From: a virus | Length of the DNA: 64,000 bases | Virus record (IMG/VR): IMGVR_UViG_3300012206_000001 | Location: 1-64,000 of that record | Direction: 5' to 3' (one strand) | Shown: one piece after another, positions 1-64,000 of the stretch | How positions within the stretch are numbered: position 1 is the stretch's first letter | Layout: the number at the start of each line of letters is the position of its first letter | Program-made: the position numbers and the translations under genes | Notes under the pieces: generated by a model | What the model saw: only the letters and a program-made list of their open reading frames with translations | What the model was told of the DNA's origin: nothing | Database searches by the model: none

Positions 1-12
1 TGACGTTCAAGC

Positions 13-66
13 GGGCCGGACGGTGCTCTAACACCGCTACCCGGCCCTGACCGGAAGCGAGTCCGG
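13..66 (+). promoter_or_regulatory. Two-hairpin leader of the first GIY-YIG gene
   Basis: A long hairpin (GGGCCGG at 13-19 with CCGGCCC at 41-47, plus inner CGGTG 21-25 with CACCG 32-36) is followed by TGA and a 5-bp hairpin (CCGGA 51-55, loop AGCGAG, TCCGG 62-66). Then come CT and the GTG start at 69. The same order and spacing precede the genes at 34126 and 42648. Pairing is seen directly; a role in controlling translation is inferred. Confidence 0.75.
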
Positions 67-68
67 CT

Positions 69-641
69 GTGAGTAATTCTGCCATCGCCGCCAGCGCACG
101 TACCTGCGCTGCCTACCGGCGCACCCGTGACGGCATCCTCATGACGGTGACATGCGGCGAGCCCGCCCCGCACGAGGCGGCCGACACCTTCCTGTGCGAC
201 TGCCACTACCGGCGCGCTCTGAAGTGGGCGGAGGATGCCGCCCGCTGCCAGGCCGAGACGGTTTACTACGTCCAGCGGGAAGATGGGCTGATCAAGATCG
301 GCACGTCCCGCACGACCGCCTCCCGGCTGGCATACCTCGCCCGCGAACACGGCCCGCTCAGCCTCATGGCGTTCCACGGCGGCGGCCGGCAGGAGGAGGC
401 TGCCGCGCACCGGGCGTTCAAGGCGCTGCGCGTTGAGGGCGAGTGGTTCAGGCCAGGCCTGCCGCTGCTGGAGCACATCGTGGAGATACGAAAGACGATG
501 GGCAACCTGGAGTACGAGAACGACGGGATGCCGCCGCGGATGAGCCGCGCAGAACTCCGCGAGATGATCCGCGATCTCAGAGCGCAAAACGACGGCCCAG
601 AAGCGTTGCGGTCAGCGTTGCGGTCACAGATGACCATCTGA
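69..641 (+). CDS. GIY-YIG family endonuclease (MUG113/T5orf172-like)
   Basis: 190-residue protein. The N-terminal third has a Cys/His cluster (CGEP... then CDCHYRRAL) that looks metal-binding. The C-terminal half has the shortened GIY-YIG core seen in MUG113/T5orf172 proteins: YYVQ at the first strand, IKIG at the second, an Arg on the following helix and a Glu in GEWFRP. Such domains cut DNA using one metal ion, and free-standing copies behave as homing endonucleases in phages. The GTG start is set by the leader hairpins directly upstream. A paralogue lies at 1058-1699, on the other side of the attachment site. Target and activity are unknown. Confidence 0.7.
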   Translation: MSNSAIAASARTCAAYRRTRDGILMTVTCGEPAPHEAADTFLCDCHYRRALKWAEDAARCQAETVYYVQREDGLIKIGTSRTTASRLAYLAREHGPLSLMAFHGGGRQEEAAAHRAFKALRVEGEWFRPGLPLLEHIVEIRKTMGNLEYENDGMPPRMSRAELREMIRDLRAQNDGPEALRSALRSQMTI

Positions 642-834
642 CTTTGGCCGATCTGGATTCTCCCAGTTCAGGGAAGCGCGCTCGGAGGGACTCGAACCCC
701 CAGCCTTCTGATCCGTAGTCCTGGGCGCAGGCAGACAGGAGTAGACCTGGCCCCCTGACCTGCGACTTCTGACCGGTTTGACGGTCCTGGTCGCTTCAGG
801 TCCGCCCTTCGGGTTGCGGTCAGCGTTGCGGTCA
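605..834. other. attP-like site: tRNA core flanked by repeated decamers
   Basis: The decamer GTTGCGGTCA occurs as a tandem pair (12-bp period) at 605-626 and again as an identical pair at 813-834. The pairs lie on either side of the tRNA-Arg fragment at 677-720. A core with tRNA identity flanked on both sides by short direct repeats is how tyrosine-integrase attP sites are built (core plus arm-type sites). Arms on both sides suggest an unintegrated or circular form rather than attL or attR. No integrase gene is present in the window to confirm it. The rest of 642-899 holds no gene I can support. Confidence 0.6.
677..720 (-). pseudogene. 3' half of tRNA-Arg(ACG), attachment core
   Basis: Read on the minus strand this is the anticodon loop CTACGGA (anticodon ACG), the 3' anticodon strand, a complete T arm (GGGGG, TTCGAGT, CCCTC) and the 3' acceptor strand CGAGCGC with discriminator G. 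No CCA is encoded. Upstream of the anticodon loop the sequence (CCCAGGA) does not pair and the D arm is absent, so this is not a whole tRNA gene. It is the typical piece carried by an element that restores the tRNA on integration. Confidence 0.75.
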
Positions 835-899
835 AAGAGGCCCTCGGCAAGCCGTTCTGAAGCACCCTACAGACCTCTAGGACTGCTAGGCTTAGGGGC

Positions 900-1061
900 A
901 TGGAGTCTTACGGCATCGAGGAAGCCCGGAACCAGCTCGGGGATCTCATCGAGCGCGTCCGCGTCGCCGGCGAGCACATCGCCATCAGCCGCTACGGCAA
1001 GCCATCAGCCGTCATCGTGCCCGCAGACTGGTATGAGCAGGCAAAGGCCGCGGCAGAATGA
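900..1061 (+). CDS. Phd/YefM-type antitoxin-like protein
   Basis: 53 residues, opening MESYGIEEARNQLGDLIERV and continuing to SRYGKPSAVIVPADWYE. This matches the N-terminal dimerisation and DNA-binding fold of Phd/YefM antitoxins (Ala-Arg then Leu at helix positions, then the G(K/R)PxAV(I/L)V strand). The C-terminal toxin-binding tail is very short. Its stop overlaps the next start (ATGA), so it is translationally coupled to the GIY-YIG gene at 1058, not to a recognisable RelE, Doc or PIN toxin. It may be an orphan, a transcriptional regulator of the endonuclease, or part of an unusual pair. Confidence 0.7.
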   Translation: MESYGIEEARNQLGDLIERVRVAGEHIAISRYGKPSAVIVPADWYEQAKAAAE

Positions 1062-1699
1062 CGGAGCCCGCCTGCACCGCCAGATGGGCTGCTGGGAACG
1101 GCAGCCACCGCGCCGGAGATCTCTGCGGCCAGCCCGCCGCCGAGCAGGTCGGCGACAGTGACGTATGCCCGCACCACTACAAGCGCGCCCTGGACTGGTT
1201 CTACAAGCGGAAGATCGGGCTACCCGAACAGCACCAGCGCGCGCATGAGGAATCGATGCGGCGGGCGGCCGAGGCGACCCGGGCCGCCGCCGAGGCCCGC
1301 GGCGTCGTCTACTACATCCGCCGCACCTCGGACGGCATGATCAAGATCGGGACGATCACGGTGTTCCGGCGGCGCATGGCGACCCACCGCCGCGAGCACG
1401 GCGAGATCCAGATCCTCCTGACACACGGCGGCGCCGCCAAAGACGAGCACGCGATACACCAGAAGTTCGACGTCTACCGGATCGGCGGATGGGGCAGCGA
1501 ATGGTTCCGGCCAGCCAGGCCGCTGCTCAACTGGATTCTCAGCACCCGGTCAACCGAACGGCACAAGAAGACGCAGGGCCTGGACATCCTGCCGGTGACC
1601 GAACTCCGCAAGCTCATCAAGGCGACGCCGAAGGATGCGTATCAGTGGCAGCGCGGTCATCTCGTCCTGGCGAGGGCATCTGCCGGGGATGTCGCATAG
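1058..1699 (+). CDS. GIY-YIG family endonuclease, second copy
   Basis: 213 residues with the same layout as the protein at 69-641. An N-terminal Cys/His region (CTAR..., LCGQP..., VCPHHYKRALDW) is followed by a charged helix, then the nuclease core VVYYIRR, MIKIG, RRRMATHRREHG and EWFRPARPLL. The family resembles MUG113/T5orf172. The start ATG overlaps the stop of the Phd-like gene, and there is no leader like that of the first copy. Residues after about 170 are a basic tail with no recognised domain. It is the last rightward gene before the leftward early operon. Confidence 0.7.
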   Translation: MTEPACTARWAAGNGSHRAGDLCGQPAAEQVGDSDVCPHHYKRALDWFYKRKIGLPEQHQRAHEESMRRAAEATRAAAEARGVVYYIRRTSDGMIKIGTITVFRRRMATHRREHGEIQILLTHGGAAKDEHAIHQKFDVYRIGGWGSEWFRPARPLLNWILSTRSTERHKKTQGLDILPVTELRKLIKATPKDAYQWQRGHLVLARASAGDVA

Positions 1700-1708
1700 T
1701 TGCTGGCT

Positions 1709-3460
1709 TCAGGCCGGAAGGTCATCGAACAGGGACGCCTGGCCGTCCGGCACCGACGGCGGCTTCGGCACCTGCAGCGCCTTGGCGCGCTCGGCCGGGT
1801 CGCTGACGCGCCACCGGGCCAGGCGGCAGTAGTCGGCCGAGCGGTCCACGCTGACGCCCGTGCGGCCGAGCATGGCGGCCACGAGCGCGGTGGTGCCGGT
1901 GCCGCCGAACGGGTCGACGATCAGGGCGGGGCGGACGGGCGCGTCAGGCTGCGGGCAGGCGCACGCATAGCCGGTGATGGTAGTCGGCTGCACGTTGAGC
2001 CCGTTGCCAGATGGCCCGTCGCCCTTCCGCTGCGTGTTAGACAGCGGCCAGCCGTTGTCGGTCCTGCGGTAGATCCCCGGCGTCACGCGCTCGCTGACCG
2101 GGCGTCGTCCTTCGCCGCAGGCGGTGCAGATCCCCGGCGGCGACCACCCCAGGATGATGCGGCGGGGCAGCTCCATGGGAAAGCTGGCGAAATGGTCTAT
2201 GCCGAGGTGCGCGGGCACCACCAGCGGCTGACTAGGTATTGACCAGACGTCGCCGGTAAGCCCGTGCTCGTACTCGCATGCAGGCCCGGCATTCCCTGTG
2301 TCCGTTGGCCCGGACATGGGTGTTCTCGGGTGTGAAGTCGTGCCCGTTGACGCAGGCGGGCTTGGTTGCCTCACGTCCTCGCCGGATGTTCTCACCGATG
2401 GTGACAGGCTCGAGGTGATCGGGGTTGACGCACCGGCGGTGGAGGCATCCCCTTCCGCTGCCCTCGCACTCGTGGGTGTGACAGCGATGGTCGATAGTGA
2501 ATCCGTCGGGAATGGGTCCGACCCAGAGCTCGTAGGCGAGCCGGTGGACTGCCCGGTGGCCGTCGCGGGTCCTGCGGTGGTGCCCGTAGCCCTCGTCGTC
2601 GATGAAGCCGGTCCAGTGCCAGCAGCCGTCGGTGCGTTCGATGCTGGCGTTGAACCGTTCGATCCAGTCCACTGAATCCCTTTCATGAGGCGTTCGGCTT
2701 CATCGATGGTGAGTGCGTCAGCGGCTACGGCCTGCAGGATGAGGCGGATCGTGGACTCGCCCTCGTGGATGTCCCACACGCTGCCCGGCAGCTTCCCCAG
2801 CGGGTTCTCGAGGTTCTCCGGGAAGTAGCCGCGCCGGAACCCGTTCTCGATGGTCGCCTGCTCCTTGGGCGAGTGCCGGCCGTCCTTGCGCCGGGCGTGC
2901 GTTCCGCCCGTGTGCGGTTCGCGGATGGCGTCGACGGCGGCGTAATACCGCGGCTGCCGCACCAGGTGAAACACGGCCGAATGCGCCCGCCTCACCCGGT
3001 CCGTCACGGATTCGGGCAAGCCGTTCGCATGGTGCCACACGATCTCCGCGCGCAGGATCAGACCCAGCTCGTCCATGCAGCGGATCACGTACCGGTGCGG
3101 CAGGTCCAGCAAGGATTTCTCCATCGGCCCGCGGGTCTGCCGCAGCGCCGTTCCCTGCGGGCCGCGGCCGGTGCCGTTCCCGCGGCTGGGTCCGTGGCCG
3201 CTGGCGCCATACTTGTCGCCGAGCTCGACGAACAGCGACCCGGACGGCTTGAGGACGCGGACCCATTCCCGGGTGCAGGCCAGCAGCGAATCAATGTACT
3301 CGCGTGGTGCCGGCTCGCTGCCGATCTGCCCGTCATAGTGGATGCCGCCGTCGGTGTAGCTGCGGAGCGCCCAGAATGGCGGGCTGGTCACGATCAAATC
3401 CACGCATTCATCTGGCAGCGGGAGCGCCCGGGCGTCGCCGCGGAGCACGACGGCGCTCAT
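1709..3460 (-). CDS. DNA methyltransferase, reading frame interrupted by an HNH insertion
   Basis: N6-adenine or N4-cytosine type DNA methyltransferase of phage type. The catalytic TSPPFWALRSY motif is near residue 30 and the SAM-binding DPFGGTGTTALVAA motif is near the C terminus, an N4/beta-class order. LRAEIVWHHANGLPESVTDR and PMELPRRIILGWSPPGICTACG are family hallmarks. Relatives run straight from PGSVWDI to PxxPLxVPEHLG. Here about 173 codons lie between GSVWDI (to 2768) and a second GDVWSI (2248-2237), followed by SQPLVVPAHLG. Much of that insert is the HNH gene in another frame, so residues in between are low-complexity Ser/Thr/Pro. Activity is uncertain. Confidence 0.75.
   Translation of the reverse strand: MSAVVLRGDARALPLPDECVDLIVTSPPFWALRSYTDGGIHYDGQIGSEPAPREYIDSLLACTREWVRVLKPSGSLFVELGDKYGASGHGPSRGNGTGRGPQGTALRQTRGPMEKSLLDLPHRYVIRCMDELGLILRAEIVWHHANGLPESVTDRVRRAHSAVFHLVRQPRYYAAVDAIREPHTGGTHARRKDGRHSPKEQATIENGFRRGYFPENLENPLGKLPGSVWDIHEGESTIRLILQAVAADALTIDEAERLMKGIQWTGSNGSTPASNAPTAAGTGPASSTTRATGTTAGPATATGQSTGSPTSSGSDPFPTDSLSTIAVTPTSARAAEGDASTAGASTPITSSLSPSVRTSGEDVRQPSPPASTGTTSHPRTPMSGPTDTGNAGPACEYEHGLTGDVWSIPSQPLVVPAHLGIDHFASFPMELPRRIILGWSPPGICTACGEGRRPVSERVTPGIYRRTDNGWPLSNTQRKGDGPSGNGLNVQPTTITGYACACPQPDAPVRPALIVDPFGGTGTTALVAAMLGRTGVSVDRSADYCRLARWRVSDPAERAKALQVPKPPSVPDGQASLFDDLPA
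2232..2672 (-). CDS. HNH endonuclease inserted within the methyltransferase gene
   Basis: 146 residues with a complete HNH layout: GCWHWTG, GYG, HRLAYELWVGPIPDG, then IDHRCHT, CVNPDHLEPVT and a GEN motif, followed by a Cys-rich segment (CVNGH..., ECRAC). It starts with GTG at 2672 behind AAAGGG, so it has its own ribosome-binding site. Its reading frame differs from that of the host methyltransferase, which stays open through it. Its last codons and TAG stop (RLVNT) overlap the second VW-S-I motif of the methyltransferase. A homing-type nuclease is likely. Confidence 0.8.
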   Translation of the reverse strand: MDWIERFNASIERTDGCWHWTGFIDDEGYGHHRRTRDGHRAVHRLAYELWVGPIPDGFTIDHRCHTHECEGSGRGCLHRRCVNPDHLEPVTIGENIRRGREATKPACVNGHDFTPENTHVRANGHRECRACMRVRARAYRRRLVNT

Positions 3461-3684
3461 GCCTCACCGCCCCGGTTCCGTCTCATCCTGGCCTCGCCTT
3501 CCCGCTGCTTCTTGCGCGCCTTGCCGCCCGTCGCGTGACCCATCTGCGCCGCCGGCGTCCCGCCGACCACCTTGCGGTGCCGCTTCCCCTGCCCGCGGCG
3601 GCCCCGCTCCTCCGCCGGCAGCGACATGTCCGCCAGCCTGGTCCTGGACCGCTTCCCGGAGCTCTTCCTGGCCACCCGCGTCAC
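3457..3684 (-). CDS. Small highly basic protein
   Basis: 75 residues, rich in Arg and Lys (VARKSSGKRSRTR, KRHRKVVGG, GKARKKQREG). No family recognised; nucleic-acid binding is a guess from charge. The GTG start overlaps the stop of the XRE-type gene upstream, and the stop overlaps the methyltransferase start (ATGA). It is therefore inside the early operon. Confidence 0.55.
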   Translation of the reverse strand: MTRVARKSSGKRSRTRLADMSLPAEERGRRGQGKRHRKVVGGTPAAQMGHATGGKARKKQREGEARMRRNRGGEA

Positions 3685-3925
3685 CGCTCTGCCGCGGCCG
3701 CGTGCGGCTGCGGGGCGAGCAGCGCGCCGAGGCTCACCCCGTACGCCGCCGCCAGCGCCAGGCCCACGTTCCCGCCCTGCTCCGCACGGCTCACTGTCAT
3801 TGACGACACCCCGCCGCCCGGCCCGCCTGCCGCAGCGACCAGCCCCGCTCCCGCCGCAGCCGGAACAGGCGGTCACCGAACGCGGCGGGGACAGGCCGCG
3901 GGGTCGCTGTCCTCACGTCAGCCAT
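3681..3925 (-). pseudogene. XRE-family regulator split by a one-base frameshift
   Basis: Starting at 3925 the protein reads MADVRTATPRPVPAAFGDRL and continues FRLRRERGWSLRQAGRAAG, a helix-turn-helix first half. It then leaves frame and stops. Adding one base in the run of four C at 3809-3812 joins it to VSSMTVSRAEQGG followed by LALAAAYGVSLGALLAP, the expected second half. The total is 245 nt, one short of a multiple of three. Either a real mutation or a homopolymer error explains it. A truncated relative of its N terminus lies at 4772-4855. Confidence 0.6.
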
Positions 3926-3932
3926 CGCGCCG

Positions 3933-4445
3933 TCACCGCCTTTCCGGCAGCCACGCCACCACGTCCGCGATCACCCGGCGCGCATCCGAAGGCTTCAGCT
4001 TGGCGACGGCCAGCCGCAGGGAACGGAAAAGATCAAACGCCCCTCGTGCCGGATCGGGAGCAGGCTTCGGGTCTGTCGGCGCATCCGGGAGCGCCTTCGC
4101 CCGCGCCAGCCAGCCGCGCACGTCGATCTTGCCCCGGTCGGCGAGCATGACGGAGTAGCCGGAAATACCGGAGGAATACCTGTGGGCGGCGCGGAAGGCT
4201 CCGGCCGTCGAAAACCAGCGGACCATGGCGCGCTCGGGGAACGGCTCGACGATCTCGCCGTCATGAAACTGGCCGCGAGTCAGGTTCGTCGGGCCTGATC
4301 CGCTCATGGTTTTGATGCCGTCATCATCAACCGCTACGACGACCACCCACCAGGAGTACATCTCGTGGAACCGGTCGCCCGGCTTCGGGTCGGCGAATGC
4401 CTCAGCGGTCGCACGGTCACGCTCGAGACCTTCAGCGGTCCTCAC
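3933..4445 (-). CDS. Unknown early protein
   Basis: 170 residues, no family recognised. The N-terminal half has a beta-rich look (GDRFHEMYSWWVVVVAVDDDG, GQFHDGEIVEPFP, VRWFSTAGAF). The C terminus is helical (FDLFRSLRLAVAKLKPSDARRVIADVV). The GTG start at 4445 follows GGAGG. It lies in the leftward early operon. Confidence 0.6.
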   Translation of the reverse strand: MRTAEGLERDRATAEAFADPKPGDRFHEMYSWWVVVVAVDDDGIKTMSGSGPTNLTRGQFHDGEIVEPFPERAMVRWFSTAGAFRAAHRYSSGISGYSVMLADRGKIDVRGWLARAKALPDAPTDPKPAPDPARGAFDLFRSLRLAVAKLKPSDARRVIADVVAWLPERR

Positions 4446-4737
4446 GATGCCTCCAGGTGATCGAACAGGATATCGGATACCGTCTCGGTGACGCCGGCCA
4501 GGGGTGCACTGCCTGGCACAGCGGGTCGCCGTCCCGGGCCTCCGCCGGCACCCACAGCCCCGATCCCAGCATCGGCAGGCCGCACACCCAGTCGCCGGCC
4601 AGCTTGCCGAGTAGCTCCGGGTACTTCACCGCGGCAGCATGCAGGTCCGCCACGGCGTCGTGCCGGTCAAGCTGGCGTTCGGCGACCTTCTTGGCGAGAT
4701 CGTCCCGGATGCCGAGCAGTTCACGGGGAGTGCTCAC
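4432..4737 (-). CDS. Early Cys-containing protein with a frame-disrupted C terminus
   Basis: The first ~80 residues are well formed: MSTPRELLGIRDDLAKKV, a helical stretch, then CGLPMLGSGLWVPAEARDGD and PLC. The gene at 5047-5301 carries the same LWVPAEARDGDPLC followed by RQCTLASVTGTV. Here the downstream sequence would read RQCTLAGVTETVSDILFDHL only if two single bases are removed near 4500-4525. As written, it runs into PASPRRYPISCSI. Double indels suggest decay or sequence error. Function unknown; the paired Cys residues suggest metal binding. Confidence 0.5.
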   Translation of the reverse strand: MSTPRELLGIRDDLAKKVAERQLDRHDAVADLHAAAVKYPELLGKLAGDWVCGLPMLGSGLWVPAEARDGDPLCQAVHPWPASPRRYPISCSITWRHREDR

Positions 4738-4771
4738 GCCCGCTTCCTCCTAAGTTCGATGATGTTGTCGT

Positions 4772-4855
4772 CTAGGCCGCCCGGAGCGGTAAATCCAGGC
4801 GGTCACCGAACGCGGCCAGGACAGGCCGCGGCTTCCCCGTCCTGGCATCAGGCAT
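4772..4855 (-). pseudogene. Truncated copy of an XRE regulator N terminus
   Basis: A 27-residue frame reads ARTGKPRPVLAAFGDRLDL near its start, very close to VRTATPRPVPAAFGDRLFRL of the XRE-type gene at 3681-3925. It stops before any helix-turn-helix. It overlaps the stop of the gene at 4848. It looks like a remnant of a local duplication. Confidence 0.45.
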
Positions 4856-5054
4856 GGCCATCTCCCTGCCGCGCCCCGCAGCACGGGCACCTGCCCTCCC
4901 GGCGCCGGACCTCCCGCTCGACCATCGCGCGTATCCACTCGCTGGCGGACGCCTTCCCGTCACGGGCGGCTACGTGCTTCGCGGCCCGGGCCAGGTCTGC
5001 CGGGAACCGGATGTTCACCGGCTCGCCCAGCTTCGGCGGCGGGATGTCAGCCAC
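4848..5054 (-). CDS. RHH-like DNA-binding protein with a C-terminal CPCC motif
   Basis: 68 residues. GEPVNIRFPADLARAAKHVAA and SASEWIRAMVEREVRRREG resemble a ribbon-helix-helix strand and two helices. A C-terminal RCPCCGARQGDG follows and may bind a metal. It is probably a small regulator in the early operon. No close family is recognised. Confidence 0.55.
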   Translation of the reverse strand: MADIPPPKLGEPVNIRFPADLARAAKHVAARDGKASASEWIRAMVEREVRRREGRCPCCGARQGDGHA

Positions 5055-5301
5055 AGCCGGCCTCCCCGGGCAGGACGCCAGCGACGGTCCCGGTGACGCT
5101 GGCCAGGGTGCACTGCCGACACAGCGGGTCGCCGTCCCGGGCCTCCGCCGGCACCCACAGCTCGTCAGCGCCCATCAGCAGGCCGCACAGGGTCTGCCCT
5201 ACGGTCGGCTCGCCTGCACCGTCCTGGCCGGGACCTGACGCCGGATCGCGGCGGTGCAGGGCGGTCAGGGCGTACCGGGCCGGGGCCACCCAGGTGCTCA
5301 T
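5047..5301 (-). CDS. Early Cys-containing protein (paralogue of 4432-4737)
   Basis: 84 residues. The second half, CGLLMGADELWVPAEARDGD followed by PLCRQCTLASVTGTV, matches the intact part of the neighbouring gene at 4432. It defines a small family with a C...CxxC pattern. Function unknown. It overlaps both neighbours by a few bases. Confidence 0.55.
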   Translation of the reverse strand: MSTWVAPARYALTALHRRDPASGPGQDGAGEPTVGQTLCGLLMGADELWVPAEARDGDPLCRQCTLASVTGTVAGVLPGEAGCG

Positions 5302-5480
5302 CCGGACTCCAGCTGGCTACCGCAGGTAACGCACAGGAACGCCACGATCCCGCCCGCGGCCGATTCGACAGGAACCGTCTCGGTGTGCCTGCACAGGCCC
5401 TTGACGTACCGCCGCTCCCGGTCGCCGATCGCCGTGACCTCGTGCCAGTCCCATCGCGGATCCGGGAACTCAGCGGTCAC
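5298..5480 (-). CDS. Small Cys-rich early protein
   Basis: 60 residues from a GTG at 5480. CRHTETVP and FLCVTCGSQL give a C-H...CxxC arrangement like a small zinc ribbon. The start overlaps the stop of the upstream gene, as in the rest of this operon. No family recognised. Confidence 0.55.
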   Translation of the reverse strand: MTAEFPDPRWDWHEVTAIGDRERRYVKGLCRHTETVPVESAAGGIVAFLCVTCGSQLESG

Positions 5481-5671
5481 AGCTGCCCCCCGATGATGTC
5501 CACGTCGGCCAGCAGCGCCGAGGCCCGGGCCGGCGGCCGCGCCTCGTCCTGCCCGGCCAGGAGCCCGTCGAGCAGGTCCAGGTCCTGCTGCCGGAAATGC
5601 CCGTAGCCGCGTTCGATGGCGGGCAGCTCCCAGTTCAGGGGCTTGCGGCCGTTCAGCCAGGTGCCGTTCAC
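5477..5671 (-). CDS. Small early protein, unknown
   Basis: 64 residues from a GTG at 5671, beginning VNGTWLNGRKPLNWELPAIE and ending in a helical acidic tail (DLDLLDGLLAGQDEA). No family recognised. It overlaps the nuclease gene upstream by four bases, supporting co-translation. Confidence 0.5.
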   Translation of the reverse strand: MNGTWLNGRKPLNWELPAIERGYGHFRQQDLDLLDGLLAGQDEARPPARASALLADVDIIGGQL

Positions 5672-6165
5672 GCGGCACTCTCCGGGTTCAGCGGAGGTGG
5701 CCAGCTTGCTGCCTGGCAGATGCAAGAAGGCCAAGGCTGCGGCGACGTGAACGGGATATTGCCGGCCCATTTCCAGTGGCCCAGCCGCTTGCCGAAGACC
5801 ATGGCTTTTATCCCGTGGCGATCGTAATTCCACCACTGAAGGGCCACGGTGGCATCTGGCTTGGTCAGCCATGTCATGGACATGCGGGACAGTAGCTCAT
5901 CGATTCTGGCGATGCGCGCCGCGTGGTCCTCTTCCGGCGCGCAGTCCAGATGTGACACCGGTTTAACTTCGACATACCAGGTCGGAGACTCAGGCTCGGC
6001 GCTGTACCGGAAATCCGGCAGCCATTGGCCGCCTGGGCCGGCGAAGACTATGGGCTCGTACTCCCACTTCCAGCCGCGCTGGTCCAGCCAGGATGCATAG
6101 TCCGCTTCGAGCCGCGAGCGCATGACAACGCCTGCATATGCCGTTTTGCGTGCACGGATTGCCAT
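5668..6165 (-). CDS. PD-(D/E)XK nuclease-like protein
   Basis: 165 residues. RSRLEADYASWLDQRGWKWE then YEPIVFAGPGGQWLPDF and YVEVKPV contain the ordered acidic residues of a PD-(D/E)XK nuclease: Glu20, Asp51 and Glu66-x-Lys68. The arrangement resembles phage and transposon end-processing nucleases (DUF1064/TnsA-like). ATG at 6165 is the first good start. In the early operon it could act in recombination, host DNA degradation or homing. Which one is unclear. Confidence 0.65.
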   Translation of the reverse strand: MAIRARKTAYAGVVMRSRLEADYASWLDQRGWKWEYEPIVFAGPGGQWLPDFRYSAEPESPTWYVEVKPVSHLDCAPEEDHAARIARIDELLSRMSMTWLTKPDATVALQWWNYDRHGIKAMVFGKRLGHWKWAGNIPFTSPQPWPSCICQAASWPPPLNPESAA

Positions 6166-6473
6166 CACGCTGCGCCTCCTTCGTGCCGGTGCTCGAGCAG
6201 TTCCCGCGCCGCCGCGGCGCCGCGCTTCTCCGTGCCGGGTTCGGGGTAGTCGCGGCGCAGCGGGCTGGCCGCGGCCCGTTTCAGGTCCCACGGGGACCCG
6301 TCCGGGGTGCGCATCAGCCGGATGGTCTCGGCCAGGGTGCGGTCCCAGGTCCACCCGGCCTGCCGGGCGGCGAGCAGGGCGCCGGCGAGGATGTCGCGGT
6401 CCCAGGCGGGACGCATGGCGGCGGCGAGGTCGGCGAGCTCGCCCGGGGCGGCCTGGATCTCGGGTTCGGTCAT
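6165..6473 (-). CDS. Small helical early protein
   Basis: 102 residues, mostly helical (GELADLAAAMRPAWDRDILA, WTWDRTLAETIRLM), with GSPWDLKRAA near the C terminus. No family recognised. It lies between the nuclease and a zinc-type protein with four-base overlaps. Confidence 0.55.
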   Translation of the reverse strand: MTEPEIQAAPGELADLAAAMRPAWDRDILAGALLAARQAGWTWDRTLAETIRLMRTPDGSPWDLKRAAASPLRRDYPEPGTEKRGAAAARELLEHRHEGGAA

Positions 6474-6967
6474 GATGCTTTCGCCTCTCGGTACATGTGC
6501 TTCAGGCGCCGCGCGGCCCAGCCGGCGCAGATGTCAGCCGGGGTCCCGTCAGCCTTGTACGGCTTCCCGTCGTGCAGCGGCGGGTCGTAGTCGGCGGGAT
6601 GGCCGGGTACCTCCGCGCCGGACGGGTGGACCCACTTCACGGGGTGCCGGATGCCCTGGTGGCAGGCGAACATGTCGCCCGCCGCCACCATCGCGTCGAG
6701 CGATTCCGGGTCGCCCTGGTAGCCGTCCTCGCCGCGCCGCTCGGGCGAGCCCGGCCGGTAGGCGCAGTCGGCGCACATCCTGGCGCGCAGGCCCATCTCG
6801 CCGGGCGTGAGCGGCTGCTGCGCGAGGTCGTAGACGGGTTCCCAGCAGGTGCAGCGATACGGGCCGTAGACGACCGCGCCCCAGCAGCACAAGCCGCCGC
6901 CCGCGTCGGGCAGGTCGGGCGGCTGGGTGTCGCATCCGGGGATGGTCCGGCCGAAGTTCACGGTCAC
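6470..6967 (-). CDS. Cys-rich early protein, unknown
   Basis: 165 residues from a GTG at 6967 that overlaps the upstream stop. It has several Cys/His pairs (CCWGAVVYGPYRCTCWEP, CADCAYRPGS, FACHQG) and a C-terminal WAARRLKHMY. Metal binding is likely; the role is unknown. Confidence 0.55.
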   Translation of the reverse strand: MTVNFGRTIPGCDTQPPDLPDAGGGLCCWGAVVYGPYRCTCWEPVYDLAQQPLTPGEMGLRARMCADCAYRPGSPERRGEDGYQGDPESLDAMVAAGDMFACHQGIRHPVKWVHPSGAEVPGHPADYDPPLHDGKPYKADGTPADICAGWAARRLKHMYREAKAS

Positions 6968-7254
6968 AGCGGGCAGTTCTCCTTCGCGTGGCCGCGGTGG
7001 CCGCATCGTTCGCAGATGCGGAGCCGCCTGCCGATCCGGCCGGCCCTGTATGCGGGTGCCCGGTTGTCGGCGATGGCCAGGTGCCTGGCGTAGATGACGG
7101 CGGCGTCGGAGGCGACGAAGCTGGTACAGGGCCCGCCGAGCGCGGCGAACAGGGCCAGGTCGCCCTCATCGGTTCCGGCGGCGTGCTGGTGGGCGCGCCC
7201 GGGCTGGCCGCAGCGTCCGCATGCCTCGATGGCCTGCTGTCTCGCGGCGTCCAT
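6964..7254 (-). CDS. Small protein with N-terminal CxxC and C-terminal zinc knuckle
   Basis: 96 residues. ACGRCGQPGRAHQH at the N terminus and CERCGHRGHAKENC at the C terminus. The latter is a CCHC zinc knuckle (C-x2-C-x3-4-H-x4-C), a single-strand nucleic-acid-binding motif. Next to the replication genes this may be a single-strand-binding accessory; that is inference. Confidence 0.6.
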   Translation of the reverse strand: MDAARQQAIEACGRCGQPGRAHQHAAGTDEGDLALFAALGGPCTSFVASDAAVIYARHLAIADNRAPAYRAGRIGRRLRICERCGHRGHAKENCPL

Positions 7255-7592
7255 CACGACGCCTCGATGGCCAGCGTGTCGCCGGACATGGCGGCCCGGC
7301 GGTGGCACGTGCAGCTGCACCAGCTCCACACGCAGTCGCGGCAGTTCCGCCCGCGGCACGCGTCGCTGTGCGGCAGGGCGCCCGCGTTCTTCCGGTCGAC
7401 CAGTACGCGGATATCCGATGCGGCGACGAACGGGCGTGACCTGGCTATCTCGGCTACGGCGGCGCGGCAGCTGGCGAGGTCCAGGTCGCCGAGCAGGTCA
7501 TGCCACGCGTCGGGGGTGCGGCTGTCGATCTTCTGCTGCGGGCAGCAGGCCGCGATGTAACGGACGAGGATAACAGTTTCCGCTGGCGTCAT
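7254..7592 (-). CDS. Helicase-loader-like protein (G39P-type N terminus) with Cys-rich tail
   Basis: 112 residues. The N-terminal ~65 (MTPAETVILVRYIAACCPQQ, DAWHDLLGDLDLASCRAAVA, VAASDIR) resembles the small helical domain of phage helicase loaders such as SPP1 G39P and actinophage relatives. A Cys/His-rich tail (CRGRNCRDCVWSWCSCTCH) follows and may bind zinc. It overlaps and follows the initiator gene, the usual place for a loader. The family match is from pattern only. Confidence 0.5.
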   Translation of the reverse strand: MTPAETVILVRYIAACCPQQKIDSRTPDAWHDLLGDLDLASCRAAVAEIARSRPFVAASDIRVLVDRKNAGALPHSDACRGRNCRDCVWSWCSCTCHRRAAMSGDTLAIEAS

Positions 7593-8476
7593 TTCCTGCC
7601 TTCTTTCGCAATGGCGCGTTTCATCGCCGCGCCGAATAGCTCGTCCGTTTCCGCCTGGCGGCTGCTTCCCGGCTTGCGGCTTGCCTGAAGGCGCAGCTGA
7701 TCGTATTTCTCGCGCAATTTCGGCATCGACAGGATGTTGGACCGCCAGAATTCGCTGTCCTGGCACCAGTCAATTGCTGTAGTTACCTGCTGCTCGGTGC
7801 GGCCGTCACGGTCGAGCATCAGCCGGGCTGAATCGCGCCAGCGTTTCGTGATTGCCGGCCGTTTGGAGCCGTTGGCTTCGATGCGGTCGGCGAGGTGGGC
7901 GCAGAGGCGCTCGACGTCGGCTCGCGCCGGTTTCGCCGGCACGTCTTTAACCTGTACCTCATCTATACCTGTACTGGTTATAAACACGTCTGAAGTCTCA
8001 AACCCCGCAGGATCTGCGGGGTTTCCGGGGCTTGCACGCTCTGAGCTGCCGTTATAACTCTCAAAGGGTGCAGATCCTGCGGGGTTTGGAGGGTCGGCGA
8101 AACCCCGCAGATCCTGCGGGGTTTCGGTAAACCCCGCAGGATCTGCGGGGTTACTCGCCGGTATGGGTGCAGATCCTGCGGGGTTTCCGGGCTCAAACCC
8201 CGCAGGATCTGCGGGGTTTACCATGGTCGCCCGGTACCGCGTCCGGCGCCCCCGGCCGCCGCCGTGGCATGCCTCCAGCTCACCGAAGCCGACGAGTTCC
8301 TTCACGGCAGTCTGCACCGTGCGCTCCCCCAGACGGCATTTAGAAGCCAATTCCAAAGCGCTCATCTCAGCCTCTCCGCCCTTGTCTGCCTTGTGCGCGA
8401 TGGCCAGCAGGACGATGAGGGAGCCATTGACAGCGCGCGAATGCTTCCACACCCAGTCGATGACATTTTGCGCCAC
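7589..8476 (-). CDS. Replication initiator (lambda O-like organisation) containing the origin
   Basis: 295 residues. The N terminus (DWVWKHSRAVNGSLIVLLAI, SALELASKCRLGERTVQTAV, KELVGFGELEACHGGGRGRR) is a winged-helix domain of the phage replisome-organiser type. Residues ~90-165 are a linker of repeated NPADPAGF, NPAGSAP and TPQDLRGF encoded by six iterons (see 8000-8219). The C-terminal part (ERLCAHLADRIEANGSKRPA, KRWRDSARLMLDRDGRTEQQ) resembles the helicase-recruiting end of such proteins. As in lambda O, the binding sites lie inside the gene of the protein expected to bind them. Confidence 0.75.
   Translation of the reverse strand: MAQNVIDWVWKHSRAVNGSLIVLLAIAHKADKGGEAEMSALELASKCRLGERTVQTAVKELVGFGELEACHGGGRGRRTRYRATMVNPADPAGFEPGNPAGSAPIPASNPADPAGFTETPQDLRGFADPPNPAGSAPFESYNGSSERASPGNPADPAGFETSDVFITSTGIDEVQVKDVPAKPARADVERLCAHLADRIEANGSKRPAITKRWRDSARLMLDRDGRTEQQVTTAIDWCQDSEFWRSNILSMPKLREKYDQLRLQASRKPGSSRQAETDELFGAAMKRAIAKEGRK
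8000..8219. repeat. Six 25-bp palindromic iterons, probable replication origin
   Basis: Consensus arms AAACCCCGCAG and CTGCGGGGTTT with a 3-bp centre (GAT or ATC). Copies at 8000-8024, 8063-8087, 8100-8124, 8129-8153, 8162-8186 and 8195-8219. Copies 2 and 5 have a degenerate left arm; the fourth ends TTA. Start-to-start spacing is 63, 37, 29, 33 and 33 bp, close to three helical turns for the last three. All lie inside the initiator gene and are read in two frames there, so selection seems to act on DNA rather than on peptide sequence. The region lacks a clear AT-rich unwinding stretch, apart from the modest one near 7950-8000. Confidence 0.75.
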
Positions 8477-8552
8477 TCCTCATTCCTGTCTCCTCGGCCG
8501 GCCAGTAATCCAGGGCGGCATGCGTTGTGCGCGGCATGCCAGCGCGCCCGTC

Positions 8553-8903
8553 CTACGCCGCGCCGCCGCCGGGGGGCGGCCTGCGGATCATGCCAGGCCC
8601 GGGCTGCCTGGCCGCGGGCCTGACCCGCGCCCGCCGCCTGGCCGCGCCGTGCGCGCCCTGCGCGGCTTTCACCCGCTGGCGCCACTGCTGGCCGGTGGTG
8701 CCGGCGGGGGGCGCGTCGTCCGTGGGCGCGCCTCCCGCCGGGTCTCTGGGCGGGCACCCCCGGGCCGCTCCAGGCGGGGGGGATAGTCCTGGAGCGGTAC
8801 CCGGGGGCTGGCTCCTCCTCGGCGCGGGGAGCGGGGGAGCTTGCGCCGGGGAGGAGGGAATCCCCTCGTCAGGGGAAAGTTCAGATGCCGGCCTCGTGCT
8901 CAT
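8553..8903 (-). CDS. Pro/Ala-rich hypothetical protein
   Basis: 116 residues, low complexity (PAQAPPLPAPRRSQPPGTAP). A short charged helical stretch WRQRVKAAQGAHGAARRRAR lies near the C terminus. It starts with ATG overlapping the stop of the HNH gene (ATGA). No family; coding status is supported only by the overlap and reading-frame length. Confidence 0.45.
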   Translation of the reverse strand: MSTRPASELSPDEGIPSSPAQAPPLPAPRRSQPPGTAPGLSPPPGAARGCPPRDPAGGAPTDDAPPAGTTGQQWRQRVKAAQGAHGAARRRARVRPAARQPGPGMIRRPPPGGGAA

Positions 8904-9532
8904 GCGACAGCCTCCGCCCCGCTCTGGCTCACGCGTCGTGAAGCCTCGGCCAGCACGAGTGCCGTGACCCAGGAATGAAGGTCGGTATCGTCCTCTACGG
9001 AAAGGCGCAGGGCGATTTCGGCCACATCGCGCGGCATCTTGATGCGAACCGATTCATTCTGCTTGCGCTTCTGCCTATCCTTATCCTGCTGGCAGGCCCT
9101 GCATTGACGGTGGCCCTTAGGCGTTACCAGGGTATTCTTGTCATCGTACGGATGCTGCTTCGGGCAGTGGGTCTTGCGCAGGTTTACTGCCACGAAGTTA
9201 TTTCCCCGCCGGGTATTCTCTGCATTCGTGACGGGTTCCAGATGCCCAGGCCAGCAGCATGCTCTGGATACGCAGCCCCAGGCCTCCACGTGGTCGAGCT
9301 GCAGCTTGTCCGGGACGGACTCCGCGAGGAGCGTATAGACAAGCCGGTGAATGCGCCACAATCTTCCGTGCCAGCGAAAGAAGCCGTAGCCCCTCTTAGG
9401 GCAGCGATATCCCTGCCAGTCCCAGCAGCCTGTAACCGGGTTGACGGTTATTTTCGCGGCTATGTTTGCCGGAAGGTCGGTTACGTGAAATTCGCGAGGC
9501 GGCCGGGTTCCTGCCGGAGGGGAGGTGCTCAA
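8900..9532 (-). CDS. HNH endonuclease with a helical C-terminal extension
   Basis: 210 residues. GCWDWQGYRCPKRGYGFFRW, then IHRLVYTLL, LDHVEAWGCVS, CWPGHLEPVTNAENT form the HNH core, followed by CPKQH...CRACQ. The last ~50 residues (IKMPRDVAEIALRLSVEDDT, DLHSWVTALVLAEASRRV) look like an RHH or short helical domain and are not usual for this nuclease. The TTG start at 9532 overlaps the upstream stop. Homing-type nuclease likely. Confidence 0.75.
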   Translation of the reverse strand: MSTSPPAGTRPPREFHVTDLPANIAAKITVNPVTGCWDWQGYRCPKRGYGFFRWHGRLWRIHRLVYTLLAESVPDKLQLDHVEAWGCVSRACCWPGHLEPVTNAENTRRGNNFVAVNLRKTHCPKQHPYDDKNTLVTPKGHRQCRACQQDKDRQKRKQNESVRIKMPRDVAEIALRLSVEDDTDLHSWVTALVLAEASRRVSQSGAEAVA

Positions 9533-9798
9533 TGTCCTGCTCCCTTCTGCTTGCTGCCCGGCCAGGCGGGCTCACCCGGGCCGTAGCGGCACAGCAGCTC
9601 GTTCCACGCCACGGTTTCCCCCCAGGTCAGCGGGGTGCCGTCGCGGGGCAGCCCGGCCGGGGTGCGGGTCCGCCGCGGCAGGGGCCGGCGGGCACGCCGC
9701 AGGCCGCGCAGGCCGCGGAGCGCCCGGGGCAGCGCCCAGGCGAGGATCCCGGCGCAGCAGGCCACGGTGACGGCGAAAGCCCATTCTGGGAGGGTCAT
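9529..9798 (-). CDS. Small membrane protein with basic region
   Basis: 89 residues. One N-terminal membrane helix (WAFAVTVACCAGILAWALP) is followed by a dense Arg stretch (RALRGLRGLRRARRPLPRRT). No family recognised. It overlaps its neighbours by four bases. Confidence 0.5.
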   Translation of the reverse strand: MTLPEWAFAVTVACCAGILAWALPRALRGLRGLRRARRPLPRRTRTPAGLPRDGTPLTWGETVAWNELLCRYGPGEPAWPGSKQKGAGH

Positions 9799-9938
9799 TC
9801 CCGGCCTCCCTCGTCGTGGCTGCCGTCCTGGTGCCTGGCGAGGATGGCGAGGCGGGCGAGCAGGTTCAGGGCCAGGGCGAACCCGGCGGTGAGGCCGGCG
9901 GCGAAGAACCCTGCGGCGAGGCCTATGAGGGCGGTCAC
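9795..9938 (-). CDS. Short membrane protein
   Basis: 47 residues from a GTG at 9938. ALIGLAAGFFAAGLTAGFAL forms one membrane helix, with a charged C terminus (RHQDGSHDEGGRE). It overlaps both neighbours by four bases, which supports it despite its size. Confidence 0.5.
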   Translation of the reverse strand: MTALIGLAAGFFAAGLTAGFALALNLLARLAILARHQDGSHDEGGRE

Positions 9939-10063
9939 GGCCGCCTCCGCCTGTTCAGCCAGGTTTCCGCCCGGTCCGCTATCCAGCCGATGCCGGTCGC
10001 GGCGGTGAGCAGGAGCACCAGGGTGACGGCGACGACGGCCCAGAACGCCAGGTCGGGCGTCAC
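9935..10063 (-). CDS. Short membrane protein
   Basis: 42 residues from a GTG at 10063. AFWAVVAVTLVLLLTAATGI spans the membrane, then an Arg-rich tail (AETWLNRRRRP). GTGA overlaps at both ends place it in the operon. Function unknown. Confidence 0.5.
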   Translation of the reverse strand: MTPDLAFWAVVAVTLVLLLTAATGIGWIADRAETWLNRRRRP

Positions 10064-10260
10064 GGGGCATCGCCGGCTTTTGCGTCTAGCGGCGGGCATC
10101 CGGGGCAGCGCCATTTGTCGCCGTCGCTGGTCCAGCCGATTTCCTCTGTGCTGGTCTCGGCCAGGTCCCGGGTTTGCCAGGCGGTGAACTCGTCGTAGTC
10201 GGCGCGCTCGCCGCAGCCGTCGCAGACGGCGAACCAGTACGGCTCGCTCTTAATCGGCAT
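10060..10260 (-). CDS. Small zinc-ribbon-like protein
   Basis: 66 residues. FAVCDGCGERADYDEFTAWQ and KWRCPGCPPLDAKAG give two CxxC pairs separated by ~30 residues, a treble-clef or ribbon pattern. No specific family. It is of the type common in actinophage early regions. Confidence 0.6.
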   Translation of the reverse strand: MPIKSEPYWFAVCDGCGERADYDEFTAWQTRDLAETSTEEIGWTSDGDKWRCPGCPPLDAKAGDAP

Positions 10261-10284
10261 GGTGCCTCGTCTCGGTGCCGGGGG

Positions 10285-10461
10285 TCATGAGGGCCGTCCC
10301 CGGGCCGCGTAGGCGGGTTCGGGTGCCTGCTGTTTCCATCCGGACTGGATGGTGCGGAGGTCCCGCGCCTCATCGGGAGTCAGGAGTTCCCCGTCGGCGG
10401 GTGCCTTGCGGTGCAGCAGGCAGCGGATCCGGAAGCGGGCCCGGCAGATCAGCTCAGCCAT
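10285..10461 (-). CDS. Small early protein, unknown
   Basis: 58 residues from the ATG at 10461: MAELICRARFRIRCLLHRKA then DGELLTPDEARDLRTIQSGW. No family recognised. The start overlaps the end of the gene upstream. Confidence 0.45.
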   Translation of the reverse strand: MAELICRARFRIRCLLHRKAPADGELLTPDEARDLRTIQSGWKQQAPEPAYAARGRPS

Positions 10462-10708
10462 CACGTGCCTCACCCTCGCGCGTGAGCCATCCGGCCAGCC
10501 CCGCGACGGCCCGGTCCTGCTGCTGCTGCGCTTCCCAGCACGCGGAGACGAGCAGCAGGGCGAGTTCCCCGGCCTGGGACAGGGTGAGCCGCCAGGTCAT
10601 GCCCGGGCAGCCGACTGTGACCGTGTCGTGGTCGATGCCGATTCTCAGCGGCAGCTCGGCGATCCCGTCGTCGACCTGGCCGATGGTGCGCACGCGCGGG
10701 TCACCCAT
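10454..10708 (-). CDS. Early protein, unknown
   Basis: 84 residues. A beta-type N-terminal half (VRTIGQVDDGIAELPLRIGI, DTVTVGCPGMTWRLTLSQA) precedes a helix (GELALLLVSACWEAQQQQDR). No family recognised. It overlaps both neighbours. Confidence 0.5.
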   Translation of the reverse strand: MGDPRVRTIGQVDDGIAELPLRIGIDHDTVTVGCPGMTWRLTLSQAGELALLLVSACWEAQQQQDRAVAGLAGWLTREGEARDG

Positions 10709-10910
10709 CGCCGCCGCCTCCGTCCTGCTCGCGCCCGGCAGGCAGGGTCATGTGCTCGCGCGCCCCGGCCAGCATCACGTCGCCGTAGGCACTGCCCAGC
10801 TTGTACGCGAGCTCGGCTTTCCCGTCCTCGGTCAGCTGCGCGTCCTCGATGCTGCTCAGGCCCATCATGATGAGGCCGATCTCGGTCTGGTCGACGTTGA
10901 GTTCAGGCAT
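10701..10910 (-). CDS. Small acidic early protein
   Basis: 69 residues: MPELNVDQTEIGLIMMGLSS, EDGKAELAYKLGSAYGDVML, ending in a Gly-rich acidic tail. The overlap with the recT end suggests coupled translation. No family recognised. Confidence 0.5.
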   Translation of the reverse strand: MPELNVDQTEIGLIMMGLSSIEDAQLTEDGKAELAYKLGSAYGDVMLAGAREHMTLPAGREQDGGGGDG

Positions 10911-12153
10911 CGCTGCCGCCGCCCTGCTCGCGCCCGTTCATGTATTCGATGAGCTTGCTGCGGTCGCCGCCGAACCCGCCGAGGGTGTCAGTGAGCTTGC
11001 GGGCCTCGGTGAAGGACAGGTCCTTGCTGGAGGTGAGCGCCCGCCCGGTGATGGTCTCGGCGATCTTGAGTTTCTGGTCGCGGTCTTTCTCGCCGAATCC
11101 GAGGCCGCCGAGGGTGATGTGCAGGCTGGTGAGCTGGTCGCCGCTGGCCGACCCGGGCTGGTCTTCGGCGGGGACTTCTAGTTTTGCCCCCTCATCTGAG
11201 GGGGATCCCGCGGGCGCGGCAGGACCGCTGGCCGGCGTTTCGTCCGGTACCGCGCCCGCGGGACGTTCAGGGGCGGGCCGGCGCGTGCGCGGCTTCCGCG
11301 CTCCGGCGGGTTCTTGTCCTGCCCCCTCATCTGAGGGCGTTTCCGCTGCCGGGTCGTCGACGATCTCGGCCTCGACGATCTCGTGCGCGGGCAGGGGGCC
11401 CATCGGCGGAGGCGGCAGGTACGTGAAGCCGGCCTCTGCGTGCGTCACCGAGCCCGCCGAGGCCGGGGCCATGTGGTTCACCGTGCGATACTCGGCCGAG
11501 GTCGGCACGTACGGCTCCAGCGCCCGCAGCACGGTCTTCTTGAACATGGCGGGTTCCCACTGCTGCCAGGGTGAGTCGGACCGGTCTGAGCCGCGTGAGG
11601 CCTTCTTGTGCTCCATGATCTCGGCGCGGCCCATCCGCACGACCTGGGAGCACTGGCCGGACGCGAGGATGGCGTAGGCGTACGCGCCGCGTATCGGGCC
11701 GCGGCCGGCCTCGGGGGCGAAGTCGTCGTACTCGTGCAGCGGCGGGGTGTTCTCCCCGCGCGGGACGTACCGGTCGGCCTTGCGGACGACCTGGGCGACG
11801 ACGGAGGAGACGCCGCCGGCGCGGAACATCCGCTCGATGATGCCCTTGTAGCCCTCGATGCCGGTGACCTCATTGCCGAAGGGGACGAGGTAGTAGTCGT
11901 CGGTATCGGGTTCGTGGCCGAGGCGGGCGCACTCGAGGAGGGCGTACAGCAGGGACTGGGGGCTGGCGATGGCGGCGGCGGCGAGCTTGTCGTCGCGGCG
12001 GAGCGCGCCCTGGGTGACGCGGATGATGGCGGAGGGCTTGACGTGGGTGGCGGCGGCCATGGCGATGTCGTCCTGCTGGCGGCGAAGCCAGGTGACGAGC
12101 TGGTCGGCCTTGTCGCGCCTGGCGACAGCGCCGGTGACGGTCTGTGCGGTCAT
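10903..12153 (-). CDS. recT: RecT-family single-strand annealing recombinase
   Basis: 416 residues from the ATG at 12153, which overlaps the exonuclease stop. The first ~260 match the RecT fold: AAATHVKPSAIIRVTQGALR, LLYALLECARLGHEPDTDDY, YLVPFGNEVTGIEGYKGIIE, RMFRAGGVSSVVAQVVRKAD and MFKKTVLRALEPYVP. The C-terminal 150 residues are a Pro/Ala-rich linker and a small helical end, longer than in E. coli RecT. It anneals complementary single strands made by the neighbouring YqaJ-type exonuclease during phage recombination. Confidence 0.9.
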   Translation of the reverse strand: MTAQTVTGAVARRDKADQLVTWLRRQQDDIAMAAATHVKPSAIIRVTQGALRRDDKLAAAAIASPQSLLYALLECARLGHEPDTDDYYLVPFGNEVTGIEGYKGIIERMFRAGGVSSVVAQVVRKADRYVPRGENTPPLHEYDDFAPEAGRGPIRGAYAYAILASGQCSQVVRMGRAEIMEHKKASRGSDRSDSPWQQWEPAMFKKTVLRALEPYVPTSAEYRTVNHMAPASAGSVTHAEAGFTYLPPPPMGPLPAHEIVEAEIVDDPAAETPSDEGAGQEPAGARKPRTRRPAPERPAGAVPDETPASGPAAPAGSPSDEGAKLEVPAEDQPGSASGDQLTSLHITLGGLGFGEKDRDQKLKIAETITGRALTSSKDLSFTEARKLTDTLGGFGGDRSKLIEYMNGREQGGGSDA

Positions 12154-13259
12154 GCGGTGTCCTTCTTGGTCTTGGCGGGGAGCAGCTTGGTGACGTCCTT
12201 CGTGACCGTGCACGCGGCTGCGGCCTCCGGGTAGCCGGCGCGGAGGGCGGTGGTGCTGATGCGCTGATTCGGGTAGACGCTGCGGGTGGCGACGACCTCG
12301 TCCGTGCCTGCCTCGACGGCGCGGCGGCCGGTGCCGATCGCGGCGAGCATCCGGTTGGTCATCAGTTCCTTGCGCTGCCCGGCTTGCGCGGCGCGGCGGA
12401 CGGCCGCGCGGTAGGAGATGGCGAGCCTGCGGCCGACGGTGACGTCGCGCTGCTCGATGCCGGGGTGCAGGTGCTTCAGCGCGGCGGTGGTCTGCGGACG
12501 CCAGTCCACGTCGGGTGCGCGGCCGTCCCTGATGTCATCGCAGAAGCATTCGGCTGTGTCCCGCATGATCTTGAGGTCGGCTTCCGCGTCGGCGTCCATG
12601 GCCAGCTCGTAGACGCGGAGCTTCCAGGACCGCATCATCAGGCAGGCGACGTAGGCGCTGGTGACGCCGAGGACGTCCATCTGCCACAGGACCTGGCACC
12701 GGTAGTGGACGGGGATCTGGCCGGTGCTGTCGTCGCCCCACTGGTCGTCGCCGCCCGCGTCGGTCTTGGTCTCCAGCACGGCGATGAGGCCAGGCCCGGT
12801 CTGGCTGGGGCAGGTCGGGCATTGCTCGCAGCACGGCCCGCAGTCGTTTGTGTCGCAGCACGGGGCCATGCCGCTCTCATTGCCGTACCCGGGCTTGTGG
12901 AACTCGCAGCACTGGTAGTCCGCGAGGACCGTATTGTCCCCGATCAGCCGGTCGGGGGTCGCCATCTGCCACGGGCGGTCCGGGTGCCGGTACAGCCTGC
13001 GCCCATCGCCGGTCAGGGCGAACTCCGGGTGCAGGCGGCCGAACCGGTCCGCGATGTAGGGCTCGAGGACGCGGCCGCGTTCCATCGCGTCAGTGTCCTC
13101 GACGTCGGGCAGCTCGCCGCGCTTGCGGTGGTAGAGCGCGTACGGCGAGTCGTACGGGGACAGGCCCATCACGACGGCGATCTCGCTGGCCGTGACGCCG
13201 TGCCGCCTGGCCTCGAGCCACTCGGCCTCGCTGCCGGTCTCGATCAGGACGGCGGTCAC
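12150..13259 (-). CDS. YqaJ-family (lambda Exo-like) alkaline exonuclease
   Basis: 369 residues from the GTG at 13259. WLEARRHGVTASEIAVVMGL and SPYDSPYALYHRKRGEL are the YqaJ opening motif. MERGRVLEPYIADRFGRLHP follows. TPDRLI and LIAVLETKTDAGG supply the catalytic acidic residues and Lys of the PD-(D/E)XK centre, and PVHYRCQVLWQMDVLGV is the conserved Gln motif. A Cys-rich insert (CCEFHKPG..., CCDTNDCGPCCEQCPTC) between them is unusual and may bind a metal. It pairs with RecT as a two-part recombination system. Confidence 0.88.
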   Translation of the reverse strand: MTAVLIETGSEAEWLEARRHGVTASEIAVVMGLSPYDSPYALYHRKRGELPDVEDTDAMERGRVLEPYIADRFGRLHPEFALTGDGRRLYRHPDRPWQMATPDRLIGDNTVLADYQCCEFHKPGYGNESGMAPCCDTNDCGPCCEQCPTCPSQTGPGLIAVLETKTDAGGDDQWGDDSTGQIPVHYRCQVLWQMDVLGVTSAYVACLMMRSWKLRVYELAMDADAEADLKIMRDTAECFCDDIRDGRAPDVDWRPQTTAALKHLHPGIEQRDVTVGRRLAISYRAAVRRAAQAGQRKELMTNRMLAAIGTGRRAVEAGTDEVVATRSVYPNQRISTTALRAGYPEAAAACTVTKDVTKLLPAKTKKDTA

Positions 13260-13642
13260 CGGCCTGCCTCCTGGATGGCCTTGTCGCAGGCCCTGATGGC
13301 CTGCAGGTGCGCCCGGCGGGCCGCGGCGGCCTGCTCCCGCCACTGCCGCATGTGCTCGCAGTCGGGCATGGCGCGGGCGATCGTGTCGTATGCCTGCCAG
13401 GCCGCCTTGCGGGCGGCCTCGAGCCCGGCGAGGGCGGCCAGCGCCCTGGCGCGCTCGATCTCGGCGTTCAGCGCGCGGTGCCGCTCGCGTGCCGCCAGCA
13501 CCTCCGGCGGTTCCAGCTCGCCTCCCCCGTATACGTACGGCTTGAACGGCGCCGCGTCGCTGGCCCGCGCCATGGCGGACCTGTTGTCCTCACCGCCGGC
13601 AAGCAGCGGCTGATCCTGGTAGCGGTGCGGCAGGCCGGTCAT
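13256..13642 (-). CDS. Helical early protein upstream of the exonuclease
   Basis: 128 residues. The second half is a long amphipathic helix or coiled coil (ERHRALNAEIERARALAALA, QWREQAAAARRAHLQAIRAC). No family recognised. It overlaps the exonuclease start, so a recombination accessory is possible. Confidence 0.5.
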   Translation of the reverse strand: MTGLPHRYQDQPLLAGGEDNRSAMARASDAAPFKPYVYGGGELEPPEVLAARERHRALNAEIERARALAALAGLEAARKAAWQAYDTIARAMPDCEHMRQWREQAAAARRAHLQAIRACDKAIQEAGR

Positions 13643-13890
13643 GGCTGCCTCGCGGGGTGCGGGTGGATCCATCCGGCGCCGGGGATGTGCCGCCAGTCCA
13701 TGGGGCAGGCGAGTGTCTGCGTGAGCGTGGCGGCGGCCTGCTGGGTGCACGTGCACCGGGCGGGTTCGCCGGGCCAGGGTGCCTGCGGCGGCTGCCAGGG
13801 CATGTCGGCGAGCTCCCGGTACCATTCCCACCCGGGGCTGGCGTCCGGCATGACGTCCTCGAACGCGCGGTCCTGGTGCAGCGCGGTCAT
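13639..13890 (-). CDS. Small CTCT-motif protein, copy A
   Basis: 83 residues. The C-terminal half PWPGEPARCTCTQQAAATLT, CPMDWRHIPGAGWIHPHP is shared with the next gene (13887-14087), giving tandem paralogues with pattern WPGEPxxCTCT...TLxCPxxWxxxPGxGWxH. Cys residues suggest metal binding. Function unknown. Confidence 0.55.
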   Translation of the reverse strand: MTALHQDRAFEDVMPDASPGWEWYRELADMPWQPPQAPWPGEPARCTCTQQAAATLTQTLACPMDWRHIPGAGWIHPHPARQP

Positions 13891-14087
13891 CGCGCACCTG
13901 CCCCGGCCAGGGCCGGCACCTGACGGCGGCGGCGCCCGGTGAGGACGTGAACCCAGCCGATGCCAGGCACGTACCCCCACCGCTCCGGGCAGCCGAGCGT
14001 CTCCTTGATCGTGGCCACGACCATCCGGGTGCACGTGCAGGTCTCCGGCTCGCCCGGCCAGGCTGGCCAGCGTCCTGGGGCGGTCAC
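13887..14087 (-). CDS. Small CTCT-motif protein, copy B
   Basis: 66 residues: WPAWPGEPETCTCTRMVVAT, CPERWGYVPGIGWVHVLTG, then a basic tail. It is a clear tandem paralogue of 13639-13890, likely from a local duplication. Function unknown. Confidence 0.55.
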   Translation of the reverse strand: MTAPGRWPAWPGEPETCTCTRMVVATIKETLGCPERWGYVPGIGWVHVLTGRRRRQVPALAGAGAR

Positions 14088-14602
14088 GTCGGGCCTCCGC
14101 AGAGCAGGGCGGTGGCCTCGCGGCAGATCTCGCGGACGGTGGACCGGGCGGCGAGGGTGTCGCCGCGGCGGCGGGCGTGCTCGGCGTCGTCGATGCGGCC
14201 TTCGTGCCCGGCGGCCTCCAGGATGGCGACTTTGAGCCGCAGGTAGGTGAGGGCGGCGTGGAGGCGGGCGGCGGCGCGGTCCTCGGCGCCGGGCCGCTCG
14301 CCGGTGGTGACGGACACGACGGTCAGCTGCGGCGGCGGCGCGGGCCAGGGGTGCACGCCGGGGGGGGTGTAGCGGGGCTGGCCGCGGAGCCGGGCCAGCG
14401 GCTCGGTGTCCTGGCCGGAGGCGGCCGGGGCGGGCAGCTCGTACGTGGCGCCGTCCCAGGCGGGCTGCGGGACCCTCGCGATGACCTCGGTGACGGCCTC
14501 GGTGTCGCGGAAGTCGCCGGTGAAGGCGGGGGCGGTGCGCAGCAGCCGGGATCCGGCGGGCTGCCGCGCCGCGGCCCTGCGGGGGCGCCAGCGGGCGCTC
14601 AT
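14084..14602 (-). CDS. Unknown early protein
   Basis: 172 residues from the ATG at 14602. The middle is Pro-rich (PGVHPWPAPPPQLTVV); the C terminus is helical (AALTYLRLKVAILEAAGHEG, HARRRGDTLAARSTVREICR). No family recognised. Confidence 0.5.
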   Translation of the reverse strand: MSARWRPRRAAARQPAGSRLLRTAPAFTGDFRDTEAVTEVIARVPQPAWDGATYELPAPAASGQDTEPLARLRGQPRYTPPGVHPWPAPPPQLTVVSVTTGERPGAEDRAAARLHAALTYLRLKVAILEAAGHEGRIDDAEHARRRGDTLAARSTVREICREATALLCGGPT

Positions 14603-14886
14603 CGCGGGTCTCCTTCCAGAAATTCGACCCACGAAGCAGCCATCGCGGCGACCTGGATCAGCTCCTTGACGAGCTCGTCGCGGCGTCCTTCGCCGACCCC
14701 GGGGCCGCCCTGGTCGTAGGTGAGCTCGTGGGCGACCTCGCCGACTTCCTCGACGAGGATGGCGAGCCGGTCGCCGCTGGAGTAGTGCGGGCTGAGCATT
14801 GAGTGCTCGCCGTGGCGCAGGTGCGCCCGGGTCGCCTCTGCCTGGATCGCGGTCAGGGTCAGGTCCGACAGCACTAGATCGCTCAT
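14599..14886 (-). CDS. MazG-like nucleotide pyrophosphohydrolase
   Basis: 95 residues. DRLAILVEEVGEVAHELTYD holds the EExxE metal motif (Glu46, Glu47, Glu50) and DELVKELIQVAAMAASWVE the second helix. This is the all-alpha NTP-pyrophosphatase pattern, with Gln where the last Asp of ExxD is usual. Such enzymes hydrolyse NTPs or dNTPs; phage copies have been linked to nucleotide-pool control. Length and motif order fit the family. Confidence 0.7.
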   Translation of the reverse strand: MSDLVLSDLTLTAIQAEATRAHLRHGEHSMLSPHYSSGDRLAILVEEVGEVAHELTYDQGGPGVGEGRRDELVKELIQVAAMAASWVEFLEGDPR

Positions 14887-15281
14887 TCCGCCGCCTCGCC
14901 CTCTTCTGGTTCGGCGGGCAGCCGGACCCATTCGGTGACCTCGGTGACGGTGGTGCCTGTGACGCGCCTCTCGGCGACGGAGGCGGCCGGGGTCCTGATG
15001 GCGAGTGTCAGGGCGCCGGGCAGGGTGGCCGTGAGGACGTAGAGGCCGGATTCGTCGGGTTCGGGTTCGGGGGTGAAGGTGACGCCGAGCGCGCTGGCGA
15101 GCGCGGTCTCGGCGTCCGCGAGGGCCTTCGGCGCCTGCGGGCCGACCGTGACGATGTAGAAGCTGGCGTACCCGGCACTGATGTACGGCAGGGGCAGGCC
15201 GGGGTGCGCTTCGACGGCGCCGAGGATGGCGCGGGCGGCGGCGAGCCACGCGGCGCGGGGCTCATGCTCCGGGGTGGTCAT
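14883..15281 (-). CDS. First gene of the early operon, unknown
   Basis: 132 residues. An N-terminal helix (EPRAAWLAAARAILGAVEAH) precedes alternating strands (YASFYIVTVGPQAPKALADA, ESGLYVLTATLPGALTLAIR). No family recognised. ATG at 15281 follows AAAGGGA. It is the promoter-proximal gene of the leftward run. Confidence 0.5.
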   Translation of the reverse strand: MTTPEHEPRAAWLAAARAILGAVEAHPGLPLPYISAGYASFYIVTVGPQAPKALADAETALASALGVTFTPEPEPDESGLYVLTATLPGALTLAIRTPAASVAERRVTGTTVTEVTEWVRLPAEPEEGEAAE

Positions 15282-15339
15282 TTGCGGTTGTCCCTTTCTG
15301 GCGGTTGTTATGCTGTGCTTCAGCGGTTTGTCCCGCTGC

Positions 15340-15371
15340 GCGCCCCTCCTGGTACCGGAGGGGCGCTTTTT
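15340..15371 (+). terminator. Rightward Rho-independent terminator in the switch region
   Basis: Perfect 10-bp stem GCGCCCCTCC (15340-15349) with GGAGGGGCGC (15357-15366), loop TGGTACC, then five T. It points rightward although no rightward protein gene ends here. Upstream, 15291-15320 contains promoter-like TTGTCC and TATGCT, so a short RNA opposing the early operon start is possible. Confidence 0.7.
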
Positions 15372-15375
15372 CGTG

Positions 15376-15741
15376 CTAGGCGGCCTTCGGCGCAGGCGTC
15401 CTGCGCGGGACGTGCATGCCCGCGGAGTAGGGAAGGCCGCCCGGGTTCACGCACCCCTCGCCGGGTCCGGCGCCGCAGGCCGGGCAGCGCTTTGCTATCG
15501 GCTCCTCGCTGTCGTCTTCCATGTCGCTGATATCGGAGGGCTTGACGTCGAGGGCGCGGGCGATCTGCCGGAGGAACGCGTGGCTGGTGGGCGGCTTGCG
15601 GGGGCCGCACATGACCCAGATGGACTCGCGGTGGCGGCCCAGCTTGCGGGCGAAGTCGGTGACCGTGTAGCCGCGTTCCCTGATGAGCGCGCGGATCGCG
15701 GGGCCGTCGGGGAGGGCGGTCGGGACTGGGGGCATGTGCAC
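15376..15741 (-). CDS. XRE-type repressor-like regulator with Cys-rich C terminus
   Basis: 121 residues. Helix-turn-helix: IRALIRERGYTVTDFARKLG, RHRESIWVMCGPRKPPTSHA and FLRQIARALDVKPSDI. The C-terminal CPACGAGPGEGCVNPGGLPY is a short Cys-rich segment in place of the usual dimerisation domain. A promoter (TTGACG, 18 bp, TACTGT) ends within a few bases of the GTG at 15741 and ATG at 15735, so the mRNA may be leaderless. Operator palindromes overlap and lie upstream of this promoter (15767-15836), as expected for self-control. It probably governs lysogeny. Confidence 0.65.
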   Translation of the reverse strand: MHMPPVPTALPDGPAIRALIRERGYTVTDFARKLGRHRESIWVMCGPRKPPTSHAFLRQIARALDVKPSDISDMEDDSEEPIAKRCPACGAGPGEGCVNPGGLPYSAGMHVPRRTPAPKAA

Positions 15742-15766
15742 GACAGTAGGAGACAGATGGAGATCT

Positions 15767-15836
15767 CGTCAAGTATGACCCGGAAGTAATTTCGCTGCCC
15801 GAAGCTGGCCGCATATCCAGTAGGTCAAGTAAGACC
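15767..15836. promoter_or_regulatory. Two 14-bp operator palindromes between divergent regulators
   Basis: CGTCAAGTATGACC at 15767-15780 and GGTCAAGTAAGACC at 15823-15836, start-to-start 56 bp, share the palindromic half-site GGTC. The first overlaps the -35 (TTGACG, minus strand) of the repressor gene. They are the likely binding sites of the XRE protein at 15376-15741, placed to control both directions. Binding is inferred. Confidence 0.65.
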
Positions 15837-15956
15837 AGCGTTATCCTGGTAATCTGCCGGTACCCGCAAAGGCCGTTGCGGGTACTTGACGGAACCTGGC
15901 AGTGCGGCGACAGTCAGATACGGGGCGGGGCAAACCCCATGATCCAGGGAGCAGCG

Positions 15957-16553
15957 GTGGCAGCTGAATCCGGTAAGGGCCGGTCCGTAATCCGGGTCGA
16001 GGACACGGCACGGAAACTTACGGCCGAGCTTCTCCAGCGGCGGAGATCCGACCTCGGCTACGGGGGCCGGCGGCGGCGCGCATTCGCCCGGGCCCGCGGC
16101 ATCAACGACCGGCTCCTCACCGATGTCGAGACTGCGGCGCCGGGCAGGAGCTTCCTGATGTCGAGCGTCCAGGACCTCGCGCGTGCCTACAGCGTCACCT
16201 ACGAGTCACTCGCCGCGGTCCTGAAGGGCAAGGCGGGTGAGCTGGTCCCGGCGGAGCCACCGCGTGCTGCCCCGGCGGCGGACGCGGGGTGGCTGCCGCC
16301 GCTCCCCGATGCGGCGATTGCCGCGGCCCGCCCGTACGCCGACCTGATCTGGGAGCGGCTGCACGAACTGGCCGGCCAGGGTGTCGCCGGCCCGGACGGC
16401 GCGGAGCTCTTCGGCGCAGGCACCCCGGACGCCGGCACGTGGGATGCCATCACGCAGCGGTGGCCGCTGCGGGCCTGCGTGTGGATGATGGCCGACCTGC
16501 ACCGCCGCGAGGCCGCCCCGGGGAACGGCGCCAGGCGGGCAGCACCGGCTTAA
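15957..16553 (+). CDS. Divergent DNA-binding regulator, XRE-like
   Basis: 198 residues from the GTG at 15957 (CAGGGAG upstream); an in-frame ATG lies at 15939. ARKLTAELLQRRRSDLGYGG, RRRRAFARARGINDRLLTDV and SVQDLARAYSVTYESLAAVL resemble a helix-turn-helix of the XRE type with a basic first helix. The C-terminal half is helical and unrecognised (PDAAIAAARPYADLIWERLH). It is transcribed away from the repressor across the operators. It could be an antirepressor or second switch protein. Confidence 0.55.
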   Translation: MAAESGKGRSVIRVEDTARKLTAELLQRRRSDLGYGGRRRRAFARARGINDRLLTDVETAAPGRSFLMSSVQDLARAYSVTYESLAAVLKGKAGELVPAEPPRAAPAADAGWLPPLPDAAIAAARPYADLIWERLHELAGQGVAGPDGAELFGAGTPDAGTWDAITQRWPLRACVWMMADLHRREAAPGNGARRAAPA

Positions 16554-16748
16554 CCGCGGCTTAACCTCCCCGCTTAGTTCGCCCCGTTTTGCCCGGATAT
16601 CCGGGTAACTATCCGGCCACGACCCGCAGGTAACGGGATGGTAACTTGCGGGGAATGCGTATCGTCGGGTAAGAATCGTTGCCTGCGATAGGGCACGCCC
16701 GGGCTGGGGGGATCTGGCCCTGCCGGGGCCTGAGGGAGGGACGCGCGC
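16554..16748 (+). promoter_or_regulatory. Intergenic region with palindrome and repeated GGTAAC
   Basis: No gene seen. It contains the perfect 14-bp palindrome CCCGGATATCCGGG (16592-16605) and GGTAAC at 16604, 16629 and 16640. It is probably a control region for the rightward gene at 16749. Promoter elements are not clear. Confidence 0.4.
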
Positions 16749-16955
16749 ATGCCCGGAACCGGGACGGCGGCGGCATCGGACCTGCGCGGCGAGGCGGCGG
16801 CGGCCGACCGGCTCGCGTGGGAGCAGGAGATCGCCGAGCAGCGGGCGGCCCGGGAGTATGACCGGGGGTTCGCCGCGGGCCTGGCCGCGCGCCGCGTCCC
16901 CCGGCCGCGCCGGGCCGGGCCGCGGCCCCGCTGGCCCCGCGCCGTCAGCGGCTAG
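16749..16955 (+). CDS. Small charged protein
   Basis: 68 residues. An acidic and Arg-rich helix (AAAADRLAWEQEIAEQRAAR) and a very basic Pro/Arg tail (RRVPRPRRAGPRPRWPRAVS). No family recognised. It follows AGGGAGGG, a usable ribosome-binding site. Confidence 0.5.
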   Translation: MPGTGTAAASDLRGEAAAADRLAWEQEIAEQRAAREYDRGFAAGLAARRVPRPRRAGPRPRWPRAVSG

Positions 16956-16961
16956 GCGTCG

Positions 16962-17165
16962 CTACTGCGGCAGGTCGAACTCCCCGCGCTTGGCACCGGC
17001 CAGGAAGCACTCCCACTCGTACCCGGTGAAGCCGAGCACGGGTCCGGTGCCGCCGTCCTTCGTGTCGCGGACGCCGATCCGGCCGCCATGGAACGCGACC
17101 TCGACACAGCCGTGGTCGCCGCTGACCTCGGACTTGAACCAGTGCGCGTCATCCCATTCGCTCAT
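16962..17165 (-). CDS. DUF397 domain protein
   Basis: 67 residues matching the DUF397 pattern: DAHWFKSEVSGDHGCVEVAF, GRIGVRDTKDGGTGPVLGFT, EWECFLAGAKRGEFDLP. These proteins are nearly restricted to actinobacteria and sit beside DUF5753-type XRE regulators in WhiJ-like developmental modules. Here that partner is at 17818. It is translationally coupled to the DUF6879 gene upstream. Confidence 0.85.
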   Translation of the reverse strand: MSEWDDAHWFKSEVSGDHGCVEVAFHGGRIGVRDTKDGGTGPVLGFTGYEWECFLAGAKRGEFDLPQ

Positions 17166-17737
17166 GCTGCGTACTTCCTCTCGGTGATGTTGTGCTCTGC
17201 CACGTACTGAGCTAGGGGGACCGAGTAGAACATCAGCTCAGTCCTGATGTGCGAATGAAAGCGGACTAGCCGGGGGCTGCGCTCGAACTCCACTCGCGAG
17301 ACGGCCCCGGAGTCGTCGTAGATCAGCTGGGCGGTCGCCGTGGTGTCGAACTGCCAGAAGTCGCCGGGAATAGCCAGGTCCAGGCTCAGTCGCTCCGCGA
17401 TGGCCCGGCTGAGGATCCGCACGTCCTCGCCAGCCTCCACGTTGGCCGGATAGACGTGCAGTAGCTCGAACCGGACGTAGTCGCTGACCGGCTCAGTGAC
17501 GACGTGAACGCGCTGCATGATGCGCCCGGACGCGCGGACATCCCGGACGAGCCGCTTCCATGGCTCGCGCCAGGCCAGGTCGGCCGGCTCCCCGGCGAGG
17601 AACCGGGCGTAGGGCTCGTGCTCGTTCGGCGCGTCGTAGTAGTCCAGGGTCTCCAGCCGGAATACCCGGTGCCGGAACAGGCTGTCGAAGTCCTGCACTA
17701 GCTGCTCAAAGCTAATCACGGTGTTCTGAGTGACCAT
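17162..17737 (-). CDS. DUF6879 family protein
   Basis: 191 residues. FDSLFRHRVFRLETLDYYDA, EPWKRLVRDVRASGRIMQRV, RFELLHVYPANVEAGEDVRI and DFWQFDTTATAQLIYDDSGA match DUF6879, the usual third member of actinobacterial XRE/DUF397 modules. Biochemical role unknown. It is divergent from the XRE gene at 17818 with an 80-bp shared control region. Confidence 0.8.
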   Translation of the reverse strand: MVTQNTVISFEQLVQDFDSLFRHRVFRLETLDYYDAPNEHEPYARFLAGEPADLAWREPWKRLVRDVRASGRIMQRVHVVTEPVSDYVRFELLHVYPANVEAGEDVRILSRAIAERLSLDLAIPGDFWQFDTTATAQLIYDDSGAVSRVEFERSPRLVRFHSHIRTELMFYSVPLAQYVAEHNITERKYAA

Positions 17738-17817
17738 GACACTAGGGTAGTCCGTGACCTGACTCCGTACCAGTCGTAGACTGCATTAAGAGTGCATTAG
17801 CTCCCGGAGGGACTCGC

Positions 17818-18654
17818 ATGAGCCAGCCGCCCAGCCCGTCGCAGCAGCGGCTCATCTCCATCCTGCGGGGCCTGCGCGCCGGGGCCGGGCTGACCACCTA
17901 CCAGCTCGCGGAGCGGCTCGGCTGGAGCCAGAGCCGGGTCACCAGGATCGAGAACGGCATCATCCAGGCGAGTGCCGATGACGCCGACGCGTGGGCCGAG
18001 GCGACCGGGGCCGATCCCGGCACCCGCGAGGACCTGGCCGCGCTGGCTTACTCGGCGTGGAACGAGGTCAGGTCGTGGCGCGTATCGCACCGCGGCGGCC
18101 TGGCCGCCCGCCAGCGCGAGATGGGACAGCTAGAGCATCGCGCAGCCGAGATCGGCCAGTTCCAGCCGGAGGCCATCCCCGGCCTGCTCCAGAGCGAGAG
18201 CTATGCCCGCCGCGTCCTGGCGTTCGCGGACGTGACGGACAAGGGCGGCATCGACGGAGCCGCCAAGGCACGCATGAAGCGGCAGGCCATCCTCCGCGAA
18301 CCGGGCCGCGTTTTCGACTTCGTGCTCGGAGAGGGCGCGCTGCGCTGGCGGCCGGGGCCGCGGGAGCTGATGGAGGAGCAGCTCGGTCACCTGCTCGCAG
18401 CCGCCGCGCTGCCGTCTGTCTCGCTTAGCATCATCCCGTTCGATCGCGAGGCCGTCACGGCTTACCAGCACGCGTTCACGATCTACCGCATCCCGGACGC
18501 CCCTACCGTCTTGGTGGAGTTCTTCCACGGCGAGACCTTCCCGTCCATCCCGGCCGAGATCGAGCTGTACGAGCGCCTGTTCGCCGTGCTCAAGGATTCT
18601 GCGCTGCATGGCGGCGAGGCGCTGGCCTTCGCCCGCGCCGTCATCCTCGGCTAA
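17818..18654 (+). CDS. XRE/DUF5753 regulator (WhiJ/Scr1-type)
   Basis: 278 residues. Helix-turn-helix at ~10-65 (LISILRGLRAGAGLTTYQLA, ERLGWSQSRVTRIENGIIQA), then DUF5753 (EIGQFQPEAIPGLLQSESYA, RQAILREPGRVFDFVLGEGA, LLAAAALPSVSLSIIPFDRE, PTVLVEFFHGETF). The family acts with DUF397 proteins to repress or sense. The ATG at 17818 follows CGGAGGG. Its presence with DUF397 and DUF6879 brings a whole host-type regulatory module into the element. Confidence 0.88.
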   Translation: MSQPPSPSQQRLISILRGLRAGAGLTTYQLAERLGWSQSRVTRIENGIIQASADDADAWAEATGADPGTREDLAALAYSAWNEVRSWRVSHRGGLAARQREMGQLEHRAAEIGQFQPEAIPGLLQSESYARRVLAFADVTDKGGIDGAAKARMKRQAILREPGRVFDFVLGEGALRWRPGPRELMEEQLGHLLAAAALPSVSLSIIPFDREAVTAYQHAFTIYRIPDAPTVLVEFFHGETFPSIPAEIELYERLFAVLKDSALHGGEALAFARAVILG

Positions 18655-18734
18655 CTCCCCTCATTGACTCCAGGCTAATTCAGACTTAGCATCAGAATGA
18701 GCATCAGGCTCACCTGAGATGATCTGGAGCCGCC

Positions 18735-19019
18735 ATGACGACCGGGCTTCGCCCAGCCGCACCGAGCCGCAAGAAGGACAACCGGCTCTTGCTGCCACTC
18801 CGCGAGGTTGCCGAGATGCTCGGCGTGTCCCGATCCACTATCGTCCGCGCTTACCAGGCGGGCGAGTTCCCGGCAGTCAAGTTCCGGGGGACCTACCGCG
18901 TGCCGCGCCGGTTCGTCGACGACTTCCTCGCTGCCGCCGTCCCCGGCCGGCTCGTGGTCGTGGAGGAGTACGCAGCCGAGTGGACCGCCCGCAACATGAT
19001 CCCTGAGGCGGTGGCCTAG
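18735..19019 (+). CDS. MerR/excisionase-type DNA-binding protein
   Basis: 94 residues. LLLPLREVAEMLGVSRSTIV, RAYQAGEFPAVKFRGTYRVP and RRFVDDFLAAA form the winged helix typical of Xis and MerR-like helix-turn-helix-17 proteins. In actinobacterial integrative elements such a protein usually sits next to the integrase; none is present here. It could be Xis acting on the site near 700, or a regulator of the FtsK-type cluster. Confidence 0.75.
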   Translation: MTTGLRPAAPSRKKDNRLLLPLREVAEMLGVSRSTIVRAYQAGEFPAVKFRGTYRVPRRFVDDFLAAAVPGRLVVVEEYAAEWTARNMIPEAVA

Positions 19020-19047
19020 ATGCCCCTCGCCCGGACAGGAGGCCGCT

Positions 19048-19191
19048 ATGGCCAGGAACCCCGAACCCGCCGATGACCGTGACGAGCTGCCCGAACTGGC
19101 CGCGACCCCGGACGGCACCCGGCACGCCGGATGCGGCCAGCCGTGGATCTACTGCTTCTGCGGCATCCCCCGCCCGAACGGCCCCCGCTGA
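19048..19191 (+). CDS. Small Cys-containing protein
   Basis: 47 residues behind a strong AGGAGG. It ends in HAGCGQPWIYCFCGIPRPNG, a possible metal site. No family recognised. It is supported by the ribosome-binding site and its position in the rightward run. Confidence 0.5.
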   Translation: MARNPEPADDRDELPELAATPDGTRHAGCGQPWIYCFCGIPRPNGPR

Positions 19192-19292
19192 CCAGGCCCC
19201 CGCCGCGCGCGACGAAAGCGGGCCCGGTGCGCTGCGAACGCCCGGACCCGCTCAAAGCCATGCCATCCGTAGCCCTACAGAAAGGCCGGCAG

Positions 19293-19457
19293 ATGCCCAA
19301 CGTACCACCCGCCCCCGTCACGGACCCCAGCCGCCGCCCGGCGAGTCTCACCCCGCCGCGCCCGCCGGCGTACCTGTCCCCGGAGGACCGCCGGTGGCTC
19401 GCCGACCTGGAGGAGCAGGCTGTCCTGCGCGGACTGCCGCCGCTGCCGCGCGGGTGA
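19293..19457 (+). CDS. Small Pro-rich protein
   Basis: 54 residues from the ATG at 19293 (AAAGG upstream). The N-terminal half is Pro-rich; the C-terminal half is a helix (LSPEDRRWLADLEEQAVLRG). No family recognised. Confidence 0.45.
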   Translation: MPNVPPAPVTDPSRRPASLTPPRPPAYLSPEDRRWLADLEEQAVLRGLPPLPRG

Positions 19458-19459
19458 GG

Positions 19460-19502
19460 GTTCCCGCCGGGGCGGCCGCTTCCCCTCCGCCCCGGCGGGA
19501 AC
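19460..19502 (+). terminator. Strong hairpin before the HNH gene
   Basis: Perfect 16-bp stem GTTCCCGCCGGGGCGG (19460-19475) with its complement at 19487-19502 and an 11-nt loop; no T-run. It lies between the small gene ending at 19457 and the HNH start at 19512. It may end transcription or insulate the HNH start, like the hairpins before other endonuclease genes here. Confidence 0.6.
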
Positions 19503-19511
19503 GGATTCCGC

Positions 19512-19955
19512 ATGGCAGCTGCTGAACGCTGGCTGCCGGTCCCAGACTGGGAAGACGCCTTCGAGGTCTCCAGCCTCGGGCGGGTCCGCAGTGTCCGGGT
19601 CCTGTCCCTCCAGCGGCACCCGGACGGCTACCCGCAGGTCACGCTGCGCCGCGGCGGCCGGACTCAGCTCGCCGCCGTTCACCGCCTGGTCATGCTCGCG
19701 TTCGCCGGGCCGCCGCCGCTGGATGAGGACGGCAAGCCCATGGAGGTGCTGCACCGGAACGGGAAGCCGGGCGACCCGGGGAGACGGAACCTCCGGTACG
19801 GGACCAAGCCAGAGAACAGGGCTGACCGGGAAAGGCACCGCAGGGGCCGGACGGGTAAACGGAAGAGGAAACAGGGGGGAACAGGTGAACTAGACGGAAC
19901 AGGGTTCCTGTCTGATGATCCTGCTGTTCCTGTTTCACGGCGGGCGGCCTCATGA
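19512..19955 (+). CDS. NUMOD4/HNH-type homing endonuclease
   Basis: 147 residues. ERWLPVPDWEDAFEVSSLGR and VRSVRVLSL are the NUMOD4 start, RTQLAAVHRLVMLAFAG is the HNH His strand, and LHRNGKPGDPGRRNLRYGTK then PENRADR is the Asn motif. The first catalytic His/Asp pair is replaced by LHRNG, acceptable in this subfamily. The rest is a basic tail. A 16-bp hairpin precedes it, and its end overlaps the FtsK-type gene. Confidence 0.78.
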   Translation: MAAAERWLPVPDWEDAFEVSSLGRVRSVRVLSLQRHPDGYPQVTLRRGGRTQLAAVHRLVMLAFAGPPPLDEDGKPMEVLHRNGKPGDPGRRNLRYGTKPENRADRERHRRGRTGKRKRKQGGTGELDGTGFLSDDPAVPVSRRAAS

Positions 19956-21757
19956 CCGGTGTCGTGATCATCTTCGCCCTCATCCCGCTGATCGCCCTGT
20001 GGGGCGTGCTGGAGACCGGCCGCCGCCGGTTCCGCGCGCACGGGTTCGTCATCCTGGCGTGGCGCTTCCTGACCGGGCACCCCTGGCACGGCAAGCCGGT
20101 CACCGACGCGGGCTGGCTGCGGCCCGGCAGGCGGGCGCTGACCAGGACCGGGCACGCGTCCCGGTTCCACCACCGGCCGCGGTGGCAGCGGGCCGGCTGG
20201 CGCGCCGGCAGCGTGCTCGTCATCGTCCTGGCCGGCTATGGCCTGGTGATCGCGCGGACGCTCACCCTGGCCGCCCTGGCCCTGGCCGCCGCCGCGCTGG
20301 CCGTCCTGGGGTGCCTGCGGCTATGGCGGGCGGTCCGCCGCCGCAGGCACCGCCGCACCTGGATCGACCCGCTGCACGTCGCGCTCGCGCCGCTGGCCGG
20401 GATCCCGCTGCCGAACCCGCCGGGATCCTGGCTCGCCATCGAGCCCGACCGCAGCAAGGCAGTGCTGTCGCTGCCGCCCGGGTACAACGATGACGCGCGG
20501 CAGCGTGACAAGCTCGCAGCCACGGCCGCCGCCAAGCTCGGGCTCGAGCAGCCGGAGATCCGCTGGCGCCTGGCCGGGCCGGAGCCGACGCTGACCCTGC
20601 TCCAGTCCGAGCCCCCGCCCGCCCTGGTGACATACGCCGACGTCGCCGATGCGGTGGACCGGGCCGGGCCGGATGAGATCGTAACGGGCATCGGCAAGAA
20701 AGGCGCCATCGTCAAGGCATCCCTGGCGCTGGATTCCCCGCACTTCGCCATCAACATGGGCACGGGCGGCGGCAAGAGCACCCTGGCCGCGTTCTGGCTG
20801 ATGCAGGAGCTGCGCCGCGGTGCCTTCGCCATGGTGCTGGATTCCAAGTGGTTCTCCCACCCGTGGCTGTTCAAGGATGAGGACGGCGAGTATTCCCCGC
20901 TGCCGAACGTCGCCTACCTGTCGACCCCGGCGCAGATGCACGCCGGGATGATGTGGCTCGGCGGCGAGCTGAACTACCGTAACGAGGTCGCCAGGCGGGC
21001 GGTGGACGCATCGGGCCGGCTGCGCGGGAGCGTCGGCCCGCGGCTGATCATCCTCGCCGAGGAACTCAACTTCGCCACGCCGCAGCTCAGGCAGTACTGG
21101 GCGGATATCCGCGAGCCGTCGGACGTGAAGAAGTCCCCGGCGCTGACCTCGTTCGGCGCGGTGGCGTTCGCCGGGCGGGCGGTGAGGATGCACCTGATCC
21201 TGATCGGGCAGATGCTGACCGCTGACGTGACGGGTAGCCGGGACTCATCGGTCAAGGAGAACATCGGCGTCACGGCGATGGCCCGCTACGGGGCACCGGG
21301 CTGGGCGACGGCGGTGGGGAGGAACGTGCCGATGCCGCCGTCCCCGAGCGTCCTGGGCCGCGTCCAGCTGGTGACGGCGGGCGGCGTCCGGGAGACGCAG
21401 GCGCCGCGGGCAGACATGCTGCTGTACCGGCAGCTGGCGGTATCCGGGATGGTCACGCGATGCCCGGCCGGGATGCCCGGCGCGGCCCGGCTGCCGTTTG
21501 AAACAGGCCGGCCCGCATCTCTGGCGCCCGGCCCTGACCAGGGCACGGAACAGTTTCAGCCTGTTTCCGGGCCGCCTCCTGTTTCACTGTCCGAGGCGGT
21601 CGGCATGGGTATCCTGCGCGGTCATCTCGCCGCGATCCGGACGGCCAGGCACCGGGATGAGAACTTCCCGGAACCGGTCGGCAAGCGCGGCCTGGCGCAC
21701 GTCTACGACCCGGTCGCGCTCGCCGGCTGGCAGGACGCCAGGGAGGTGGCCCGGTGA
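19952..21757 (+). CDS. FtsK/SpoIIIE-type ATPase (TraB/TraSA-like)
   Basis: 601 residues. One or two membrane helices (residues ~1-15 and ~85-115), then a RecA-like ATPase: Walker A GTGGGKSTL near residue 270, Walker B LIILAEELN near 365, and IGQMLTADVTGSRDSSVKEN with VTAMARYGAPGW as sensor region. Size and order fit the single-protein septal DNA translocators that move double-stranded DNA during conjugation of Streptomyces plasmids and integrative elements. Some actinophages carry similar proteins. Together with the DUF2637 gene at 22740 it suggests a transfer module. Confidence 0.82.
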   Translation: MTGVVIIFALIPLIALWGVLETGRRRFRAHGFVILAWRFLTGHPWHGKPVTDAGWLRPGRRALTRTGHASRFHHRPRWQRAGWRAGSVLVIVLAGYGLVIARTLTLAALALAAAALAVLGCLRLWRAVRRRRHRRTWIDPLHVALAPLAGIPLPNPPGSWLAIEPDRSKAVLSLPPGYNDDARQRDKLAATAAAKLGLEQPEIRWRLAGPEPTLTLLQSEPPPALVTYADVADAVDRAGPDEIVTGIGKKGAIVKASLALDSPHFAINMGTGGGKSTLAAFWLMQELRRGAFAMVLDSKWFSHPWLFKDEDGEYSPLPNVAYLSTPAQMHAGMMWLGGELNYRNEVARRAVDASGRLRGSVGPRLIILAEELNFATPQLRQYWADIREPSDVKKSPALTSFGAVAFAGRAVRMHLILIGQMLTADVTGSRDSSVKENIGVTAMARYGAPGWATAVGRNVPMPPSPSVLGRVQLVTAGGVRETQAPRADMLLYRQLAVSGMVTRCPAGMPGAARLPFETGRPASLAPGPDQGTEQFQPVSGPPPVSLSEAVGMGILRGHLAAIRTARHRDENFPEPVGKRGLAHVYDPVALAGWQDAREVAR

Positions 21758-22029
21758 CCGGCTGGCTATTCCTCATCCTCGCCGCGGGCGCCGCAGCGGC
21801 GGTCCTGGCCGTCCGCGCCCGGTTCCTGCCCTGGGGGCCATGCCCGCGGTGCACCCGCAAGGGCCGCGGCAAGACGGGCCGCGGCCTGGGGTCCGGCGGC
21901 CAGGCGTGGAGCAGGTGCGGGCGGTGCGACGGCAGCGGCGAGCGGATCAGGCCGCTCGCGCTGATGTGGCCGCAGCACCGGGAGACGGCCCGCAAGCGTA
22001 AGCGGGAACGAGATAGGAGCAGGCGATGA
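21754..22029 (+). CDS. Membrane protein with a DnaJ-like zinc finger
   Basis: 91 residues. The N-terminal helix LFLILAAGAAAAVLAVRARF is followed by CPRCTRKGRGKTGRGLG and CGRCDGSGERIRPL, two CxxC(x)GxG units as in the DnaJ Cys-rich domain, and a basic tail. Such proteins occur beside Tra ATPases in actinobacterial plasmids. The start overlaps the ATPase stop. Confidence 0.65.
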   Translation: MTGWLFLILAAGAAAAVLAVRARFLPWGPCPRCTRKGRGKTGRGLGSGGQAWSRCGRCDGSGERIRPLALMWPQHRETARKRKRERDRSRR

Positions 22030-22145
22030 GCGGATGCGGATGCCAGGTGCGGCGCTGGCAGTGTCCTGGCTGCGGCTGCGAGAACGACAGCAGCCCGTGC
22101 GGCTGCGGATGCCACGGCGGGAGCCGCACGGGAGGTACCAGGTGA
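22026..22145 (+). CDS. 39-residue Cys/Gly-rich peptide
   Basis: Begins MSGCGCQVRRWQCPGCGCEN and ends SPCGCGCHGG plus a short tail; nine Cys in 39 residues. Four-base overlaps at both ends support translation. It could be a metal-binding protein or a precursor peptide. No partner enzyme for modification is seen. Confidence 0.5.
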   Translation: MSGCGCQVRRWQCPGCGCENDSSPCGCGCHGGSRTGGTR

Positions 22146-22564
22146 AGGACGGCACGCATCATCACGGGCCGCTGGCCGGGCTCACCGCGGGGACCGCGAG
22201 CATCTTGCTGTGCTTTGGCGTGCTCGCGCTGGCCTGGCACCGCGTGGCCGGGCAGGTCAGCGCGGGTATCACGGTGCTGGTGTACGTGGTGGTCACCGGG
22301 GTGTGCGGGCTGGTGCTGGCCGCGCTGTTCTACGTGGTGCTGTGGCTGCGGCACCGGGTCCGCTACCCGGAGGCCCTGGCTCCCCGGCAGGCAGCCCTAG
22401 CCGAAGTCCTGGACGCGGAGCCCGTCCCGCAGGTCATCGCCGCCGCGGAGCCGCTCGCGATCGAGCCGCCCCGCGTGTACCTGAACGTGACACCTGACGA
22501 ACTCGCCGCCATCATCCGCACCGCGATCCCCGGAACAGCCGGGGACATCACCGGAGGGAAATGA
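22142..22564 (+). CDS. Two-helix membrane protein
   Basis: 140 residues from a GTG at 22142. Two membrane helices (GLTAGTASILLCFGVLALAW and VLVYVVVTGVCGLVLAALFY) and a cytoplasmic tail (RVYLNVTPDELAAIIRTAIP). Its position next to the ATPase suggests a Spd-like spread protein; that is inference. Confidence 0.6.
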   Translation: MKDGTHHHGPLAGLTAGTASILLCFGVLALAWHRVAGQVSAGITVLVYVVVTGVCGLVLAALFYVVLWLRHRVRYPEALAPRQAALAEVLDAEPVPQVIAAAEPLAIEPPRVYLNVTPDELAAIIRTAIPGTAGDITGGK

Positions 22565-22737
22565 TCATGGGACGCAAGGATGACGAGGACGCCATGGCCC
22601 GCACAGCGAAACTGCTCCTGGAACGGCTGCCGCGCGAGGTGCGGACCGCGGTCAGGAACGACCTGGGCGAGCGCGGCGAGATCGGCAAGGTCAATGAGGC
22701 GATCCGGCGCGCCGGGCGCCTGGAGAAGGGCAGGTAG
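22561..22737 (+). CDS. Small basic helical protein
   Basis: 58 residues: MARTAKLLLERLPREVRTAV, LGERGEIGKVNEAIRRAGRL. No family recognised; charged and helical, possibly DNA-binding. ATGA overlap with the upstream gene. Confidence 0.5.
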   Translation: MIMGRKDDEDAMARTAKLLLERLPREVRTAVRNDLGERGEIGKVNEAIRRAGRLEKGR

Positions 22738-22739
22738 GC

Positions 22740-23546
22740 TTGACGTCCGCGAACGGGCATGCCCCGCCGGCGCTTCCCGCCCTGGCGCCGTTCACGGTGC
22801 CCCGGTCCGGGCCCGCGGCCGCCTGGCCGCAGCAGGACGGCCATGGCCAGCCCCGGACGATCCCGGACGATCCCGGGCGCCGCCGGCGCGCCATCGACGG
22901 CGACACGGCCATCCGCGTCCTGGCCGCCGCCGTCGTCCTGGCCGTCGCCGCGTTCGCCGCCATAGTGTCGTACTCCCATATTTTCGAGCTCGGCCGCCAG
23001 CATCATCAGGACGGCGCCGCGGCGCGGCTGCTGCCGCTGTCGGTCGACGGCCTCATCGCCGCCGCGTCGCTCGTCATGCTCCACGCCGCCCGCAAGCGGA
23101 TCGCGGTGCCGTTCCTGGCGCGTGCCATGCTGGCGCTCGGCGTCGGCGCCACCGTCGCCGCGAATGTCGGGTACGGGCTGCCGTTCGGCTGGCTGGCCGC
23201 TGTCGTGTCGGCGTGGCCGGCCGCCGCGTTCGTGGGCAGCGTGGAGATGGCGGTCAGGTTCGTGATCGACGCCCGCACGGCCGCCGCGCCAGCGACAGGC
23301 GACGCGACACCGGCTGCGACATGTGACGGCACGCCACGCGACATCCAAAGCGGCACCAGGCCCGCCGCCGCCACGGCGGAACCAGCGCGCCAGCCGCGAC
23401 ATGGAGCACGCTCAGGCAGCGACAGGGTGCGCGACATCCTGGCGCGCGACCCGGGCCTGCCCCCGCCCGATGTCGCGGCGGAGACGGGCATGTCGGTGCG
23501 CCAGGTTCAGCGCGTGAAGCGAGAGATGAACGGAGCAGCAAAGTGA
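22740..23546 (+). CDS. DUF2637 membrane protein (SpdB2-like) with C-terminal HTH
   Basis: 268 residues from a TTG at 22740. DUF2637 at ~55-170 has four membrane helices (RVLAAAVVLAVAAFAAIVSY, LPLSVDGLIAAASLVMLHAA, MLALGVGATVAANVGYGLPF, AVVSAWPAAAFVGSVEMAVR). A C-terminal helix-turn-helix reads PPPDVAAETGMSVRQVQRVK. DUF2637 proteins accompany Tra ATPases in actinobacterial plasmids and integrative elements. Membrane plus DNA-binding parts would fit anchoring of the transferred DNA. Confidence 0.8.
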   Translation: MTSANGHAPPALPALAPFTVPRSGPAAAWPQQDGHGQPRTIPDDPGRRRRAIDGDTAIRVLAAAVVLAVAAFAAIVSYSHIFELGRQHHQDGAAARLLPLSVDGLIAAASLVMLHAARKRIAVPFLARAMLALGVGATVAANVGYGLPFGWLAAVVSAWPAAAFVGSVEMAVRFVIDARTAAAPATGDATPAATCDGTPRDIQSGTRPAAATAEPARQPRHGARSGSDRVRDILARDPGLPPPDVAAETGMSVRQVQRVKREMNGAAK

Positions 23547-23752
23547 GCACACCGGATCCTGGCCTGACGCTGAAGTGGAGCTGCACCAACTCGAAGCTGC
23601 GCCGGGTGACCCTGGACATCTGCGAGCCGTGCGTCGAGGGCGCGGGCGGCGAGTGCCACACGCCGGGCTGCGCGTTCTGGATGCGGCGCGCTCCGGAGAG
23701 GCCGTTCTTCGCCGCGATGAGCGACCAGGAGTTCGGCGAACGCTACGGCTGA
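23543..23752 (+). CDS. Small protein of the transfer-like module
   Basis: 69 residues: LTLKWSCTNSKLRRVTLDIC, EGAGGECHTPGCAFWMRRAP, FFAAMSDQEFGERYG. Four Cys, possible metal site. The start overlaps the DUF2637 stop. No family recognised. Confidence 0.55.
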   Translation: MSTPDPGLTLKWSCTNSKLRRVTLDICEPCVEGAGGECHTPGCAFWMRRAPERPFFAAMSDQEFGERYG

Positions 23753-23831
23753 CCTGGAACCACTAAGGTTAGGTCCAGGCCGCTCGGCCGCCACCCGCCC
23801 CCGCTCACCCCCCCAGATCGGTGACGTCTTC

Positions 23832-23999
23832 GTGCTGTCCGCTCACGCGTGGCTTATTACCGGCCTGGTCCTGCTGCCGCTGCTGATCTGGGTGCCGCTG
23901 TGGCTGGGTGACGCGGGCCGGGAGCCGCGGAACGAGGTCACCCAGGAGCAGCCCGGCGACCAGGACGGCGGGGACCAGGACACGCCGCTGGCCGCGTGA
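23832..23999 (+). CDS. Short single-helix membrane protein
   Basis: 55 residues from a GTG at 23832: AHAWLITGLVLLPLLIWVPL spans the membrane, then an acidic Gln/Asp-rich tail. No clear ribosome-binding site, so less certain. Last rightward gene before the terminator. Confidence 0.4.
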   Translation: MLSAHAWLITGLVLLPLLIWVPLWLGDAGREPRNEVTQEQPGDQDGGDQDTPLAA

Positions 24000-24023
24000 G
24001 CCAGGCTCCCGGGCATGCGGAAA

Positions 24024-24055
24024 CCGGCCCGGGGGCGTGATGCCTCCCGGGCCGG
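24024..24055. terminator. Convergent terminator hairpin
   Basis: CCGGCCCGGG (24024-24033) pairs with CCCGGGCCGG (24046-24055), extended by GGC/GCC with one bulge. No strong T-run on either side. It separates the rightward module from the end of the leftward late operon. Confidence 0.6.
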
Positions 24056-24097
24056 CCGGTAATGTGACTCTCTGGTAACCTGCCCTGACCTGGGAAC

Positions 24098-24667
24098 CTA
24101 AAAGCGGGTAACAAAACATGAACCGTCCGGCGGGTTACGCCCCTTGCGCTCCCATCCTCGGGTGAGGATCCACGCCGACCAGTCACCCGGCTGGCATGTC
24201 CGGTCCGCCGCGGGGCCGGGCAGTCCCGCCCTGGCGTAGGCGTAGGCGGCGAGCGAGCTGCACACGACGTGGCCGGGGACGGTGCCGTTCCAGCTGGGGA
24301 GCCACGCCGTGTCCAGGTGGAGGTCTGCTTCGGCGTCGGCGGCGATGGCGGCCCAGTCGTACGGGCTGCCGATCATGGCGGCCATCACCTTGCAGACGGC
24401 GGAGCGCTGGGCGGCGGTCTTGGGCTGGGCGGCGTTGGAGATCGTCCACGGTGATCTCAGGTAGGCGCGGGCGTCCCGCCATCCGGCGCCGCCGGGCCGC
24501 CCCTCCATGGCCCATACGGTGCCGTGCGCGTCGGTATGGTCGATCACGGCGGCATGGTTGGCCAGGTTCGGGGCGTCCCGCAGCGCGGCGCCGAGCCGGA
24601 TCATGGTGCCGGCCAGACCGCCGGAGCGGACCAGGATCACGTCGCCGGGCAGCACAGCGGCGCCCAT
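24098..24667 (-). CDS. Permuted NlpC/P60-like (YiiX-type) hydrolase, lysis
   Basis: 189 residues. LPGDVILVRSGGLAGTMIRL and LANHAAVIDHTDAHGTVWAM carry the His, and PGHVVCSSLAAYAYARAGL the Cys of a circularly permuted papain-like hydrolase. Such enzymes cut peptide or amide bonds of peptidoglycan or lipid anchors. It overlaps the lysin gene at 24667 by ATGA. Likely second enzyme of the lysis cassette. Confidence 0.65.
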   Translation of the reverse strand: MGAAVLPGDVILVRSGGLAGTMIRLGAALRDAPNLANHAAVIDHTDAHGTVWAMEGRPGGAGWRDARAYLRSPWTISNAAQPKTAAQRSAVCKVMAAMIGSPYDWAAIAADAEADLHLDTAWLPSWNGTVPGHVVCSSLAAYAYARAGLPGPAADRTCQPGDWSAWILTRGWERKGRNPPDGSCFVTRF

Positions 24668-25443
24668 CAGCCGGCCCAGAGCCTGGTGCCCTTGGGCAGC
24701 GGCGTGTCCGGGGGCAGCGTCCCGCCCGTGACGCCGTTGATCCACCCGGCGAGGTCGTCGTGGAATGTGCCGTAGTGCACCGCTGTCATGCGCAGCAGCG
24801 CGCTGGCCGGGTACCCGAGTTTCCTGGCGAGCTGGGCGAGGCTGGACTGCCCGGCGGTGACGTACTCGCCGCGGAATCCCTGCGCCGGGTGCGCGGGCGG
24901 GCCGCCGGAGACGGCGGCGAGCCAGTCCGCGCTGAACACGGACACGTCGTAGGTGCCGGCGTTGCGGTACTGGACGCCGATGACGGGGAACGGGCCGCCG
25001 GCGAACTGGACGAGAGCCGCGGCCTCGGCCTCGGTCAGGCCCCAGTTGGCGATCCACAGGCCGGGACCCTGCGTGATGCCCCCGGCGATGAGGGCGTTGA
25101 CGACGGTGGTGACGGCGGACAGGGACATGTAGATGGCGGGGTGCCGCTGCCCGGGCCGCTTGCCTGACGCGTAGTTGGCGGCGGCGGCCTCGGACCAGCG
25201 GGCGACGTCGGCGGGGTGGGCTGCGCCCTGCTCCACGTCGAGGATGTCGGCGGTGGTGTCGGTGGCGCCGGGGTCCTGGCAGATGCGGACCGCGCCAGGA
25301 TGGGCAGCCCAGTCCGCCGGGGTCCACGGGACGATGCCGGTGCCGGTCGAATACCCGGCGGCCTGCCCGCGGGGCAGGTGCCCGATGTTGGCGTGGATGG
25401 CATCAAAGACGGGTGTCGTGGCGATCGTCAAACCTGCCTCCAA
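24667..25443 (-). CDS. Endolysin: DUF1906 glycoside-hydrolase-like domain plus LysM-like end
   Basis: 258 residues. TTPVFDAIHANIGHLPRGQA, GYSTGTGIVPWTPADWAAHP, DILDVEQGAAHPADVARWSE and AIYMSLSAVTTVVNALIAGG with WIANWGLTEAEA follow the DUF1906 (Rv2525c-like) barrel, with an Asp/Glu pair (DVEQ) at the active site. The C-terminal AGQSSLAQLARKLGYPASAL and LPKGTRLWAG resemble a LysM cell-wall-binding repeat. Lysin role is supported by the holin-like genes nearby. Confidence 0.7.
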   Translation of the reverse strand: MEAGLTIATTPVFDAIHANIGHLPRGQAAGYSTGTGIVPWTPADWAAHPGAVRICQDPGATDTTADILDVEQGAAHPADVARWSEAAAANYASGKRPGQRHPAIYMSLSAVTTVVNALIAGGITQGPGLWIANWGLTEAEAAALVQFAGGPFPVIGVQYRNAGTYDVSVFSADWLAAVSGGPPAHPAQGFRGEYVTAGQSSLAQLARKLGYPASALLRMTAVHYGTFHDDLAGWINGVTGGTLPPDTPLPKGTRLWAG

Positions 25444-25742
25444 ATGTGGCCTTCGTCGAGGTAGCCGTGCCAGCTGTCATCGCTCTGCCCGGTCGTGTCG
25501 CCTGCCAGCAGGTTGCTGATGCTCGGCCGGATTTCCAGCGAGCCGTCCGGGCACTCGCGGAAGGTGTGCGGCGGGCTGCATACATGGTTGACGCCCCGCG
25601 CCCGGAGCGGCGCATCAGGATCGCGGGCGTTGGGCTTGAGGTAGAACACGGCGGGCAGGTCACCGGTCATCCCGACATGGGGGCCGAAGTAGTCACCCGG
25701 CCGCTCGATCTCGCCGAAGGACCGGACGCGCCGCCCGATCAT
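25428..25742 (-). CDS. DUF6527-like protein
   Basis: 104 residues from the ATG at 25742. RRVRSFGEIERPGDYFGPHV, GVNHVCSPPHTFRECPDGSL and DDSWHGYLDEGHIWRQV match the DUF6527 pattern (Cys/His pairs, WHGYL ending). Function unknown. It lies in the lysis region and overlaps the lysin start. Confidence 0.6.
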   Translation of the reverse strand: MIGRRVRSFGEIERPGDYFGPHVGMTGDLPAVFYLKPNARDPDAPLRARGVNHVCSPPHTFRECPDGSLEIRPSISNLLAGDTTGQSDDSWHGYLDEGHIWRQV

Positions 25743-25819
25743 CAGATGCCGGCTCCCGCCGCGGCCGAGGGCGGTGGCGGCCCGGCCGCGGCGGGAGGAA
25801 CAGGGGGCTGGCGCACGCC

Positions 25820-25993
25820 TCAGGGGCTCTGGCAGGACGCCGGCCGGGCGTCTGCCGCGCCGGTGCACTGACCAGAACTGCCGGCCCCGTTCCCGCCGTT
25901 GGTGGGCGGCGACGGGTTAGCGGACGCCGCGGCGGCGGTGCCGGCGATGAGCCCGGCGGCGAGGATGGCCGCCGTGACTGCCTTCTTGATCAT
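25820..25993 (-). CDS. Small secreted protein
   Basis: 57 residues. MIKKAVTAAILAAGLIAGTA then AAASANP is a clear signal peptide with cleavage after ASA. The mature part (~30 residues, two Cys) is Gly/Ser-rich. Function unknown; lysis region. Confidence 0.65.
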   Translation of the reverse strand: MIKKAVTAAILAAGLIAGTAAAASANPSPPTNGGNGAGSSGQCTGAADARPASCQSP

Positions 25994-26178
25994 GGTTCCT
26001 TCCTTCCGGGTTGGGGATCTATCACCTTGACCGTGGAGGACGCTGGCGCCGCTGCGGGTGGCGGCGCCGGGGCGTGGGCCGGGCCGGTGACGTGCCGCCG
26101 GACGGCGATGACGCCGCCGATGGCGCTGACCAGCCCGGTGGCGGCGGTGACCAGCGCGGCCAGTTCTGTCGTGCTCAT
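25990..26178 (-). CDS. Single-helix membrane protein, holin candidate
   Basis: 62 residues. ALVTAATGLVSAIGGVIAVR spans the membrane, then an Ala/Pro-rich tail. Size and location beside the lysin fit a small holin or regulator. Confidence 0.55.
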   Translation of the reverse strand: MSTTELAALVTAATGLVSAIGGVIAVRRHVTGPAHAPAPPPAAAPASSTVKVIDPQPGRKEP

Positions 26179-26189
26179 GGCGGGCCTCC

Positions 26190-26378
26190 TCAGCTGACCG
26201 GGGCACCCATCAGCGCGCGCTTGATCCGGCCCGGCAGCTTCTTCTGCAGGTCAGGCGGCCAGAACCTGGGGTCGATGTGCCGGCCGCAGAGGGGCGTCTC
26301 GCGGCCGTCGGCCTTGATCACGACGGCCGCCGTCTCACGGCATTCCCGGTTTTGCTCGTGGTAGATGCAGACGCTCAT
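26190..26378 (-). CDS. Small protein with Cys/His pair
   Basis: 62 residues: MSVCIYHEQNRECRETAAVV, ETPLCGRHIDPRFWPPDLQK. Short zinc-finger-like spacing (C-x3-H, C-x2-H). Found in the lysis/tail region; function unknown. Confidence 0.5.
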   Translation of the reverse strand: MSVCIYHEQNRECRETAAVVIKADGRETPLCGRHIDPRFWPPDLQKKLPGRIKRALMGAPVS

Positions 26379-26392
26379 CCCAGTTCTCCTTT

Positions 26393-26797
26393 TCAGCTGA
26401 CCGGCAACTTAAAGAAAGCAGCCCACTTCACGAACGACGGCGCGGGCGGCGGCAGCGTCCCGGGGCATCCCAGGCCGCGCCAGGAGACCCGCGCGTCGGA
26501 GACGATCTGCACCGCCAGCAGCGTCGCCTTGCGGGTGACCGGGTTGACGGAGATGGGGAGGTCCGCCAGGTGGGCGTAGAACCCGCATGCGCTGCGCTCC
26601 GCGTGCCGGACGCGGTGGACCTGCTGGGTGGTGTAGATCAGGTTCGCGGCGCCGATGACGGCGGTGACGGCGAACAGGACGACGAGGGACCAGGCGAGCC
26701 GGCGGCTGGCCCGCCGGGCGCCCTCGGTGATGTACGGTTCGCTCGTCATCGCGACGTGGAGCCTCTCGCCGCTCTCCCCCGCCTCGTCAGCGCTCAC
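26393..26797 (-). CDS. Membrane-anchored protein of the lysis region
   Basis: 134 residues from a GTG at 26797 (ATG at 26749 is an alternative). One membrane helix (LAWSLVVLFAVTAVIGAANL) then an external part with two Cys (RSACGFYAHL, RGLGCPGTL). Resembles small anchored proteins near actinophage holins. Function unknown. Confidence 0.55.
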   Translation of the reverse strand: MSADEAGESGERLHVAMTSEPYITEGARRASRRLAWSLVVLFAVTAVIGAANLIYTTQQVHRVRHAERSACGFYAHLADLPISVNPVTRKATLLAVQIVSDARVSWRGLGCPGTLPPPAPSFVKWAAFFKLPVS

Positions 26798-27062
26798 CGG
26801 ATGGCCCCTGTGAGGTAGGCGATTGCGGTAGCCCATGCGGCGGCGTCGGCGGCGAGGAAGAGGATTTCACGCCGAATCCGGACAGGATCTTGCCCGCGTG
26901 GAAGCCCGCCCCGATGCCGGTCATGGCCAGCCCGGCGGCGATGACCGCGTCGTCGGGGGACGCCGCGGCGAACACCTCGGCCAGGATGATCGCCAGGCCC
27001 CCGAACGTGAGGAAAACATCTTTCCAGAGGCTCCATATCGCCTGGGTCAGCCATCGGCTCAC
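26787..27062 (-). CDS. Holin-like membrane protein
   Basis: 91 residues. Two membrane helices (VFLTFGGLAIILAEVFAAAS and DDAVIAAGLAMTGIGAGFHA) and a Ser/Pro-rich hydrophilic tail, a class II holin layout. It follows the tail genes and precedes the lysin, as in many actinophages. No sequence signature proves it. Confidence 0.6.
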   Translation of the reverse strand: MSRWLTQAIWSLWKDVFLTFGGLAIILAEVFAAASPDDAVIAAGLAMTGIGAGFHAGKILSGFGVKSSSSPPTPPHGLPQSPTSQGPSGER

Positions 27063-27089
27063 TGTCCCCCTGCTCTCCCGCTCTGAGGG

Positions 27090-27368
27090 CTACTCACGTG
27101 CATGTGCATCCGCATGTGCCGTCAGCGTGTGCGTTTCCACCGCGGCGGCGGTTCCCGGCCGGCCCGCAGCCACCTGGCCCGCCACGCGTCGTCCCGCCGG
27201 TCGCAGCGCACCGGGCAGGCGGCTGCGCAGGCTGCCGTCCCGCACTTGCTTCCGGGTCTCGCCGGTGTCCGGGTCGATCGCGTCCAGCCAGGCCGTGGCG
27301 CGTTCCCACGGCCCGCGGTACCGGACGGCGAACAGCAGCCGCCAGTGCGGGTCGTCACCGCCTGGCAT
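27090..27368 (-). CDS. Small protein downstream of the large tail gene
   Basis: 92 residues: WRLLFAVRYRGPWERATAWL, DAIDPDTGETRKQVRDGSLR, then a basic Ala/Arg-rich end. Starts two bases after the tail gene stop. No family recognised. Confidence 0.5.
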   Translation of the reverse strand: MPGGDDPHWRLLFAVRYRGPWERATAWLDAIDPDTGETRKQVRDGSLRSRLPGALRPAGRRVAGQVAAGRPGTAAAVETHTLTAHADAHARE

Positions 27369-27370
27369 GC

Positions 27371-30300
27371 CTAGTTTCCGAGCCGTTCGAACAGCGACCC
27401 GCGGCAGGTCAGGGTCTGTCCCGTCTGAGCGGAACCCCACCCGCCGAATATCCCCAGGGTGTTGCTGACCGTGGTGTCCCAGGTGATGTTCGTGGAGTCG
27501 CCGAGTCCGCTGTACCCGTTGCTGGCGCCGCTGCTGGTGTGGATGACCAGGTTGAACGTGCCTGACCCGCTGGGGCCGGTATTGCCCACCAGGAAGCTTC
27601 CCTCGGCCCGGAAGTACACGTTGGCGTTGGACTGCGCGGAGACGGGGATGGCGGCCTGGGCGTTGCCGCCGGACAGGTTCATCGACAGCTGCGTCTGGGT
27701 GGCTGACCCGAAGTGGCCGTCGCCCCAGGCGGTGACCCGGTACAGGGTGCCGGCCTGCGCGTCGCCCGCGGGGATGGCCCATGCCTTGGTGAGCGCGCTG
27801 AACCCGCTGCCGGTGACGGTGTGCGGGGTGTTGTCGGCCTGGGACGAGGACAGCGGCGCGGCGTACCCGGCGGGGGTCTGCAGCATCATCCGGCCCTGGG
27901 TGGAGCCGATCAGGGATGACTGCTGGGTGTACGGGCCGCCCGGGGAGGTGGCGGTGGAGACGATGAGGCTGCCGTCGCGGACGCTGGTGGCGAACCAGGT
28001 GCCGCCGGTCAGGGTGTAGCTGGTGCGGCCGGCGAGGGCGAGGTTCCCGAACGCGTCGGTGTAGTTCGCGCTGGTGTCTGAGCCGGTGAGGTTCCCCGCG
28101 GCGGGGGTGCCGGAGTAGAGCAGGAGGCGGGCGCCGGTGATGTCGGTGGCGTTGACGATGCCGGCGACGACGATGCCGGAGGCGAGCAGGGCCGCGGTGA
28201 TCGTCCCGGCGGCGATATTGCCGGCCACGATGGTCCCGGCCCGGATCAGCGCCGAGGTGATCGTCCCGGCCTGGATGGTGGCGGTGCCGTCGAACAGGAC
28301 CGGCATCCACGCGGACCCAGACCACTGGGAGATCAGCCCGGTCGCTGACGCGATCCACATGTCGTTCAGGTTCGGCGTGGCGGGGGCGGTGGCGGAGATG
28401 GTGACGGCGTTCCCGCCGAGGGTGCGGATGGTGATCCCGGAGTTCAGCATGGCCGGGGTGATCGACCCGTCGGGGATGACCGATCCCCCGGCGCCCGGCG
28501 CCTGCGAGGTGGTGACGCTGCCGCCGGGCAGCTGCGCGAGCTGGACGGTGCCCGGCGAGAATCCCGTCTCCCACGGCGTCTCGGGGACCGAGTTGAACTC
28601 GAACGTCCACTGTTTCGGGCCGAGTGTCTCGGAGTACCCCTGGACCAGCTGTCTCGCCGTGGCGGGGCCGCCGTACGCGGGCATGTTCGTGATCTGGAAG
28701 TAGTCGCCGGGCCGCAGCGCGGGGACGGCGGCGAAGTACGCGGCGTTCTGGGCGCGGACCATTTTCAGGGTGACGACGGGGAGCCGGATCTCATCGACGG
28801 TGCCGAGGTTCAGGAGCCAGTTCGCGATGCCGGGCATCTGGCTGTCGTCGGCGGCGCTCACGGTCCGGGTGTAGGCGTAGCCGTTGCCGACCCCCGCCGA
28901 CGGGTTGAGCACCGACATGGCCCCGGCGGTGAGGATGGCGCCCTGGGTGTACCCGGTCCAGTTGGTGACGGTGATGTTGTTCCGGGTGAGCTGGGCGTCG
29001 AAGACGGGGGCGAGGGCGGGGTCCAGCAGCCCGGCGGTGTAGGGGAGCACGACGGCGGCGGCCTGGTTTGCCATGGAGGCGCTGGACCGGTAGCCGAGGC
29101 CGAACTGGCTGCGGGATTCGAACAGCAGCCCGCAGTCGGTGTCCTCGATCATCTGCAGGAGGCCGGCGAGGGTGTCGTCGACCTGCGGGCCCATCGGCGC
29201 CGTGGCGCCCGGCGCGCCGATCGTCTCGGCCGCGATGCCCATCTCGGCGCACAGCCGGGTGAACCGGTCCATGGCCCGCTCGCCCAGGTACCCGTTCAGC
29301 GGCCACTGCGAGTTCACCAAGGTCGGCGGGGTGCCGTAGAACACCGCCACGTGCCCCACGGCGGTGTCCATCAGGGCATTCGCGCGGCTGATTTTCACCG
29401 CGGAGACGGCACCCACCGTCGCGGAGGTCAGCGTGCCGGATATCGTCTCGGTGACCGACCCGGATCCCGGCTTGATGATGGACAGCGCGAACAGCACGTT
29501 CCCGCCGCTGGGTGCCAGCTCGCAGGACACCAGGTACGGCTGGCCCTTCACGCTGGTGGTGGTGGTCCCGGACGCGATCACGGTGCCGCCGGAGTTGCGG
29601 AGCTGGATCAGCAGCGTCCCGTTGTAGTTGAGGTACACCTCGAATTTCGCCACGGTCCCCGCCGAGTCGACCTCGGCCAGGTTCCAGTTCGTCGTGCCGC
29701 TGGCACTGTCCCCGGCGGCGGGGACGGACAGCAGGAACCGGGTGAAATTGTTCGTCGCGGTCCCCCCGGCGGGCACGGTGAACGTGACCGCCGCCGCGTT
29801 CAGCTGCACGACCGCGTCGCTGCCCTTGAAATCGGAGTTCGCGGCCAGGGACAGGCCCGAACCTGTGGCCGCGAACGCCCAGGTCGCCGCGGGCGTGCCC
29901 GCGGCTGACGCGAACGGGATGAGCCCCGTGGACCCGGTGCCGTCCTCGCACGGCCAGTACGCCCGCGGGGCGGCTGTTCCCGTCTGGTTCGCGTAGTGGC
30001 GGCGGAACGCGGAGCCCAGCGTGGTGATCAGCTGCGACATCCGCTGCCATATCCCCGCCGCGGTGATGTCGCAGTAGATGTCGCGCCCGGAGACATCCCA
30101 TTTCGGCGGCCAGTCGGTGACCTCGCCGCAGAACCGGTACCCGGTGTAGGCGGCGCCTGTGACGGACTGGGAGCTGACCGACAGCCGCAGCTGCACATTC
30201 CGGGTGATGAACGGATACCAGGCGCCGGCCGTGTTCTTCGGGGTGAAGCGGCCGTCGCGGTTGTCCAGGGTCAGGGTCAGCTGCGCGGCCTGCAGCGTGG

Positions 30301-33286
30301 ACGTCCAGTCGGGGCGGCCCATGCTCGTGATCTGCACCGGGTTCCGCTGGTACAGGTACGCGGAGACGTCCGTCCAGGTGCCGCCCAGCAGCAGCTCGGC
30401 CTTGACGCCGAGGGGCCTGGCGGGGAAGACGGGCGGCCCGGCGGGCGTGCCGGCCAGCCCGGTGGCGGACGGGGTGACCGTGACCCCGGTCGACGGGGCG
30501 CCCGCGCCGCCCCGCGTCCCGGCGGCGGACGGGGTGACCGTGACCCCGGTGGTCCGGGTAACCGCGATCCGCGGGGTTCCGGCGGCGGAGTGACCGATCG
30601 TGACACCCGTGGAGGGGCTGCCGGAGAACACGACCGTCGGCGGGCTGTACGCGGCGACGGCACCCTGCCAGGCCACCGAATCACCCAGGGTCCAGGTGAA
30701 GTTCTGCGCCGAGCCGGTCAGCGCGTCCGCCGCGGCGAAGCAGGCGAAGATGTTGCCGTCAGTGTCGCGGAACTCCTCGGCCTGCAGCGCGGACCCGGTG
30801 AAGGTGATGGTCTCCGGGCTCAGGCTGCTGAAGTCAACGAACCCGCCGAACACCACGCCGCCCGCCGCCGCCGGGGTGGCGCTGCCTGTCGACGCGGATG
30901 TGCTGCCCGCGCTGGACGCGGTGTTCGTCGCGTCGGGCGGGCCGGCTTTCATCCCGATGTACTCGATGCCGCCGCCCTGGATGGTGCGGGACGAGCTGTC
31001 GGTGACGGTGACCGTGTAAGCCCCGGACGCCGGGAGGGTGATGTTGTTAGCCCGGTAGATGAAGGCGCCGTATCCGCTGGTGCCACCGGTGGTATTGCTG
31101 GCGTCCAGCGTGTACGTGACCGGCGTGGTGCCGTTATCCACTACGGACGTGGGCTGCAATGCCGGCGCCCCGGACTGGACGAACAGCAAGATGGAGCTGC
31201 CGGCGGCAGGATTGGCCGGCCAGGTGATCGTGCAGGACGTGCCGGACCCGCCGGCGACCTGGCCCAGGTTGCTGACCTGCCCCCGGCCGATCGAGCCGCC
31301 GCCCTTGGACCCGGCGGCGGACGGGGTTATCGTGATGCCCGTCGACGCGCTGCCGGACGGGGAGCCCGCGGGGACGGTCGCGGTGAAGATGGCCGCCACC
31401 CCGGCGTAGGAACCGGTTTGCGTCACGATGGCCCGGCGGGTCCAGACCAGGCCGAGCCCGGAGCTGTCGGTGATAGTGATATTGGACGCCGCGGTGCCCT
31501 GGCAGGACGACATGACGACCGCGGCCAGCACCGCCCCGCCGGGCGGCGTGAAACTGGCGGTGACCAGGGGGCTGGCCAGCCCGGTCACCACCGCCGGGGT
31601 GGACGCGTCGATCAGGGGCGAGCCGGACGCTTTCAGCTCGTACGCGACGATGTCGTTCCAGTCGTTAGGCGCCGTCGAGCAGCCCGCCGTGACCGGGGTC
31701 CCGGCCGTCACGGTGCCCGTGTATTTTCCTTCCGCGTACGTGTACGCGGTCCCGATCGCCCCGGTATCGGTGATCGAGTTGGACGCCGCCGCCGTCAGCG
31801 CCACCGTGTTCCGCTCGAACACGCCGAACAGGATGAGCGACCCGCTGGCGGCCGGGGTGACCGTCACCGTGTCGGCCGCCGGGCCGAACGCCTGCAGCTG
31901 CCCGGATCCCCCGCCCGCCTCCGTCACCCCGGTGACGGCGAAGACTTTCAGCGCGCCGCCGTCGCCGAAATTATCAACCGACGCGGTGACCGTCATCGGC
32001 ACCCCGCCGCCGCCCGCCGAGGTGGTGGTGAATGCCTGGTCGGCGCCGTGCGTGGTGCCGAACGAGTTCGTCGCGTTCAGCCGGTAATGGTAGGTCTGGG
32101 AGGCGGTCAGCCCGGCCAGGCTGTAGCTCTCGCCGACGGCCGCCGACCCGGACCCGGCCGACCCTGCCACCGCCGGGACCGCGGTGCCGTACCCGGTGGT
32201 GGTGCCGTACTCGAACTGGTACGTCGTGGCCGCGGTCCGCGGGTTGACCGTCCCGTTCAGGACCGCCGCCGTGGCCGCCACCCCGGTCGCCGCGGACGTG
32301 ATGACCGTGGGCGCCCCCGGGGTGGACGCGAACGCCGCGCTGTACGCGTTCAGGGTCAGCGGGTAGGAGGAGGACAGCGGGATGATGCCGTCGGTGGCCG
32401 AGTCGAAATAGCAGTGGAACGCGACGTTGTTGGCGGCGACCCACGCCGCGATGCCCTGGATGTAGTACGGGTCGTCGCCGAGGCCGCCGCTGGTCCCGCC
32501 GAGCTGGGTGCCCCACTCGCCCAGCGCGAGGGGCTTGCTGTGCGAGTGCGCGAAATTCGTGATGTCGGTCAGCCCGTACGCCTGCCCGAACAGGGAAGTG
32601 GTGGTCGCCGCTGACGGGGCGGGCTGGGTGCCGTTGGCGAACGCGTCGTAGGCGTCGATCCCGATGATGTCAACGTAGGCGTCGCCGGGGTAGTAGTCGG
32701 CGAACGGGACCCCGGCCACGACCGCGTTGGGGCACCAGCAGAACAGGAAGTTCGCGCCGGCGACCGCGCGCATCGCGGTGACCTCCTGCGCGAAGGTCTG
32801 TGCCCACAGGTTCCGCATCTGGACCGTGCCGCCGCCGGGGGCGGTGCCGCCGATCGAGTCGATGTTCCAGTTGCCGTTGCATTCCAGGCCCATGCGGATG
32901 ACCGAGGAGCCCAGCCCGTTCGCCACCAGGTTGGCCGCCAGCGCTGTCGCGTGGCTGTTGAACGCCCCGGCGGCCCCGTTCGTCTCCCAGGTCAGCGGGT
33001 CGCTCATCGACCCGCCCGCAGTGGACAGCAGGTTGTAGGAGACGATCAGCTGCCGGTTCGACGGGTCAGCCGCCACCCACGCCGTGTACCCCTGCGACGG
33101 GTCATTCGCGAACCAGGGCTGCTCCCAGTCGGTCCAGGTCGGGACGTTGGTGTTGAACACTTCCAGGCAGCTGAACGTCACCCCGGTGGCCGTCTGCGCC
33201 GCCGCCAGGTTCGTCATCGCCACGCTGCCCGCCCCGGCCAGGACATACAGGGCAGGCGTCTTTGAGTTCGCCGAGATCAGCGGCAT
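27371..33286 (-). CDS. Large tail protein with GH26-like enzyme, Fn3-like and tail-tip domains
   Basis: 1971 residues from the ATG at 33286; an earlier in-frame start would overlap the upstream gene. Residues ~30-320 look like glycoside hydrolase family 26: IRMGLECNGNW (acid/base Glu135), FLFCWCPNAV, YYPGDAYVDIIGIDAYD and KPLALGEWG (nucleophile Glu257). Then an Fn3-like domain (TYQFEYGTTTGYG, LTASQTYHYRLNATNSFGTT), beta-sandwich repeats, short STGVTVTPSA repeats, a conserved actinophage tail part (GGTWTDVSAYLYQRNP) and fibre-like repeats (TIQAGTITSALIRAGTIVAG). It probably binds and trims surface glycan. Confidence 0.75.
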   Translation of the reverse strand: MPLISANSKTPALYVLAGAGSVAMTNLAAAQTATGVTFSCLEVFNTNVPTWTDWEQPWFANDPSQGYTAWVAADPSNRQLIVSYNLLSTAGGSMSDPLTWETNGAAGAFNSHATALAANLVANGLGSSVIRMGLECNGNWNIDSIGGTAPGGGTVQMRNLWAQTFAQEVTAMRAVAGANFLFCWCPNAVVAGVPFADYYPGDAYVDIIGIDAYDAFANGTQPAPSAATTTSLFGQAYGLTDITNFAHSHSKPLALGEWGTQLGGTSGGLGDDPYYIQGIAAWVAANNVAFHCYFDSATDGIIPLSSSYPLTLNAYSAAFASTPGAPTVITSAATGVAATAAVLNGTVNPRTAATTYQFEYGTTTGYGTAVPAVAGSAGSGSAAVGESYSLAGLTASQTYHYRLNATNSFGTTHGADQAFTTTSAGGGGVPMTVTASVDNFGDGGALKVFAVTGVTEAGGGSGQLQAFGPAADTVTVTPAASGSLILFGVFERNTVALTAAASNSITDTGAIGTAYTYAEGKYTGTVTAGTPVTAGCSTAPNDWNDIVAYELKASGSPLIDASTPAVVTGLASPLVTASFTPPGGAVLAAVVMSSCQGTAASNITITDSSGLGLVWTRRAIVTQTGSYAGVAAIFTATVPAGSPSGSASTGITITPSAAGSKGGGSIGRGQVSNLGQVAGGSGTSCTITWPANPAAGSSILLFVQSGAPALQPTSVVDNGTTPVTYTLDASNTTGGTSGYGAFIYRANNITLPASGAYTVTVTDSSSRTIQGGGIEYIGMKAGPPDATNTASSAGSTSASTGSATPAAAGGVVFGGFVDFSSLSPETITFTGSALQAEEFRDTDGNIFACFAAADALTGSAQNFTWTLGDSVAWQGAVAAYSPPTVVFSGSPSTGVTIGHSAAGTPRIAVTRTTGVTVTPSAAGTRGGAGAPSTGVTVTPSATGLAGTPAGPPVFPARPLGVKAELLLGGTWTDVSAYLYQRNPVQITSMGRPDWTSTLQAAQLTLTLDNRDGRFTPKNTAGAWYPFITRNVQLRLSVSSQSVTGAAYTGYRFCGEVTDWPPKWDVSGRDIYCDITAAGIWQRMSQLITTLGSAFRRHYANQTGTAAPRAYWPCEDGTGSTGLIPFASAAGTPAATWAFAATGSGLSLAANSDFKGSDAVVQLNAAAVTFTVPAGGTATNNFTRFLLSVPAAGDSASGTTNWNLAEVDSAGTVAKFEVYLNYNGTLLIQLRNSGGTVIASGTTTTSVKGQPYLVSCELAPSGGNVLFALSIIKPGSGSVTETISGTLTSATVGAVSAVKISRANALMDTAVGHVAVFYGTPPTLVNSQWPLNGYLGERAMDRFTRLCAEMGIAAETIGAPGATAPMGPQVDDTLAGLLQMIEDTDCGLLFESRSQFGLGYRSSASMANQAAAVVLPYTAGLLDPALAPVFDAQLTRNNITVTNWTGYTQGAILTAGAMSVLNPSAGVGNGYAYTRTVSAADDSQMPGIANWLLNLGTVDEIRLPVVTLKMVRAQNAAYFAAVPALRPGDYFQITNMPAYGGPATARQLVQGYSETLGPKQWTFEFNSVPETPWETGFSPGTVQLAQLPGGSVTTSQAPGAGGSVIPDGSITPAMLNSGITIRTLGGNAVTISATAPATPNLNDMWIASATGLISQWSGSAWMPVLFDGTATIQAGTITSALIRAGTIVAGNIAAGTITAALLASGIVVAGIVNATDITGARLLLYSGTPAAGNLTGSDTSANYTDAFGNLALAGRTSYTLTGGTWFATSVRDGSLIVSTATSPGGPYTQQSSLIGSTQGRMMLQTPAGYAAPLSSSQADNTPHTVTGSGFSALTKAWAIPAGDAQAGTLYRVTAWGDGHFGSATQTQLSMNLSGGNAQAAIPVSAQSNANVYFRAEGSFLVGNTGPSGSGTFNLVIHTSSGASNGYSGLGDSTNITWDTTVSNTLGIFGGWGSAQTGQTLTCRGSLFERLGN

Positions 33287-33324
33287 CCGGGACCTTCCCG
33301 CCAGGAGGGCTGCGCGGCTACTTG

Positions 33325-33606
33325 TTAGCTTGTGATGTACGCGTCCATCTGAACCGTCGAACCAGCGAGAGAACAAACATACAGGTAGGTGTTCGCAAGC
33401 AGGCTGATTACCGGAGTCGTCTCACCCGGAAAGAGGGGGATGCTTCCCCCGGCACCATCGACACCGATAGAACTAGAATAGCCAAACCATACTAGGTCCG
33501 TATTGGTGCTCCTGCTTTTAAGGACCACGGCTACGTCGGTGGAGAAATGGCCCCAGCCACCTGCGGTAGTACCGTTGGCGGTGACGGTTTGAAAGGCCGT
33601 GGACAT
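33325..33606 (-). CDS. Small virion-associated protein
   Basis: 93 residues, all-beta look (STAFQTVTANGTTAGGWGHF, LVWFGYSSSIGVDGAGGSIP, ISLLANTYLYVCSLAGSTVQ). Likely a small tail or fibre-associated protein. ATG at 33606. No family recognised. Confidence 0.55.
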   Translation of the reverse strand: MSTAFQTVTANGTTAGGWGHFSTDVAVVLKSRSTNTDLVWFGYSSSIGVDGAGGSIPLFPGETTPVISLLANTYLYVCSLAGSTVQMDAYITS

Positions 33607-33649
33607 TTTATTCCCCTCTGTTTATGGTATTTTGCCATATCCGGTTAGC

Positions 33650-34018
33650 TTAGGCGGCAGTAAGTGTGGGCGTCAGGAGGTAAGTTCCGGCAGAAGAATA
33701 GGTCTGCGAGGCGGGGAGAAGCCCCCCGTCGTAATAGGTCACCCCGGAGATGGCGTCCCAGATGCCCCAGTGGGTGATGGTGGTCGAGGCGGGCACGTTG
33801 ATGGTGACCTGCGAGCCGGTGACCGCCCCGGCGGAGGGAGCCCCCCAGGTGGTGGCCACCCGCGCGTAGGTGCCGCCGGCCACCTCGTTCGCCCCGGTCG
33901 TGCCGGGGGTGGCCGTGTGCAGGCTGATGAAGTGAGCGTTCTTCTGGTTGGTGCCGACGCCGACCAGGGAGCTGAGCGTCTGGTTCAGCTCGGCGACGGT
34001 GGCGGAGAATGCGGACAA
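33650..34018 (-). CDS. Tail protein (tip/fibre-associated)
   Basis: 122 residues from a TTG at 34018 behind AAAGAGG. FISLHTATPGTTGANEVAGG, TYARVATTWGAPSAG and STTITHWGIWDAISGVTYYD are typical of small siphophage tail proteins of this type. The rightward endonuclease gene and its promoter lie just upstream on the other strand. Confidence 0.65.
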   Translation of the reverse strand: MSAFSATVAELNQTLSSLVGVGTNQKNAHFISLHTATPGTTGANEVAGGTYARVATTWGAPSAGAVTGSQVTINVPASTTITHWGIWDAISGVTYYDGGLLPASQTYSSAGTYLLTPTLTAA

Positions 34019-34042
34019 TACGATTACCTCTTTCTCTTCAGA

Positions 34043-34123
34043 TATAATCGCAGGCAGGAACGCGAACGGGCCCGGCGGTGTGTCCAGCACCGTGACCCGG
34101 GCCCTGACCGAGAGGAACCTCGG
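34043..34123 (+). promoter_or_regulatory. -10 box and two-hairpin leader of the endonuclease VII gene
   Basis: TATAAT at 34043-34048. Hairpin 1: GGGCCCGG (34068-34075) with CCGGGCCC (34097-34104), inner CGGTG with CACCG. TGA follows, then hairpin 2: CCGAG (34108-34112), loop AGGAAC holding the ribosome-binding core, CTCGG (34119-34123). CT and ATG follow. Nearly the same design and partly the same sequence as at 13-71. Confidence 0.78.
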
Positions 34124-34125
34124 CT

Positions 34126-34779
34126 ATGAGCAAGTCTGCCACCCCCTGCGCCGTGTGCGACCAGCCAACACGAGCCGAGACTGGCGTCTGTCAGCGAACC
34201 GCTGAATGCAGGACTGAACACCGACGTCGTTACCGGCAGGCCAAACCCGAGGCCGAGCGTGAACGGGGCCGTCGACGCCGACAGAACAACCCTGAAGGGG
34301 TACGTCGCGCGAAAGCCCGACACTACGCAGCTCACCGTGAACAGGTAAAAGAACGTGTCCGCACGTGGCAAACCGCCAATGCTGCCGAGATCAGTGCACG
34401 GAGGAGCGACGACCGCGTGAGAAATCCAGAATATTATCGCGTCCAGGACCTGCGGCTAAAGCACGGGATGCGACCCCGGGACTGGGCCGCGCTGTATGAA
34501 GCGCAAGCCGGCCTTTGCTACCTCTGCGGCGGTGAACTCGATATGGTAAAAAGCAAGGCGATTGCAGTTGACCATGACCATAGATGCTGCCCCACCAGCA
34601 AGTCCTGCATGATCTGCCGACGCGGGCTCGCCTGCTCAAACTGCAATCTAGCGATCGGCATGGTATATGAAGACCCAGCCCGGCTCAGGCGCATAGCAGA
34701 CGCACTGGAGGCCGCGCAACTGGAAGTCAACCGACGTCGAGCTGCCGTTGGCCAGATAGTAACGCTTTTTGATCAATGA
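34126..34779 (+). CDS. Recombination endonuclease VII-type protein, free-standing
   Basis: 217 residues. The C-terminal 110 carry the endonuclease VII core: LKHGMRPRDWAALYEAQAGL, CYLCGGELD, IAVDHDHRCCP, CMICRRGLACSNCNLAIGMV. The CxxC pairs bind zinc and DHDH gives the catalytic His/Asp. The N-terminal half is a basic region with Cys. It is on the strand opposite the tail genes and has its own leader, as expected of a homing-type insertion. Its end overlaps the tape-measure end. Confidence 0.85.
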   Translation: MSKSATPCAVCDQPTRAETGVCQRTAECRTEHRRRYRQAKPEAERERGRRRRQNNPEGVRRAKARHYAAHREQVKERVRTWQTANAAEISARRSDDRVRNPEYYRVQDLRLKHGMRPRDWAALYEAQAGLCYLCGGELDMVKSKAIAVDHDHRCCPTSKSCMICRRGLACSNCNLAIGMVYEDPARLRRIADALEAAQLEVNRRRAAVGQIVTLFDQ

Positions 34780-37700
34780 GAACCCCACGCTCTTTGAGCG
34801 TCACCGCCGCCTTTAATTTTAACGTGCTTGCGCAGCCAGCCCGTCATGAACCGGTCGAATTCGGAGCCGCCGCCCGGCGCGACCTCGAGCCGGATGATGC
34901 CGCCGCCGCCGCGGGCGGGCACGAGCTGCTCCGGCCGGCCGGTCGCGTTGAACATCGGCGGGTTCCACCCGGGCCGCAGCGTCGCCCCCCGGTCCGCCAC
35001 CAGGGCGCCGCGGGCCGCGCCGAACGGGGCGGCCACCGACGCCAGGAACGCCTCGATGACGTCGGTGATCCCGCCGTAAGTGTGGGTGATGGCGGGCAGC
35101 GGCGGCCCCGCGGGCGGCTTCGCCTTCGGGTGCGCTTTGGCTGCCGCGGCCTGCTGCGCCCCGGTCAGGCCGAGCATCTTGCTGACCGCCGCGATCTCCT
35201 TTTCCTGCACGGCCCTGGTGTGCTTCCACCGCTGCACGGACGGCGCCAGCGCCCTGGTAGTCCCGGCGGCGCCGATCCACGAGGTGATCGCGGCGTCGGA
35301 GCCGGCCAGCTGCCCGCGCCAGTCCCGCATGACGCCGCGTTCATGCACGAGCGCGTCACGGTGGCGGCGCCACCACGCGGCGGCGGCCACGTAATGCCGG
35401 TGCTGGCTCGCGGGCAGGGCGGCGCGGGCCAGGGTGGCGTCGCGGGCCAGCACCCGGTCCGCCGCACCGATCTGCGGGCCGACCGGGACGGGTCCCCACG
35501 CGGCGCCGTACCCGCCGCCGTGCCGGGCCTGCCACGCCTTCAGGTACGCGGCGCCCTGCGCGCCCACCAGGCCGCCGGACGCATAGCCGTGGCCGGACCC
35601 GATCTGGCCGAGGCCGGTACCGAACCCGCGGCCGTTGTGCTTGCCGTAATTCAGCGCCGCGTAGATGTTCGCCAGCGGGTTGGTGGACACCCCGTACAGG
35701 AACGGGCCGGTCCCCCGGAACGGCCCGGCGTACGTGCCGAACGTCCCGCGGATCACCTGCATCAGCCCGACGCTCGGATGGCCGGCTATCCAGTTGCTGT
35801 CAGTCCTGTTCACCGCGTTCGGGTTGCCGCCCGACTCGGTGAGCATCTGGTAGAGCACGTCGAGGACCAGGCCGCCCGGCAGCCCGAGCATGCCCAGCGC
35901 CTTCAGCGTGGTCAGCCGCCACTGGTTGACGCCCGCGCCCGGCACCCAGCCGGTATGCCCGCCGCCGGACGCGGGGCCGACGGCATTTGCCTTCACGGCC
36001 GCCTTCAGGTGCGCGAACTCCTTCCGGAGCAGGTCCGCCCCGACGGACCGCGCGAAACCGGCCTCCGCCCCCGCCGTCCAGGGGATCATCCCGGCGATCC
36101 CCCCGGACGCGAACCCGGGGATCTTCCCGCCCAGCACCGGCTTGACCGACGGGACCAGGTGGGCGGGCACGACCAGCTCGCCCCTGGACGCCATGATCGG
36201 CACGTCATCAGCACGGGGGCCGGTGCCCTGCGTGATCATGCCGCCGCCGGCCAGGGACCGCAGGGAGAACCCGCCGGAGGAGATCGACGCGGCGACCTTC
36301 TCGGTGAACGACATGCCGCCGGACCCGGCCGCGTGCACGCCGACGTTGATGGTCTTGCCGGAAGGCAGCCCCCGGATCGCATTGCCGAGGAAATCGACAC
36401 GCTGCTTGTTGTTATAAAGCTGGCTGGACAGCGGGCCCAGATGACTGAGCCTGAGATTGTCAGCGTGCTGCCCGCCCGTGTTCATCGCCGGGGCGAGGCT
36501 GTTCCTGATGTAGCCGGCGAGGCCCTGGATGCCGCCGGACACCTGGCCGACCTCGCCGCGGAGCGGGGTCAGGTTCCTCGTGCGGAGGTTGTCGGAGTGC
36601 GCGCCGGCCGCCCGCAGCCCGGCGAGGAGGGTGTTCTGCATGATGCCCGAAAGTCCCTGCACCCCGCCGGACACCCGGCCGACCTCGCCCAGCAGCGGGA
36701 CCAGGTTCCTCGTGCGGAGGTTGTCGGCGTCGATCCCGGCCTGATTCAGCAGGTGGTCGTACGTCTTCCACGCGTTGATGCCGGCTGCCGCCGGGCCTGC
36801 TGCGCCGCCGGTACCGCGGGGTCCCTGCTGTGCCGCCGGCGCCGGGTGGTCCTGCGCGTGGTACTGCCTGAGGTAGATGCCGAGCGCGATCCCGGCGGCT
36901 GCGCCGATCAGCACCGGCGTGAGCGTCGTCAGCGCGAACGCTCCCCCCTTCGCCGCGCCTCCAGCTCCGGCCGCTCCGGCGGCGCCGGGAACGGCTGCGC
37001 CCGTCAGGGCTGCCCGGATCTCGGCGGCGGCGGCGGCTCCGCCGGTGGTGAACGCGGCCCGCATCGCCGCCGCCGCCTCGGCCCCGCCGCCGATCTCTAT
37101 GGAGCCGCCGGTCAGCCACTTGACCGCTGCGCCGACGATCTTGACGCCGACCTTCAGCACGCCGAGCTTGTTCAGGATCAGCAGCGCCCCGGCGACCTCG
37201 GCCAGCGGCCCGGCGATGCCCTTCGGCAGCTTCGCGACCAGGCCCAGGAAACCGGAGATGACCTTCAGCTCGAGCAGGCCGCCGGAGGCGAGCCCGGGGG
37301 CCAGGTTCCCGATCGCCTTCCCGAGGTTCCTGATCAGCCCCCCCACGGCCGGGCCGTTGGCCTTGAACCAGCCCAGGAACGCGCTGATCTGATCGGATGC
37401 TTTCTTGCTCCCGGACCAGGTGTCGAACGACGCCGCCCACCCGCCGACCGCGTCAGCCGCCCCGGTCATCAGCGGGGTGAACTTCGGCAGGATCGTGATC
37501 AGCCCGTCGATGACCTGGACCATCGCCTCACCCAGGGTGCCGGTGATGCCCGCCCCGGTCTTGCCGAGCCACCCCGCGAACGTCTTGAACGCCTGGGAAC
37601 TCACCAGGGCGGACACCTCGCCGCCCAGGACGCCCACCGCGCCGGCCATCGGCGTGACAATCAGCTTCAGCGCGGACAGCCCCCCGGTCACGCCGCCCAG

Positions 37701-38444
37701 CCACGGGGTCAGGGACGACGCGATCACCGGGGTGATGCCCGCCTTGAACTTCCCCCACTGGCCGGTGACCCCGGCGAGCGTCTTAGACAGCTGGATCTGC
37801 GCGGGGGACATGCCCGCGTACGCCTTCGCGATCGCGGCCTGCTCCGCCTTGTACGCCACCGCCTTCTTAGCGCCGGAGGCGATCACGGCGTTGTAATTCT
37901 CCTGCGCCGTGGTCACCTTCTTGGCCGCGTCCGCGGACGCGGACAGCACCGACTTGGCGACCGCCCCGTACGCGGCCAGCCCCCCCGCCGCGGCGACGAA
38001 CGCCCCCCCGATCCCGGCCGCCGCCCCCGCGCCGACCCCGCCCAGGGTGGCCAGCGCCGGGATCGCCAGCAGCGCGGACCCCGCCAGCGCGTGGCCCTTC
38101 AGCCCGTCCAGCGCCCTGGCCAGCCCGGTCACCTCACCCCTGGCCTTGGCAGTGTCCTTGGACGAGTCCTGCATCGCGTCGTCAAGACGGCGGATCGCCG
38201 CGTCAGCCAGGACGGCCCTCGCCGCAACCCGGTCCTCCGCCTCCCCGGTTTGCCGGAGGGCACTGGCCAGGATCTTCGACTCCGCCGCGGTGCGGTTCTC
38301 CTTGGTGCCGAGTTCCCCGATGACCGTCTGCAGGACCTTCGCGCCCCGCGCCGCGGCGGCGGCGTTATCGCCGACGGACTTGAACTGGCCCGCCAGAGCC
38401 GGGCCGCCCCTACTCAAAAAATCGAACGTGATGCTGGCGGCCAC
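34773..38444 (-). CDS. Tape measure protein with lytic transglycosylase domain
   Basis: 1223 residues. Ala-rich helical N terminus, hydrophobic stretches (ALAGSALLAIPALATLGGVG, FALTTLTPVLIGAAAGIALG), then three ~37-residue repeats (NLRTRNLVPLLGEVGRVSGG, NLRTRNLTPLRGEVGQVSGG, NLRLSHLGPLSSQLYNNKQR). Near residue 870-960 is an SLT-type domain (MLTESGGNPNAVNRTDSNW, PSVGLMQVIRGTFGTYAGPF), which opens peptidoglycan during DNA entry. Length sets tail length (about 180 nm at the usual 0.15 nm per residue). The rightward endonuclease overlaps its end. Confidence 0.88.
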   Translation of the reverse strand: MAASITFDFLSRGGPALAGQFKSVGDNAAAAARGAKVLQTVIGELGTKENRTAAESKILASALRQTGEAEDRVAARAVLADAAIRRLDDAMQDSSKDTAKARGEVTGLARALDGLKGHALAGSALLAIPALATLGGVGAGAAAGIGGAFVAAAGGLAAYGAVAKSVLSASADAAKKVTTAQENYNAVIASGAKKAVAYKAEQAAIAKAYAGMSPAQIQLSKTLAGVTGQWGKFKAGITPVIASSLTPWLGGVTGGLSALKLIVTPMAGAVGVLGGEVSALVSSQAFKTFAGWLGKTGAGITGTLGEAMVQVIDGLITILPKFTPLMTGAADAVGGWAASFDTWSGSKKASDQISAFLGWFKANGPAVGGLIRNLGKAIGNLAPGLASGGLLELKVISGFLGLVAKLPKGIAGPLAEVAGALLILNKLGVLKVGVKIVGAAVKWLTGGSIEIGGGAEAAAAMRAAFTTGGAAAAAEIRAALTGAAVPGAAGAAGAGGAAKGGAFALTTLTPVLIGAAAGIALGIYLRQYHAQDHPAPAAQQGPRGTGGAAGPAAAGINAWKTYDHLLNQAGIDADNLRTRNLVPLLGEVGRVSGGVQGLSGIMQNTLLAGLRAAGAHSDNLRTRNLTPLRGEVGQVSGGIQGLAGYIRNSLAPAMNTGGQHADNLRLSHLGPLSSQLYNNKQRVDFLGNAIRGLPSGKTINVGVHAAGSGGMSFTEKVAASISSGGFSLRSLAGGGMITQGTGPRADDVPIMASRGELVVPAHLVPSVKPVLGGKIPGFASGGIAGMIPWTAGAEAGFARSVGADLLRKEFAHLKAAVKANAVGPASGGGHTGWVPGAGVNQWRLTTLKALGMLGLPGGLVLDVLYQMLTESGGNPNAVNRTDSNWIAGHPSVGLMQVIRGTFGTYAGPFRGTGPFLYGVSTNPLANIYAALNYGKHNGRGFGTGLGQIGSGHGYASGGLVGAQGAAYLKAWQARHGGGYGAAWGPVPVGPQIGAADRVLARDATLARAALPASQHRHYVAAAAWWRRHRDALVHERGVMRDWRGQLAGSDAAITSWIGAAGTTRALAPSVQRWKHTRAVQEKEIAAVSKMLGLTGAQQAAAAKAHPKAKPPAGPPLPAITHTYGGITDVIEAFLASVAAPFGAARGALVADRGATLRPGWNPPMFNATGRPEQLVPARGGGGIIRLEVAPGGGSEFDRFMTGWLRKHVKIKGGGDAQRAWGSH

Positions 38445-38451
38445 GGCTCTC

Positions 38452-39009
38452 CTAGAAGAGTGTTATGTGTTGCGGCATCACCGCCTGACGTGCTGCGACG
38501 TCAGCGTTGGCCCGCTCGAGGTTGTCAGCGATGATCCTGGGAAGGGCGGGTTCGTCGCCGGTGCGGCCGATAATCAGGTTGCACGCCTGACAGGCAAGTC
38601 CGCGCCGGCAGAATGAGCAGGATCGCTTGGGCGAGTGCGCAGCGCAGCCGTGATAGTGCTCAACATGGGTCGTCACCGAATCAAGAGCGTCACCGCACAG
38701 GTAACAGCAGCCGCCCTGTACGTCCCAGATTGCCTGCCACGCTGCCTCATCAAGGCCGTGCGCGAGCTTGAGGTGCTGCCTGCGCGATGCGCGCGGATCA
38801 TCAGGCTTGCGGCGAAGCTTCCGCTGCGCCGCGATCTTCTCGCGGTTCTCCGCGTAATACTCACGCGCATACTCGCGCTGCCGCCGGCCGTCAGCTGCAT
38901 ATCGCTTACGATTCCGGGCGCGGGCTCTCTCGCGGTTTGCCTCAAGCCATTCGCGGTTGTACTGCCGCCGGTCACGCTTAGGTTTAGCCGCAGGATTAGG
39001 CTCTGTCAC
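38452..39009 (-). CDS. Endonuclease VII-type protein between chaperone and tape measure genes
   Basis: 185 residues from the GTG at 39009. Basic N-terminal half (RRQYNREWLEANRERARARN), then the zinc core: LKLAHGLDEAAWQAIWDVQG, CCYLCGDALD, HVEHYHGCAAHSP, CSFCRRGLACQACNLIIGRT. It lies in the gap between tail chaperones and tape measure, same strand, so it interrupts the operon but no gene. A two-hairpin leader precedes it (39012-39065). Confidence 0.82.
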   Translation of the reverse strand: MTEPNPAAKPKRDRRQYNREWLEANRERARARNRKRYAADGRRQREYAREYYAENREKIAAQRKLRRKPDDPRASRRQHLKLAHGLDEAAWQAIWDVQGGCCYLCGDALDSVTTHVEHYHGCAAHSPKRSCSFCRRGLACQACNLIIGRTGDEPALPRIIADNLERANADVAARQAVMPQHITLF

Positions 39010-39011
39010 GT

Positions 39012-39065
39012 CGGACCTCTCGCACAGGTTCGGCCGCGCCCCGGGAGGTTACCGCCTCGCCGGGG
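39012..39065 (-). promoter_or_regulatory. Hairpin leader of the endonuclease VII gene at 38452
   Basis: On the minus strand: a GC hairpin (CCCCGG, one bulged base, GAGG pairing with CCTC and CCGGGG; 39039-39065), a short linker, then a hairpin (ACCT with AGGT, outer CG pairs; 39012-39032). Two bases and GTG follow. Same order as the plus-strand leaders but different sequence. Confidence 0.55.
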
Positions 39066-39103
39066 TCCTTACGTTGTCCATTGTCGCAGGTCAGCCTGAT
39101 GTT

Positions 39104-39591
39104 TCAGTCACTGCGGCTTGACTCTTCAATATAGTCCAGCAACGCCTCGAAGTCGGCGACGCTCAGGTTTTCGTCGATTTCCCACGGCCGGATCCCGAGG
39201 CGTTCCGAGAACGCCCCGATGTACCGGTTGCGATCAAATGTGTGCCATCCGGGGCCGACGACGGCTCCGGGGTCGTAGGGCCCGCCGCGGCGGCCTCCTC
39301 CTGCGCGGTCTGCGCGGCCTGCGCGGCCGCGACCATCGACTGGAGCATCTCGTTGAGGTCGAAGTCCGTCGTGCCGTCGAGGAGATCGGCGTAGGCGGTG
39401 TCCACGTTGCGGCCATCGCGGCGCCAGATGAGGCAGGCGAGCATGCACAGCGCCTTCGCGGACCCGGCCTCCAGGTCGGACTGCCATTCGGCGTACCGCC
39501 GCTTGTACACGTCCTCAATCCACAGCGCCTCGGACATGGGCTGCTTCGTGCCGTCGTAATCGAACGTCTCGCCGGCCACTGTCACTTTCAA
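39104..39591 (-). CDS. Tail assembly chaperone long form (GT-type) by -1 frameshift
   Basis: Reading starts at 39591 and shifts to the -1 frame at GGGCCCT (39277-39283). It continues YDPGAVVGPGWHTFDRNRYI, GAFSERLGIRPWEIDENLSV and ADFEALLDYIEESSRSD. The second part has the FSERLG-(I)-xPWEID pattern of actinophage chaperone C termini and no start of its own. Like lambda gpGT it would bind the tape measure through the extension. Confidence 0.75.
39163..39591 (-). CDS. Tail assembly chaperone short form (G-type)
   Basis: 142 residues from a TTG at 39591, overlapping the upstream stop and following AAGGAG. VTVAGETFDYDGTKQPMSEA, LWIEDVYKRRYAEWQSDLEA, GSAKALCMLACLIWRRDGRN and FDLNEMLQSMVAAAQ match the G-type chaperone. 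It prevents tail protein aggregation during assembly. The 0-frame end (TTPEPSSAPDGTHLIATGTS) is unstructured. Confidence 0.75.
   Translation of the reverse strand: MKVTVAGETFDYDGTKQPMSEALWIEDVYKRRYAEWQSDLEAGSAKALCMLACLIWRRDGRNVDTAYADLLDGTTDFDLNEMLQSMVAAAQAAQTAQEEAAAAGPTTPEPSSAPDGTHLIATGTSGRSRNASGSGRGKSTKT
39277..39283 (-). promoter_or_regulatory. Slippery heptamer GGGCCCT for -1 frameshift
   Basis: Codons GGC CCT in the short-form frame preceded by G give the exact X-XXY-YYZ pattern. The -1 frame is open from here to 39104 and encodes the chaperone C terminus. No pseudoknot was worked out. Confidence 0.7.
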
Positions 39592-40058
39592 GGGGCGCGC
39601 ATCTCCTTTGCTTCGATGTCCCGCAGCACCTGCTCGATCTCGGCGCGGACGCGGGGTTCGGCGTCCCGGGCGGGGCCGGTGAACCACCCGGGTTGCACGG
39701 ACGGCTCCTCCTGCGTGCGCCACACCTCGCGGTTGCCGTAGACGGGATGGGTGAGCCGGCCCGCGTCGAGGCGGCGGAGCTTGCGGGCCCGCCCGCTGCG
39801 CGTGGTGCCGGTGACGGACACGCCGGGGTCGCTGCCAGTGGTGCGGACGTTGACGCCGATCCGCACGTCGGCGTCCAGCTCGGCGGCGTACCGGTTGGGC
39901 AGCTTCGGTGACTCTGGCACCAGCCCGGCGCGTATCTCGTCCGGCACCTGGCCTGCGGCGCGGCGCATCGCCTCGGTCAGCTCCCGGACCAGGCCGCCGT
40001 CCCCGAGGCGGCGCAGCCGGAACGCGAGCGCCTCCAGCTCCGTCGCGGCATCAGCCAT
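39588..40058 (-). CDS. HK97 gp10-like head-tail or minor tail protein
   Basis: 156 residues. LEALAFRLRRLGDGGLVREL, TEAMRRAAGQVPDEIRAGL, LPNRYAAELDADVRIGVNVR and LTHPVYGNREVWRTQEEPSV with GWFTGPARDAEPRVRAEIEQ follow the gp10-like pattern (HPVYG, W..Q..) of tail completion proteins. Position before the chaperones fits. Confidence 0.7.
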   Translation of the reverse strand: MADAATELEALAFRLRRLGDGGLVRELTEAMRRAAGQVPDEIRAGLVPESPKLPNRYAAELDADVRIGVNVRTTGSDPGVSVTGTTRSGRARKLRRLDAGRLTHPVYGNREVWRTQEEPSVQPGWFTGPARDAEPRVRAEIEQVLRDIEAKEMRAP

Positions 40059-40088
40059 GAGTCCTCCCGGGAACAGGACGAAAGTCCT

Positions 40089-40126
40089 TTGACAGCTGGG
40101 TACACGGCGGGTACATTCCGGGTACA
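40089..40126 (+). promoter_or_regulatory. Consensus promoter overlapped by three phased heptamers
   Basis: TTGACA (40089-40094), 17-bp spacer, TACATT (40112-40117). GGGTACA occurs at 40098, 40109 and 40120, exactly 11 bp apart, spanning the spacer, -10 and start region. Such same-face repeats are typical operators of ribbon-helix-helix proteins, one of which is encoded in this operon (40880). Confidence 0.75.
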
Positions 40127-40140
40127 GAAAGGGAGCAAAA

Positions 40141-40845
40141 ATGACCTACACCGATCCCAGCCCGAGTACCCAGCCCGTCCAGTCCGCAGAACCGCCGCGC
40201 AGGAAGCGCCACCGGGTCCGCAACTGGATCGTCTTCCCCGCGATCGGCCTTGCCAGCCTGATCACCGCCGCGGGAATCGCCGGCGCGGCCACGTCCGGCG
40301 GCACCCGTCCCGCGCCGAAGGCAACCGCGTCCGCCACCTCGGCACCCGCATCGTTCACCGACCAGAACGGCTACGCCTGCGCGACCTCAGCCGTCACCAT
40401 CTCCGACGGGTTCAGTTACTGCCCCGCCGACCCCGCCGCGGTCCCTGCAGCCAGTAACACCTCATCCGCGCCTGCTCCTGCTGACTCCTCGGCCAGCACC
40501 CCCGCCGTGGCCACGCCAGCCGCTCCCGTGATGTCTGCTGCTCAGCAGCAGGCCGTGGAATCCGCGCAGAGTTACCTGTCCCTCGGTCAGGGCTTCAGCA
40601 AGTCCGGGCTGTTCAAGCAGCTCACCTCAAGCTATGGCGAGGGCTTCACGGCAGAGACCGCCAGCTTTGCCATTGCCTACCTCCATCCCAACTGGTACGA
40701 GCAGGCTATGGAGTCCGCCAAGGGCTACATGGCACTCGGTCAGGGCTTCAGCCGCCAGGGCCTGCTGGAGCAACTGACCTCCAGTTATGGCGAGGGATTC
40801 ACCGAGGCGCAGGCGGAATATGCCGTCGCCAAGGTTGGCCTGTAG
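40141..40845 (+). CDS. Ltp-type superinfection exclusion protein
   Basis: 234 residues. A Lys/Arg-rich start and one membrane helix (NWIVFPAIGLASLITAAGIA, ~30-50) precede a Ser/Pro/Ala linker. Two Ltp repeats follow: AVESAQSYLSLGQGFSKSGL/FKQLTSSYGEGFTAETASFA and AMESAKGYMALGQGFSRQGL/LEQLTSSYGEGFTEAQAEYA. These repeats occur in the prophage TP-J34 Ltp lipoprotein, which blocks DNA injection of other phages, and in many cell-surface proteins. It has its own promoter on the strand opposite the tail genes, so it is probably expressed in lysogens. Confidence 0.8.
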   Translation: MTYTDPSPSTQPVQSAEPPRRKRHRVRNWIVFPAIGLASLITAAGIAGAATSGGTRPAPKATASATSAPASFTDQNGYACATSAVTISDGFSYCPADPAAVPAASNTSSAPAPADSSASTPAVATPAAPVMSAAQQQAVESAQSYLSLGQGFSKSGLFKQLTSSYGEGFTAETASFAIAYLHPNWYEQAMESAKGYMALGQGFSRQGLLEQLTSSYGEGFTEAQAEYAVAKVGL

Positions 40846-40879
40846 AGCCCGGGCACGTCAGCAACTAAAGGAGGGCCAG

Positions 40880-41035
40880 ATGGCCAAGCTGCGCCTCGAG
40901 ATCGACGAGGACCTGAGGAACGAGATCCAGGGCTACGCCGGCATCTACGGGATTTCCCTCGCCGACGCCGTCCGGATCCTGCTCCGCAAGGGACTCGGCG
41001 CGGAGAACGGCAGCGGACCCCGCCAGCCCGGCTAG
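40880..41035 (+). CDS. Ribbon-helix-helix DNA-binding protein
   Basis: 51 residues from the ATG at 40880 (AAAGGAGG). KLRLEIDEDLRNEIQGYAGI and YGISLADAVRILLRKGL show the strand and two helices of an RHH/Arc fold. Second gene of the Ltp operon. It probably autoregulates through the GGGTACA repeats (inference). Its stop overlaps that of the tail gene on the other strand. Confidence 0.7.
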   Translation: MAKLRLEIDEDLRNEIQGYAGIYGISLADAVRILLRKGLGAENGSGPRQPG

Positions 41036-41465
41036 GTGCCCAAACCCAGTGGCGTGTACCTCGTGATTGCGGTGGCCGCGCTCCAGGAGGCCTTGAAGGT
41101 TGCGGGGCCGCCGACCGCGCCGTCCGCCGACGCGTCGGCGATGATCTGCCCGAACCAGTACCAGTTGTTCGGGAACGCGGTGACGTTCGGGTACAGGTAG
41201 AAGTTGCGGGGATCCCGTCGAGCGCCGCGACGAACGTCTGCGACGAGGCGTCGTCGAGGAACCCGGAGAAGTCCCCGGAGGAATCCGGGAGCCCCGCGAC
41301 GTACACCTTGTTCTGGTCGCCGAACGCAGTGACCTCCGACTTGTCCGTGACCTGGTTGACGGACCAGGCCGCCTGGAACGGCAGCGGCGACGCCGCCGCC
41401 GACACCCCGGCGGTCTGCGTGACCCCGAAATAGACCCTGCCGTTCCTGCCATGATCGCGGCTCAC
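41032..41465 (-). pseudogene. Major tail protein gene with a one-base frameshift
   Basis: RVYFGVTQTAGVSAAASPLP, FQAAWSVNQVTDKSEVTAFG, DQNKVYVAGLPDSSGDFSGF and LDDASSQTFVAALDGIP are a typical small siphophage major tail protein. Then the frame is lost in the G run near 41210 (plus strand). One added base restores RNFYLYPNVTAFPNNWYWFG, QIIADASADGAVGGPATFKA and ending TRYTPLGLGT (stop 41032). A functional phage needs this protein, so either a sequence error or a defective prophage. Confidence 0.7.
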
Positions 41466-41468
41466 TTG

Positions 41469-42549
41469 CTACCTCCGTGGTTGTTTGCCGAGCAGCGACA
41501 GCAGCCGCTTCGCCGCGTTGGTGAACGTCCGGTCCGCGATGGCCGCGCGGGCCTTCAGTGCAGCTTCCGCGCGTTCATCTGGATGGGCGAGCGCCCAGCG
41601 GATCTGGCCGGATGCCTCTTCCGGGGTGGTGAAGGCGGGCAGCATGGGGAAGAGCTCGTCCGATTCGGGCCTGCTGTCGCGGGCGAACCACAGCCCGCAC
41701 GCCGCCTGCTCGATCTCCCGCGGCCCGCACGCGTATGCCTGCGCGTCCCAGTCCGGCTCCGCCTCGCGCCGGTAGAAGTTGATCCCGCACGCCGCACGCC
41801 GGTACAGGGCGGCCGTCTCGGCGTTGTCCACGCACACGTCCGCGTCGGCGTCGCGGGACAGCAGGTGCCCGCGCAGCGGCGAGTCCGCGGCCAGGCGCCC
41901 CCAGAATCCGCCGAGCGCGACCCGCAGCCCGGCCAGGTCCATCTGCTCGAGGAACGCGACCCGGCTGGGGAACCCGGTGCCGACGAACGCCAGGTCGTAC
42001 TCCGGCTCCGTCCCCGCAGGCGCCGGGTAGTGCACCGACGGGCGGTAGGAATGCGGCATGTACTCCGCCACCGGGCTGGCCGCCCGGTACGCCTCAATGC
42101 CAGCCGGGTCGTTGACCAGGCTGATATCGGCGAACTTCGCCATCTGAAGCTGCTGCCCGGCCTGGTACGGCGCCTCGCTGAACAGCATCACGATCGTGTG
42201 GCCGCGGGACCGCATGACCTCCAGCACGGACGCGGGGGTGAAGAACGCGGACACGCACAGGACGACGCTTGGCCACCATCTATAGCACGCGCCGAGCAGC
42301 AGGTCGCCTGTGGCGAGCCCGACGGCCTGCTCGGTGGTGAACGCCTTGCGGGCCGGCCGGCGCCCTTCGCTGTCGGGTGCGGCCCCGGTCTCGGGCATGA
42401 GCGCCGAGTCGAAGACCTGCAGCCGCGCGTCGAGATTGTATTCCATGACCTCTTCGCCGAGGCCGCGCAGCGCTTCTACCCATCCGACATGCATATCGGC
42501 GACACTGAAGTTGGGCTAAAGGCCCTGGGTGGATAACCAGCCAGCGCAT
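41469..42549 (-). CDS. Glycosyltransferase with a disrupted N terminus
   Basis: The body from 42494 (341 residues) resembles GT-B-type phage glycosyltransferases: SVLEVMRSRGHTIVMLFSEA, ADISLVNDPAGIEAYRAASP, YDLAFVGTGFPSRVAFLEQM, NAETAALYRRAACGINFYRR and ACGPREIEQAACGLWFARDS. A well-placed start (42549, behind GAGGAGG) gives MRWLVIHPGP but then a 7-base insertion relative to the copy at 43381 breaks the frame and adds a stop. The ATG at 42494 has no ribosome-binding site. Activity is doubtful unless decoded by frameshift. Confidence 0.65.
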
Positions 42550-42570
42550 AAAGACATCACCTCCTCACGG

Positions 42571-42645
42571 TAAAATGGGGGGAGGTGAGCGGTCCGGCCG
42601 CGCGAGCCAACGCAACGGCCGGACCTGACCGCATCGGAGGTGCGG
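42571..42645 (+). promoter_or_regulatory. -10-like box and two-hairpin leader of the HNH gene at 42648
   Basis: TAAAAT at 42571-42576. Hairpin 1: GGTCCGGCCG (42591-42600) with CGGCCGGACC (42616-42625). TGA. Hairpin 2: CCGCA (42629-42633), loop TCGGAGG containing GGAGG, TGCGG (42641-42645). CT then GTG. Same design as at 13-71 and 34043-34128. Confidence 0.78.
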
Positions 42646-42647
42646 CT

Positions 42648-43172
42648 GTGATCGATCCTACTGAGCGATGGCTTCCCGTCCCCGGCTGGGAAAGCTTCTA
42701 CGAAGTCAGTGACCTTGGCCGGGTACGGAGCCTGCCACGGGTCACCGCGTCCGGTATCCGCGGCGGCCAGTTGCTGCGGCCCGTACCCAAGAACCGGCAC
42801 GGGCATCTCAGGGTGTCCCTTACCCGGGCCGGTGAACGCATGTACCGGGATGTGCACTGGCTCGTCACTCGCGCATTCCTCGGCCCGTGCCCGGACGGTC
42901 AGGAGGCTAGGCATGGGGCCGGCCGGACATCCGATAACCGCCTCGTCAACTTGTCTTATGGCACCAGAGCCGAAAATTCCCGGGATAAGGTCAGGGACGG
43001 CGTTGACGCCCGGGGCGAACGGAGCGCAGCGGCGAAGCTCACCTGGAATGCCGTCAGGGATATCCGCCGCCGTTATGCGGCTGGCGAGTCGCGGCGTGCG
43101 CTCGCGCTGACTTTCGGGGTGAGCGTCCCGAATATCGGCCGCATCACTCGCGGCGAGACGTGGCGCGAGTAG
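42648..43172 (+). CDS. NUMOD4/HNH homing endonuclease
   Basis: 174 residues starting at the GTG set by the leader. TERWLPVPGWESFYEVSDLG and RVRSLPRV (NUMOD4), DVHWLVTRAFLGPCPDGQEA with RHGAGRTSDNRLVNLSYGTR and AENSRD (HNH). The C terminus AAKLTWNAVRDIRRRYAAGE and SRRALALTFGVSVPNIGRIT is a DNA-binding helix-turn-helix as in intron-type HNH enzymes. It lies between two glycosyltransferase start sequences on the opposite strand. Confidence 0.82.
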   Translation: MIDPTERWLPVPGWESFYEVSDLGRVRSLPRVTASGIRGGQLLRPVPKNRHGHLRVSLTRAGERMYRDVHWLVTRAFLGPCPDGQEARHGAGRTSDNRLVNLSYGTRAENSRDKVRDGVDARGERSAAAKLTWNAVRDIRRRYAAGESRRALALTFGVSVPNIGRITRGETWRE

Positions 43173-43348
43173 CGGTCATCGCCCGCTGGCCATGACCCTG
43201 CCGGGAACACCCTGCCCGTGCGATGGCAGGGATACCCCATGTCGCACCACGGGGCTTGGGCGGAGGTGCGGCTAGCCGTCGGAGTCCGTACCCTCTCACC
43301 GGCAGGGCCGTGGTTCCGAACATCATAAGACTCAGTTGCGGGTCTCGC

Positions 43349-43381
43349 GTTCGGCCCGGGGTGGATCAGCAGCCAGCGCAT
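43349..43381 (-). pseudogene. Second copy of the glycosyltransferase start
   Basis: MRWLLIHPGPN behind GGGAG, nearly identical to the start of the gene at 42549, then unrelated sequence. The remainder of 43173-43394 holds no other supported gene. Likely the remnant of a tandem paralogue lost when the HNH gene arrived, or a duplicated target end. Confidence 0.6.
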
Positions 43382-43394
43382 TACACTCCCGGGC

Positions 43395-43694
43395 ATGATG
43401 ATGAATGACGAGCGGGTCCGGGACTACGTGGCCGGGCTGCTAGACGCCAGCGGCACGTTTACCGGCACGTTCAGCTCCGATGTTGATGTCACCGCGCTGC
43501 TCGGCCCGGTCCCCGACCTGATGCCCATCGAGATCGACACCGGCGACCAGCCGAACCCGGCCGCGGGTTTCCTGACGGCGCTCACGGTCAGGATCGGCGA
43601 CAATGAGCGGGTGCTGCCGGTCGACCACGTTGACCTGCTCGGCGGCAACCGGGTCCGGGTGTGGGTGCGGCGTCAGCCCCACGGCGCGGAGTAG
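43395..43694 (+). CDS. Small acidic protein on the opposite strand
   Basis: 99 residues: DERVRDYVAGLLDASGTFTG, DVTALLGPVPDLMPIEIDTG, LTALTVRIGDNERVLPVDHV. It has normal composition and a plausible fold of strands. No family recognised. Its end overlaps the tail-terminator-like gene on the other strand. Confidence 0.5.
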   Translation: MMMNDERVRDYVAGLLDASGTFTGTFSSDVDVTALLGPVPDLMPIEIDTGDQPNPAAGFLTALTVRIGDNERVLPVDHVDLLGGNRVRVWVRRQPHGAE

Positions 43695-44146
43695 GTGACC
43701 CGGTAGGCGACCATGACGGCGACCCCGGCGGAGCCCTGCCGGGTGATGAACCGCCCGTCGGACGTGCCGTCGAACGTCAGGTGCGTGACCTGCGCGGCCG
43801 CGGCCGCGTCCTCGGCGGCGGCCAGGAGCACCTTGACGCGGGCGCGGCGGCCGGGCATGTCGGTGACATCACCGGTCTGGGAGACGATCAGGCACTGGAC
43901 CCAGCCGCGTTCGCCTTTCCCGGTGTCGAAGTCCTCCCAGTCCTGCAGGTAGTTCCCGGCCAGCGCGGCGGCCTGCAGGGTGCCGTCCGCGGCCATCGAC
44001 GCGTCGTGGCCGACGATGACGAAGTCCGGGTCGGCGGCCGAGGTGGGCTGCGGCCCGTCGTAGACGGGCACCCCGGCCAGGCCGGACGCGCTGGCGTAGG
44101 CGGCGAGGAGCGCGGTGACCGCGTCGGCGAACCGGGTGGTGCTCAC
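43673..44146 (-). CDS. Tail terminator-like protein
   Basis: 157 residues. FADAVTALLAAYASASGLAG, VPVYDGPQPTSAADPDFVIV, NYLQDWEDFDTGKGERGWVQ, CLIVSQTGDVTDMPGRRARV and GVAVMVAYRVTYSAPWG match the short alpha/beta tail-terminator type of siphophages. Located between connectors and major tail protein as expected. Confidence 0.65.
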   Translation of the reverse strand: MSTTRFADAVTALLAAYASASGLAGVPVYDGPQPTSAADPDFVIVGHDASMAADGTLQAAALAGNYLQDWEDFDTGKGERGWVQCLIVSQTGDVTDMPGRRARVKVLLAAAEDAAAAAQVTHLTFDGTSDGRFITRQGSAGVAVMVAYRVTYSAPWG

Positions 44147-44175
44147 CGCGCCCGCCCTCCCGGTAACATGTACCT

Positions 44176-44742
44176 ATGCCTAAACGGTATCGATATAGAC
44201 CGTCCCGCCCGCCCGCCGAGCGCTTCTGGCCGAAGGTCAACAAGAACGGCCCGGTCCCGGCATACCGTCCCGAACTCGGCCCGTGCTGGCTGTGGCTGGG
44301 CTACTGCCGGGACGGCCGTTACCCGTGGATGTACTACGAGGGTCGCCCTCTTGCGGCGTACCGGGTGGCCTACATCCTGCTTGTCGGCCCGATCCCCGAA
44401 GGGCTGCACCTGGATCACCTGTGCCGCGTCACATCGTGCGTGAATCCGGCTCACCTGGAACCTGTCACCCAGCAGGAGAACAACCGGAGAGCCTTCGAGG
44501 CGATCACACATTGCCCGCAGGATCATGAGTACACGCCTGAGAACACCGGCCGGTACCGTAATGGCGGCAGGTACTGCCGCATCTGCAGCCGGGTAAAGGC
44601 CGCCCGCGGCAGAAGATCAATAGCGCAACGGAAGTGTGAGCATTGCGGCCAGCCCTACAAACCCGGCGACTACCGGCAGCGCTTCTGCAGCCGCGTCTGC
44701 TCACGACAGGCTCAGCTGGTCAGACAAAAGCTTCCGAGATAA
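44176..44742 (+). CDS. HNH endonuclease with C-terminal zinc fingers
   Basis: 188 residues. FWPKVNKNGPVP, CWLWLGYCRDGRYPWMYYEG, AYRVAYILLVGPIPEGLHLD, HLCRVTSCVNPAHLEPVTQQ then ENNRR form a full HNH core. CPQDH..., CRICSR and CEHCGQPYKPGDYRQRFCSR are added Cys sites. Opposite strand to the late genes; its end overlaps the connector gene end. Confidence 0.82.
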   Translation: MPKRYRYRPSRPPAERFWPKVNKNGPVPAYRPELGPCWLWLGYCRDGRYPWMYYEGRPLAAYRVAYILLVGPIPEGLHLDHLCRVTSCVNPAHLEPVTQQENNRRAFEAITHCPQDHEYTPENTGRYRNGGRYCRICSRVKAARGRRSIAQRKCEHCGQPYKPGDYRQRFCSRVCSRQAQLVRQKLPR

Positions 44743-45616
44743 AGGGCACGCCTCCGAGTGAGCCGTTGAGGAGCTCGGCGGCCCGGTTCGGGATGGCGAA
44801 ACCGAATCCTGGCGGGGTCACCATCTCCCCGCCTCCCATGGGCATGGCGGCGGGGCCGCGCTGGGCGTCCCAGAGATTCTGCAGGACGATCCGGGCGAAG
44901 CTATTGAACGCCGCCGGAACGCTAGTGCCCCACCCGGCGACGTAGGTGACGTACACCTCGGGCAGCCAGGCGAAGAACGGCCCGTAGAACGGGAAGCCGA
45001 GCGGCCTGCGGATGAGTCCCGCGTTGACGTCGAGTTTCAGGCCGCCGCTGATGTCGATCGGGGCCCCGCCGGCGCCGGTGACCTGGGTGACGGAGACCAG
45101 GGGCCGCTGCCGGACGGCGATCACGGTCTGCCCGGACAGCAGCTCGGCGCGCTCGGCAGTGATGACCCGGTTGACCAGGGGGCCGCCGGTGGCCTTCTCC
45201 AGGCTGGACTCGATCGTGGCGATCCAGGACTGGATCTCGCTGTCGAACGTCGTGGTGGCCTGCGGGATGTTCAGGGTGTCCTTCGCGTCGCCCAGCGGCA
45301 GGACCGCGGTCTCGAACGGGTCGAACACGTCAAAGTCGCCGAAGGCGACGCCTGCGCCGGTTCCGGTGGTCGTGGCGGCCCACTGGTAGTGCCCGGTGAC
45401 GGTGAGATCGGCTGCCGGGATGTCCTGGTGGTACAGGCCGAGGCCGTCATGGGCGGGGGCGCTGTAGGTTCCGGTGGTGAGCATGGTGCCGTCGGCCTGG
45501 GCCAGCTTGACGACGATGACGGGCGTGCTGTCGACGAGGCTGTACGTGCCGTCCGCGTTGCGCTGCCTGACCGTGACCGGGATGGTGACTGGCTGGCCGG
45601 CCGGATAGCGAGACAC
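44720..45616 (-). CDS. Head-tail connector with an N-terminal beta-sandwich
   Basis: 298 residues. Residues 1-100 (PVTIPVTVRQRNADGTYSLV, HYQWAATTTGTGAGVAFGDF) look Ig-like. The rest (TTTFDSEIQSWIATIESSLE, NRVITAERAELLSGQTVIAV, VYVTYVAGWGTSVPAAFNSF, ARIVLQNLWDAQRGPAAMPM) matches the gp6/adaptor connector fold. Probably the ring that closes the portal. Confidence 0.7.
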   Translation of the reverse strand: MSRYPAGQPVTIPVTVRQRNADGTYSLVDSTPVIVVKLAQADGTMLTTGTYSAPAHDGLGLYHQDIPAADLTVTGHYQWAATTTGTGAGVAFGDFDVFDPFETAVLPLGDAKDTLNIPQATTTFDSEIQSWIATIESSLEKATGGPLVNRVITAERAELLSGQTVIAVRQRPLVSVTQVTGAGGAPIDISGGLKLDVNAGLIRRPLGFPFYGPFFAWLPEVYVTYVAGWGTSVPAAFNSFARIVLQNLWDAQRGPAAMPMGGGEMVTPPGFGFAIPNRAAELLNGSLGGVPFISEAFV

Positions 45617-45673
45617 CTGTCACCGCCCTTTATTGTGACCCGTTATCCGTTTGGCTACGGGTAGACTTTCGAT

Positions 45674-46282
45674 ATGGGAGCGAACGGATCAAAACGGCAA
45701 CTCACGGGTGAGACATTCGGCCGCTGGACGGTTACCGCACCCGCTGCTAGCCGTCGCCAGCCCGGCGGCCAGATGGCTGCCTACTGGTTTTGCCGCTGCG
45801 AATGCGGCACGGAACGCGAAGTCTGTGCAGGCAATCTCCTGAACGGCCTCTCAACAAGTTGCGGGTGCCGCAACCGCGAGGTGACTGCCGAGCGCGTCCG
45901 CGTGATGGCCAGCACCCACGGAATGTCACACGATCCCGAATACCGCCCGGCATACATCTCCTGGTGCGCGATGCGCCAGAGAGTCAATGACGTGAACCGC
46001 CCCGGTCGCGAGCGTTACGGCGGCCGCGGTATCACGATCTGCCCCCAGTGGGACGACTTCGCGGTCTTCCTCGCCGACATGGGGCCACGGCCGGCGGGTA
46101 AGACCCTGGACCGCTGGCCCGACAACGATGGTCCGTACTCGCCAGAGAACTGCCGCTGGGCTACGCCAACTGAACAGGCGAACAACCGCCGGTCACGTTT
46201 GAGGGACGGCCGCGTCCGGCTAACTAACGCGGAGGTCCAGCGGCGCTACAGGGAACGCAAGCGAGCCCAGGCAGCGGACTAG
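45674..46282 (+). CDS. HNH endonuclease with N-terminal Cys domain
   Basis: 202 residues. [40 protein letters not shown] and [11 protein letters not shown] form the N-terminal DNA-binding part. [40 protein letters not shown] and [20 protein letters not shown] is the HNH core. A short hairpin (ACCCGT/ACGGGT) lies just upstream. Opposite strand to late genes. Confidence 0.8.
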
Positions 46283-46306
46283 CTGGGGCACCCTGGGGGT
46301 ACCGGC

Positions 46307-47455
46307 TCAACTCGGCCCTCCCGTCCGCTGGTCGGTGGCTGTGAGCGTCCCGGACGCCGCCGTGGCGGCCGTCAGCGCGCTGCTGGCTCCCGCCGCGGTC
46401 AGGACGGCGCCGGGGACGTCTGCGGCGGTCAGGGCGCCGACGGTGAACGGCGGCGGGGGCGGGATGAACGGCGCGCCGCTGATGACCGTGGTCGTGGGCG
46501 GCGGCCGGAGCTGGGTCATCACCACGACCGGCCGCGGCGTCGTCAGGACCGGCGGGTCGGCGAGCGTGTTACGCAGGATGACCGGAGGCTGCGCCGCGGC
46601 CAGCTTGACGGCGGCAGCGACGATGACCGGCTGCGGCGTGGCCGCCGCCGCTGCGGCGGGTGCGGCAGGGTTCGCCGAGATGACCGCCGCCTGCGGTTTC
46701 CCCCAGCCGGTGACCGCCGTGGCCAGGACCACCACGGGCGCCGATGTCGTCAGGACCGGGGCGTCGGCGAAGGAGCCGCGGGAGATGACCGCCGGTCCGG
46801 GCGGCACTGCGGGAGGCTGCCGCCACATGACCAGCGGCGCCGGGGTGGCCGTAGCAGGGGTGAACGGCGCCGAGGAGACCAGCGGCGGCCCCGGCCTGCC
46901 GAAACCGGGCGTAGCCGCGGGCCCGGTGACCAGCGGCGCCGGGGTGGTCAGGACCGGGGCGTCGGCCAGGGAGGACCGGGAGGTGAGCGCCTGCTGCGGC
47001 GGTACGGCTGGCGGCTGCGCCGCGATGACGACGGCCGCCGGGGCGGCCTGCGCGGGCGCCGCGGCGCTGACGGCCGGCGCGGCGGTGATGACCGCAGGTC
47101 CCGGCTGCCCCCACCGGGGAGTGGCGGCGGCCGGGATGACCGCCGGCGCCGGGGTCGCGAGGTCCTGCAGCGACGACCGGGCGGTCAGGCCGGCCGGCGG
47201 CTGCCCGAACCCCGGCGTGGCCGCGGCCTGGATGACGTGCGGCGCCGGGGTCGTCAGGACCGGCGCGTCCTGCAGGCTGTTCCGGCTGATGACCGCGGGG
47301 ACCGGGATGCCCTGCCCGGCGGTGACCGCGAACGCCAGCCGGTCCCGCGCCCCGGAGATGACGACCGGGCCCCGCTTGAGCAGGTCCGGCGGGTCGGCCA
47401 GGCTCCCGCGGGAGATGACCGCCGGGGCGGGCTGGCCGCGGCCGAGCTGTGCCAC
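46307..47455 (-). CDS. Repetitive Pro/Ala-rich virion-region protein
   Basis: 382 residues built on about six copies of (S/A)R(G/N/S)SL(A/Q)D(A/P)PVLTTPAPxVI separated by AATPGFGQPGP-like linkers. It ends in GALTAADVPGAVLTAAGASS and GTLTATDQRTGGPS. No catalytic motif. Extended Pro-rich repeats suggest a surface fibre or spacer. The C-terminal pattern is common in actinophage head-tail regions. Confidence 0.6.
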   Translation of the reverse strand: MAQLGRGQPAPAVISRGSLADPPDLLKRGPVVISGARDRLAFAVTAGQGIPVPAVISRNSLQDAPVLTTPAPHVIQAAATPGFGQPPAGLTARSSLQDLATPAPAVIPAAATPRWGQPGPAVITAAPAVSAAAPAQAAPAAVVIAAQPPAVPPQQALTSRSSLADAPVLTTPAPLVTGPAATPGFGRPGPPLVSSAPFTPATATPAPLVMWRQPPAVPPGPAVISRGSFADAPVLTTSAPVVVLATAVTGWGKPQAAVISANPAAPAAAAAATPQPVIVAAAVKLAAAQPPVILRNTLADPPVLTTPRPVVVMTQLRPPPTTTVISGAPFIPPPPPFTVGALTAADVPGAVLTAAGASSALTAATAASGTLTATDQRTGGPS

Positions 47456-47472
47456 GGCCGCCTCCTAGCCGG

Positions 47473-47754
47473 TCAGGTCAGCGTGCCCAGCAGGTAGCCC
47501 GGCTGCCCGCACGCCTTCAGCCGGTAGGCCACCTGCCGGTTGGCGCCGTCGATCACCAGCGTCTTCCCGTCCAGACTCACGTCCGGGTGGCTTCCGCCCG
47601 CGCGGATCTGCCGGATCAGGCCCTCGCTGATCGCCACGACCGGGTCGGCGCGCTCCACGAACACCCGGCCGTCCGGGTCCTGCGGGCTGCGGATGACGTG
47701 CAGCAGGCACTGCCCCGGACCCGGCGTGGCGACCTCGCGGATCAGCTCAGCCAC
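47473..47754 (-). CDS. Small protein, paralogue of 61743-62039
   Basis: 93 residues. VFVERADPVVAISEGLIRQI and VIDGANRQVAYRL are shared with the gene at 61743 (IWIERADPRILISDGLLEAI, ISGANRQV). Likely a small beta protein of unknown role, present twice on this element. Confidence 0.6.
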   Translation of the reverse strand: MAELIREVATPGPGQCLLHVIRSPQDPDGRVFVERADPVVAISEGLIRQIRAGGSHPDVSLDGKTLVIDGANRQVAYRLKACGQPGYLLGTLT

Positions 47755-47760
47755 GCCGCG

Positions 47761-48252
47761 CTAGCACCTTTCTGCCCAGAAAGTCGCCGTGCAGTTCACC
47801 GCGGCGGGCGCGTTGCAGCGCATCGTGACGCCCGCCGACACGGGCGTGTCGTGGGTGGACCCGAGCGGCCAGTCGTAGATCACCAGGCCGCCGTTCGGGG
47901 TCAGCGTCCACCGGTCATAGGACGACAGGATCGTCGGCTCCGTCGTGGAGTTGTAGAACCCGGTGAACCCCGCCGCGATCGCGCGGCCGTACACCTGGGT
48001 GATGCTGCTGTTGCCGTTGCTGTTGGCCGTGCCCGGCGTCGAGTTCGACGCCAGGGTGTTGTCGCACATCTCCACCATCACCGGCACCGCCGACGCGGTC
48101 ACCCCGTCGAACCCGACCCGGATCTTGGTCAGGTCGATGCCGAAGGTCGCCGGGGCGATGAGCGTCAGGACCGACTTCACCACACCCGCGGACAGGGGGA
48201 CGCCGGCGGTTCCCGCGACGCCTGTCGTGATGCTGTATCCGGCCTTGGCCAT
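47761..48252 (-). CDS. Virion-associated beta protein
   Basis: 163 residues. GYSITTGVAGTAGVPLSAGV, VLTLIAPATFGIDLTKIRVG, ITQVYGRAIAAGFTGFYNST and PVSAGVTMRCNAPAAVNCTA resemble a jelly-roll decoration protein common in actinophages. No direct evidence of virion location except context. Confidence 0.55.
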   Translation of the reverse strand: MAKAGYSITTGVAGTAGVPLSAGVVKSVLTLIAPATFGIDLTKIRVGFDGVTASAVPVMVEMCDNTLASNSTPGTANSNGNSSITQVYGRAIAAGFTGFYNSTTEPTILSSYDRWTLTPNGGLVIYDWPLGSTHDTPVSAGVTMRCNAPAAVNCTATFWAERC

Positions 48253-48271
48253 CGCTGGCCCCTTTCCGTTG

Positions 48272-49021
48272 TTACCAGTTGGCTGCCTGCATGACCGCTG
48301 CCTGCGGGACCACCAGGACCACCGGCCGCACCGCCGCCGCCACCTCGGTCACGCCGATCGCGAAGTCCATCGCGTCGAGCGTCGCCAGGGCCGCGGTCCC
48401 GACCGTGCAGGTGGCCCCGCCCGGCGCGGTCAGCCCGGTACCCCAGCCCATGCCGTAGACGCCGCCGTTCCCGGACAGCGTGGGGCACGGTGACGGCCAG
48501 TTAGCCAGCCCGGCGGGCGCGGTGGCGATCAGTTCCGTGCCGGACAGCGCCGCGTTCTGCCCGCCGTACCCGAAGATGGTCAGGTCACCCGCGCCGGGGG
48601 CCGGGGACAGGGTGGCGTCGGGCAGCGCCGCCGTGTACGTCGCCTGGGTGTGCAAGGTGTAGGTCACCGTGCCGGCGCCGGCCGTCGAGCGGATGACGAT
48701 CAGGTCGAACTCAGCCCAGGTGTTCGCGCCGAACGTGACCGCGAACGTCGAATCGCTGGTCGCCGAGCCGGGTGCCCCGGCGGCGACCCGGTACCCCGTC
48801 CAGAGCTTGTCGTGGCCGGCGTTCCCGCCGCCGGACGCCTGATTCGACAGGGCGGTGAACCCGGCGACCGAGCAGGTGGTGGCCGCGCCGCCGGTGGTGT
48901 TGTTGATGGCGACGGCGATGAAGTCGCCGCCCTGCACCCCGGCCGGGAGGGTGACCGTCCCCGTGGTGGCGCCGTTGACCGTGTTACCGGCGGCCTGCCT
49001 GCCGACGAACGACCAGGACAC
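48272..49021 (-). CDS. Virion-associated beta-sandwich protein
   Basis: 249 residues. NTVNGATTGTVTLPAGVQGG, DFIAVAINNTTGGAATTCSV, ALPDATLSPAPGAGDLTIFG and VTEVAAAVRPVVLVVPQAAV. Resembles the beta-sandwich repeats of the large tail protein. Probably surface-exposed; function unknown. Confidence 0.55.
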   Translation of the reverse strand: MSWSFVGRQAAGNTVNGATTGTVTLPAGVQGGDFIAVAINNTTGGAATTCSVAGFTALSNQASGGGNAGHDKLWTGYRVAAGAPGSATSDSTFAVTFGANTWAEFDLIVIRSTAGAGTVTYTLHTQATYTAALPDATLSPAPGAGDLTIFGYGGQNAALSGTELIATAPAGLANWPSPCPTLSGNGGVYGMGWGTGLTAPGGATCTVGTAALATLDAMDFAIGVTEVAAAVRPVVLVVPQAAVMQAANW

Positions 49022-49034
49022 CGGCGCCCCGCTC

Positions 49035-49583
49035 TCAGGTCAGCATCGTCGTCTTCATGTGCCCGGCCCGGCGTTTGCGCAGCACGGCCAGGCCGTACCT
49101 GTACGTGATCTCCTCCACGTCACCGTCCCGCCTCAGCAGCGGCAGCAGCCCCGCCACCGCGGTCAGCATCGAGTCGTCGTAACCCGGCCAGCCCAGGGCC
49201 ACCATCCAGTCCTCGACCACGTAGAAGCCGCCCGGGGCCACCAGCGGCCACAGCAACCCGAACGTCGCCGCGGTGAGCTTCCCGTCGTGGGACGCGTCGT
49301 CGACGACCAGGTCCCACGCCAGGCTGTAATTGCCGAGCAGGACGAACAGGCCCGGGTCATCCTGGCGGGCATGTATTTCTATACAGCCCTCGGGCCACCG
49401 GCACCCCGGGTTCACGTCGACCCCGGCGACCGTGCCGGCGGGGAACAGGGCCTGGAACAGGTCCAGGCCGTGACCATCCTGCACCCCCACCTCGCACACC
49501 CTTGCGGCCGGGCCGAGCTCCGCGGCGATCCGCAGATACGCCGGGAGGTACCCGTGGGTGACCTTGTCGGTCGCGAACCTCAC
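49035..49583 (-). CDS. Class I SAM-dependent methyltransferase
   Basis: 182 residues. LGPAARVCEVGVQDGHGLDL is motif I, VAGVDVNP the next acidic strand, WDLVVDDASHDGKLTAATFG and LLWPLVAPGGFYVVEDWM the following strands. It resembles methyltransferases of glycan and cephalosporin-hydroxylase type. Together with two other transferases here it may modify a sugar on the virion. Confidence 0.75.
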   Translation of the reverse strand: MRFATDKVTHGYLPAYLRIAAELGPAARVCEVGVQDGHGLDLFQALFPAGTVAGVDVNPGCRWPEGCIEIHARQDDPGLFVLLGNYSLAWDLVVDDASHDGKLTAATFGLLWPLVAPGGFYVVEDWMVALGWPGYDDSMLTAVAGLLPLLRRDGDVEEITYRYGLAVLRKRRAGHMKTTMLT

Positions 49584-49765
49584 GCGAGCTTCCCCAGCCG
49601 CGCCAGCCCGGCCGCGTGCCAGTCATAGCCCTCGCCGCCGCGTTTCAGCTCCCGGACCGCGTACCTGATCTCTTTCTCCAGGTAGCACAGGCGGCACAGC
49701 CACAAGGCCGGGGACTTATCCATCCGGCCGCACGGGCACGGCTCGGTAGCATCCCAGATGCTCAT
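49580..49765 (-). CDS. Small Cys-rich protein
   Basis: 61 residues: EPCPCGRMDKSPALWLCRLC, a two-pair zinc ribbon, then a helical end (KEIRYAVRELKRGGEG). Overlaps the methyltransferase start. Unknown role. Confidence 0.55.
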   Translation of the reverse strand: MSIWDATEPCPCGRMDKSPALWLCRLCYLEKEIRYAVRELKRGGEGYDWHAAGLARLGKLA

Positions 49766-49769
49766 CTGA

Positions 49770-50336
49770 TCACCGGGGCGGGCCGGGCTCGACGGCGGCC
49801 AGGCCCTCCGCCATCCCCGCCTCCACCCACCCCTGCGCCGGCTTGCGGGCCAGCAGGAACACCCCCGGCGACGCCGGATCCGGGTCCGGCTCCAGGCGGA
49901 GCACCTGCAGGCCGCACGCCGCCGCGACCGCGGCCATATGATCCACCGAGTACCGCCAGCAGTCCACCGGGTGCGGGTGGAACGGGAACCCCTCGCTGCG
50001 GGTCGTCAGCAGCAGCAGCCCCCCCGGCGCCAGGATCCGGGCCATGCCCGTGACCGCGCCGCGCCAGTCCAGGGCATGCTCCAGCATCTCCAGGCACACC
50101 ACCACATCCGCGCTGTCGTAGCCGAGGACCCAGGGAAGCCGCTCCGCCGGCAGCGGCAGGTCCACCCCCGGGCCGTCCCGCTCATCGGTCCCCAGGTACC
50201 GCGCCGGGCCCATCGCCGTGATCACGTCCCGGACGCTGCCGTTGACGTTGTACGCGCCGACTTCCACGACCCGCCGGCCCTTGACATCCGCCTCGGACAG
50301 GGCCGTCGAGCCGAACTCGTACGCGGACGGGTGCAC
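49770..50336 (-). CDS. Class I SAM-dependent methyltransferase
   Basis: 188 residues. VKGRRVVEVGAYNVNGSVRD (motif I with EVGA), YLGTDERDGPGVDLPLPAER, ADVVVCLEMLEHALDWRGAV and ARILAPGGLLLLTTRSEGFP are the standard strands. HPHPVDCWRYSVDHMAAVAA is typical of sugar- or lipid-type methyltransferases. Second of three methyltransferase domains in this block. Confidence 0.78.
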   Translation of the reverse strand: MHPSAYEFGSTALSEADVKGRRVVEVGAYNVNGSVRDVITAMGPARYLGTDERDGPGVDLPLPAERLPWVLGYDSADVVVCLEMLEHALDWRGAVTGMARILAPGGLLLLTTRSEGFPFHPHPVDCWRYSVDHMAAVAAACGLQVLRLEPDPDPASPGVFLLARKPAQGWVEAGMAEGLAAVEPGPPR

Positions 50337-50552
50337 TCAGGTGCCCTTGCCGGACGCCGGCTTCGCCGCGGGCCTGGCGGGCGCGGGCTTCGCCTCCGGC
50401 TCGTCGGGGACCTCGGCGATGACCAGCCGCCACGGCACATCCGGCGGCAGCTCACGGTCCTCCGCGAACTGATCGCCCGGCGCGTACAGCACCTCACCGC
50501 CCGGGCCGTGAACCGGATGGGTGACCTCCTTGACGATCCTGCGCGCCATCAT
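50337..50552 (-). CDS. Small protein with Pro/Ala-rich tail
   Basis: 71 residues: RRIVKEVTHPVHGPGGEVLY, APGDQFAEDRELPPDVPWRL, then a Pro/Ala/Lys tail. Resembles small head-associated proteins of actinophages. No family recognised. Confidence 0.5.
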   Translation of the reverse strand: MMARRIVKEVTHPVHGPGGEVLYAPGDQFAEDRELPPDVPWRLVIAEVPDEPEAKPAPARPAAKPASGKGT

Positions 50553-50586
50553 CGTCTCCCTGCCGGTAGCTAGTTAGCATTGGTGC

Positions 50587-50811
50587 ATGCCCTTGACCGC
50601 TGAGCAGCGCCGCATCCGCGCCCGCAACGCCGCCGACGCCCGCCACCATCCCGGCGCCGATCCCGAAGATCTCGAACGGGAGCGCACCGACCGCGCGATC
50701 GACGAGATCGTCAAACGCGCACCGCGGATGACCGATGAGCAGGCTAAGCGCATCGCGCGCATCTTCAAATATGCGGACCCGCGGATACTTTCCGCGCCAG
50801 ATAGTGACTGA
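50587..50811 (+). CDS. Small helical protein on the opposite strand
   Basis: 74 residues: LTAEQRRIRARNAADARHHP, DLERERTDRAIDEIVKRAPR, MTDEQAKRIARIFKY. Helical and charged, with a clean start. It ends one base before the transferase gene stop. Function unknown; possibly a cargo gene. Confidence 0.55.
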   Translation: MPLTAEQRRIRARNAADARHHPGADPEDLERERTDRAIDEIVKRAPRMTDEQAKRIARIFKYADPRILSAPDSD

Positions 50812-52419
50812 TCAGCGAGCCGCGGCCTCATAGGCTTTCTCCCAGCGCACCCAGTGCTCCTGGATCGTGTACCCGGCCGCCAGCGCCCTGGCCTTCGCGC
50901 CCATCTCCTCCCGCGCCGCCGCATCGTTGATCAGCTCGGTCAGCCGGGCCTGCCACTGCTCCGGGGTGCGGACCAGGTACCCCGTCTCCCCGTCCCGGAC
51001 GAACTCGCGGTACGGCTCGGAGTCCTGCGCCACGACCGGGATCCCCCGGGCGGCCGCCTCCAAACATTTCAAATACGATTTCGATTTATTAAAAGGGATG
51101 TCCGCCAGGGGCGCGATCGCGATGTCGAAGTCGATGGCCTTGTAGTAGTCACCGACGTCATCCGCCCAGGGAGTGAACCGGCACCGGGACCGCAGCCAGG
51201 GTGCCTTGATCCACTGCATCGGCGAATAGTCCACCCCGATCCAGTGCATGTCCACATCCGGGTGCGCGTCGAGGACGTCGCGGAGCGGGTCCTGGATGAC
51301 GCACAGGTCGATCAGGTGCGACGTGCCGCCCTGCCACCCGATGGTCACCCGGTCCCTGCGCTTGCGCGGCATCTCCAGCAGCCCCGCCTTCACGTAATTC
51401 GGCAGCACCACGATATTGGAATTGAACGGGGCGTACAGGTCCGCCAGGTACGGCGTGGACACGGTCACCATCTCCGCGCGGCGCAGGCAGTACCGCACCG
51501 ACTCCGCCGCCCGCGGGTCCGTGGTGAACGGCAGGTTCGACGTGTCCGTGGTGATCAGGTCATCATCGGTCTCATGCACCCGGGCGACGTGCCCGCCGAG
51601 CCGGTCGAACAGCCGCGTTCCCAGCGCGAACGTCGGCCGCTGGAACACCAGCACGTCGATGTCCTCCACGTCCGCCGGGGTCGGGTGCGGCAGCCTGGCG
51701 CCCGGCGCCGGTATGCCGAACACGTGCCGCGAGTTCGCGGTCAGGTGCCTGAACGGCTGGTACAGCCGGTGGTACCCGGACCCGTCCGCCTGGTAGGGCA
51801 TCCCGACGATCGTCAGCGTCCGGTCCGCGGCCCCGCCCGCCGCGGCGGGGCCGGGGACGATGCCCCACGCCAGGTGACCGGTGACCCCGGCGACCCCGAA
51901 GGCGTCCGCGACCTCCGTCACCCCCCACCCGGGGTGGCCCGTCGCCTCGCCCCGCCCGTAGTCGTGGAACGCCACCCACCCGCCCGGCCGGACCAGCGGC
52001 AGGACGAGCGTCAGATCCGCCGCCACCGCCGCCGCGTCATGCTGCGCGTCCAGGAACACCCCGTCGAACAGCCGCCCCTCCCGGGCCAGGGCGGGCAGCA
52101 CGTCCTCGAACCGGCCCCGCCGCGCATCGACCTTGGCCGCGACCCCGTACCGGGCCAGGTTTCCCCGGTACGCGTCCCACGTCCCCGCCTCGCCCAGGCC
52201 AGCGTCCCGGTCCCAGTCCGCCGTCCCCGCATCCCCCCGGTGCCAGTCCACCGACGTGACCCGCCGGGCCGCCTGCGCCAGGACCACCGTGGAGAACCCG
52301 AACCACGCCCCCAGCTCGAGCACGTCACCGCCCCGCGCCAGGGTCGCCAGCCGGGCCGCCTCCTCCGCCGTCACCCCCGTCGGGATGTCATCCGGGACCG
52401 TCACGGTCATCCCCGCCAT
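50812..52419 (-). CDS. Methyltransferase-glycosyltransferase fusion
   Basis: 535 residues. The first ~200 form a class I methyltransferase (GGDVLELGAWFGFSTVVLAQ, RLFDGVFLDAQHDAAAVAAD, VRPGGWVAFHDYGRG). The rest is a GT-B glycosyltransferase (YQADGSGYHRLYQPFRHLTA, ARVHETDDDLI, TVSTPYLADLYAPFNSNIVV, VTIGWQGGTSHLIDLCVIQD, FDIAIAPLADIPFNKSKSYL, KCLEAAARGIPVVAQDSEPY). The fusion would attach and methylate a sugar on one acceptor. Location among head genes suggests capsid or tail decoration. Confidence 0.82.
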   Translation of the reverse strand: MAGMTVTVPDDIPTGVTAEEAARLATLARGGDVLELGAWFGFSTVVLAQAARRVTSVDWHRGDAGTADWDRDAGLGEAGTWDAYRGNLARYGVAAKVDARRGRFEDVLPALAREGRLFDGVFLDAQHDAAAVAADLTLVLPLVRPGGWVAFHDYGRGEATGHPGWGVTEVADAFGVAGVTGHLAWGIVPGPAAAGGAADRTLTIVGMPYQADGSGYHRLYQPFRHLTANSRHVFGIPAPGARLPHPTPADVEDIDVLVFQRPTFALGTRLFDRLGGHVARVHETDDDLITTDTSNLPFTTDPRAAESVRYCLRRAEMVTVSTPYLADLYAPFNSNIVVLPNYVKAGLLEMPRKRRDRVTIGWQGGTSHLIDLCVIQDPLRDVLDAHPDVDMHWIGVDYSPMQWIKAPWLRSRCRFTPWADDVGDYYKAIDFDIAIAPLADIPFNKSKSYLKCLEAAARGIPVVAQDSEPYREFVRDGETGYLVRTPEQWQARLTELINDAAAREEMGAKARALAAGYTIQEHWVRWEKAYEAAAR

Positions 52420-52595
52420 CAGGTGGTGCTCCGGTCAGGCGGCGGCGGCGCATCCGGCATCTGCGTCGACGGCGCCCCCGCCGGATCCCCCGCAGGATTA
52501 CCCTGCCCGGAGATGTTCGCCAGGTAATGATCCTGCCGCTGCTGCGCCGCCGCCTCCCCCGCCGCGTGCACCGCCCCCGCATCCTGCTCGCTCAC
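52419..52595 (-). CDS. Small Ala/Gln/Pro-rich protein
   Basis: 58 residues from a GTG at 52595 (AAAGGG upstream): SEQDAGAVHAAGEAAAQQRQ, DHYLANISGQGNPAG, Pro-rich end. ATGA overlap with the fusion transferase. Unknown role. Confidence 0.5.
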   Translation of the reverse strand: MSEQDAGAVHAAGEAAAQQRQDHYLANISGQGNPAGDPAGAPSTQMPDAPPPPDRSTT

Positions 52596-52704
52596 TGAGC
52601 TTCGCCCTTTCTCGCAGAATGGCCGCACCCGGAGGTGACGGCCATCCCGCAGGATTCCTCTTGCTTCTGGAGTAAAACCAGGACCGGCTTATCTCAGCAG
52701 GTCA

Positions 52705-55132
52705 TCAGCCGACCGTGAGTAGCCGGAATGCGTTGGTGGAACTTACACCTGAGCCACTCCGCCAATAATAGAACCAGCCTTGCTGCCCCTTGGGCGCTCC
52801 GGTGGAGCTGTCTTTGATCATGGGCTCGAACAGCATGCTGACCCCGATGCGGTCCGCGATGATGAAGTGGTCCCACGCGCCGAAGATGAGGGCGGCGGAC
52901 CCGGTGCCGGTGGCGGCGGTGCCGGTGGTGCCGGTGGCGGTGGTGACCGACGGGGATTCCTCGATGACGTGGTTGAGGAGCCGGGACGGGGTGCCATCGC
53001 CGAGCGTCGCCCAGAACGAGGATCCGGCGCCGGACGGGGACAGGCCCCGGACCTTGTTGATGGTGCCGATGTTCCCGACGAACCCCACGGAGGGGTTGAG
53101 CCGGAACCGGGGGCCGAGCGCGGCCTCGAGGTTGTAGATGTCCTGGGCGACGTACGGGCCGCCGGGAGTGCCCAGGACGACCCGCTGCGCGGTGCCCAGG
53201 CTGAACGCGATCCCGGACGGCGCCCCGGCGTTCAGCGCGGTCCCCCCGGTCCCCGCGGCGAAGTTCTGCTCCTCCAGGATGTCCTTGCCGTCCTGCAGCA
53301 GGCGGGGGAGCTGGTCAGCGAAGTTGGTGTCCTCGTTCGCCTCGAGACTCCCGTAGATCCACGCGGCGGCCTTCTTCACCCCGATCTGGATCTGCCCGAC
53401 GCCGGAATAGGCGGCGGTGGAGGCGCTGGCGGCCTCGTCGAGGTAGGCGGCCTGCACCCCGGCCGAGTTGACCCCCTGCCACGCGTTCGTCGTCGTCTGC
53501 TTCACGCTGGCCAGACGGCGGTACGGGTTCGTCGTCCCGTCCGTGGTGAGCACGATGGTTGGCGCTTTGTTACTCACGCCCAGGCAGGGCGCGGGGCTGG
53601 TCATTTCTGCCAGCCTCTCCGCGTCTCCGCGGAGGCCAGACTATATCTTTATCCCACTTGTGCCGTTTTGAACTGCTCCGCCAGGCCGGCCAGCGCCCGG
53701 AGGGTTCCGGGGTTCTCGTCTACCATGCCAAGCGCCAGGTTGCACCGATAGCACAGCAGCGCCCGGACCTGGCCGGACTTGTGGCAGTGGTCGATGCACC
53801 AGTTCTTGCGCCCTGGCTGGTCCGTCCCGCATCCTGCGCAGCGACCGCCCTGGCTGGCCAGGAGCCGGTCATGCTCCTCCTGGGTTAGCCCGTACCTGCG
53901 GAGCCGTCGCCGTTCTTCGATATCGCGGCTGCGCTCGCGGCGGTCAGCCCGGCAGTTGTCACAGACCGCCAGGCCGGGTTTGCGGACCGTCTCGGAGAGG
54001 GCGGCCTGGCACTTATGGCAGCGCCTGACGCCTGTCCGGTCCCGGCTCCGGGCCACATCCCGGGCGGCCCTGCATTCTGGGCAGTAGCGGGGCAGCGGAC
54101 CTGCCCGGCGTACCTGAATGCGTGCCCCGCAGGACTCGCATTTGGTATCCGGGCGTTGCGGCCGGGGCTCGTAGTGGCGCTTGGCCCTTTCGCGGCTCAG
54201 GTGACGGCGCCACTGGATCTGGCATTCCATCTTGCAGGTCTTGTCGACCTGCCGTCGCGGGGTGAACATCTCCCCGCAGATTACGCACTCTCGGTCCGGC
54301 ACGAACCAAGAGTACAGGATGACTGGAAGTGGGATATCCCGTACATAGTCGTTGAACCTTCTTGTCGGGGCGGACCCAGGCAAGCTCGGCTGCTGATTAT
54401 CCCTACCGGCCGCTTCTCAAACCGTCGCGCTCACGCTTTCGCGTCACGCTGTGGTGCGACCGTCTATCAGGACGTTCCAGCAATTCTCGGGATTTTCACT
54501 AGCACCTTACGGTGCTAGGCGACCATTTGATCGAGCGTGAAAGGAACCATGTAGCCGCCCTGGGCCAGTACCAGCGACAGCGCCCCGGCGGCACGCTGCA
54601 CGCCCTCCCCCAGCGGGTCGTTGAGGTAGTCGCGGAACGCCTCGTAATACTCGTCGTTGCCGAACATCAGGATGTGCCGGGCGATCTTCGGGTCCGAGGT
54701 GGCCTTGCGAGTGGATTCCTCCGCGAACTCGTCAGCCAGCCGCCCGGCCCGGTTGCAGTATTCCACCGCGGTCTGCGCGCGGGCGACCATGTCGCTGCCG
54801 GTGACCAGGTGCCGCTTGACCTGGTCCAGGTCGCCGAACGGGTCCGGGCGCATCATGAACTGCGGGGAGCGCCCCTCCCACCGGCCGGGCCCGCCGCCGC
54901 CGTCACCGGGTTCGCGGTTGGCCGGGTCGGCGGCAGCCTTGCGGATCAGCTCCAGCTCCTCCATCCGCGATACGATCTTCGCCCGGTCCTCGTCGAGTTC
55001 CTTCCACCGGGACACCAGCGTGTCCCGCATGTTGCCGTCCTTGTCCTCGGTGGTGTCCGGGTCCGAGGCGATCCGCTCCAGTTCCTCGTGGATCGTGTTC
55101 TGCTCGCGGATGATGTCATCCAGGGTTGCCAT
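52705..55132 (-). CDS. HK97-fold major capsid protein, split by a group I intron
   Basis: Exon 1 55132-54530 (201 codons), exon 2 53562-52705 (286 codons with stop); the spliced product is 486 residues. Exon 1 holds a helical scaffold-like domain (DDIIREQNTIHEELERIASD, LVSRWKELDEDRAKIVSRME) and the start of the capsid fold (DEYYEAFRDYLNDPLGEG, GGYMVPFTLD). Exon 2 continues PTIVLTTDGTTNPYRRLASV, GSLEANEDTNFADQLPRLLQ and AALIFGAWDHFIIADRIGVS. The splice restores FTLD-PTIVL, the usual sequence of this family. Without splicing exon 1 stops after FTLDQMVA. Confidence 0.88.
53563..54529 (-). other. Group I intron in the major capsid gene
   Basis: 967 nt. All four core elements are present in order on the minus strand: P AATTGCTGGAA (54475-54485), Q AATCAGCAGC (54389-54398), R GGTTCAACGACTA (54346-54358), S AAGATATAGTC (53639-53649). 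P1 forms between exon CGAT and intron GTCG with a U-G at the splice site (54530/54529). A perfect P2 hairpin CTAGCACC/GGTGCTAG follows. The intron ends in G, and exon CCA pairs with intron TGG (P10). The endonuclease VII gene occupies the loop between R and S. Confidence 0.92.
53649..54383 (-). CDS. Intron-encoded endonuclease VII-type protein
   Basis: Up to 244 residues (TTG at 54383; GTG at 54302 is more likely because the first 27 codons overlap intron core R). Cys-rich N terminus (ECVICGEMFTPRRQVDKTCK, CESCGARIQV, CPECRAARDVARS, CHKCQAALS, VCDNCRADR). Then the endonuclease VII core: LTQEEHDRLLASQGGRCAGC, WCIDHCHKSGQVRALLCYRC, NLALGMVDENPGTLRALAGL. It probably cuts intron-less capsid genes to spread the intron. 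Its TAA overlaps element S. Confidence 0.85.
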   Translation of the reverse strand: MPGSAPTRRFNDYVRDIPLPVILYSWFVPDRECVICGEMFTPRRQVDKTCKMECQIQWRRHLSRERAKRHYEPRPQRPDTKCESCGARIQVRRAGPLPRYCPECRAARDVARSRDRTGVRRCHKCQAALSETVRKPGLAVCDNCRADRRERSRDIEERRRLRRYGLTQEEHDRLLASQGGRCAGCGTDQPGRKNWCIDHCHKSGQVRALLCYRCNLALGMVDENPGTLRALAGLAEQFKTAQVG

Positions 55133-55135
55133 TTG

Positions 55136-56392
55136 CTACCACTGACTCCTCAGGGGTCCGATACCGGTCTCGCGGCACATCTCCTCGATGCGGAGCGCGA
55201 GCAGCCGGTGGGCGTGATACCGGGGAGTCGAGGTCACGTCTTCGGGCGTGCCGCCGGCGGCATCCCCCTCCATTGCGGGGGTGCTCTCCTCGTCCTCGGG
55301 CAGGTCAAGTTCAAGGTCCCCGGCCGTGCCGGGCAGGGCCATGCGGACGCCGAGGAACTCAGCCCCGGTGTACGCGCCGTACAGGACCGGGCCGTACTCC
55401 CGCAGCCCCAGGGCCATCCGCCGCACCGTCTGCAGCACCCCGTTGCGGCCGCGGTACTTGTCACCCGGGCCACGGAGCTCCGGGTCGGACCGGTGGATCC
55501 CGCCGACGAAGGACTGCCCGGTGATGCGGCCCTCCCGGATGTCGTCGAGGATCTCCTCGGCGAAAGGCTTCTTCGCGTACTCGGTGCGGGTCAGCAGCCC
55601 CCGCCCGTCAGGGCGGATGTCGAGCGCCTTGCCGATGGGCCGCTGGAACTCCGGGGCGGGGACGCCCTCCATCGTCTTGCCGTGGTTGAACAGGACGCGG
55701 ACCGCGCCGCCGAACCCGCCGCGGGACCGGGCGATCTTCGCGAGGACCGCGTCGAACGCCGACCGGTCGATGACCTCCGTGTAGTGGCCTTGGGCGTCGT
55801 GGATCTCGGCGGGCTCGTCGAACACGGTGGCGTACGCCTCGACGACCCGGCCGGAGGGTTCCCCGTCGGCCGCGCGCATGACCCGGATGTCATCCAGCGG
55901 GTAGTAGCGGAAGATCTCACCCGCGGCGCGCGCGGCGCTGCCGCCGCTGCGGGCCTTGCCCGCCAGCTTGCCGAACGCGGCCTTGCCGTACCGCTTCCGC
56001 CCGATGTACGCGGCGAGCGCACCCGGGTCCGTCGCGCCCTTCGCGGCCAGCGACGACTTCAGCTTCGCGAACCGCGCGCCGGTGCCGAGCTTCGGCGCGG
56101 CGCGGGACGCCTGCTCCCCGGCGGCCGGGGTCATGCCCATGGCCTTCTCCGCGGCCTCCATGTGGGACACGCCGAGGCCGGTCAGGTCCGGCAGGTCGGA
56201 ATGGTCGCCGTCCCAGGAGCTGTCCAGGCCGTCGGCGTCGTAATCGCCGGATGCCGGTGTCGTCACTGCGGACCTCCTGGTCGATTGCTTCTCCATGGCC
56301 GCGTGCGTGGCCGGCCAGATGCCCAGCGCGGCGTGATGACGCTCAGCGCAGAACCCCTTCGCCCGCTCCGGGTCCATGTGCGCCTCGTCCAC
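55136..56392 (-). CDS. Prohead protease (HK97 family) with extended N terminus
   Basis: 418 residues from a GTG at 56392. The N-terminal 140 (GFCAERHHAALGIWPATHAA, MEAAEKAMGMTPAAGE, IGRKRYGKAAFGKLAGKARS) is a separate helical part. The protease core: SGRVVEAYATVFDEPAEIHD, YTEVIDRSAFDAVLA, VRVLFNHGKTMEGVPAPEFQ (His), RITGQSFVGGIHRSD (Ser). Cuts the capsid scaffold domain during maturation. The frame upstream reads FDRCVRLAV but lacks a better start; it overlaps the gene at 56263 by 130 bp. Confidence 0.8.
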   Translation of the reverse strand: MDEAHMDPERAKGFCAERHHAALGIWPATHAAMEKQSTRRSAVTTPASGDYDADGLDSSWDGDHSDLPDLTGLGVSHMEAAEKAMGMTPAAGEQASRAAPKLGTGARFAKLKSSLAAKGATDPGALAAYIGRKRYGKAAFGKLAGKARSGGSAARAAGEIFRYYPLDDIRVMRAADGEPSGRVVEAYATVFDEPAEIHDAQGHYTEVIDRSAFDAVLAKIARSRGGFGGAVRVLFNHGKTMEGVPAPEFQRPIGKALDIRPDGRGLLTRTEYAKKPFAEEILDDIREGRITGQSFVGGIHRSDPELRGPGDKYRGRNGVLQTVRRMALGLREYGPVLYGAYTGAEFLGVRMALPGTAGDLELDLPEDEESTPAMEGDAAGGTPEDVTSTPRYHAHRLLALRIEEMCRETGIGPLRSQW

Positions 56393-56631
56393 CGCCAGCC
56401 GGACGCAGCGGTCAAAGTCCCCGCCCTCCGGCGGATCAGCTCCTCCTCAGACGGGGCGTCCGGAGACAGCGCGGCGACGTCGCGCCACAGCCGTTCCATC
56501 GCCGATGTCACCGGCTCCGGCAGGCCGGCGCAATCGCCCAGTGCCTCGAGCAGGGCAATGACAGATGCGTTGAACTTCTGGATCTGCGGCAGGTCCGCGA
56601 TGCGGACGTCCACCGTGACGGTCTCAGCCAT
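56263..56631 (-). CDS. Small head-region protein overlapping the protease gene
   Basis: 122 residues. The first ~70 (TVTVDVRIADLPQIQKFNAS, VIALLEALGDCAGLPEPVTS, PSEEELIRRRAG) look real. The last 50 are Arg/Trp-rich, as expected of out-of-frame reading within the protease gene. Either the overlap is genuine or a frame change here once joined it to FDRCVRLAV of the protease. Role unknown. Confidence 0.55.
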   Translation of the reverse strand: MAETVTVDVRIADLPQIQKFNASVIALLEALGDCAGLPEPVTSAMERLWRDVAALSPDAPSEEELIRRRAGTLTAASGWRWTRRTWTRSGRRGSALSVITPRWASGRPRTRPWRSNRPGGPQ

Positions 56632-58063
56632 GACTGGCTCCGTTCATGTCCCTGCGCACCGACGCCGGCCGCATCCCCGGTCTTGTTGAGTTTCCGCCGT
56701 CACCTGGTGAAACAGTCCCGGCCGGAATCCGCAGCTGGCTGCCTTCCGGCAGCGGCGGGACGCCCGGGCCGCTGCCCGGCGGCTGCGGGACCAGGTGCTG
56801 CGACGTCTGCGGCTGCGGCGCCGCCGCGGCCGGGTCCACCTCGAGCTGCGACACGTCGTTCGCCAGCACCGCCTTCACCGCGGAATCGAACGTGGACCCG
56901 GCGTTGCGGTACGTCAGGACCGCCTGCGCGTGGATCAGCGACATCTGCGCGCGTTCCTGCTCACCTTCCTGCAATGCCGCGATGTCGGCCGTGTCGAACC
57001 ACAGGCGCACCGCCCCGGCATCCACGTCGTTGCCGGGGGTGAGCTTCTGCAGCGCCCCGCAGAACGACCGCCACTGCGGCCGGCCGAACAGGTCCGCGAA
57101 CTTCCGCATGCTCTCCTGGTAGCCGCGGCCCGCCCCGCGCAAAGGTTCCAGGCCCACGATCACGCCCGGCACGTTCCCCGCGGCCAGCACCCGCTCCGCC
57201 CCGGCGGCCTGCACCCCGGAGAAATCCATCTGCGCCAGGTTCGACCCGATGATCGTCGCGTCAGCGCCGCTGTCGAGCACCAGCGTCCCGCCGGCGCCCT
57301 CCGGGCCGCCGTACCGGGCGTTCACCCGCTCCCGGATCGCATCGATCGTGCCCGGCGCCAGCCTCTGCGCGTACTTCAGCAGCAGGTTAGGGCTGGCATG
57401 ATGCTCCAGGTAGCGGATCTTGTACGTGGTCATCCCGCTGTCCGCCTGCACGTCCCGTATCACCGGGGTCAGCCACGACATGCCCCGGAACTCCGCGGCG
57501 GGATCAGGCAGCGGATGCCAGTGCACGACCTCACGGGCCAGCGCGAACTGCGGCTCCCCGTACTCCGGCTCCAGCTGCCTCGGCGGGGAATAGTCATAGC
57601 CGATCACCTGCCGGTAATGGCCGCCGCGCGGCGCGGACACGATCCGGGAGATGATCGTCACCCACTCCGGCCGCCACCTGACGAGGCGGTCACCCGCATC
57701 CCACAAGAAGAAATTCCCCGCCAGCGACACGTCCTGCTCCGCGCGGACCAGCAGCTCCCCCTCGGTGCCATCCGGCCACGGATGCTGCAGGACCCCCAAC
57801 CGCGCGTCGGTGAACAGCTTCTTGTCCGCGACCCGCTGGAACGAGAACCGGCATTCACTGACCAGGACCATCCTGGCCAGGATCGCGGAGAACACGGCCC
57901 CGTTGGTGCCGTACGCCTGCTGGGCGGCCGACGCCACGCCCGGCAGGATCGCCTCCCTGTCCGGGCTGCCGTACGTCGTCGTCAGGACCGCCGCGCCGCT
58001 AGCCTGGCCCTCCCAGTAGCCGGCGTCACGGCGGATCAGCCGGTCAATCAGCCGCATGCGCAC
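56624..58063 (-). CDS. Portal protein (HK97 family)
   Basis: 479 residues. GTNGAVFSAILARMVLVSEC, LLVRAEQDVSLAGNFFLWDA, REVVHWHPLPDPAAEFRGMS, WLTPVIRDVQADSGMTTYKI, RYLEHHASPNLLLKYAQRLA and GTLVLDSGADATIIGSNLAQ match the siphophage portal family. Forms the DNA channel at one vertex. Pro/Gln-rich C-terminal end. Confidence 0.9.
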   Translation of the reverse strand: MRMRLIDRLIRRDAGYWEGQASGAAVLTTTYGSPDREAILPGVASAAQQAYGTNGAVFSAILARMVLVSECRFSFQRVADKKLFTDARLGVLQHPWPDGTEGELLVRAEQDVSLAGNFFLWDAGDRLVRWRPEWVTIISRIVSAPRGGHYRQVIGYDYSPPRQLEPEYGEPQFALAREVVHWHPLPDPAAEFRGMSWLTPVIRDVQADSGMTTYKIRYLEHHASPNLLLKYAQRLAPGTIDAIRERVNARYGGPEGAGGTLVLDSGADATIIGSNLAQMDFSGVQAAGAERVLAAGNVPGVIVGLEPLRGAGRGYQESMRKFADLFGRPQWRSFCGALQKLTPGNDVDAGAVRLWFDTADIAALQEGEQERAQMSLIHAQAVLTYRNAGSTFDSAVKAVLANDVSQLEVDPAAAAPQPQTSQHLVPQPPGSGPGVPPLPEGSQLRIPAGTVSPGDGGNSTRPGMRPASVRRDMNGASHG

Positions 58064-58247
58064 CGCACCAGTTGCAGTACCGGCCGCCTAGCCGCTGCCG
58101 GAACCAGTGCCGCCCGCAGCGGTGCAGCGCGCGCATGGCCGTCCCGTAAACGCGCGAGTAGATCCACGCGTACTGGCCGTAGGGCGCGCCGTCCTCGCGG
58201 CGGAAGCTCTTCAGGTGACTGAATGCCAGCCTCGTTGCCGCGTTCAC
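58044..58247 (-). CDS. Small protein with C-terminal zinc site
   Basis: 67 residues: RLAFSHLKSFRREDGAPYGQ, YAWIYSRVYGTAMRALHRCG, CNWCGAHAAD. Overlaps the portal start. Common in actinophage packaging regions; role unknown. Confidence 0.5.
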   Translation of the reverse strand: MNAATRLAFSHLKSFRREDGAPYGQYAWIYSRVYGTAMRALHRCGRHWFRQRLGGRYCNWCGAHAAD

Positions 58248-58561
58248 GACGCCCGCCGCCCCCGCTCCAGGATCTGCGCCAGCGTCGGCGGCTCATGCGC
58301 CGACGGCACCCGCCCCGCCCCGTCATCCCGCTGCAGGCCCAGCCACACCGCGAACCCGGACTCGCCGATCAGCACCAGCCCCAGGCACCAGCGGCCCACC
58401 AGCGCGCCGCCGCCCAGCATCCCCAGCGCGCCGGCGATCACCAGCACCGCCGACGTCAGCGCATGCCGGGACCGGGCCGCGCGCTGCCGGGCCGACGCCA
58501 GCCGGGCACGCCACTGCGCCGCCACCGCACGCCACACCACCCGCTCGACGGACAGGCGCAT
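58244..58561 (-). CDS. Membrane protein upstream of portal
   Basis: 105 residues. Two membrane helices (ALTSAVLVIAGALGMLGGGA and GRWCLGLVLIGESGFAVWLG) after an Arg-rich N terminus. ATGA overlap with the next gene. Unknown role. Confidence 0.5.
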   Translation of the reverse strand: MRLSVERVVWRAVAAQWRARLASARQRAARSRHALTSAVLVIAGALGMLGGGALVGRWCLGLVLIGESGFAVWLGLQRDDGAGRVPSAHEPPTLAQILERGRRAS

Positions 58562-58674
58562 GAGTTACCCTCCAGGTCTGGCCAGAGTTCGCGTCAGGGT
58601 TGGGCGGCTCGCAGCAAACGCCGGTTAGAGTCCGCTCCATGGATGCTGGCGCGTAGGCACTCGGCGGATTCTGG

Positions 58675-59178
58675 TCAGACCACATACACGCTGGGGCTGC
58701 TGACCTCTTCCCATCTCAAATAGGCCCAGACCGCGAACTCGGACGCCGTCAGCGGCGACTGATCCGTCACCACCCGACGCTCCAGCGCCCGCCCGCCCGC
58801 CAGCGCCCGCTGCTGGGCGCCTCGGACGGCGGCGGTGAGTTCCGGCTGATTGAAATGCCGCAGGTGCCCCGTCGCCGCGAGATCCATGAATTCGCCATGG
58901 CTTACCGCCACGTCCTCCGCGCCCAGCCGCTTCACGATGATCCCCAGCTCACCCAGCTGATGGCACAACGTCGACGACTGCGACCTCGGATCCAGCGCCA
59001 CCTCCACCGGGTCATCCGCCACGTACAGCGCATCCATCACCGTCGGCGCCACCGGCGGCGGCCCGTGCCACACCACCTTCACCGCCATCCGCCCCGGACC
59101 CTCACGCCACGCCTTCGCGATCGCGCACCGCGACCGGTCCTCGGAAATCTCCATCCCGAACGCGCATTCGCCGCTCAC
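58675..59178 (-). CDS. Terminase large subunit, C-terminal nuclease part
   Basis: 167 residues from a GTG at 59178 behind AGGAGG. FGMEISEDRSRCAIAKAWRE (first catalytic acid), VEVALDPRSQSSTLCHQLGE (second) and DQSPLTASEFAVWAYLRWEE (third region) are the RNase H-like nuclease of TerL. It makes sense only with the ATPase half at 59533. Separate translation from its own start is well supported, so the two halves may assemble into one motor. Confidence 0.8.
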   Translation of the reverse strand: MSGECAFGMEISEDRSRCAIAKAWREGPGRMAVKVVWHGPPPVAPTVMDALYVADDPVEVALDPRSQSSTLCHQLGELGIIVKRLGAEDVAVSHGEFMDLAATGHLRHFNQPELTAAVRGAQQRALAGGRALERRVVTDQSPLTASEFAVWAYLRWEEVSSPSVYVV

Positions 59179-59205
59179 GGCAGCAGGGCCTCCTAAACTG
59201 CGGAC

Positions 59206-59516
59206 ATGAGCCGAACTGTGCTGTTCGCCGGCGGCCCGCTGCACGGCACGACGCTGACGACCGATGACCACACGAGGGCCGTATGCGCCCTTGAGCCGCC
59301 CGAGATTTCCCTTGACCCGTTCAGCCCCCGTTCAATCCGTACGAGGAGCCCCGGCAGGTGACCTACAACCTGTCCAGGTTCGCGATGTGCGGACGCATCA
59401 TCTGGGTCGGACACCTCGGCACCGAGCCGGACGAGGACCTCGCGTTCGAGGTGCTGACCAGCGACGGCGCCAAGCAAGCGTCCTACGTACCTGCCCCGGT
59501 TCAGGCCCCGGCGTAG
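59206..59516 (+). pseudogene. Small protein gene between the terminase halves, frameshifted
   Basis: Plus strand. 59206-59361 reads MSRTVLFAGGPLHGTTLTTD then EPPEISLDPFSPR; 59358-59516 reads VTYNLSRFAMCGRIIWVGHL then EDLAFEVLTSDG. Upstream of VTYNLS the same frame gives FNPYEEPRQ, so one base lost in the C5 run at 59326-59330 would split a single ~103-residue protein. Alternatively two coupled genes (GTGA overlap). Similar short proteins are common in actinobacteria and their phages; function unknown. Confidence 0.5.
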
Positions 59517-59532
59517 ACGCACGGACGCGCGC

Positions 59533-60447
59533 TCACCCGTAGCCCAGCGTCTCCCATGTCTGCTGCGAGATAACCTCCCAGCCCGGCCTGGCCACCTCCG
59601 GCCACTGGCACAGGTACGCACGGCGGAACTCCGCCAGCGGCATGGTCCCGAAGTCAGCGCGAACCGTCTCCTCGGTCACCGTGATCCCCAGCGCGGGCAT
59701 GCACCCGTACCAGGTCGCCAGGTCACCCGGGTCCGCGTCATCCGGCGCCGAGTACCCGATATAGGCGGCCGTGTCGGTAGCGCCGAGCTCGGCCATCGCC
59801 CGGCCGTCCTCGACCTTGCCGCGGAAATACGCGGAGAACTCCGTCCCGGCCGTGGAGACCACCCACAGCTGCGCGCCCTCGCGGGTCATCATCGCCGGCT
59901 TGACGGCCTGCTCGATCGTGTCGTCGCGCTGAGCCCAGGCCTCGTCGATCACCGCCAGGTCCAGCGTGTCGCCGTGATCGGACGTCTGGGTCCCCGACGC
60001 GAGCATCAGCATAGACCCGTTCGCGAACAGGAACGCCTCGGACCCGTAGGCCTTGCGGACGTCGACCAGCTTCCGCAGGCCGCGGGACCGGCGGATCCGC
60101 GGCCACCACACGTCGAGCATCCGGCGGCGGCCGGCTAGCCGGGTCTGCGCCGAGTAGGCGATCATCGTGCCCGGCTTCTCAATGCCCCGGGTCAGCATCA
60201 GCGACAAGATGGACACGCTCTTGCCCTGCTGCCGCGGCTCCTCCACGACCACCTGCCGGAAGGCGGGCCTGCCGCCGCGCTGCTCAGTGCCGGTGGCGAT
60301 GATCTGCCGCTGGTGGGGCATCAGCCCGTCGAACCCGAGCGCTGTCGCGGTCCACGCGACCTTCCCCGCCAGGTGCGGCCGGCCGGGAGTCGCCGGGGTC
60401 GCCCACCTAGGCCTGGCTGAACCCGGCGAGAAACTCCGCGAGCTCAC
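59533..60447 (-). CDS. Terminase large subunit, N-terminal ATPase part
   Basis: 304 residues from a GTG at 60447. RPRWATPATPGRPHLAGKVA, MPHQRQIIATGTEQR, Walker A region EEPRQQGKS, SAQTRLAGRRRMLDVWWPRI, Walker B LDLAVIDEAW, VVSTAGTEFSAYFRGKV and FRRAYLCQWPEVARPGWEVI. Then it stops after TLGYG, where relatives run into the nuclease domain. The rest is at 58675. It drives DNA packaging. Overlaps the small subunit end. Confidence 0.85.
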   Translation of the reverse strand: MSSRSFSPGSARPRWATPATPGRPHLAGKVAWTATALGFDGLMPHQRQIIATGTEQRGGRPAFRQVVVEEPRQQGKSVSILSLMLTRGIEKPGTMIAYSAQTRLAGRRRMLDVWWPRIRRSRGLRKLVDVRKAYGSEAFLFANGSMLMLASGTQTSDHGDTLDLAVIDEAWAQRDDTIEQAVKPAMMTREGAQLWVVSTAGTEFSAYFRGKVEDGRAMAELGATDTAAYIGYSAPDDADPGDLATWYGCMPALGITVTEETVRADFGTMPLAEFRRAYLCQWPEVARPGWEVISQQTWETLGYG

Positions 60448-60718
60448 CGTCCACACTCCCGGCAGGTGCCATCAGCGCCTGCAGCGTCATCCTCAGCTCC
60501 CTCGCCAGCAGCGAATTACCCGGGTCGGCCCCGTATGCCGCCGTGAGCTGCCCCGCCAGCAGCCGCAGGCCCGCCGCGGGGTCAGTCACCGGGACGGCCG
60601 TCCCGGTCACGGCCGGATCCGCGCGGAGCACCGCGCACCGCTTGCACAGCGAATGGTCGCCCGCCTTATGCGCCCGGGCCCGGCGGACCCGGAGAGCCCC
60701 GGAATCCGCCAAAATCAC
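60407..60718 (-). CDS. Terminase small subunit-like protein
   Basis: 103 residues. SLCKRCAVLRADPAVTG, LRLLAGQLTAAYGADPGNSL, LARELRMTLQALMAPAGSVD, ELAEFLAGFSQA match short actinophage small subunits; DNA-binding part is not obvious. Position before the large subunit supports it. The true start may be the TTG at 60712 behind GGAGG. Confidence 0.65.
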   Translation of the reverse strand: MILADSGALRVRRARAHKAGDHSLCKRCAVLRADPAVTGTAVPVTDPAAGLRLLAGQLTAAYGADPGNSLLARELRMTLQALMAPAGSVDGELAEFLAGFSQA

Positions 60719-60721
60719 CCT

Positions 60722-60846
60722 CCGTAACGTTACGGGTTACCGGCCAGTACGCGCGGATGGCTGCGAGAGTCGGCTGACCGATGGTCGCTGGAGAAGCGAT
60801 CCAGGTCAAGGCATTAATTCGAACAGCCTGACCATCCTGGATGGTC
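60722..60846. other. Inverted repeats between HNH and terminase genes, packaging-site candidate
   Basis: Perfect 14-bp palindrome CCGTAACGTTACGG (60722-60735). GACCGATGGTC (60776-60786). GACCATCC, T, GGATGGTC (60830-60846). No gene. In many phages the cos or pac site lies between the HNH and the small terminase gene. Which repeat matters, and whether ends are cohesive, cannot be read from here. Confidence 0.45.
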
Positions 60847-60851
60847 GGCGG

Positions 60852-61667
60852 TCACCAGTCCCGGGCCGCACGCTCAGTCGCACGCCGGAAAGCAGCGACC
60901 GTCTGTGACCACCGTCTGTCCGCTGCTATCTGTCCCGGCGTGCTGCGCAGCTGGCGATGGTCACCTTCCGCGCGATAGGCCACGACCGCGGCGTCCGCCT
61001 GCTCGCGGGTCATGCCCTTGCGCGCGACCAGGTGATTAGCGGCCAGCCTCGCCAGCTGGCAGGCCCGTGCCGGGCACACCTCTCGCCGCTGCTGGTTCGT
61101 GCCGTGCGCTATGCCGAGTTCGCCGCAGTACCGACAGGTGTAGTACGTCACTGCCGAGCGTGGTGCGTACGGCTCGGCCGCATGCCGTGGCTTCGGCAGT
61201 GGTTTCGGCTTAGCTGCGCGGCTGCTACCCGATGGCCCGTAGATCCGCCGCCGTATCGCCACGCCGCAGGGGCGGCTGCAGGTGCGCTGCCCGCTGTAAC
61301 CCGGATGGTAGTGCGCGCCGCATATCTCGCACTTACGGGACTTGCGGCCGTTCACCTTGCCGCAGACAGGGCAGGTGACGTCATGGCCCACGCCGGGCCG
61401 GGGCAGGCTCAGCGGCCGGAGCTGGTTACCGAGCCTGGCGCCGGCGGCGCGGTTGCAGGACTGGTGCGCTAGGACGGCAGGCCCGGCCGTGCCGCCGAGC
61501 GCGCGGTCAACGACGTGGTCGCGGTCGAGCTTCTGCCACTTGTACATGGGCTGGCCGCACCGCCAGCACGGGTCGCCGTCACGGTGCAGGGCAAGGAGGC
61601 GTTTCCTGTCAGCGGCGTGGGCAGCGCCGAGCCCGCGTTGCTCAGTGGTGCCCCGGTAACGTGCCAT
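60852..61667 (-). CDS. HNH nuclease beside the terminase genes
   Basis: 271 residues. DRKRLLALHRDGDPCWRCGQ, PMYKWQKLDRDHVVDRALGG and LAHQSCNRAAGARLGNQLRP are a compact HNH with CxxC, a type that often acts with terminase at cos. It is followed by three extra zinc-type segments (CPVCGKVNGRKSRKCEICGA, CSRPCG, CRYCGELGIAHG) and a basic C terminus. Either a packaging nuclease or a homing type; position favours the former. Confidence 0.75.
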   Translation of the reverse strand: MARYRGTTEQRGLGAAHAADRKRLLALHRDGDPCWRCGQPMYKWQKLDRDHVVDRALGGTAGPAVLAHQSCNRAAGARLGNQLRPLSLPRPGVGHDVTCPVCGKVNGRKSRKCEICGAHYHPGYSGQRTCSRPCGVAIRRRIYGPSGSSRAAKPKPLPKPRHAAEPYAPRSAVTYYTCRYCGELGIAHGTNQQRREVCPARACQLARLAANHLVARKGMTREQADAAVVAYRAEGDHRQLRSTPGQIAADRRWSQTVAAFRRATERAARDW

Positions 61668-61742
61668 GGTTCAGTATATTCGCAGGTCAGCCATGGTACG
61701 TGCCCACCGCTGGTAGTCCCGCCGGGTGCGCGCCATGGCCGC

Positions 61743-62039
61743 TCAGCTAACCTGCCGGTTGGCGCCGCTGATCTTCAGGACAGCGCCGGTGAGGAATCGT
61801 GATGGCCATTCAGGTGGCATGCATCCAGATATGTCCAGCTGCGCGTTCAGCGCGAGAGCCTCCGTGCCGTCGGCGATGGTGCCGTGCACGGCGATGGCCT
61901 CCAGCAGCCCGTCGCTGATCAGGATGCGCGGGTCTGCGCGCTCAATCCAGATGCTGTCCCCGACGCGGTGGACGATGAACTCGCCGTCCGGCAGGTCCGC
62001 TGGCGGCGGCATCCCATCGGTGACGACGAGCTCAGCCAT
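61743..62039 (-). CDS. Small protein, paralogue of 47473-47754
   Basis: 98 residues. GEFIVHRVGDSIWIERADPR, ILISDGLLEAIAVHG and LKISGANRQV match the gene at 47473. Internal sequence (LDISGCMPPEWPSRFLTGAV) differs. Function unknown. Confidence 0.6.
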   Translation of the reverse strand: MAELVVTDGMPPPADLPDGEFIVHRVGDSIWIERADPRILISDGLLEAIAVHGTIADGTEALALNAQLDISGCMPPEWPSRFLTGAVLKISGANRQVS

Positions 62040-62307
62040 GGTCAGTCAGCCGCCGCCAGTCCCGGAGCGCACCATGGCGCGTCCATCCCTTGCCGCACCT
62101 GCTCACGCCCTCCGGCCACGAGAGGGGCTCGGCCAGGTAGCCGTTGAAGTAGTTGCGCACTGCCCGCCAGTTGCCGTTCCCGGCCTGCCGGAACGGGTAC
62201 CGCAGGGCACGGAGCAGCCGGCGGGCGCGGCGCGGCCGGTGCGCACCATGGGCGAACTGGCGCAGGTCCCGCCAGAGTCCGACCGGGTAGACATCCACCT
62301 CAGCCAT
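62032..62307 (-). CDS. Small basic protein
   Basis: 91 residues: VDVYPVGLWRDLRQFAHGAH, RPRRARRLLRALRYPFRQAG, NWRAVRNYFNGYLAEP. Rich in Arg and Trp. Overlaps the next gene start. No family recognised. Confidence 0.55.
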   Translation of the reverse strand: MAEVDVYPVGLWRDLRQFAHGAHRPRRARRLLRALRYPFRQAGNGNWRAVRNYFNGYLAEPLSWPEGVSRCGKGWTRHGALRDWRRLTDHG

Positions 62308-62310
62308 GGG

Positions 62311-62403
62311 TCAGTGCACGCTGACGCGGACGTGCCCGGCCCGCAGGACGGCGATGGCCAGGACGGCGAGCACGCCGATCAGCCAGATCAGCCAGCGCGG
62401 CAC
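62311..62403 (-). CDS. 30-residue membrane peptide
   Basis: From a GTG at 62403: PRWLIWLIGVLAVLAIAVLR spans the membrane, then GHVRVSVH. GGAGG lies 8 bases upstream. Too short for family assignment. Confidence 0.45.
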   Translation of the reverse strand: MPRWLIWLIGVLAVLAIAVLRAGHVRVSVH

Positions 62404-62416
62404 GGTTGCCTCCTCC

Positions 62417-62590
62417 TCAGAACAGCAGGGTCTCGGTCCCGGCTGCCCGGGTCTCGACGCAGACGAGATCCCAGCCGCCGCCGGCCTTGATCTCTTCCGC
62501 TGCGTCGCTGGCGTCAACGGATTCCCAGCCGCGGCCGGTGAGCCGGTACCAGCCGGGCTCGCGGACGGTGCCGCTGACCCGCTCAACCAT
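62417..62590 (-). CDS. Small protein, unknown
   Basis: 57 residues from the ATG at 62590: VSGTVREPGWYRLTGRGWES, DASDAAEEIKAGGGWDLVCV. Normal composition, fits between neighbours. No family recognised. Confidence 0.5.
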   Translation of the reverse strand: MVERVSGTVREPGWYRLTGRGWESVDASDAAEEIKAGGGWDLVCVETRAAGTETLLF

Positions 62591-62666
62591 GGTCAGTCCT
62601 CTCCGGCTGTCTCCGCTTGAGGGCAGTGCTGTCGCATGCGGTTTATGCTAACTGCTCTTACGTAAT

Positions 62667-63296
62667 TCATCCAGGAACGCGCCAAGCGCCGCCCGTACGC
62701 CTCATCCCGTCCCATGGCGAGGGAGCGGCAGCTGGTTCCGGCTCAAGGCTCTCAAGCTGCCTGACAGCCTCAGGGTGCGTCAGGTACAGCTTGCCGTGAG
62801 CATGGCGCATGTTCTCCATCCACGTGACGAGCTCAAGGTTGGCGCGGCGGTTGTCCCACTTGAGCCGGTTGCGGTGATTGATCTGGACGCCGTGCGGGAT
62901 CTGGCCTTCGGCGGCTATCCAGATGACCCGGTGCGCGGCGACCTTCTCCGGGCCTACCTCGACGTAGCCGTAAAGGTCCAGGGTGAGGGTCTCGGCCCTG
63001 GTGCCGTCCGGCCAGTGCAGCGTCCCGGCCTCAGGGTCGGCGATGATCAGGCCGCGGCCGAGCAGCGCGGAGGCTATCCAGTCATTGTCAGTGAACTGCT
63101 TGGGGGTGCGGGCGGCTTCGGCGGCGTGCACGCGCATGATGGCGTCGTGGTCGTACAGGTGCGCCGGGCGGCCTGCCCTGCCGGTGCGCTGGAAGCCGAG
63201 CGGCGGAATGCCTGCTATGACGATGAGCACGGCCACCTGCCGTTCGGTCACGGAGGGGTCCAGAGTGGCGGCAGCCTCGCGCCTAGTCACTTCCAC
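62667..63296 (-). CDS. HNH endonuclease with N-terminal DNA-binding domain
   Basis: 209 residues. Residues 1-62 (TRREAAATLDPSVTERQVAV, RTGRAGRPAHLYDHDAIMRV) match the whole small protein encoded upstream at 63336-63548. Then DLYGYVEVGPEKVAAHRVIW, GVQINHRNRLKWDNRRANLE and LVTWMENMRHAHG form an HNH core. A modular fusion of a local DNA-binding domain and a nuclease. Confidence 0.78.
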   Translation of the reverse strand: MEVTRREAAATLDPSVTERQVAVLIVIAGIPPLGFQRTGRAGRPAHLYDHDAIMRVHAAEAARTPKQFTDNDWIASALLGRGLIIADPEAGTLHWPDGTRAETLTLDLYGYVEVGPEKVAAHRVIWIAAEGQIPHGVQINHRNRLKWDNRRANLELVTWMENMRHAHGKLYLTHPEAVRQLESLEPEPAAAPSPWDGMRRTGGAWRVPG

Positions 63297-63335
63297 GGTT
63301 GCTATTTTAGCAGGTGGTACCCGTTTTTGAGGTAA

Positions 63336-63548
63336 TTACCGGCACATGAACGGGGTTAGCGCGGCGTGCAGCCGCATGAGGTCAGCGGAATCGTAGGCCG
63401 GCACCGGGCGTCCTGGCTTGCCGGTGCGCCGCCAATCGTCGGGCTGCCAGCCGAGGGCGCGGACGATGGCGCGGAGCTGGGCCTCGGTCACCGGCGGGTC
63501 GAGCACCTGCGCGGCCTCGGCGAGGGTGAGCGCGACCGCCGCAGGCAT
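63336..63548 (-). CDS. Small DNA-binding-like protein, paralogue of the HNH N terminus
   Basis: 70 residues: LTLAEAAQVLDPPVTEAQLR, AIVRALGWQPDDWRRTGKPG, RPVPAYDSADLMRLHAAL. The pattern (helix, P(V/S)TExQ, RTGxxGRPxxxYDxxxLMRxHAA) is shared with the HNH protein next door. Looks like a winged helix with a GRP-type wing. Confidence 0.6.
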   Translation of the reverse strand: MPAAVALTLAEAAQVLDPPVTEAQLRAIVRALGWQPDDWRRTGKPGRPVPAYDSADLMRLHAALTPFMCR

Positions 63549-63598
63549 GACGCCTATGGTGCCGCAGGCGGCTCACGAGACGGGAATCGTTCACGGCG

Positions 63599-63718
63599 TC
63601 ACCATGGCAGGGTCAGCCACGCCGCGATGATGAACAGGAGGATGAGGATGAGGATAAGCAGGAGGATGGACCCGACCGCGGCGAGCACCACCAGGACGCT
63701 GAGCACGTCAAAGATCAT
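63599..63718 (-). CDS. Small single-helix membrane protein
   Basis: 39 residues: MIFDVLSVLVVLAAVGSILL then LILILILLFIIAAWLTLPW, almost wholly hydrophobic. Overlaps the neighbouring gene. Unknown role. Confidence 0.5.
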   Translation of the reverse strand: MIFDVLSVLVVLAAVGSILLLILILILLFIIAAWLTLPW

Positions 63719-63902
63719 ATGGCCGCCCGATGTGGCAGCCGGGATGCCCGCACCCGCACGGCAGGACAGGGGCCCGCACCGGGCCCCGGCACAGGTGCCC
63801 GAACACCAGCGGATCGCACAGGCACCCGCACGGGCGGCGCACCTCCGCCGCCGGCTCCGGGGCGGCCACGACAGGCGGCCCGAACGGCCACGACGGCGTC
63901 AT
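63708..63902 (-). CDS. Small Cys-rich protein
   Basis: 64 residues: RRPCGCLCDPLVFGHLCRGP, VLPCGCGHPGCHIGRPYDL. Seven Cys and two His, probably metal-binding. ATGA overlap with the gene upstream. No family recognised. Confidence 0.5.
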   Translation of the reverse strand: MTPSWPFGPPVVAAPEPAAEVRRPCGCLCDPLVFGHLCRGPVRAPVLPCGCGHPGCHIGRPYDL

Positions 63903-64000
63903 GGCGCCCTCTCGAATCCGTAGCGCCCCGCCAGCTCCGGCAGCTCGGCCGCCTTCAGCCCATGGCAGGCGATGTACAGGCGGGGAACGAGCCAGCAGCC
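63899..64000 (-). CDS. Partial gene running off the window edge
   Basis: Only the last 33 codons are in the window: GCWLVPRLYIACHGLKAAEL then PELAGRYGFERAP. The frame is open to the edge. No family can be assigned. Confidence 0.5.
   Translation of the reverse strand, partial: GCWLVPRLYIACHGLKAAELPELAGRYGFERAP

Follow-up and report, generated by a model that had tools for sequence, protein, structure and literature searches.

Binding by initiator dimers, bending and melting of the DNA, helicase recruitment and theta replication are established for phages lambda and SPP1. In SPP1, the origin oriL lies within gene 38, which encodes the initiator, and gp39 is the helicase loader (PMC6316719). 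The O protein of Stx phages contacts the G-tracts of each iteron in its origin, four of the six being bound efficiently (PMC7466680). Work on mycobacteriophage RepA suggested, by analogy with lambda, that replication starts within repA or immediately upstream of it, and found no repeated motifs (PMC7157519). The origin inside an initiator gene is a known kind, which the phage described here very probably joins. Its DNA was analysed as a 64-kb stretch, hereafter the window, of a 68,883-bp virus record; the GC content and the relatives of the phage point to an actinobacterial host. The window very probably holds an origin of actinophage type, embedded in the initiator gene on a lambda O/ori-like plan and accompanied by an SPP1-type loader.

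As in the gene 38/oriL/gene 39 region of SPP1, the repeats and a putative AT-rich DNA unwinding element (DUE) lie inside the initiator gene, and the replication set includes a putative loader gene of the same fold (1NO1); SPP1 differs in having direct repeats, an additional origin and a DnaB-type helicase of its own, gp40 (PMC6316719). Among the window genes tested, none was recognised as coding for a helicase. With lambda the locus shares near-palindromic iterons in mid-gene (19 bp in lambda), an AT-rich stretch on the 3′ side of the iterons (40 bp in lambda), and a 4-bp overlap of the initiator gene with the following loader gene (P over O in lambda) (PMC5043065). Lambda, however, has four iterons rather than six of 25 bp, and the putative window loader, predicted to adopt the G39P fold, has no assignment to lambda P. 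The Stx-phage origins likewise have six iterons inside O, although their initiators, unlike the window protein, are related to lambda O (PMC7466680). Mycobacteriophage RepA and the window protein are both actinobacterial phage initiators, but of different protein families (PMC7157519). In the open-access papers that were searched, we found no report of such an origin type in actinobacterial phages and no mapped origin for those with an initiator of this kind; other papers may hold one.

The initiator gene, its iterons and the AT-rich stretch

The features of the locus, with iterons numbered in gene order, are as follows.

7589-8476, minus strand: O-like replication initiator gene (295 aa, GTG start; assigned from phrog_391 and the AlphaFold2 model)
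8219-8476, minus strand: predicted N-terminal winged-helix DNA-binding domain, residues 1-86; recognition helix LGERTVQTAVKEL
7937-8218, minus strand: linker, residues 87-180, disordered (pLDDT <50), holding the iterons and the AT-rich stretch
7679-7927, minus strand: conserved, family-defining C-terminal helical domain, residues 184-266, from the alignment of relatives
8195-8219, no strand: iteron 1, full palindrome
8162-8186, no strand: iteron 2, hybrid with an arm of the sister phage type, GGGTGCAG on the plus strand
8129-8153, no strand: iteron 3, full palindrome with one terminal mismatch (last base A, not T)
8100-8124, no strand: iteron 4, full palindrome; other reading frame, TPQDLRGF
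8063-8087, no strand: iteron 5, hybrid
8000-8024, no strand: iteron 6, full palindrome
7945-7995, no strand: putative DUE, 61% AT in a genome of roughly 70% GC

A profile search matched phrog_391 ('replication initiation O-like') to residues 1-276 of the 295-residue initiator (E=1.2e-38), and its AlphaFold2 model consists of a winged helix (residues 2-83), a disordered segment (87-180) and a helical C-domain from residue 186, in line with an earlier note on this DNA that had placed the repeats in the linker of a lambda O-like protein. The predicted secondary structure of the N-domain is H-H-E-H-H-E-E (pLDDT mostly 80-91), and Pfam gave a weak HTH_36 match (E=3.7e-4). PF04492 (Phage_rep_O), which lambda O itself matches at 5.7e-36, was not matched by the initiator in the Pfam search; the protein is built like lambda O, yet is not filed as a member of that family. 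DnaD-like/replisome-organizer PHROGs match residues 195-277. Searching the initiator profile against PDB sequences gave no significant match, and the fold search returned generic winged helices only.

The 220-bp array comprises six copies of a 25-bp near-palindrome with the core GCAG-N3-CTGC. The six near-palindromes at 8000-8219 announced in the earlier note are all present: four are full 25-mers, AAACCCCGCAG-(GAT/ATC)-CTGCGGGGTTT, and two (8063-8087 and 8162-8186) carry an alternative arm, GGGTGCAG. The core centres lie at 8012, 8075, 8112, 8141, 8174 and 8207, giving spacings of 63, 37, 29, 33 and 33 bp. The last three copies are about 3.1 helical turns from one another (33 and 33 bp), as the same note had it, and the other spacings are not all in phase; helical phasing was dropped as a general rule, with near whole turns only for the 33, 33 and 63 bp spacings.

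The repeated element could in principle be the peptide, with selection for NPADPAGF and an incidental DNA repeat, and five of the six copies do share a reading frame (frame 0). The sixth (8100-8124), however, is read in frame 2, where iteron 4 encodes TPQDLRGF instead of the usual NPADPAGF, and the asymmetric iteron centre occurs three times in each orientation. We scored repeats as repeated 9-mers on either strand, counted in 250 bp. The initiator gene scores 278. Synonymous recodings of the same protein (500) scored 14.7 on average and 58 at most, and permutations of the gene's own synonymous codons (500) scored 8.3 on average and 31 at most. Since the score lies far above the recodings and one copy is in another frame, it is the iteron DNA, rather than the linker peptide, that is conserved, as the earlier note had proposed from the two frames and both orientations. 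The linker is moreover predicted to be disordered; with the peptide unstructured, its DNA is free to be set by binding, and selection on the peptide can be given next to no weight.

Within the window, the next best 300-bp stretch has a repeat score of 40, against 280 at the array, and the 19-bp core, expected 0.36 times in the window at up to three mismatches, is present in four exact matches. The second most repeat-dense stretch (46676-46975, score 40) falls within a 382-aa ORF at 46307-47455.

The putative DUE, the neighbouring predicted helicase-loader gene and the sister-type half-sites of copies 2 and 5 were all absent from the earlier note. When 50-bp stretches of the 64-kb window are ranked by nearest-neighbour energy, the one starting at 7945 is the least stable (rank 0 of 63,950 positions), and the stretch 7945-7995 directly adjoins the last iteron on the C-domain side. 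As a positive control, the same calculations on lambda O recovered its array, at gene nt 345, and placed the least stable 50 bp of the gene right after the iterons. GC skew gives no clear origin mark in the window, with a minimum near 4-6 kb and a maximum near 34 kb; it was not used as an independent mark, gene strand changes being a confounder.

Conserved layout and differing sites among relatives

We collected 78 relatives via the conserved C-domain of the initiator. Most full-length relatives have their own palindromic array and AT-rich stretch in the same place, the arrays sitting just ahead of the C-domain, and about fifteen distinct palindromic site families occupy the same gene position. 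Five of the sites read as follows.

L005/L064: GGGGTGCAG-AW-TCTGCACCCC
L082: CCCCGGTCA-AAA-TGACCGGGG
L071-L081: CCCCCGAAC-N2-3-GTTCACCC
L105: AGGTGGCCAATTTGGCCACCT, 24-bp period
L112: GTCACGGGCGTTACGCCCGTGAC

Across the whole locus, repeat density over 250 bp peaks inside the initiator gene in 52 of 75 loci. In 34 of 65 distinct loci the weakest 50 bp fall between array and C-domain, within the 220 bp that precede the latter, and that stretch ranks among the weakest 1% of the locus in 52 of the 65, where about 2 are expected by chance. Some relatives have an unrelated N-terminal domain, again with a different array; some are without any array by the repeat statistic, and the repeat peaks of L103 and L133 are tandem peptide repeats. 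Among cultured phages, Smoothie (84 vs 3) and Bcep176 (49 vs 9) have arrays, that of Smoothie consisting of tandem direct repeats, and KellEzio, Dorito, LC001, pMLP1, Austintatious and Alderaan have weak arrays or none by the same statistic. With six of those checked lacking a convincing array, the named cultured phages were dropped as clear copies of it. Very dense repeats were also observed outside the initiator gene of relatives, at L067:1921-2170 (= L008:3851-4150), L134:4201-4450, L136:4051-4300 and L016:926-1225 (scores 553, 1036, 537 and 201, respectively); the L134 array falls in an Ala-rich repeat protein.

The sister phage L005 has its first four cores at the same gene positions as the window phage (nt 265, 298, 331 and 360) and the same core GCAG-N3-CTGC, while the outer arms mostly differ (CTGCGGGG vs CTGCACCCC). 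In gene orientation, the left arm of the window array is CCCCGCAG in all six copies and the right arm is CTGCGGGG in four and CTGCACCC in two; in L005 the right arm is CTGCACCCC in all copies and the left arm is GGGGTGCAG in three and CCCCGCAG in three. Both arrays thus contain hybrid sites that combine the two kinds of arm. The earlier note had called the arms of copies 2 and 5 degenerate, a description we reject: the odd arm is the standard half-site of the sister phage and, because it is regular there, these arms are best described as half-sites of a second kind. On a tentative reading of the sequences, to which we give somewhat less than even weight, the iteron arrays may have been caught in mid-change of binding specificity. 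If so, the family would offer a natural recognition code for phage initiators (GER/SER/SDR-GCAG, TDR-GAA, SDK-GTCA), evolving through asymmetric sites.

Half-site similarity tracks recognition-helix similarity with the C-domain held constant (partial Mantel r=0.50, p=0.0001, from a small set of 17 helix/site pairs picked by hand), whereas against C-domain similarity r=0.01. Site and helix are neighbours in the gene, and the C-domain, which is no farther from the site, serves as the control. Helices with GER, SER or SDR are paired with a GCA(G) core, TDR with GAA and SDK with GTCA. These approximately 17 natural pairs provide material for testing the co-evolution of initiator and origin.

Reverse searches found the 19-bp window core in 12 viral contigs and the sister site GGGGTGCAGAWTCTGCACCCC in 9, together 20 different contigs, in 17 of which an initiator N-domain lies at most 600 bp from the site. 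L155, which is the truncated end of the L020 contig, where the C-domain is present, makes an eighteenth, so that the hits fall in initiator-gene linkers in 17-18 of the 20; L056 and L060 hold lone terminator-like copies and L061 is ambiguous. The L053 group (L050, L053-L055 and L057-L059) has four GCAG-core iterons exactly 22 bp apart in the linker and the helix SERAVQ, and its initiator C-terminus was not retrieved by the actinophage C-domain search. The reverse searches, together with the covariation of site and helix, support a predicted binding of the initiator to the iterons.

Searches for the site also bear on a dispersed repeat of host type (REP or MITE-like) inserted in the gene, of which the earlier note had kept a residual chance. 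Near-identical palindromes in both orientations would fit such an element. Among 84,980 bacterial and archaeal species, however, the full 25-mer turned up once, in a lone copy resembling a terminator; a search of the full 68,883-bp record, which the earlier note had proposed, found no further copy there; and relatives carry different palindromes at the same positions. A dispersed repeat is accordingly scarcely credible, and counts as already refuted unless the host lies outside the sampled species and has many copies.

Formation of RNA hairpins on the transcript, as a terminator or attenuator array, would draw on the 11-bp stems that the full 25-mers would give, and on the terminator-like appearance of two or three stray single copies (L056, L060, L062). 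The outer arms are, however, unpaired in the hybrid copies and in the sites of many relatives (e.g. CCCCCGAAC-N2-3-GTTCACCC), so that a long stem is not a conserved property of these sites, and we consider a hairpin function extremely improbable.

The predicted loader gene and the assignment of a probable origin

The gene following that of the initiator overlaps it by four bases (ATGA):

7254-7592, minus strand: putative helicase loader gene, predicted G39P fold (112 aa)

Pfam and profile searches gave no named family for the 112-aa product. In its model the block mean pLDDT exceeds 90 for residues 1-70, and Foldseek returned 1no1 (SPP1 G39P) as best match (prob 1.00, target TM 0.81, rmsd 1.5 over 65 columns), all other matches having prob <=0.16; the family profile searched against the PDB likewise gave 1no1 as best match (E=0.024). 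Judged from this model, the protein is a putative helicase loader of the G39P fold, an identity that would pass to phrog_22143, and probably to 8924 and 6055 as well, all of them families of unknown annotation. By profile search, the same gene slot downstream of the initiator holds a DnaC-like loader in L132 and an IstB/DnaC-type ATPase in L084 and L097; in L108, L120 and L124 it holds a P-loop protein of similar look. Actinomycete hosts use DciA, not DnaC/DnaI (PMC5109545).

We regard it as highly likely that the array and the adjoining AT-rich stretch form the theta-type replication origin of the phage, inside its own initiator gene. This assignment is made because the array exceeds peptide-level repeats, the weakest 50 bp of the 64 kb adjoin it and the arrangement recurs across the family, and because of the covariation of site and helix, the reverse searches, the winged helix with its disordered linker, the roughly fifteen site families at one gene position and the predicted loader next door, whose slot is taken by a DnaC-like loader in some relatives; recovery of both array and weak stretch in the lambda O control supports it. 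Against it stand the non-uniform phasing, the weak or absent arrays in named relatives, the unmarked GC skew, the repeat peaks that are peptide repeats and the manual choice of the neighbouring sites and helices.

The sites might instead be operators, or a partition/incompatibility locus, of the same protein (autoregulation, handcuffing), with the origin elsewhere. Palindromes bound by helix-turn-helix proteins are often operators and plasmid iterons do double duty, so a second role for the sites would be compatible with all the data. That they lie in mid-gene rather than at a promoter, that they abut the least stable duplex of the window, an arrangement found family-wide, and that a predicted helicase-loader gene comes next make a location of the origin elsewhere unlikely, with only a slim chance left to it.

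For the origin within the initiator gene, the likely course of initiation can be outlined from the predicted folds and the gene order. Dimers of the winged-helix N-domain would bind the palindromic iterons; the bound initiator would then wrap or bend the DNA and melt 7945-7995; and the C-domain and the G39P-like protein would recruit the DnaB helicase of the host to the melted DNA. From sequence, the putative origin, unwinding element and loader can be read in dozens of phages at once, and the family could supply vectors for actinomycetes.

Genome surroundings

The 68,883-bp record contains portal, prohead protease, terminase, RecT, RecE-like and excisionase-like genes. An HNH endonuclease gene (8900-9532, minus strand) lies directly upstream of the initiator gene. 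A 146-aa HNH-type ORF (2232-2672, minus strand) is located, in another frame, inside a 583-aa N6/N4 DNA methyltransferase ORF (1709-3460, minus strand), in which methylase matches extend up to residue 231 and resume from near 514; by sequence, an HNH gene appears to have been inserted into the middle of the larger ORF without closing the outer frame.

A 601-aa protein (19952-21757, plus strand) with the P-loop GTGGGKST resembles, by eye, actinomycete FtsK/TraB-type transfer ATPases; it has no Pfam or PHROG match. Together with a DUF2637/excisionase-like protein (22740-23546, plus strand), it possibly gives this phage genome features of an integrative conjugative element. Among the virion genes are a fused methyltransferase-glycosyltransferase (50812-52419, minus strand) and a second glycosyltransferase (41469-42494, minus strand).
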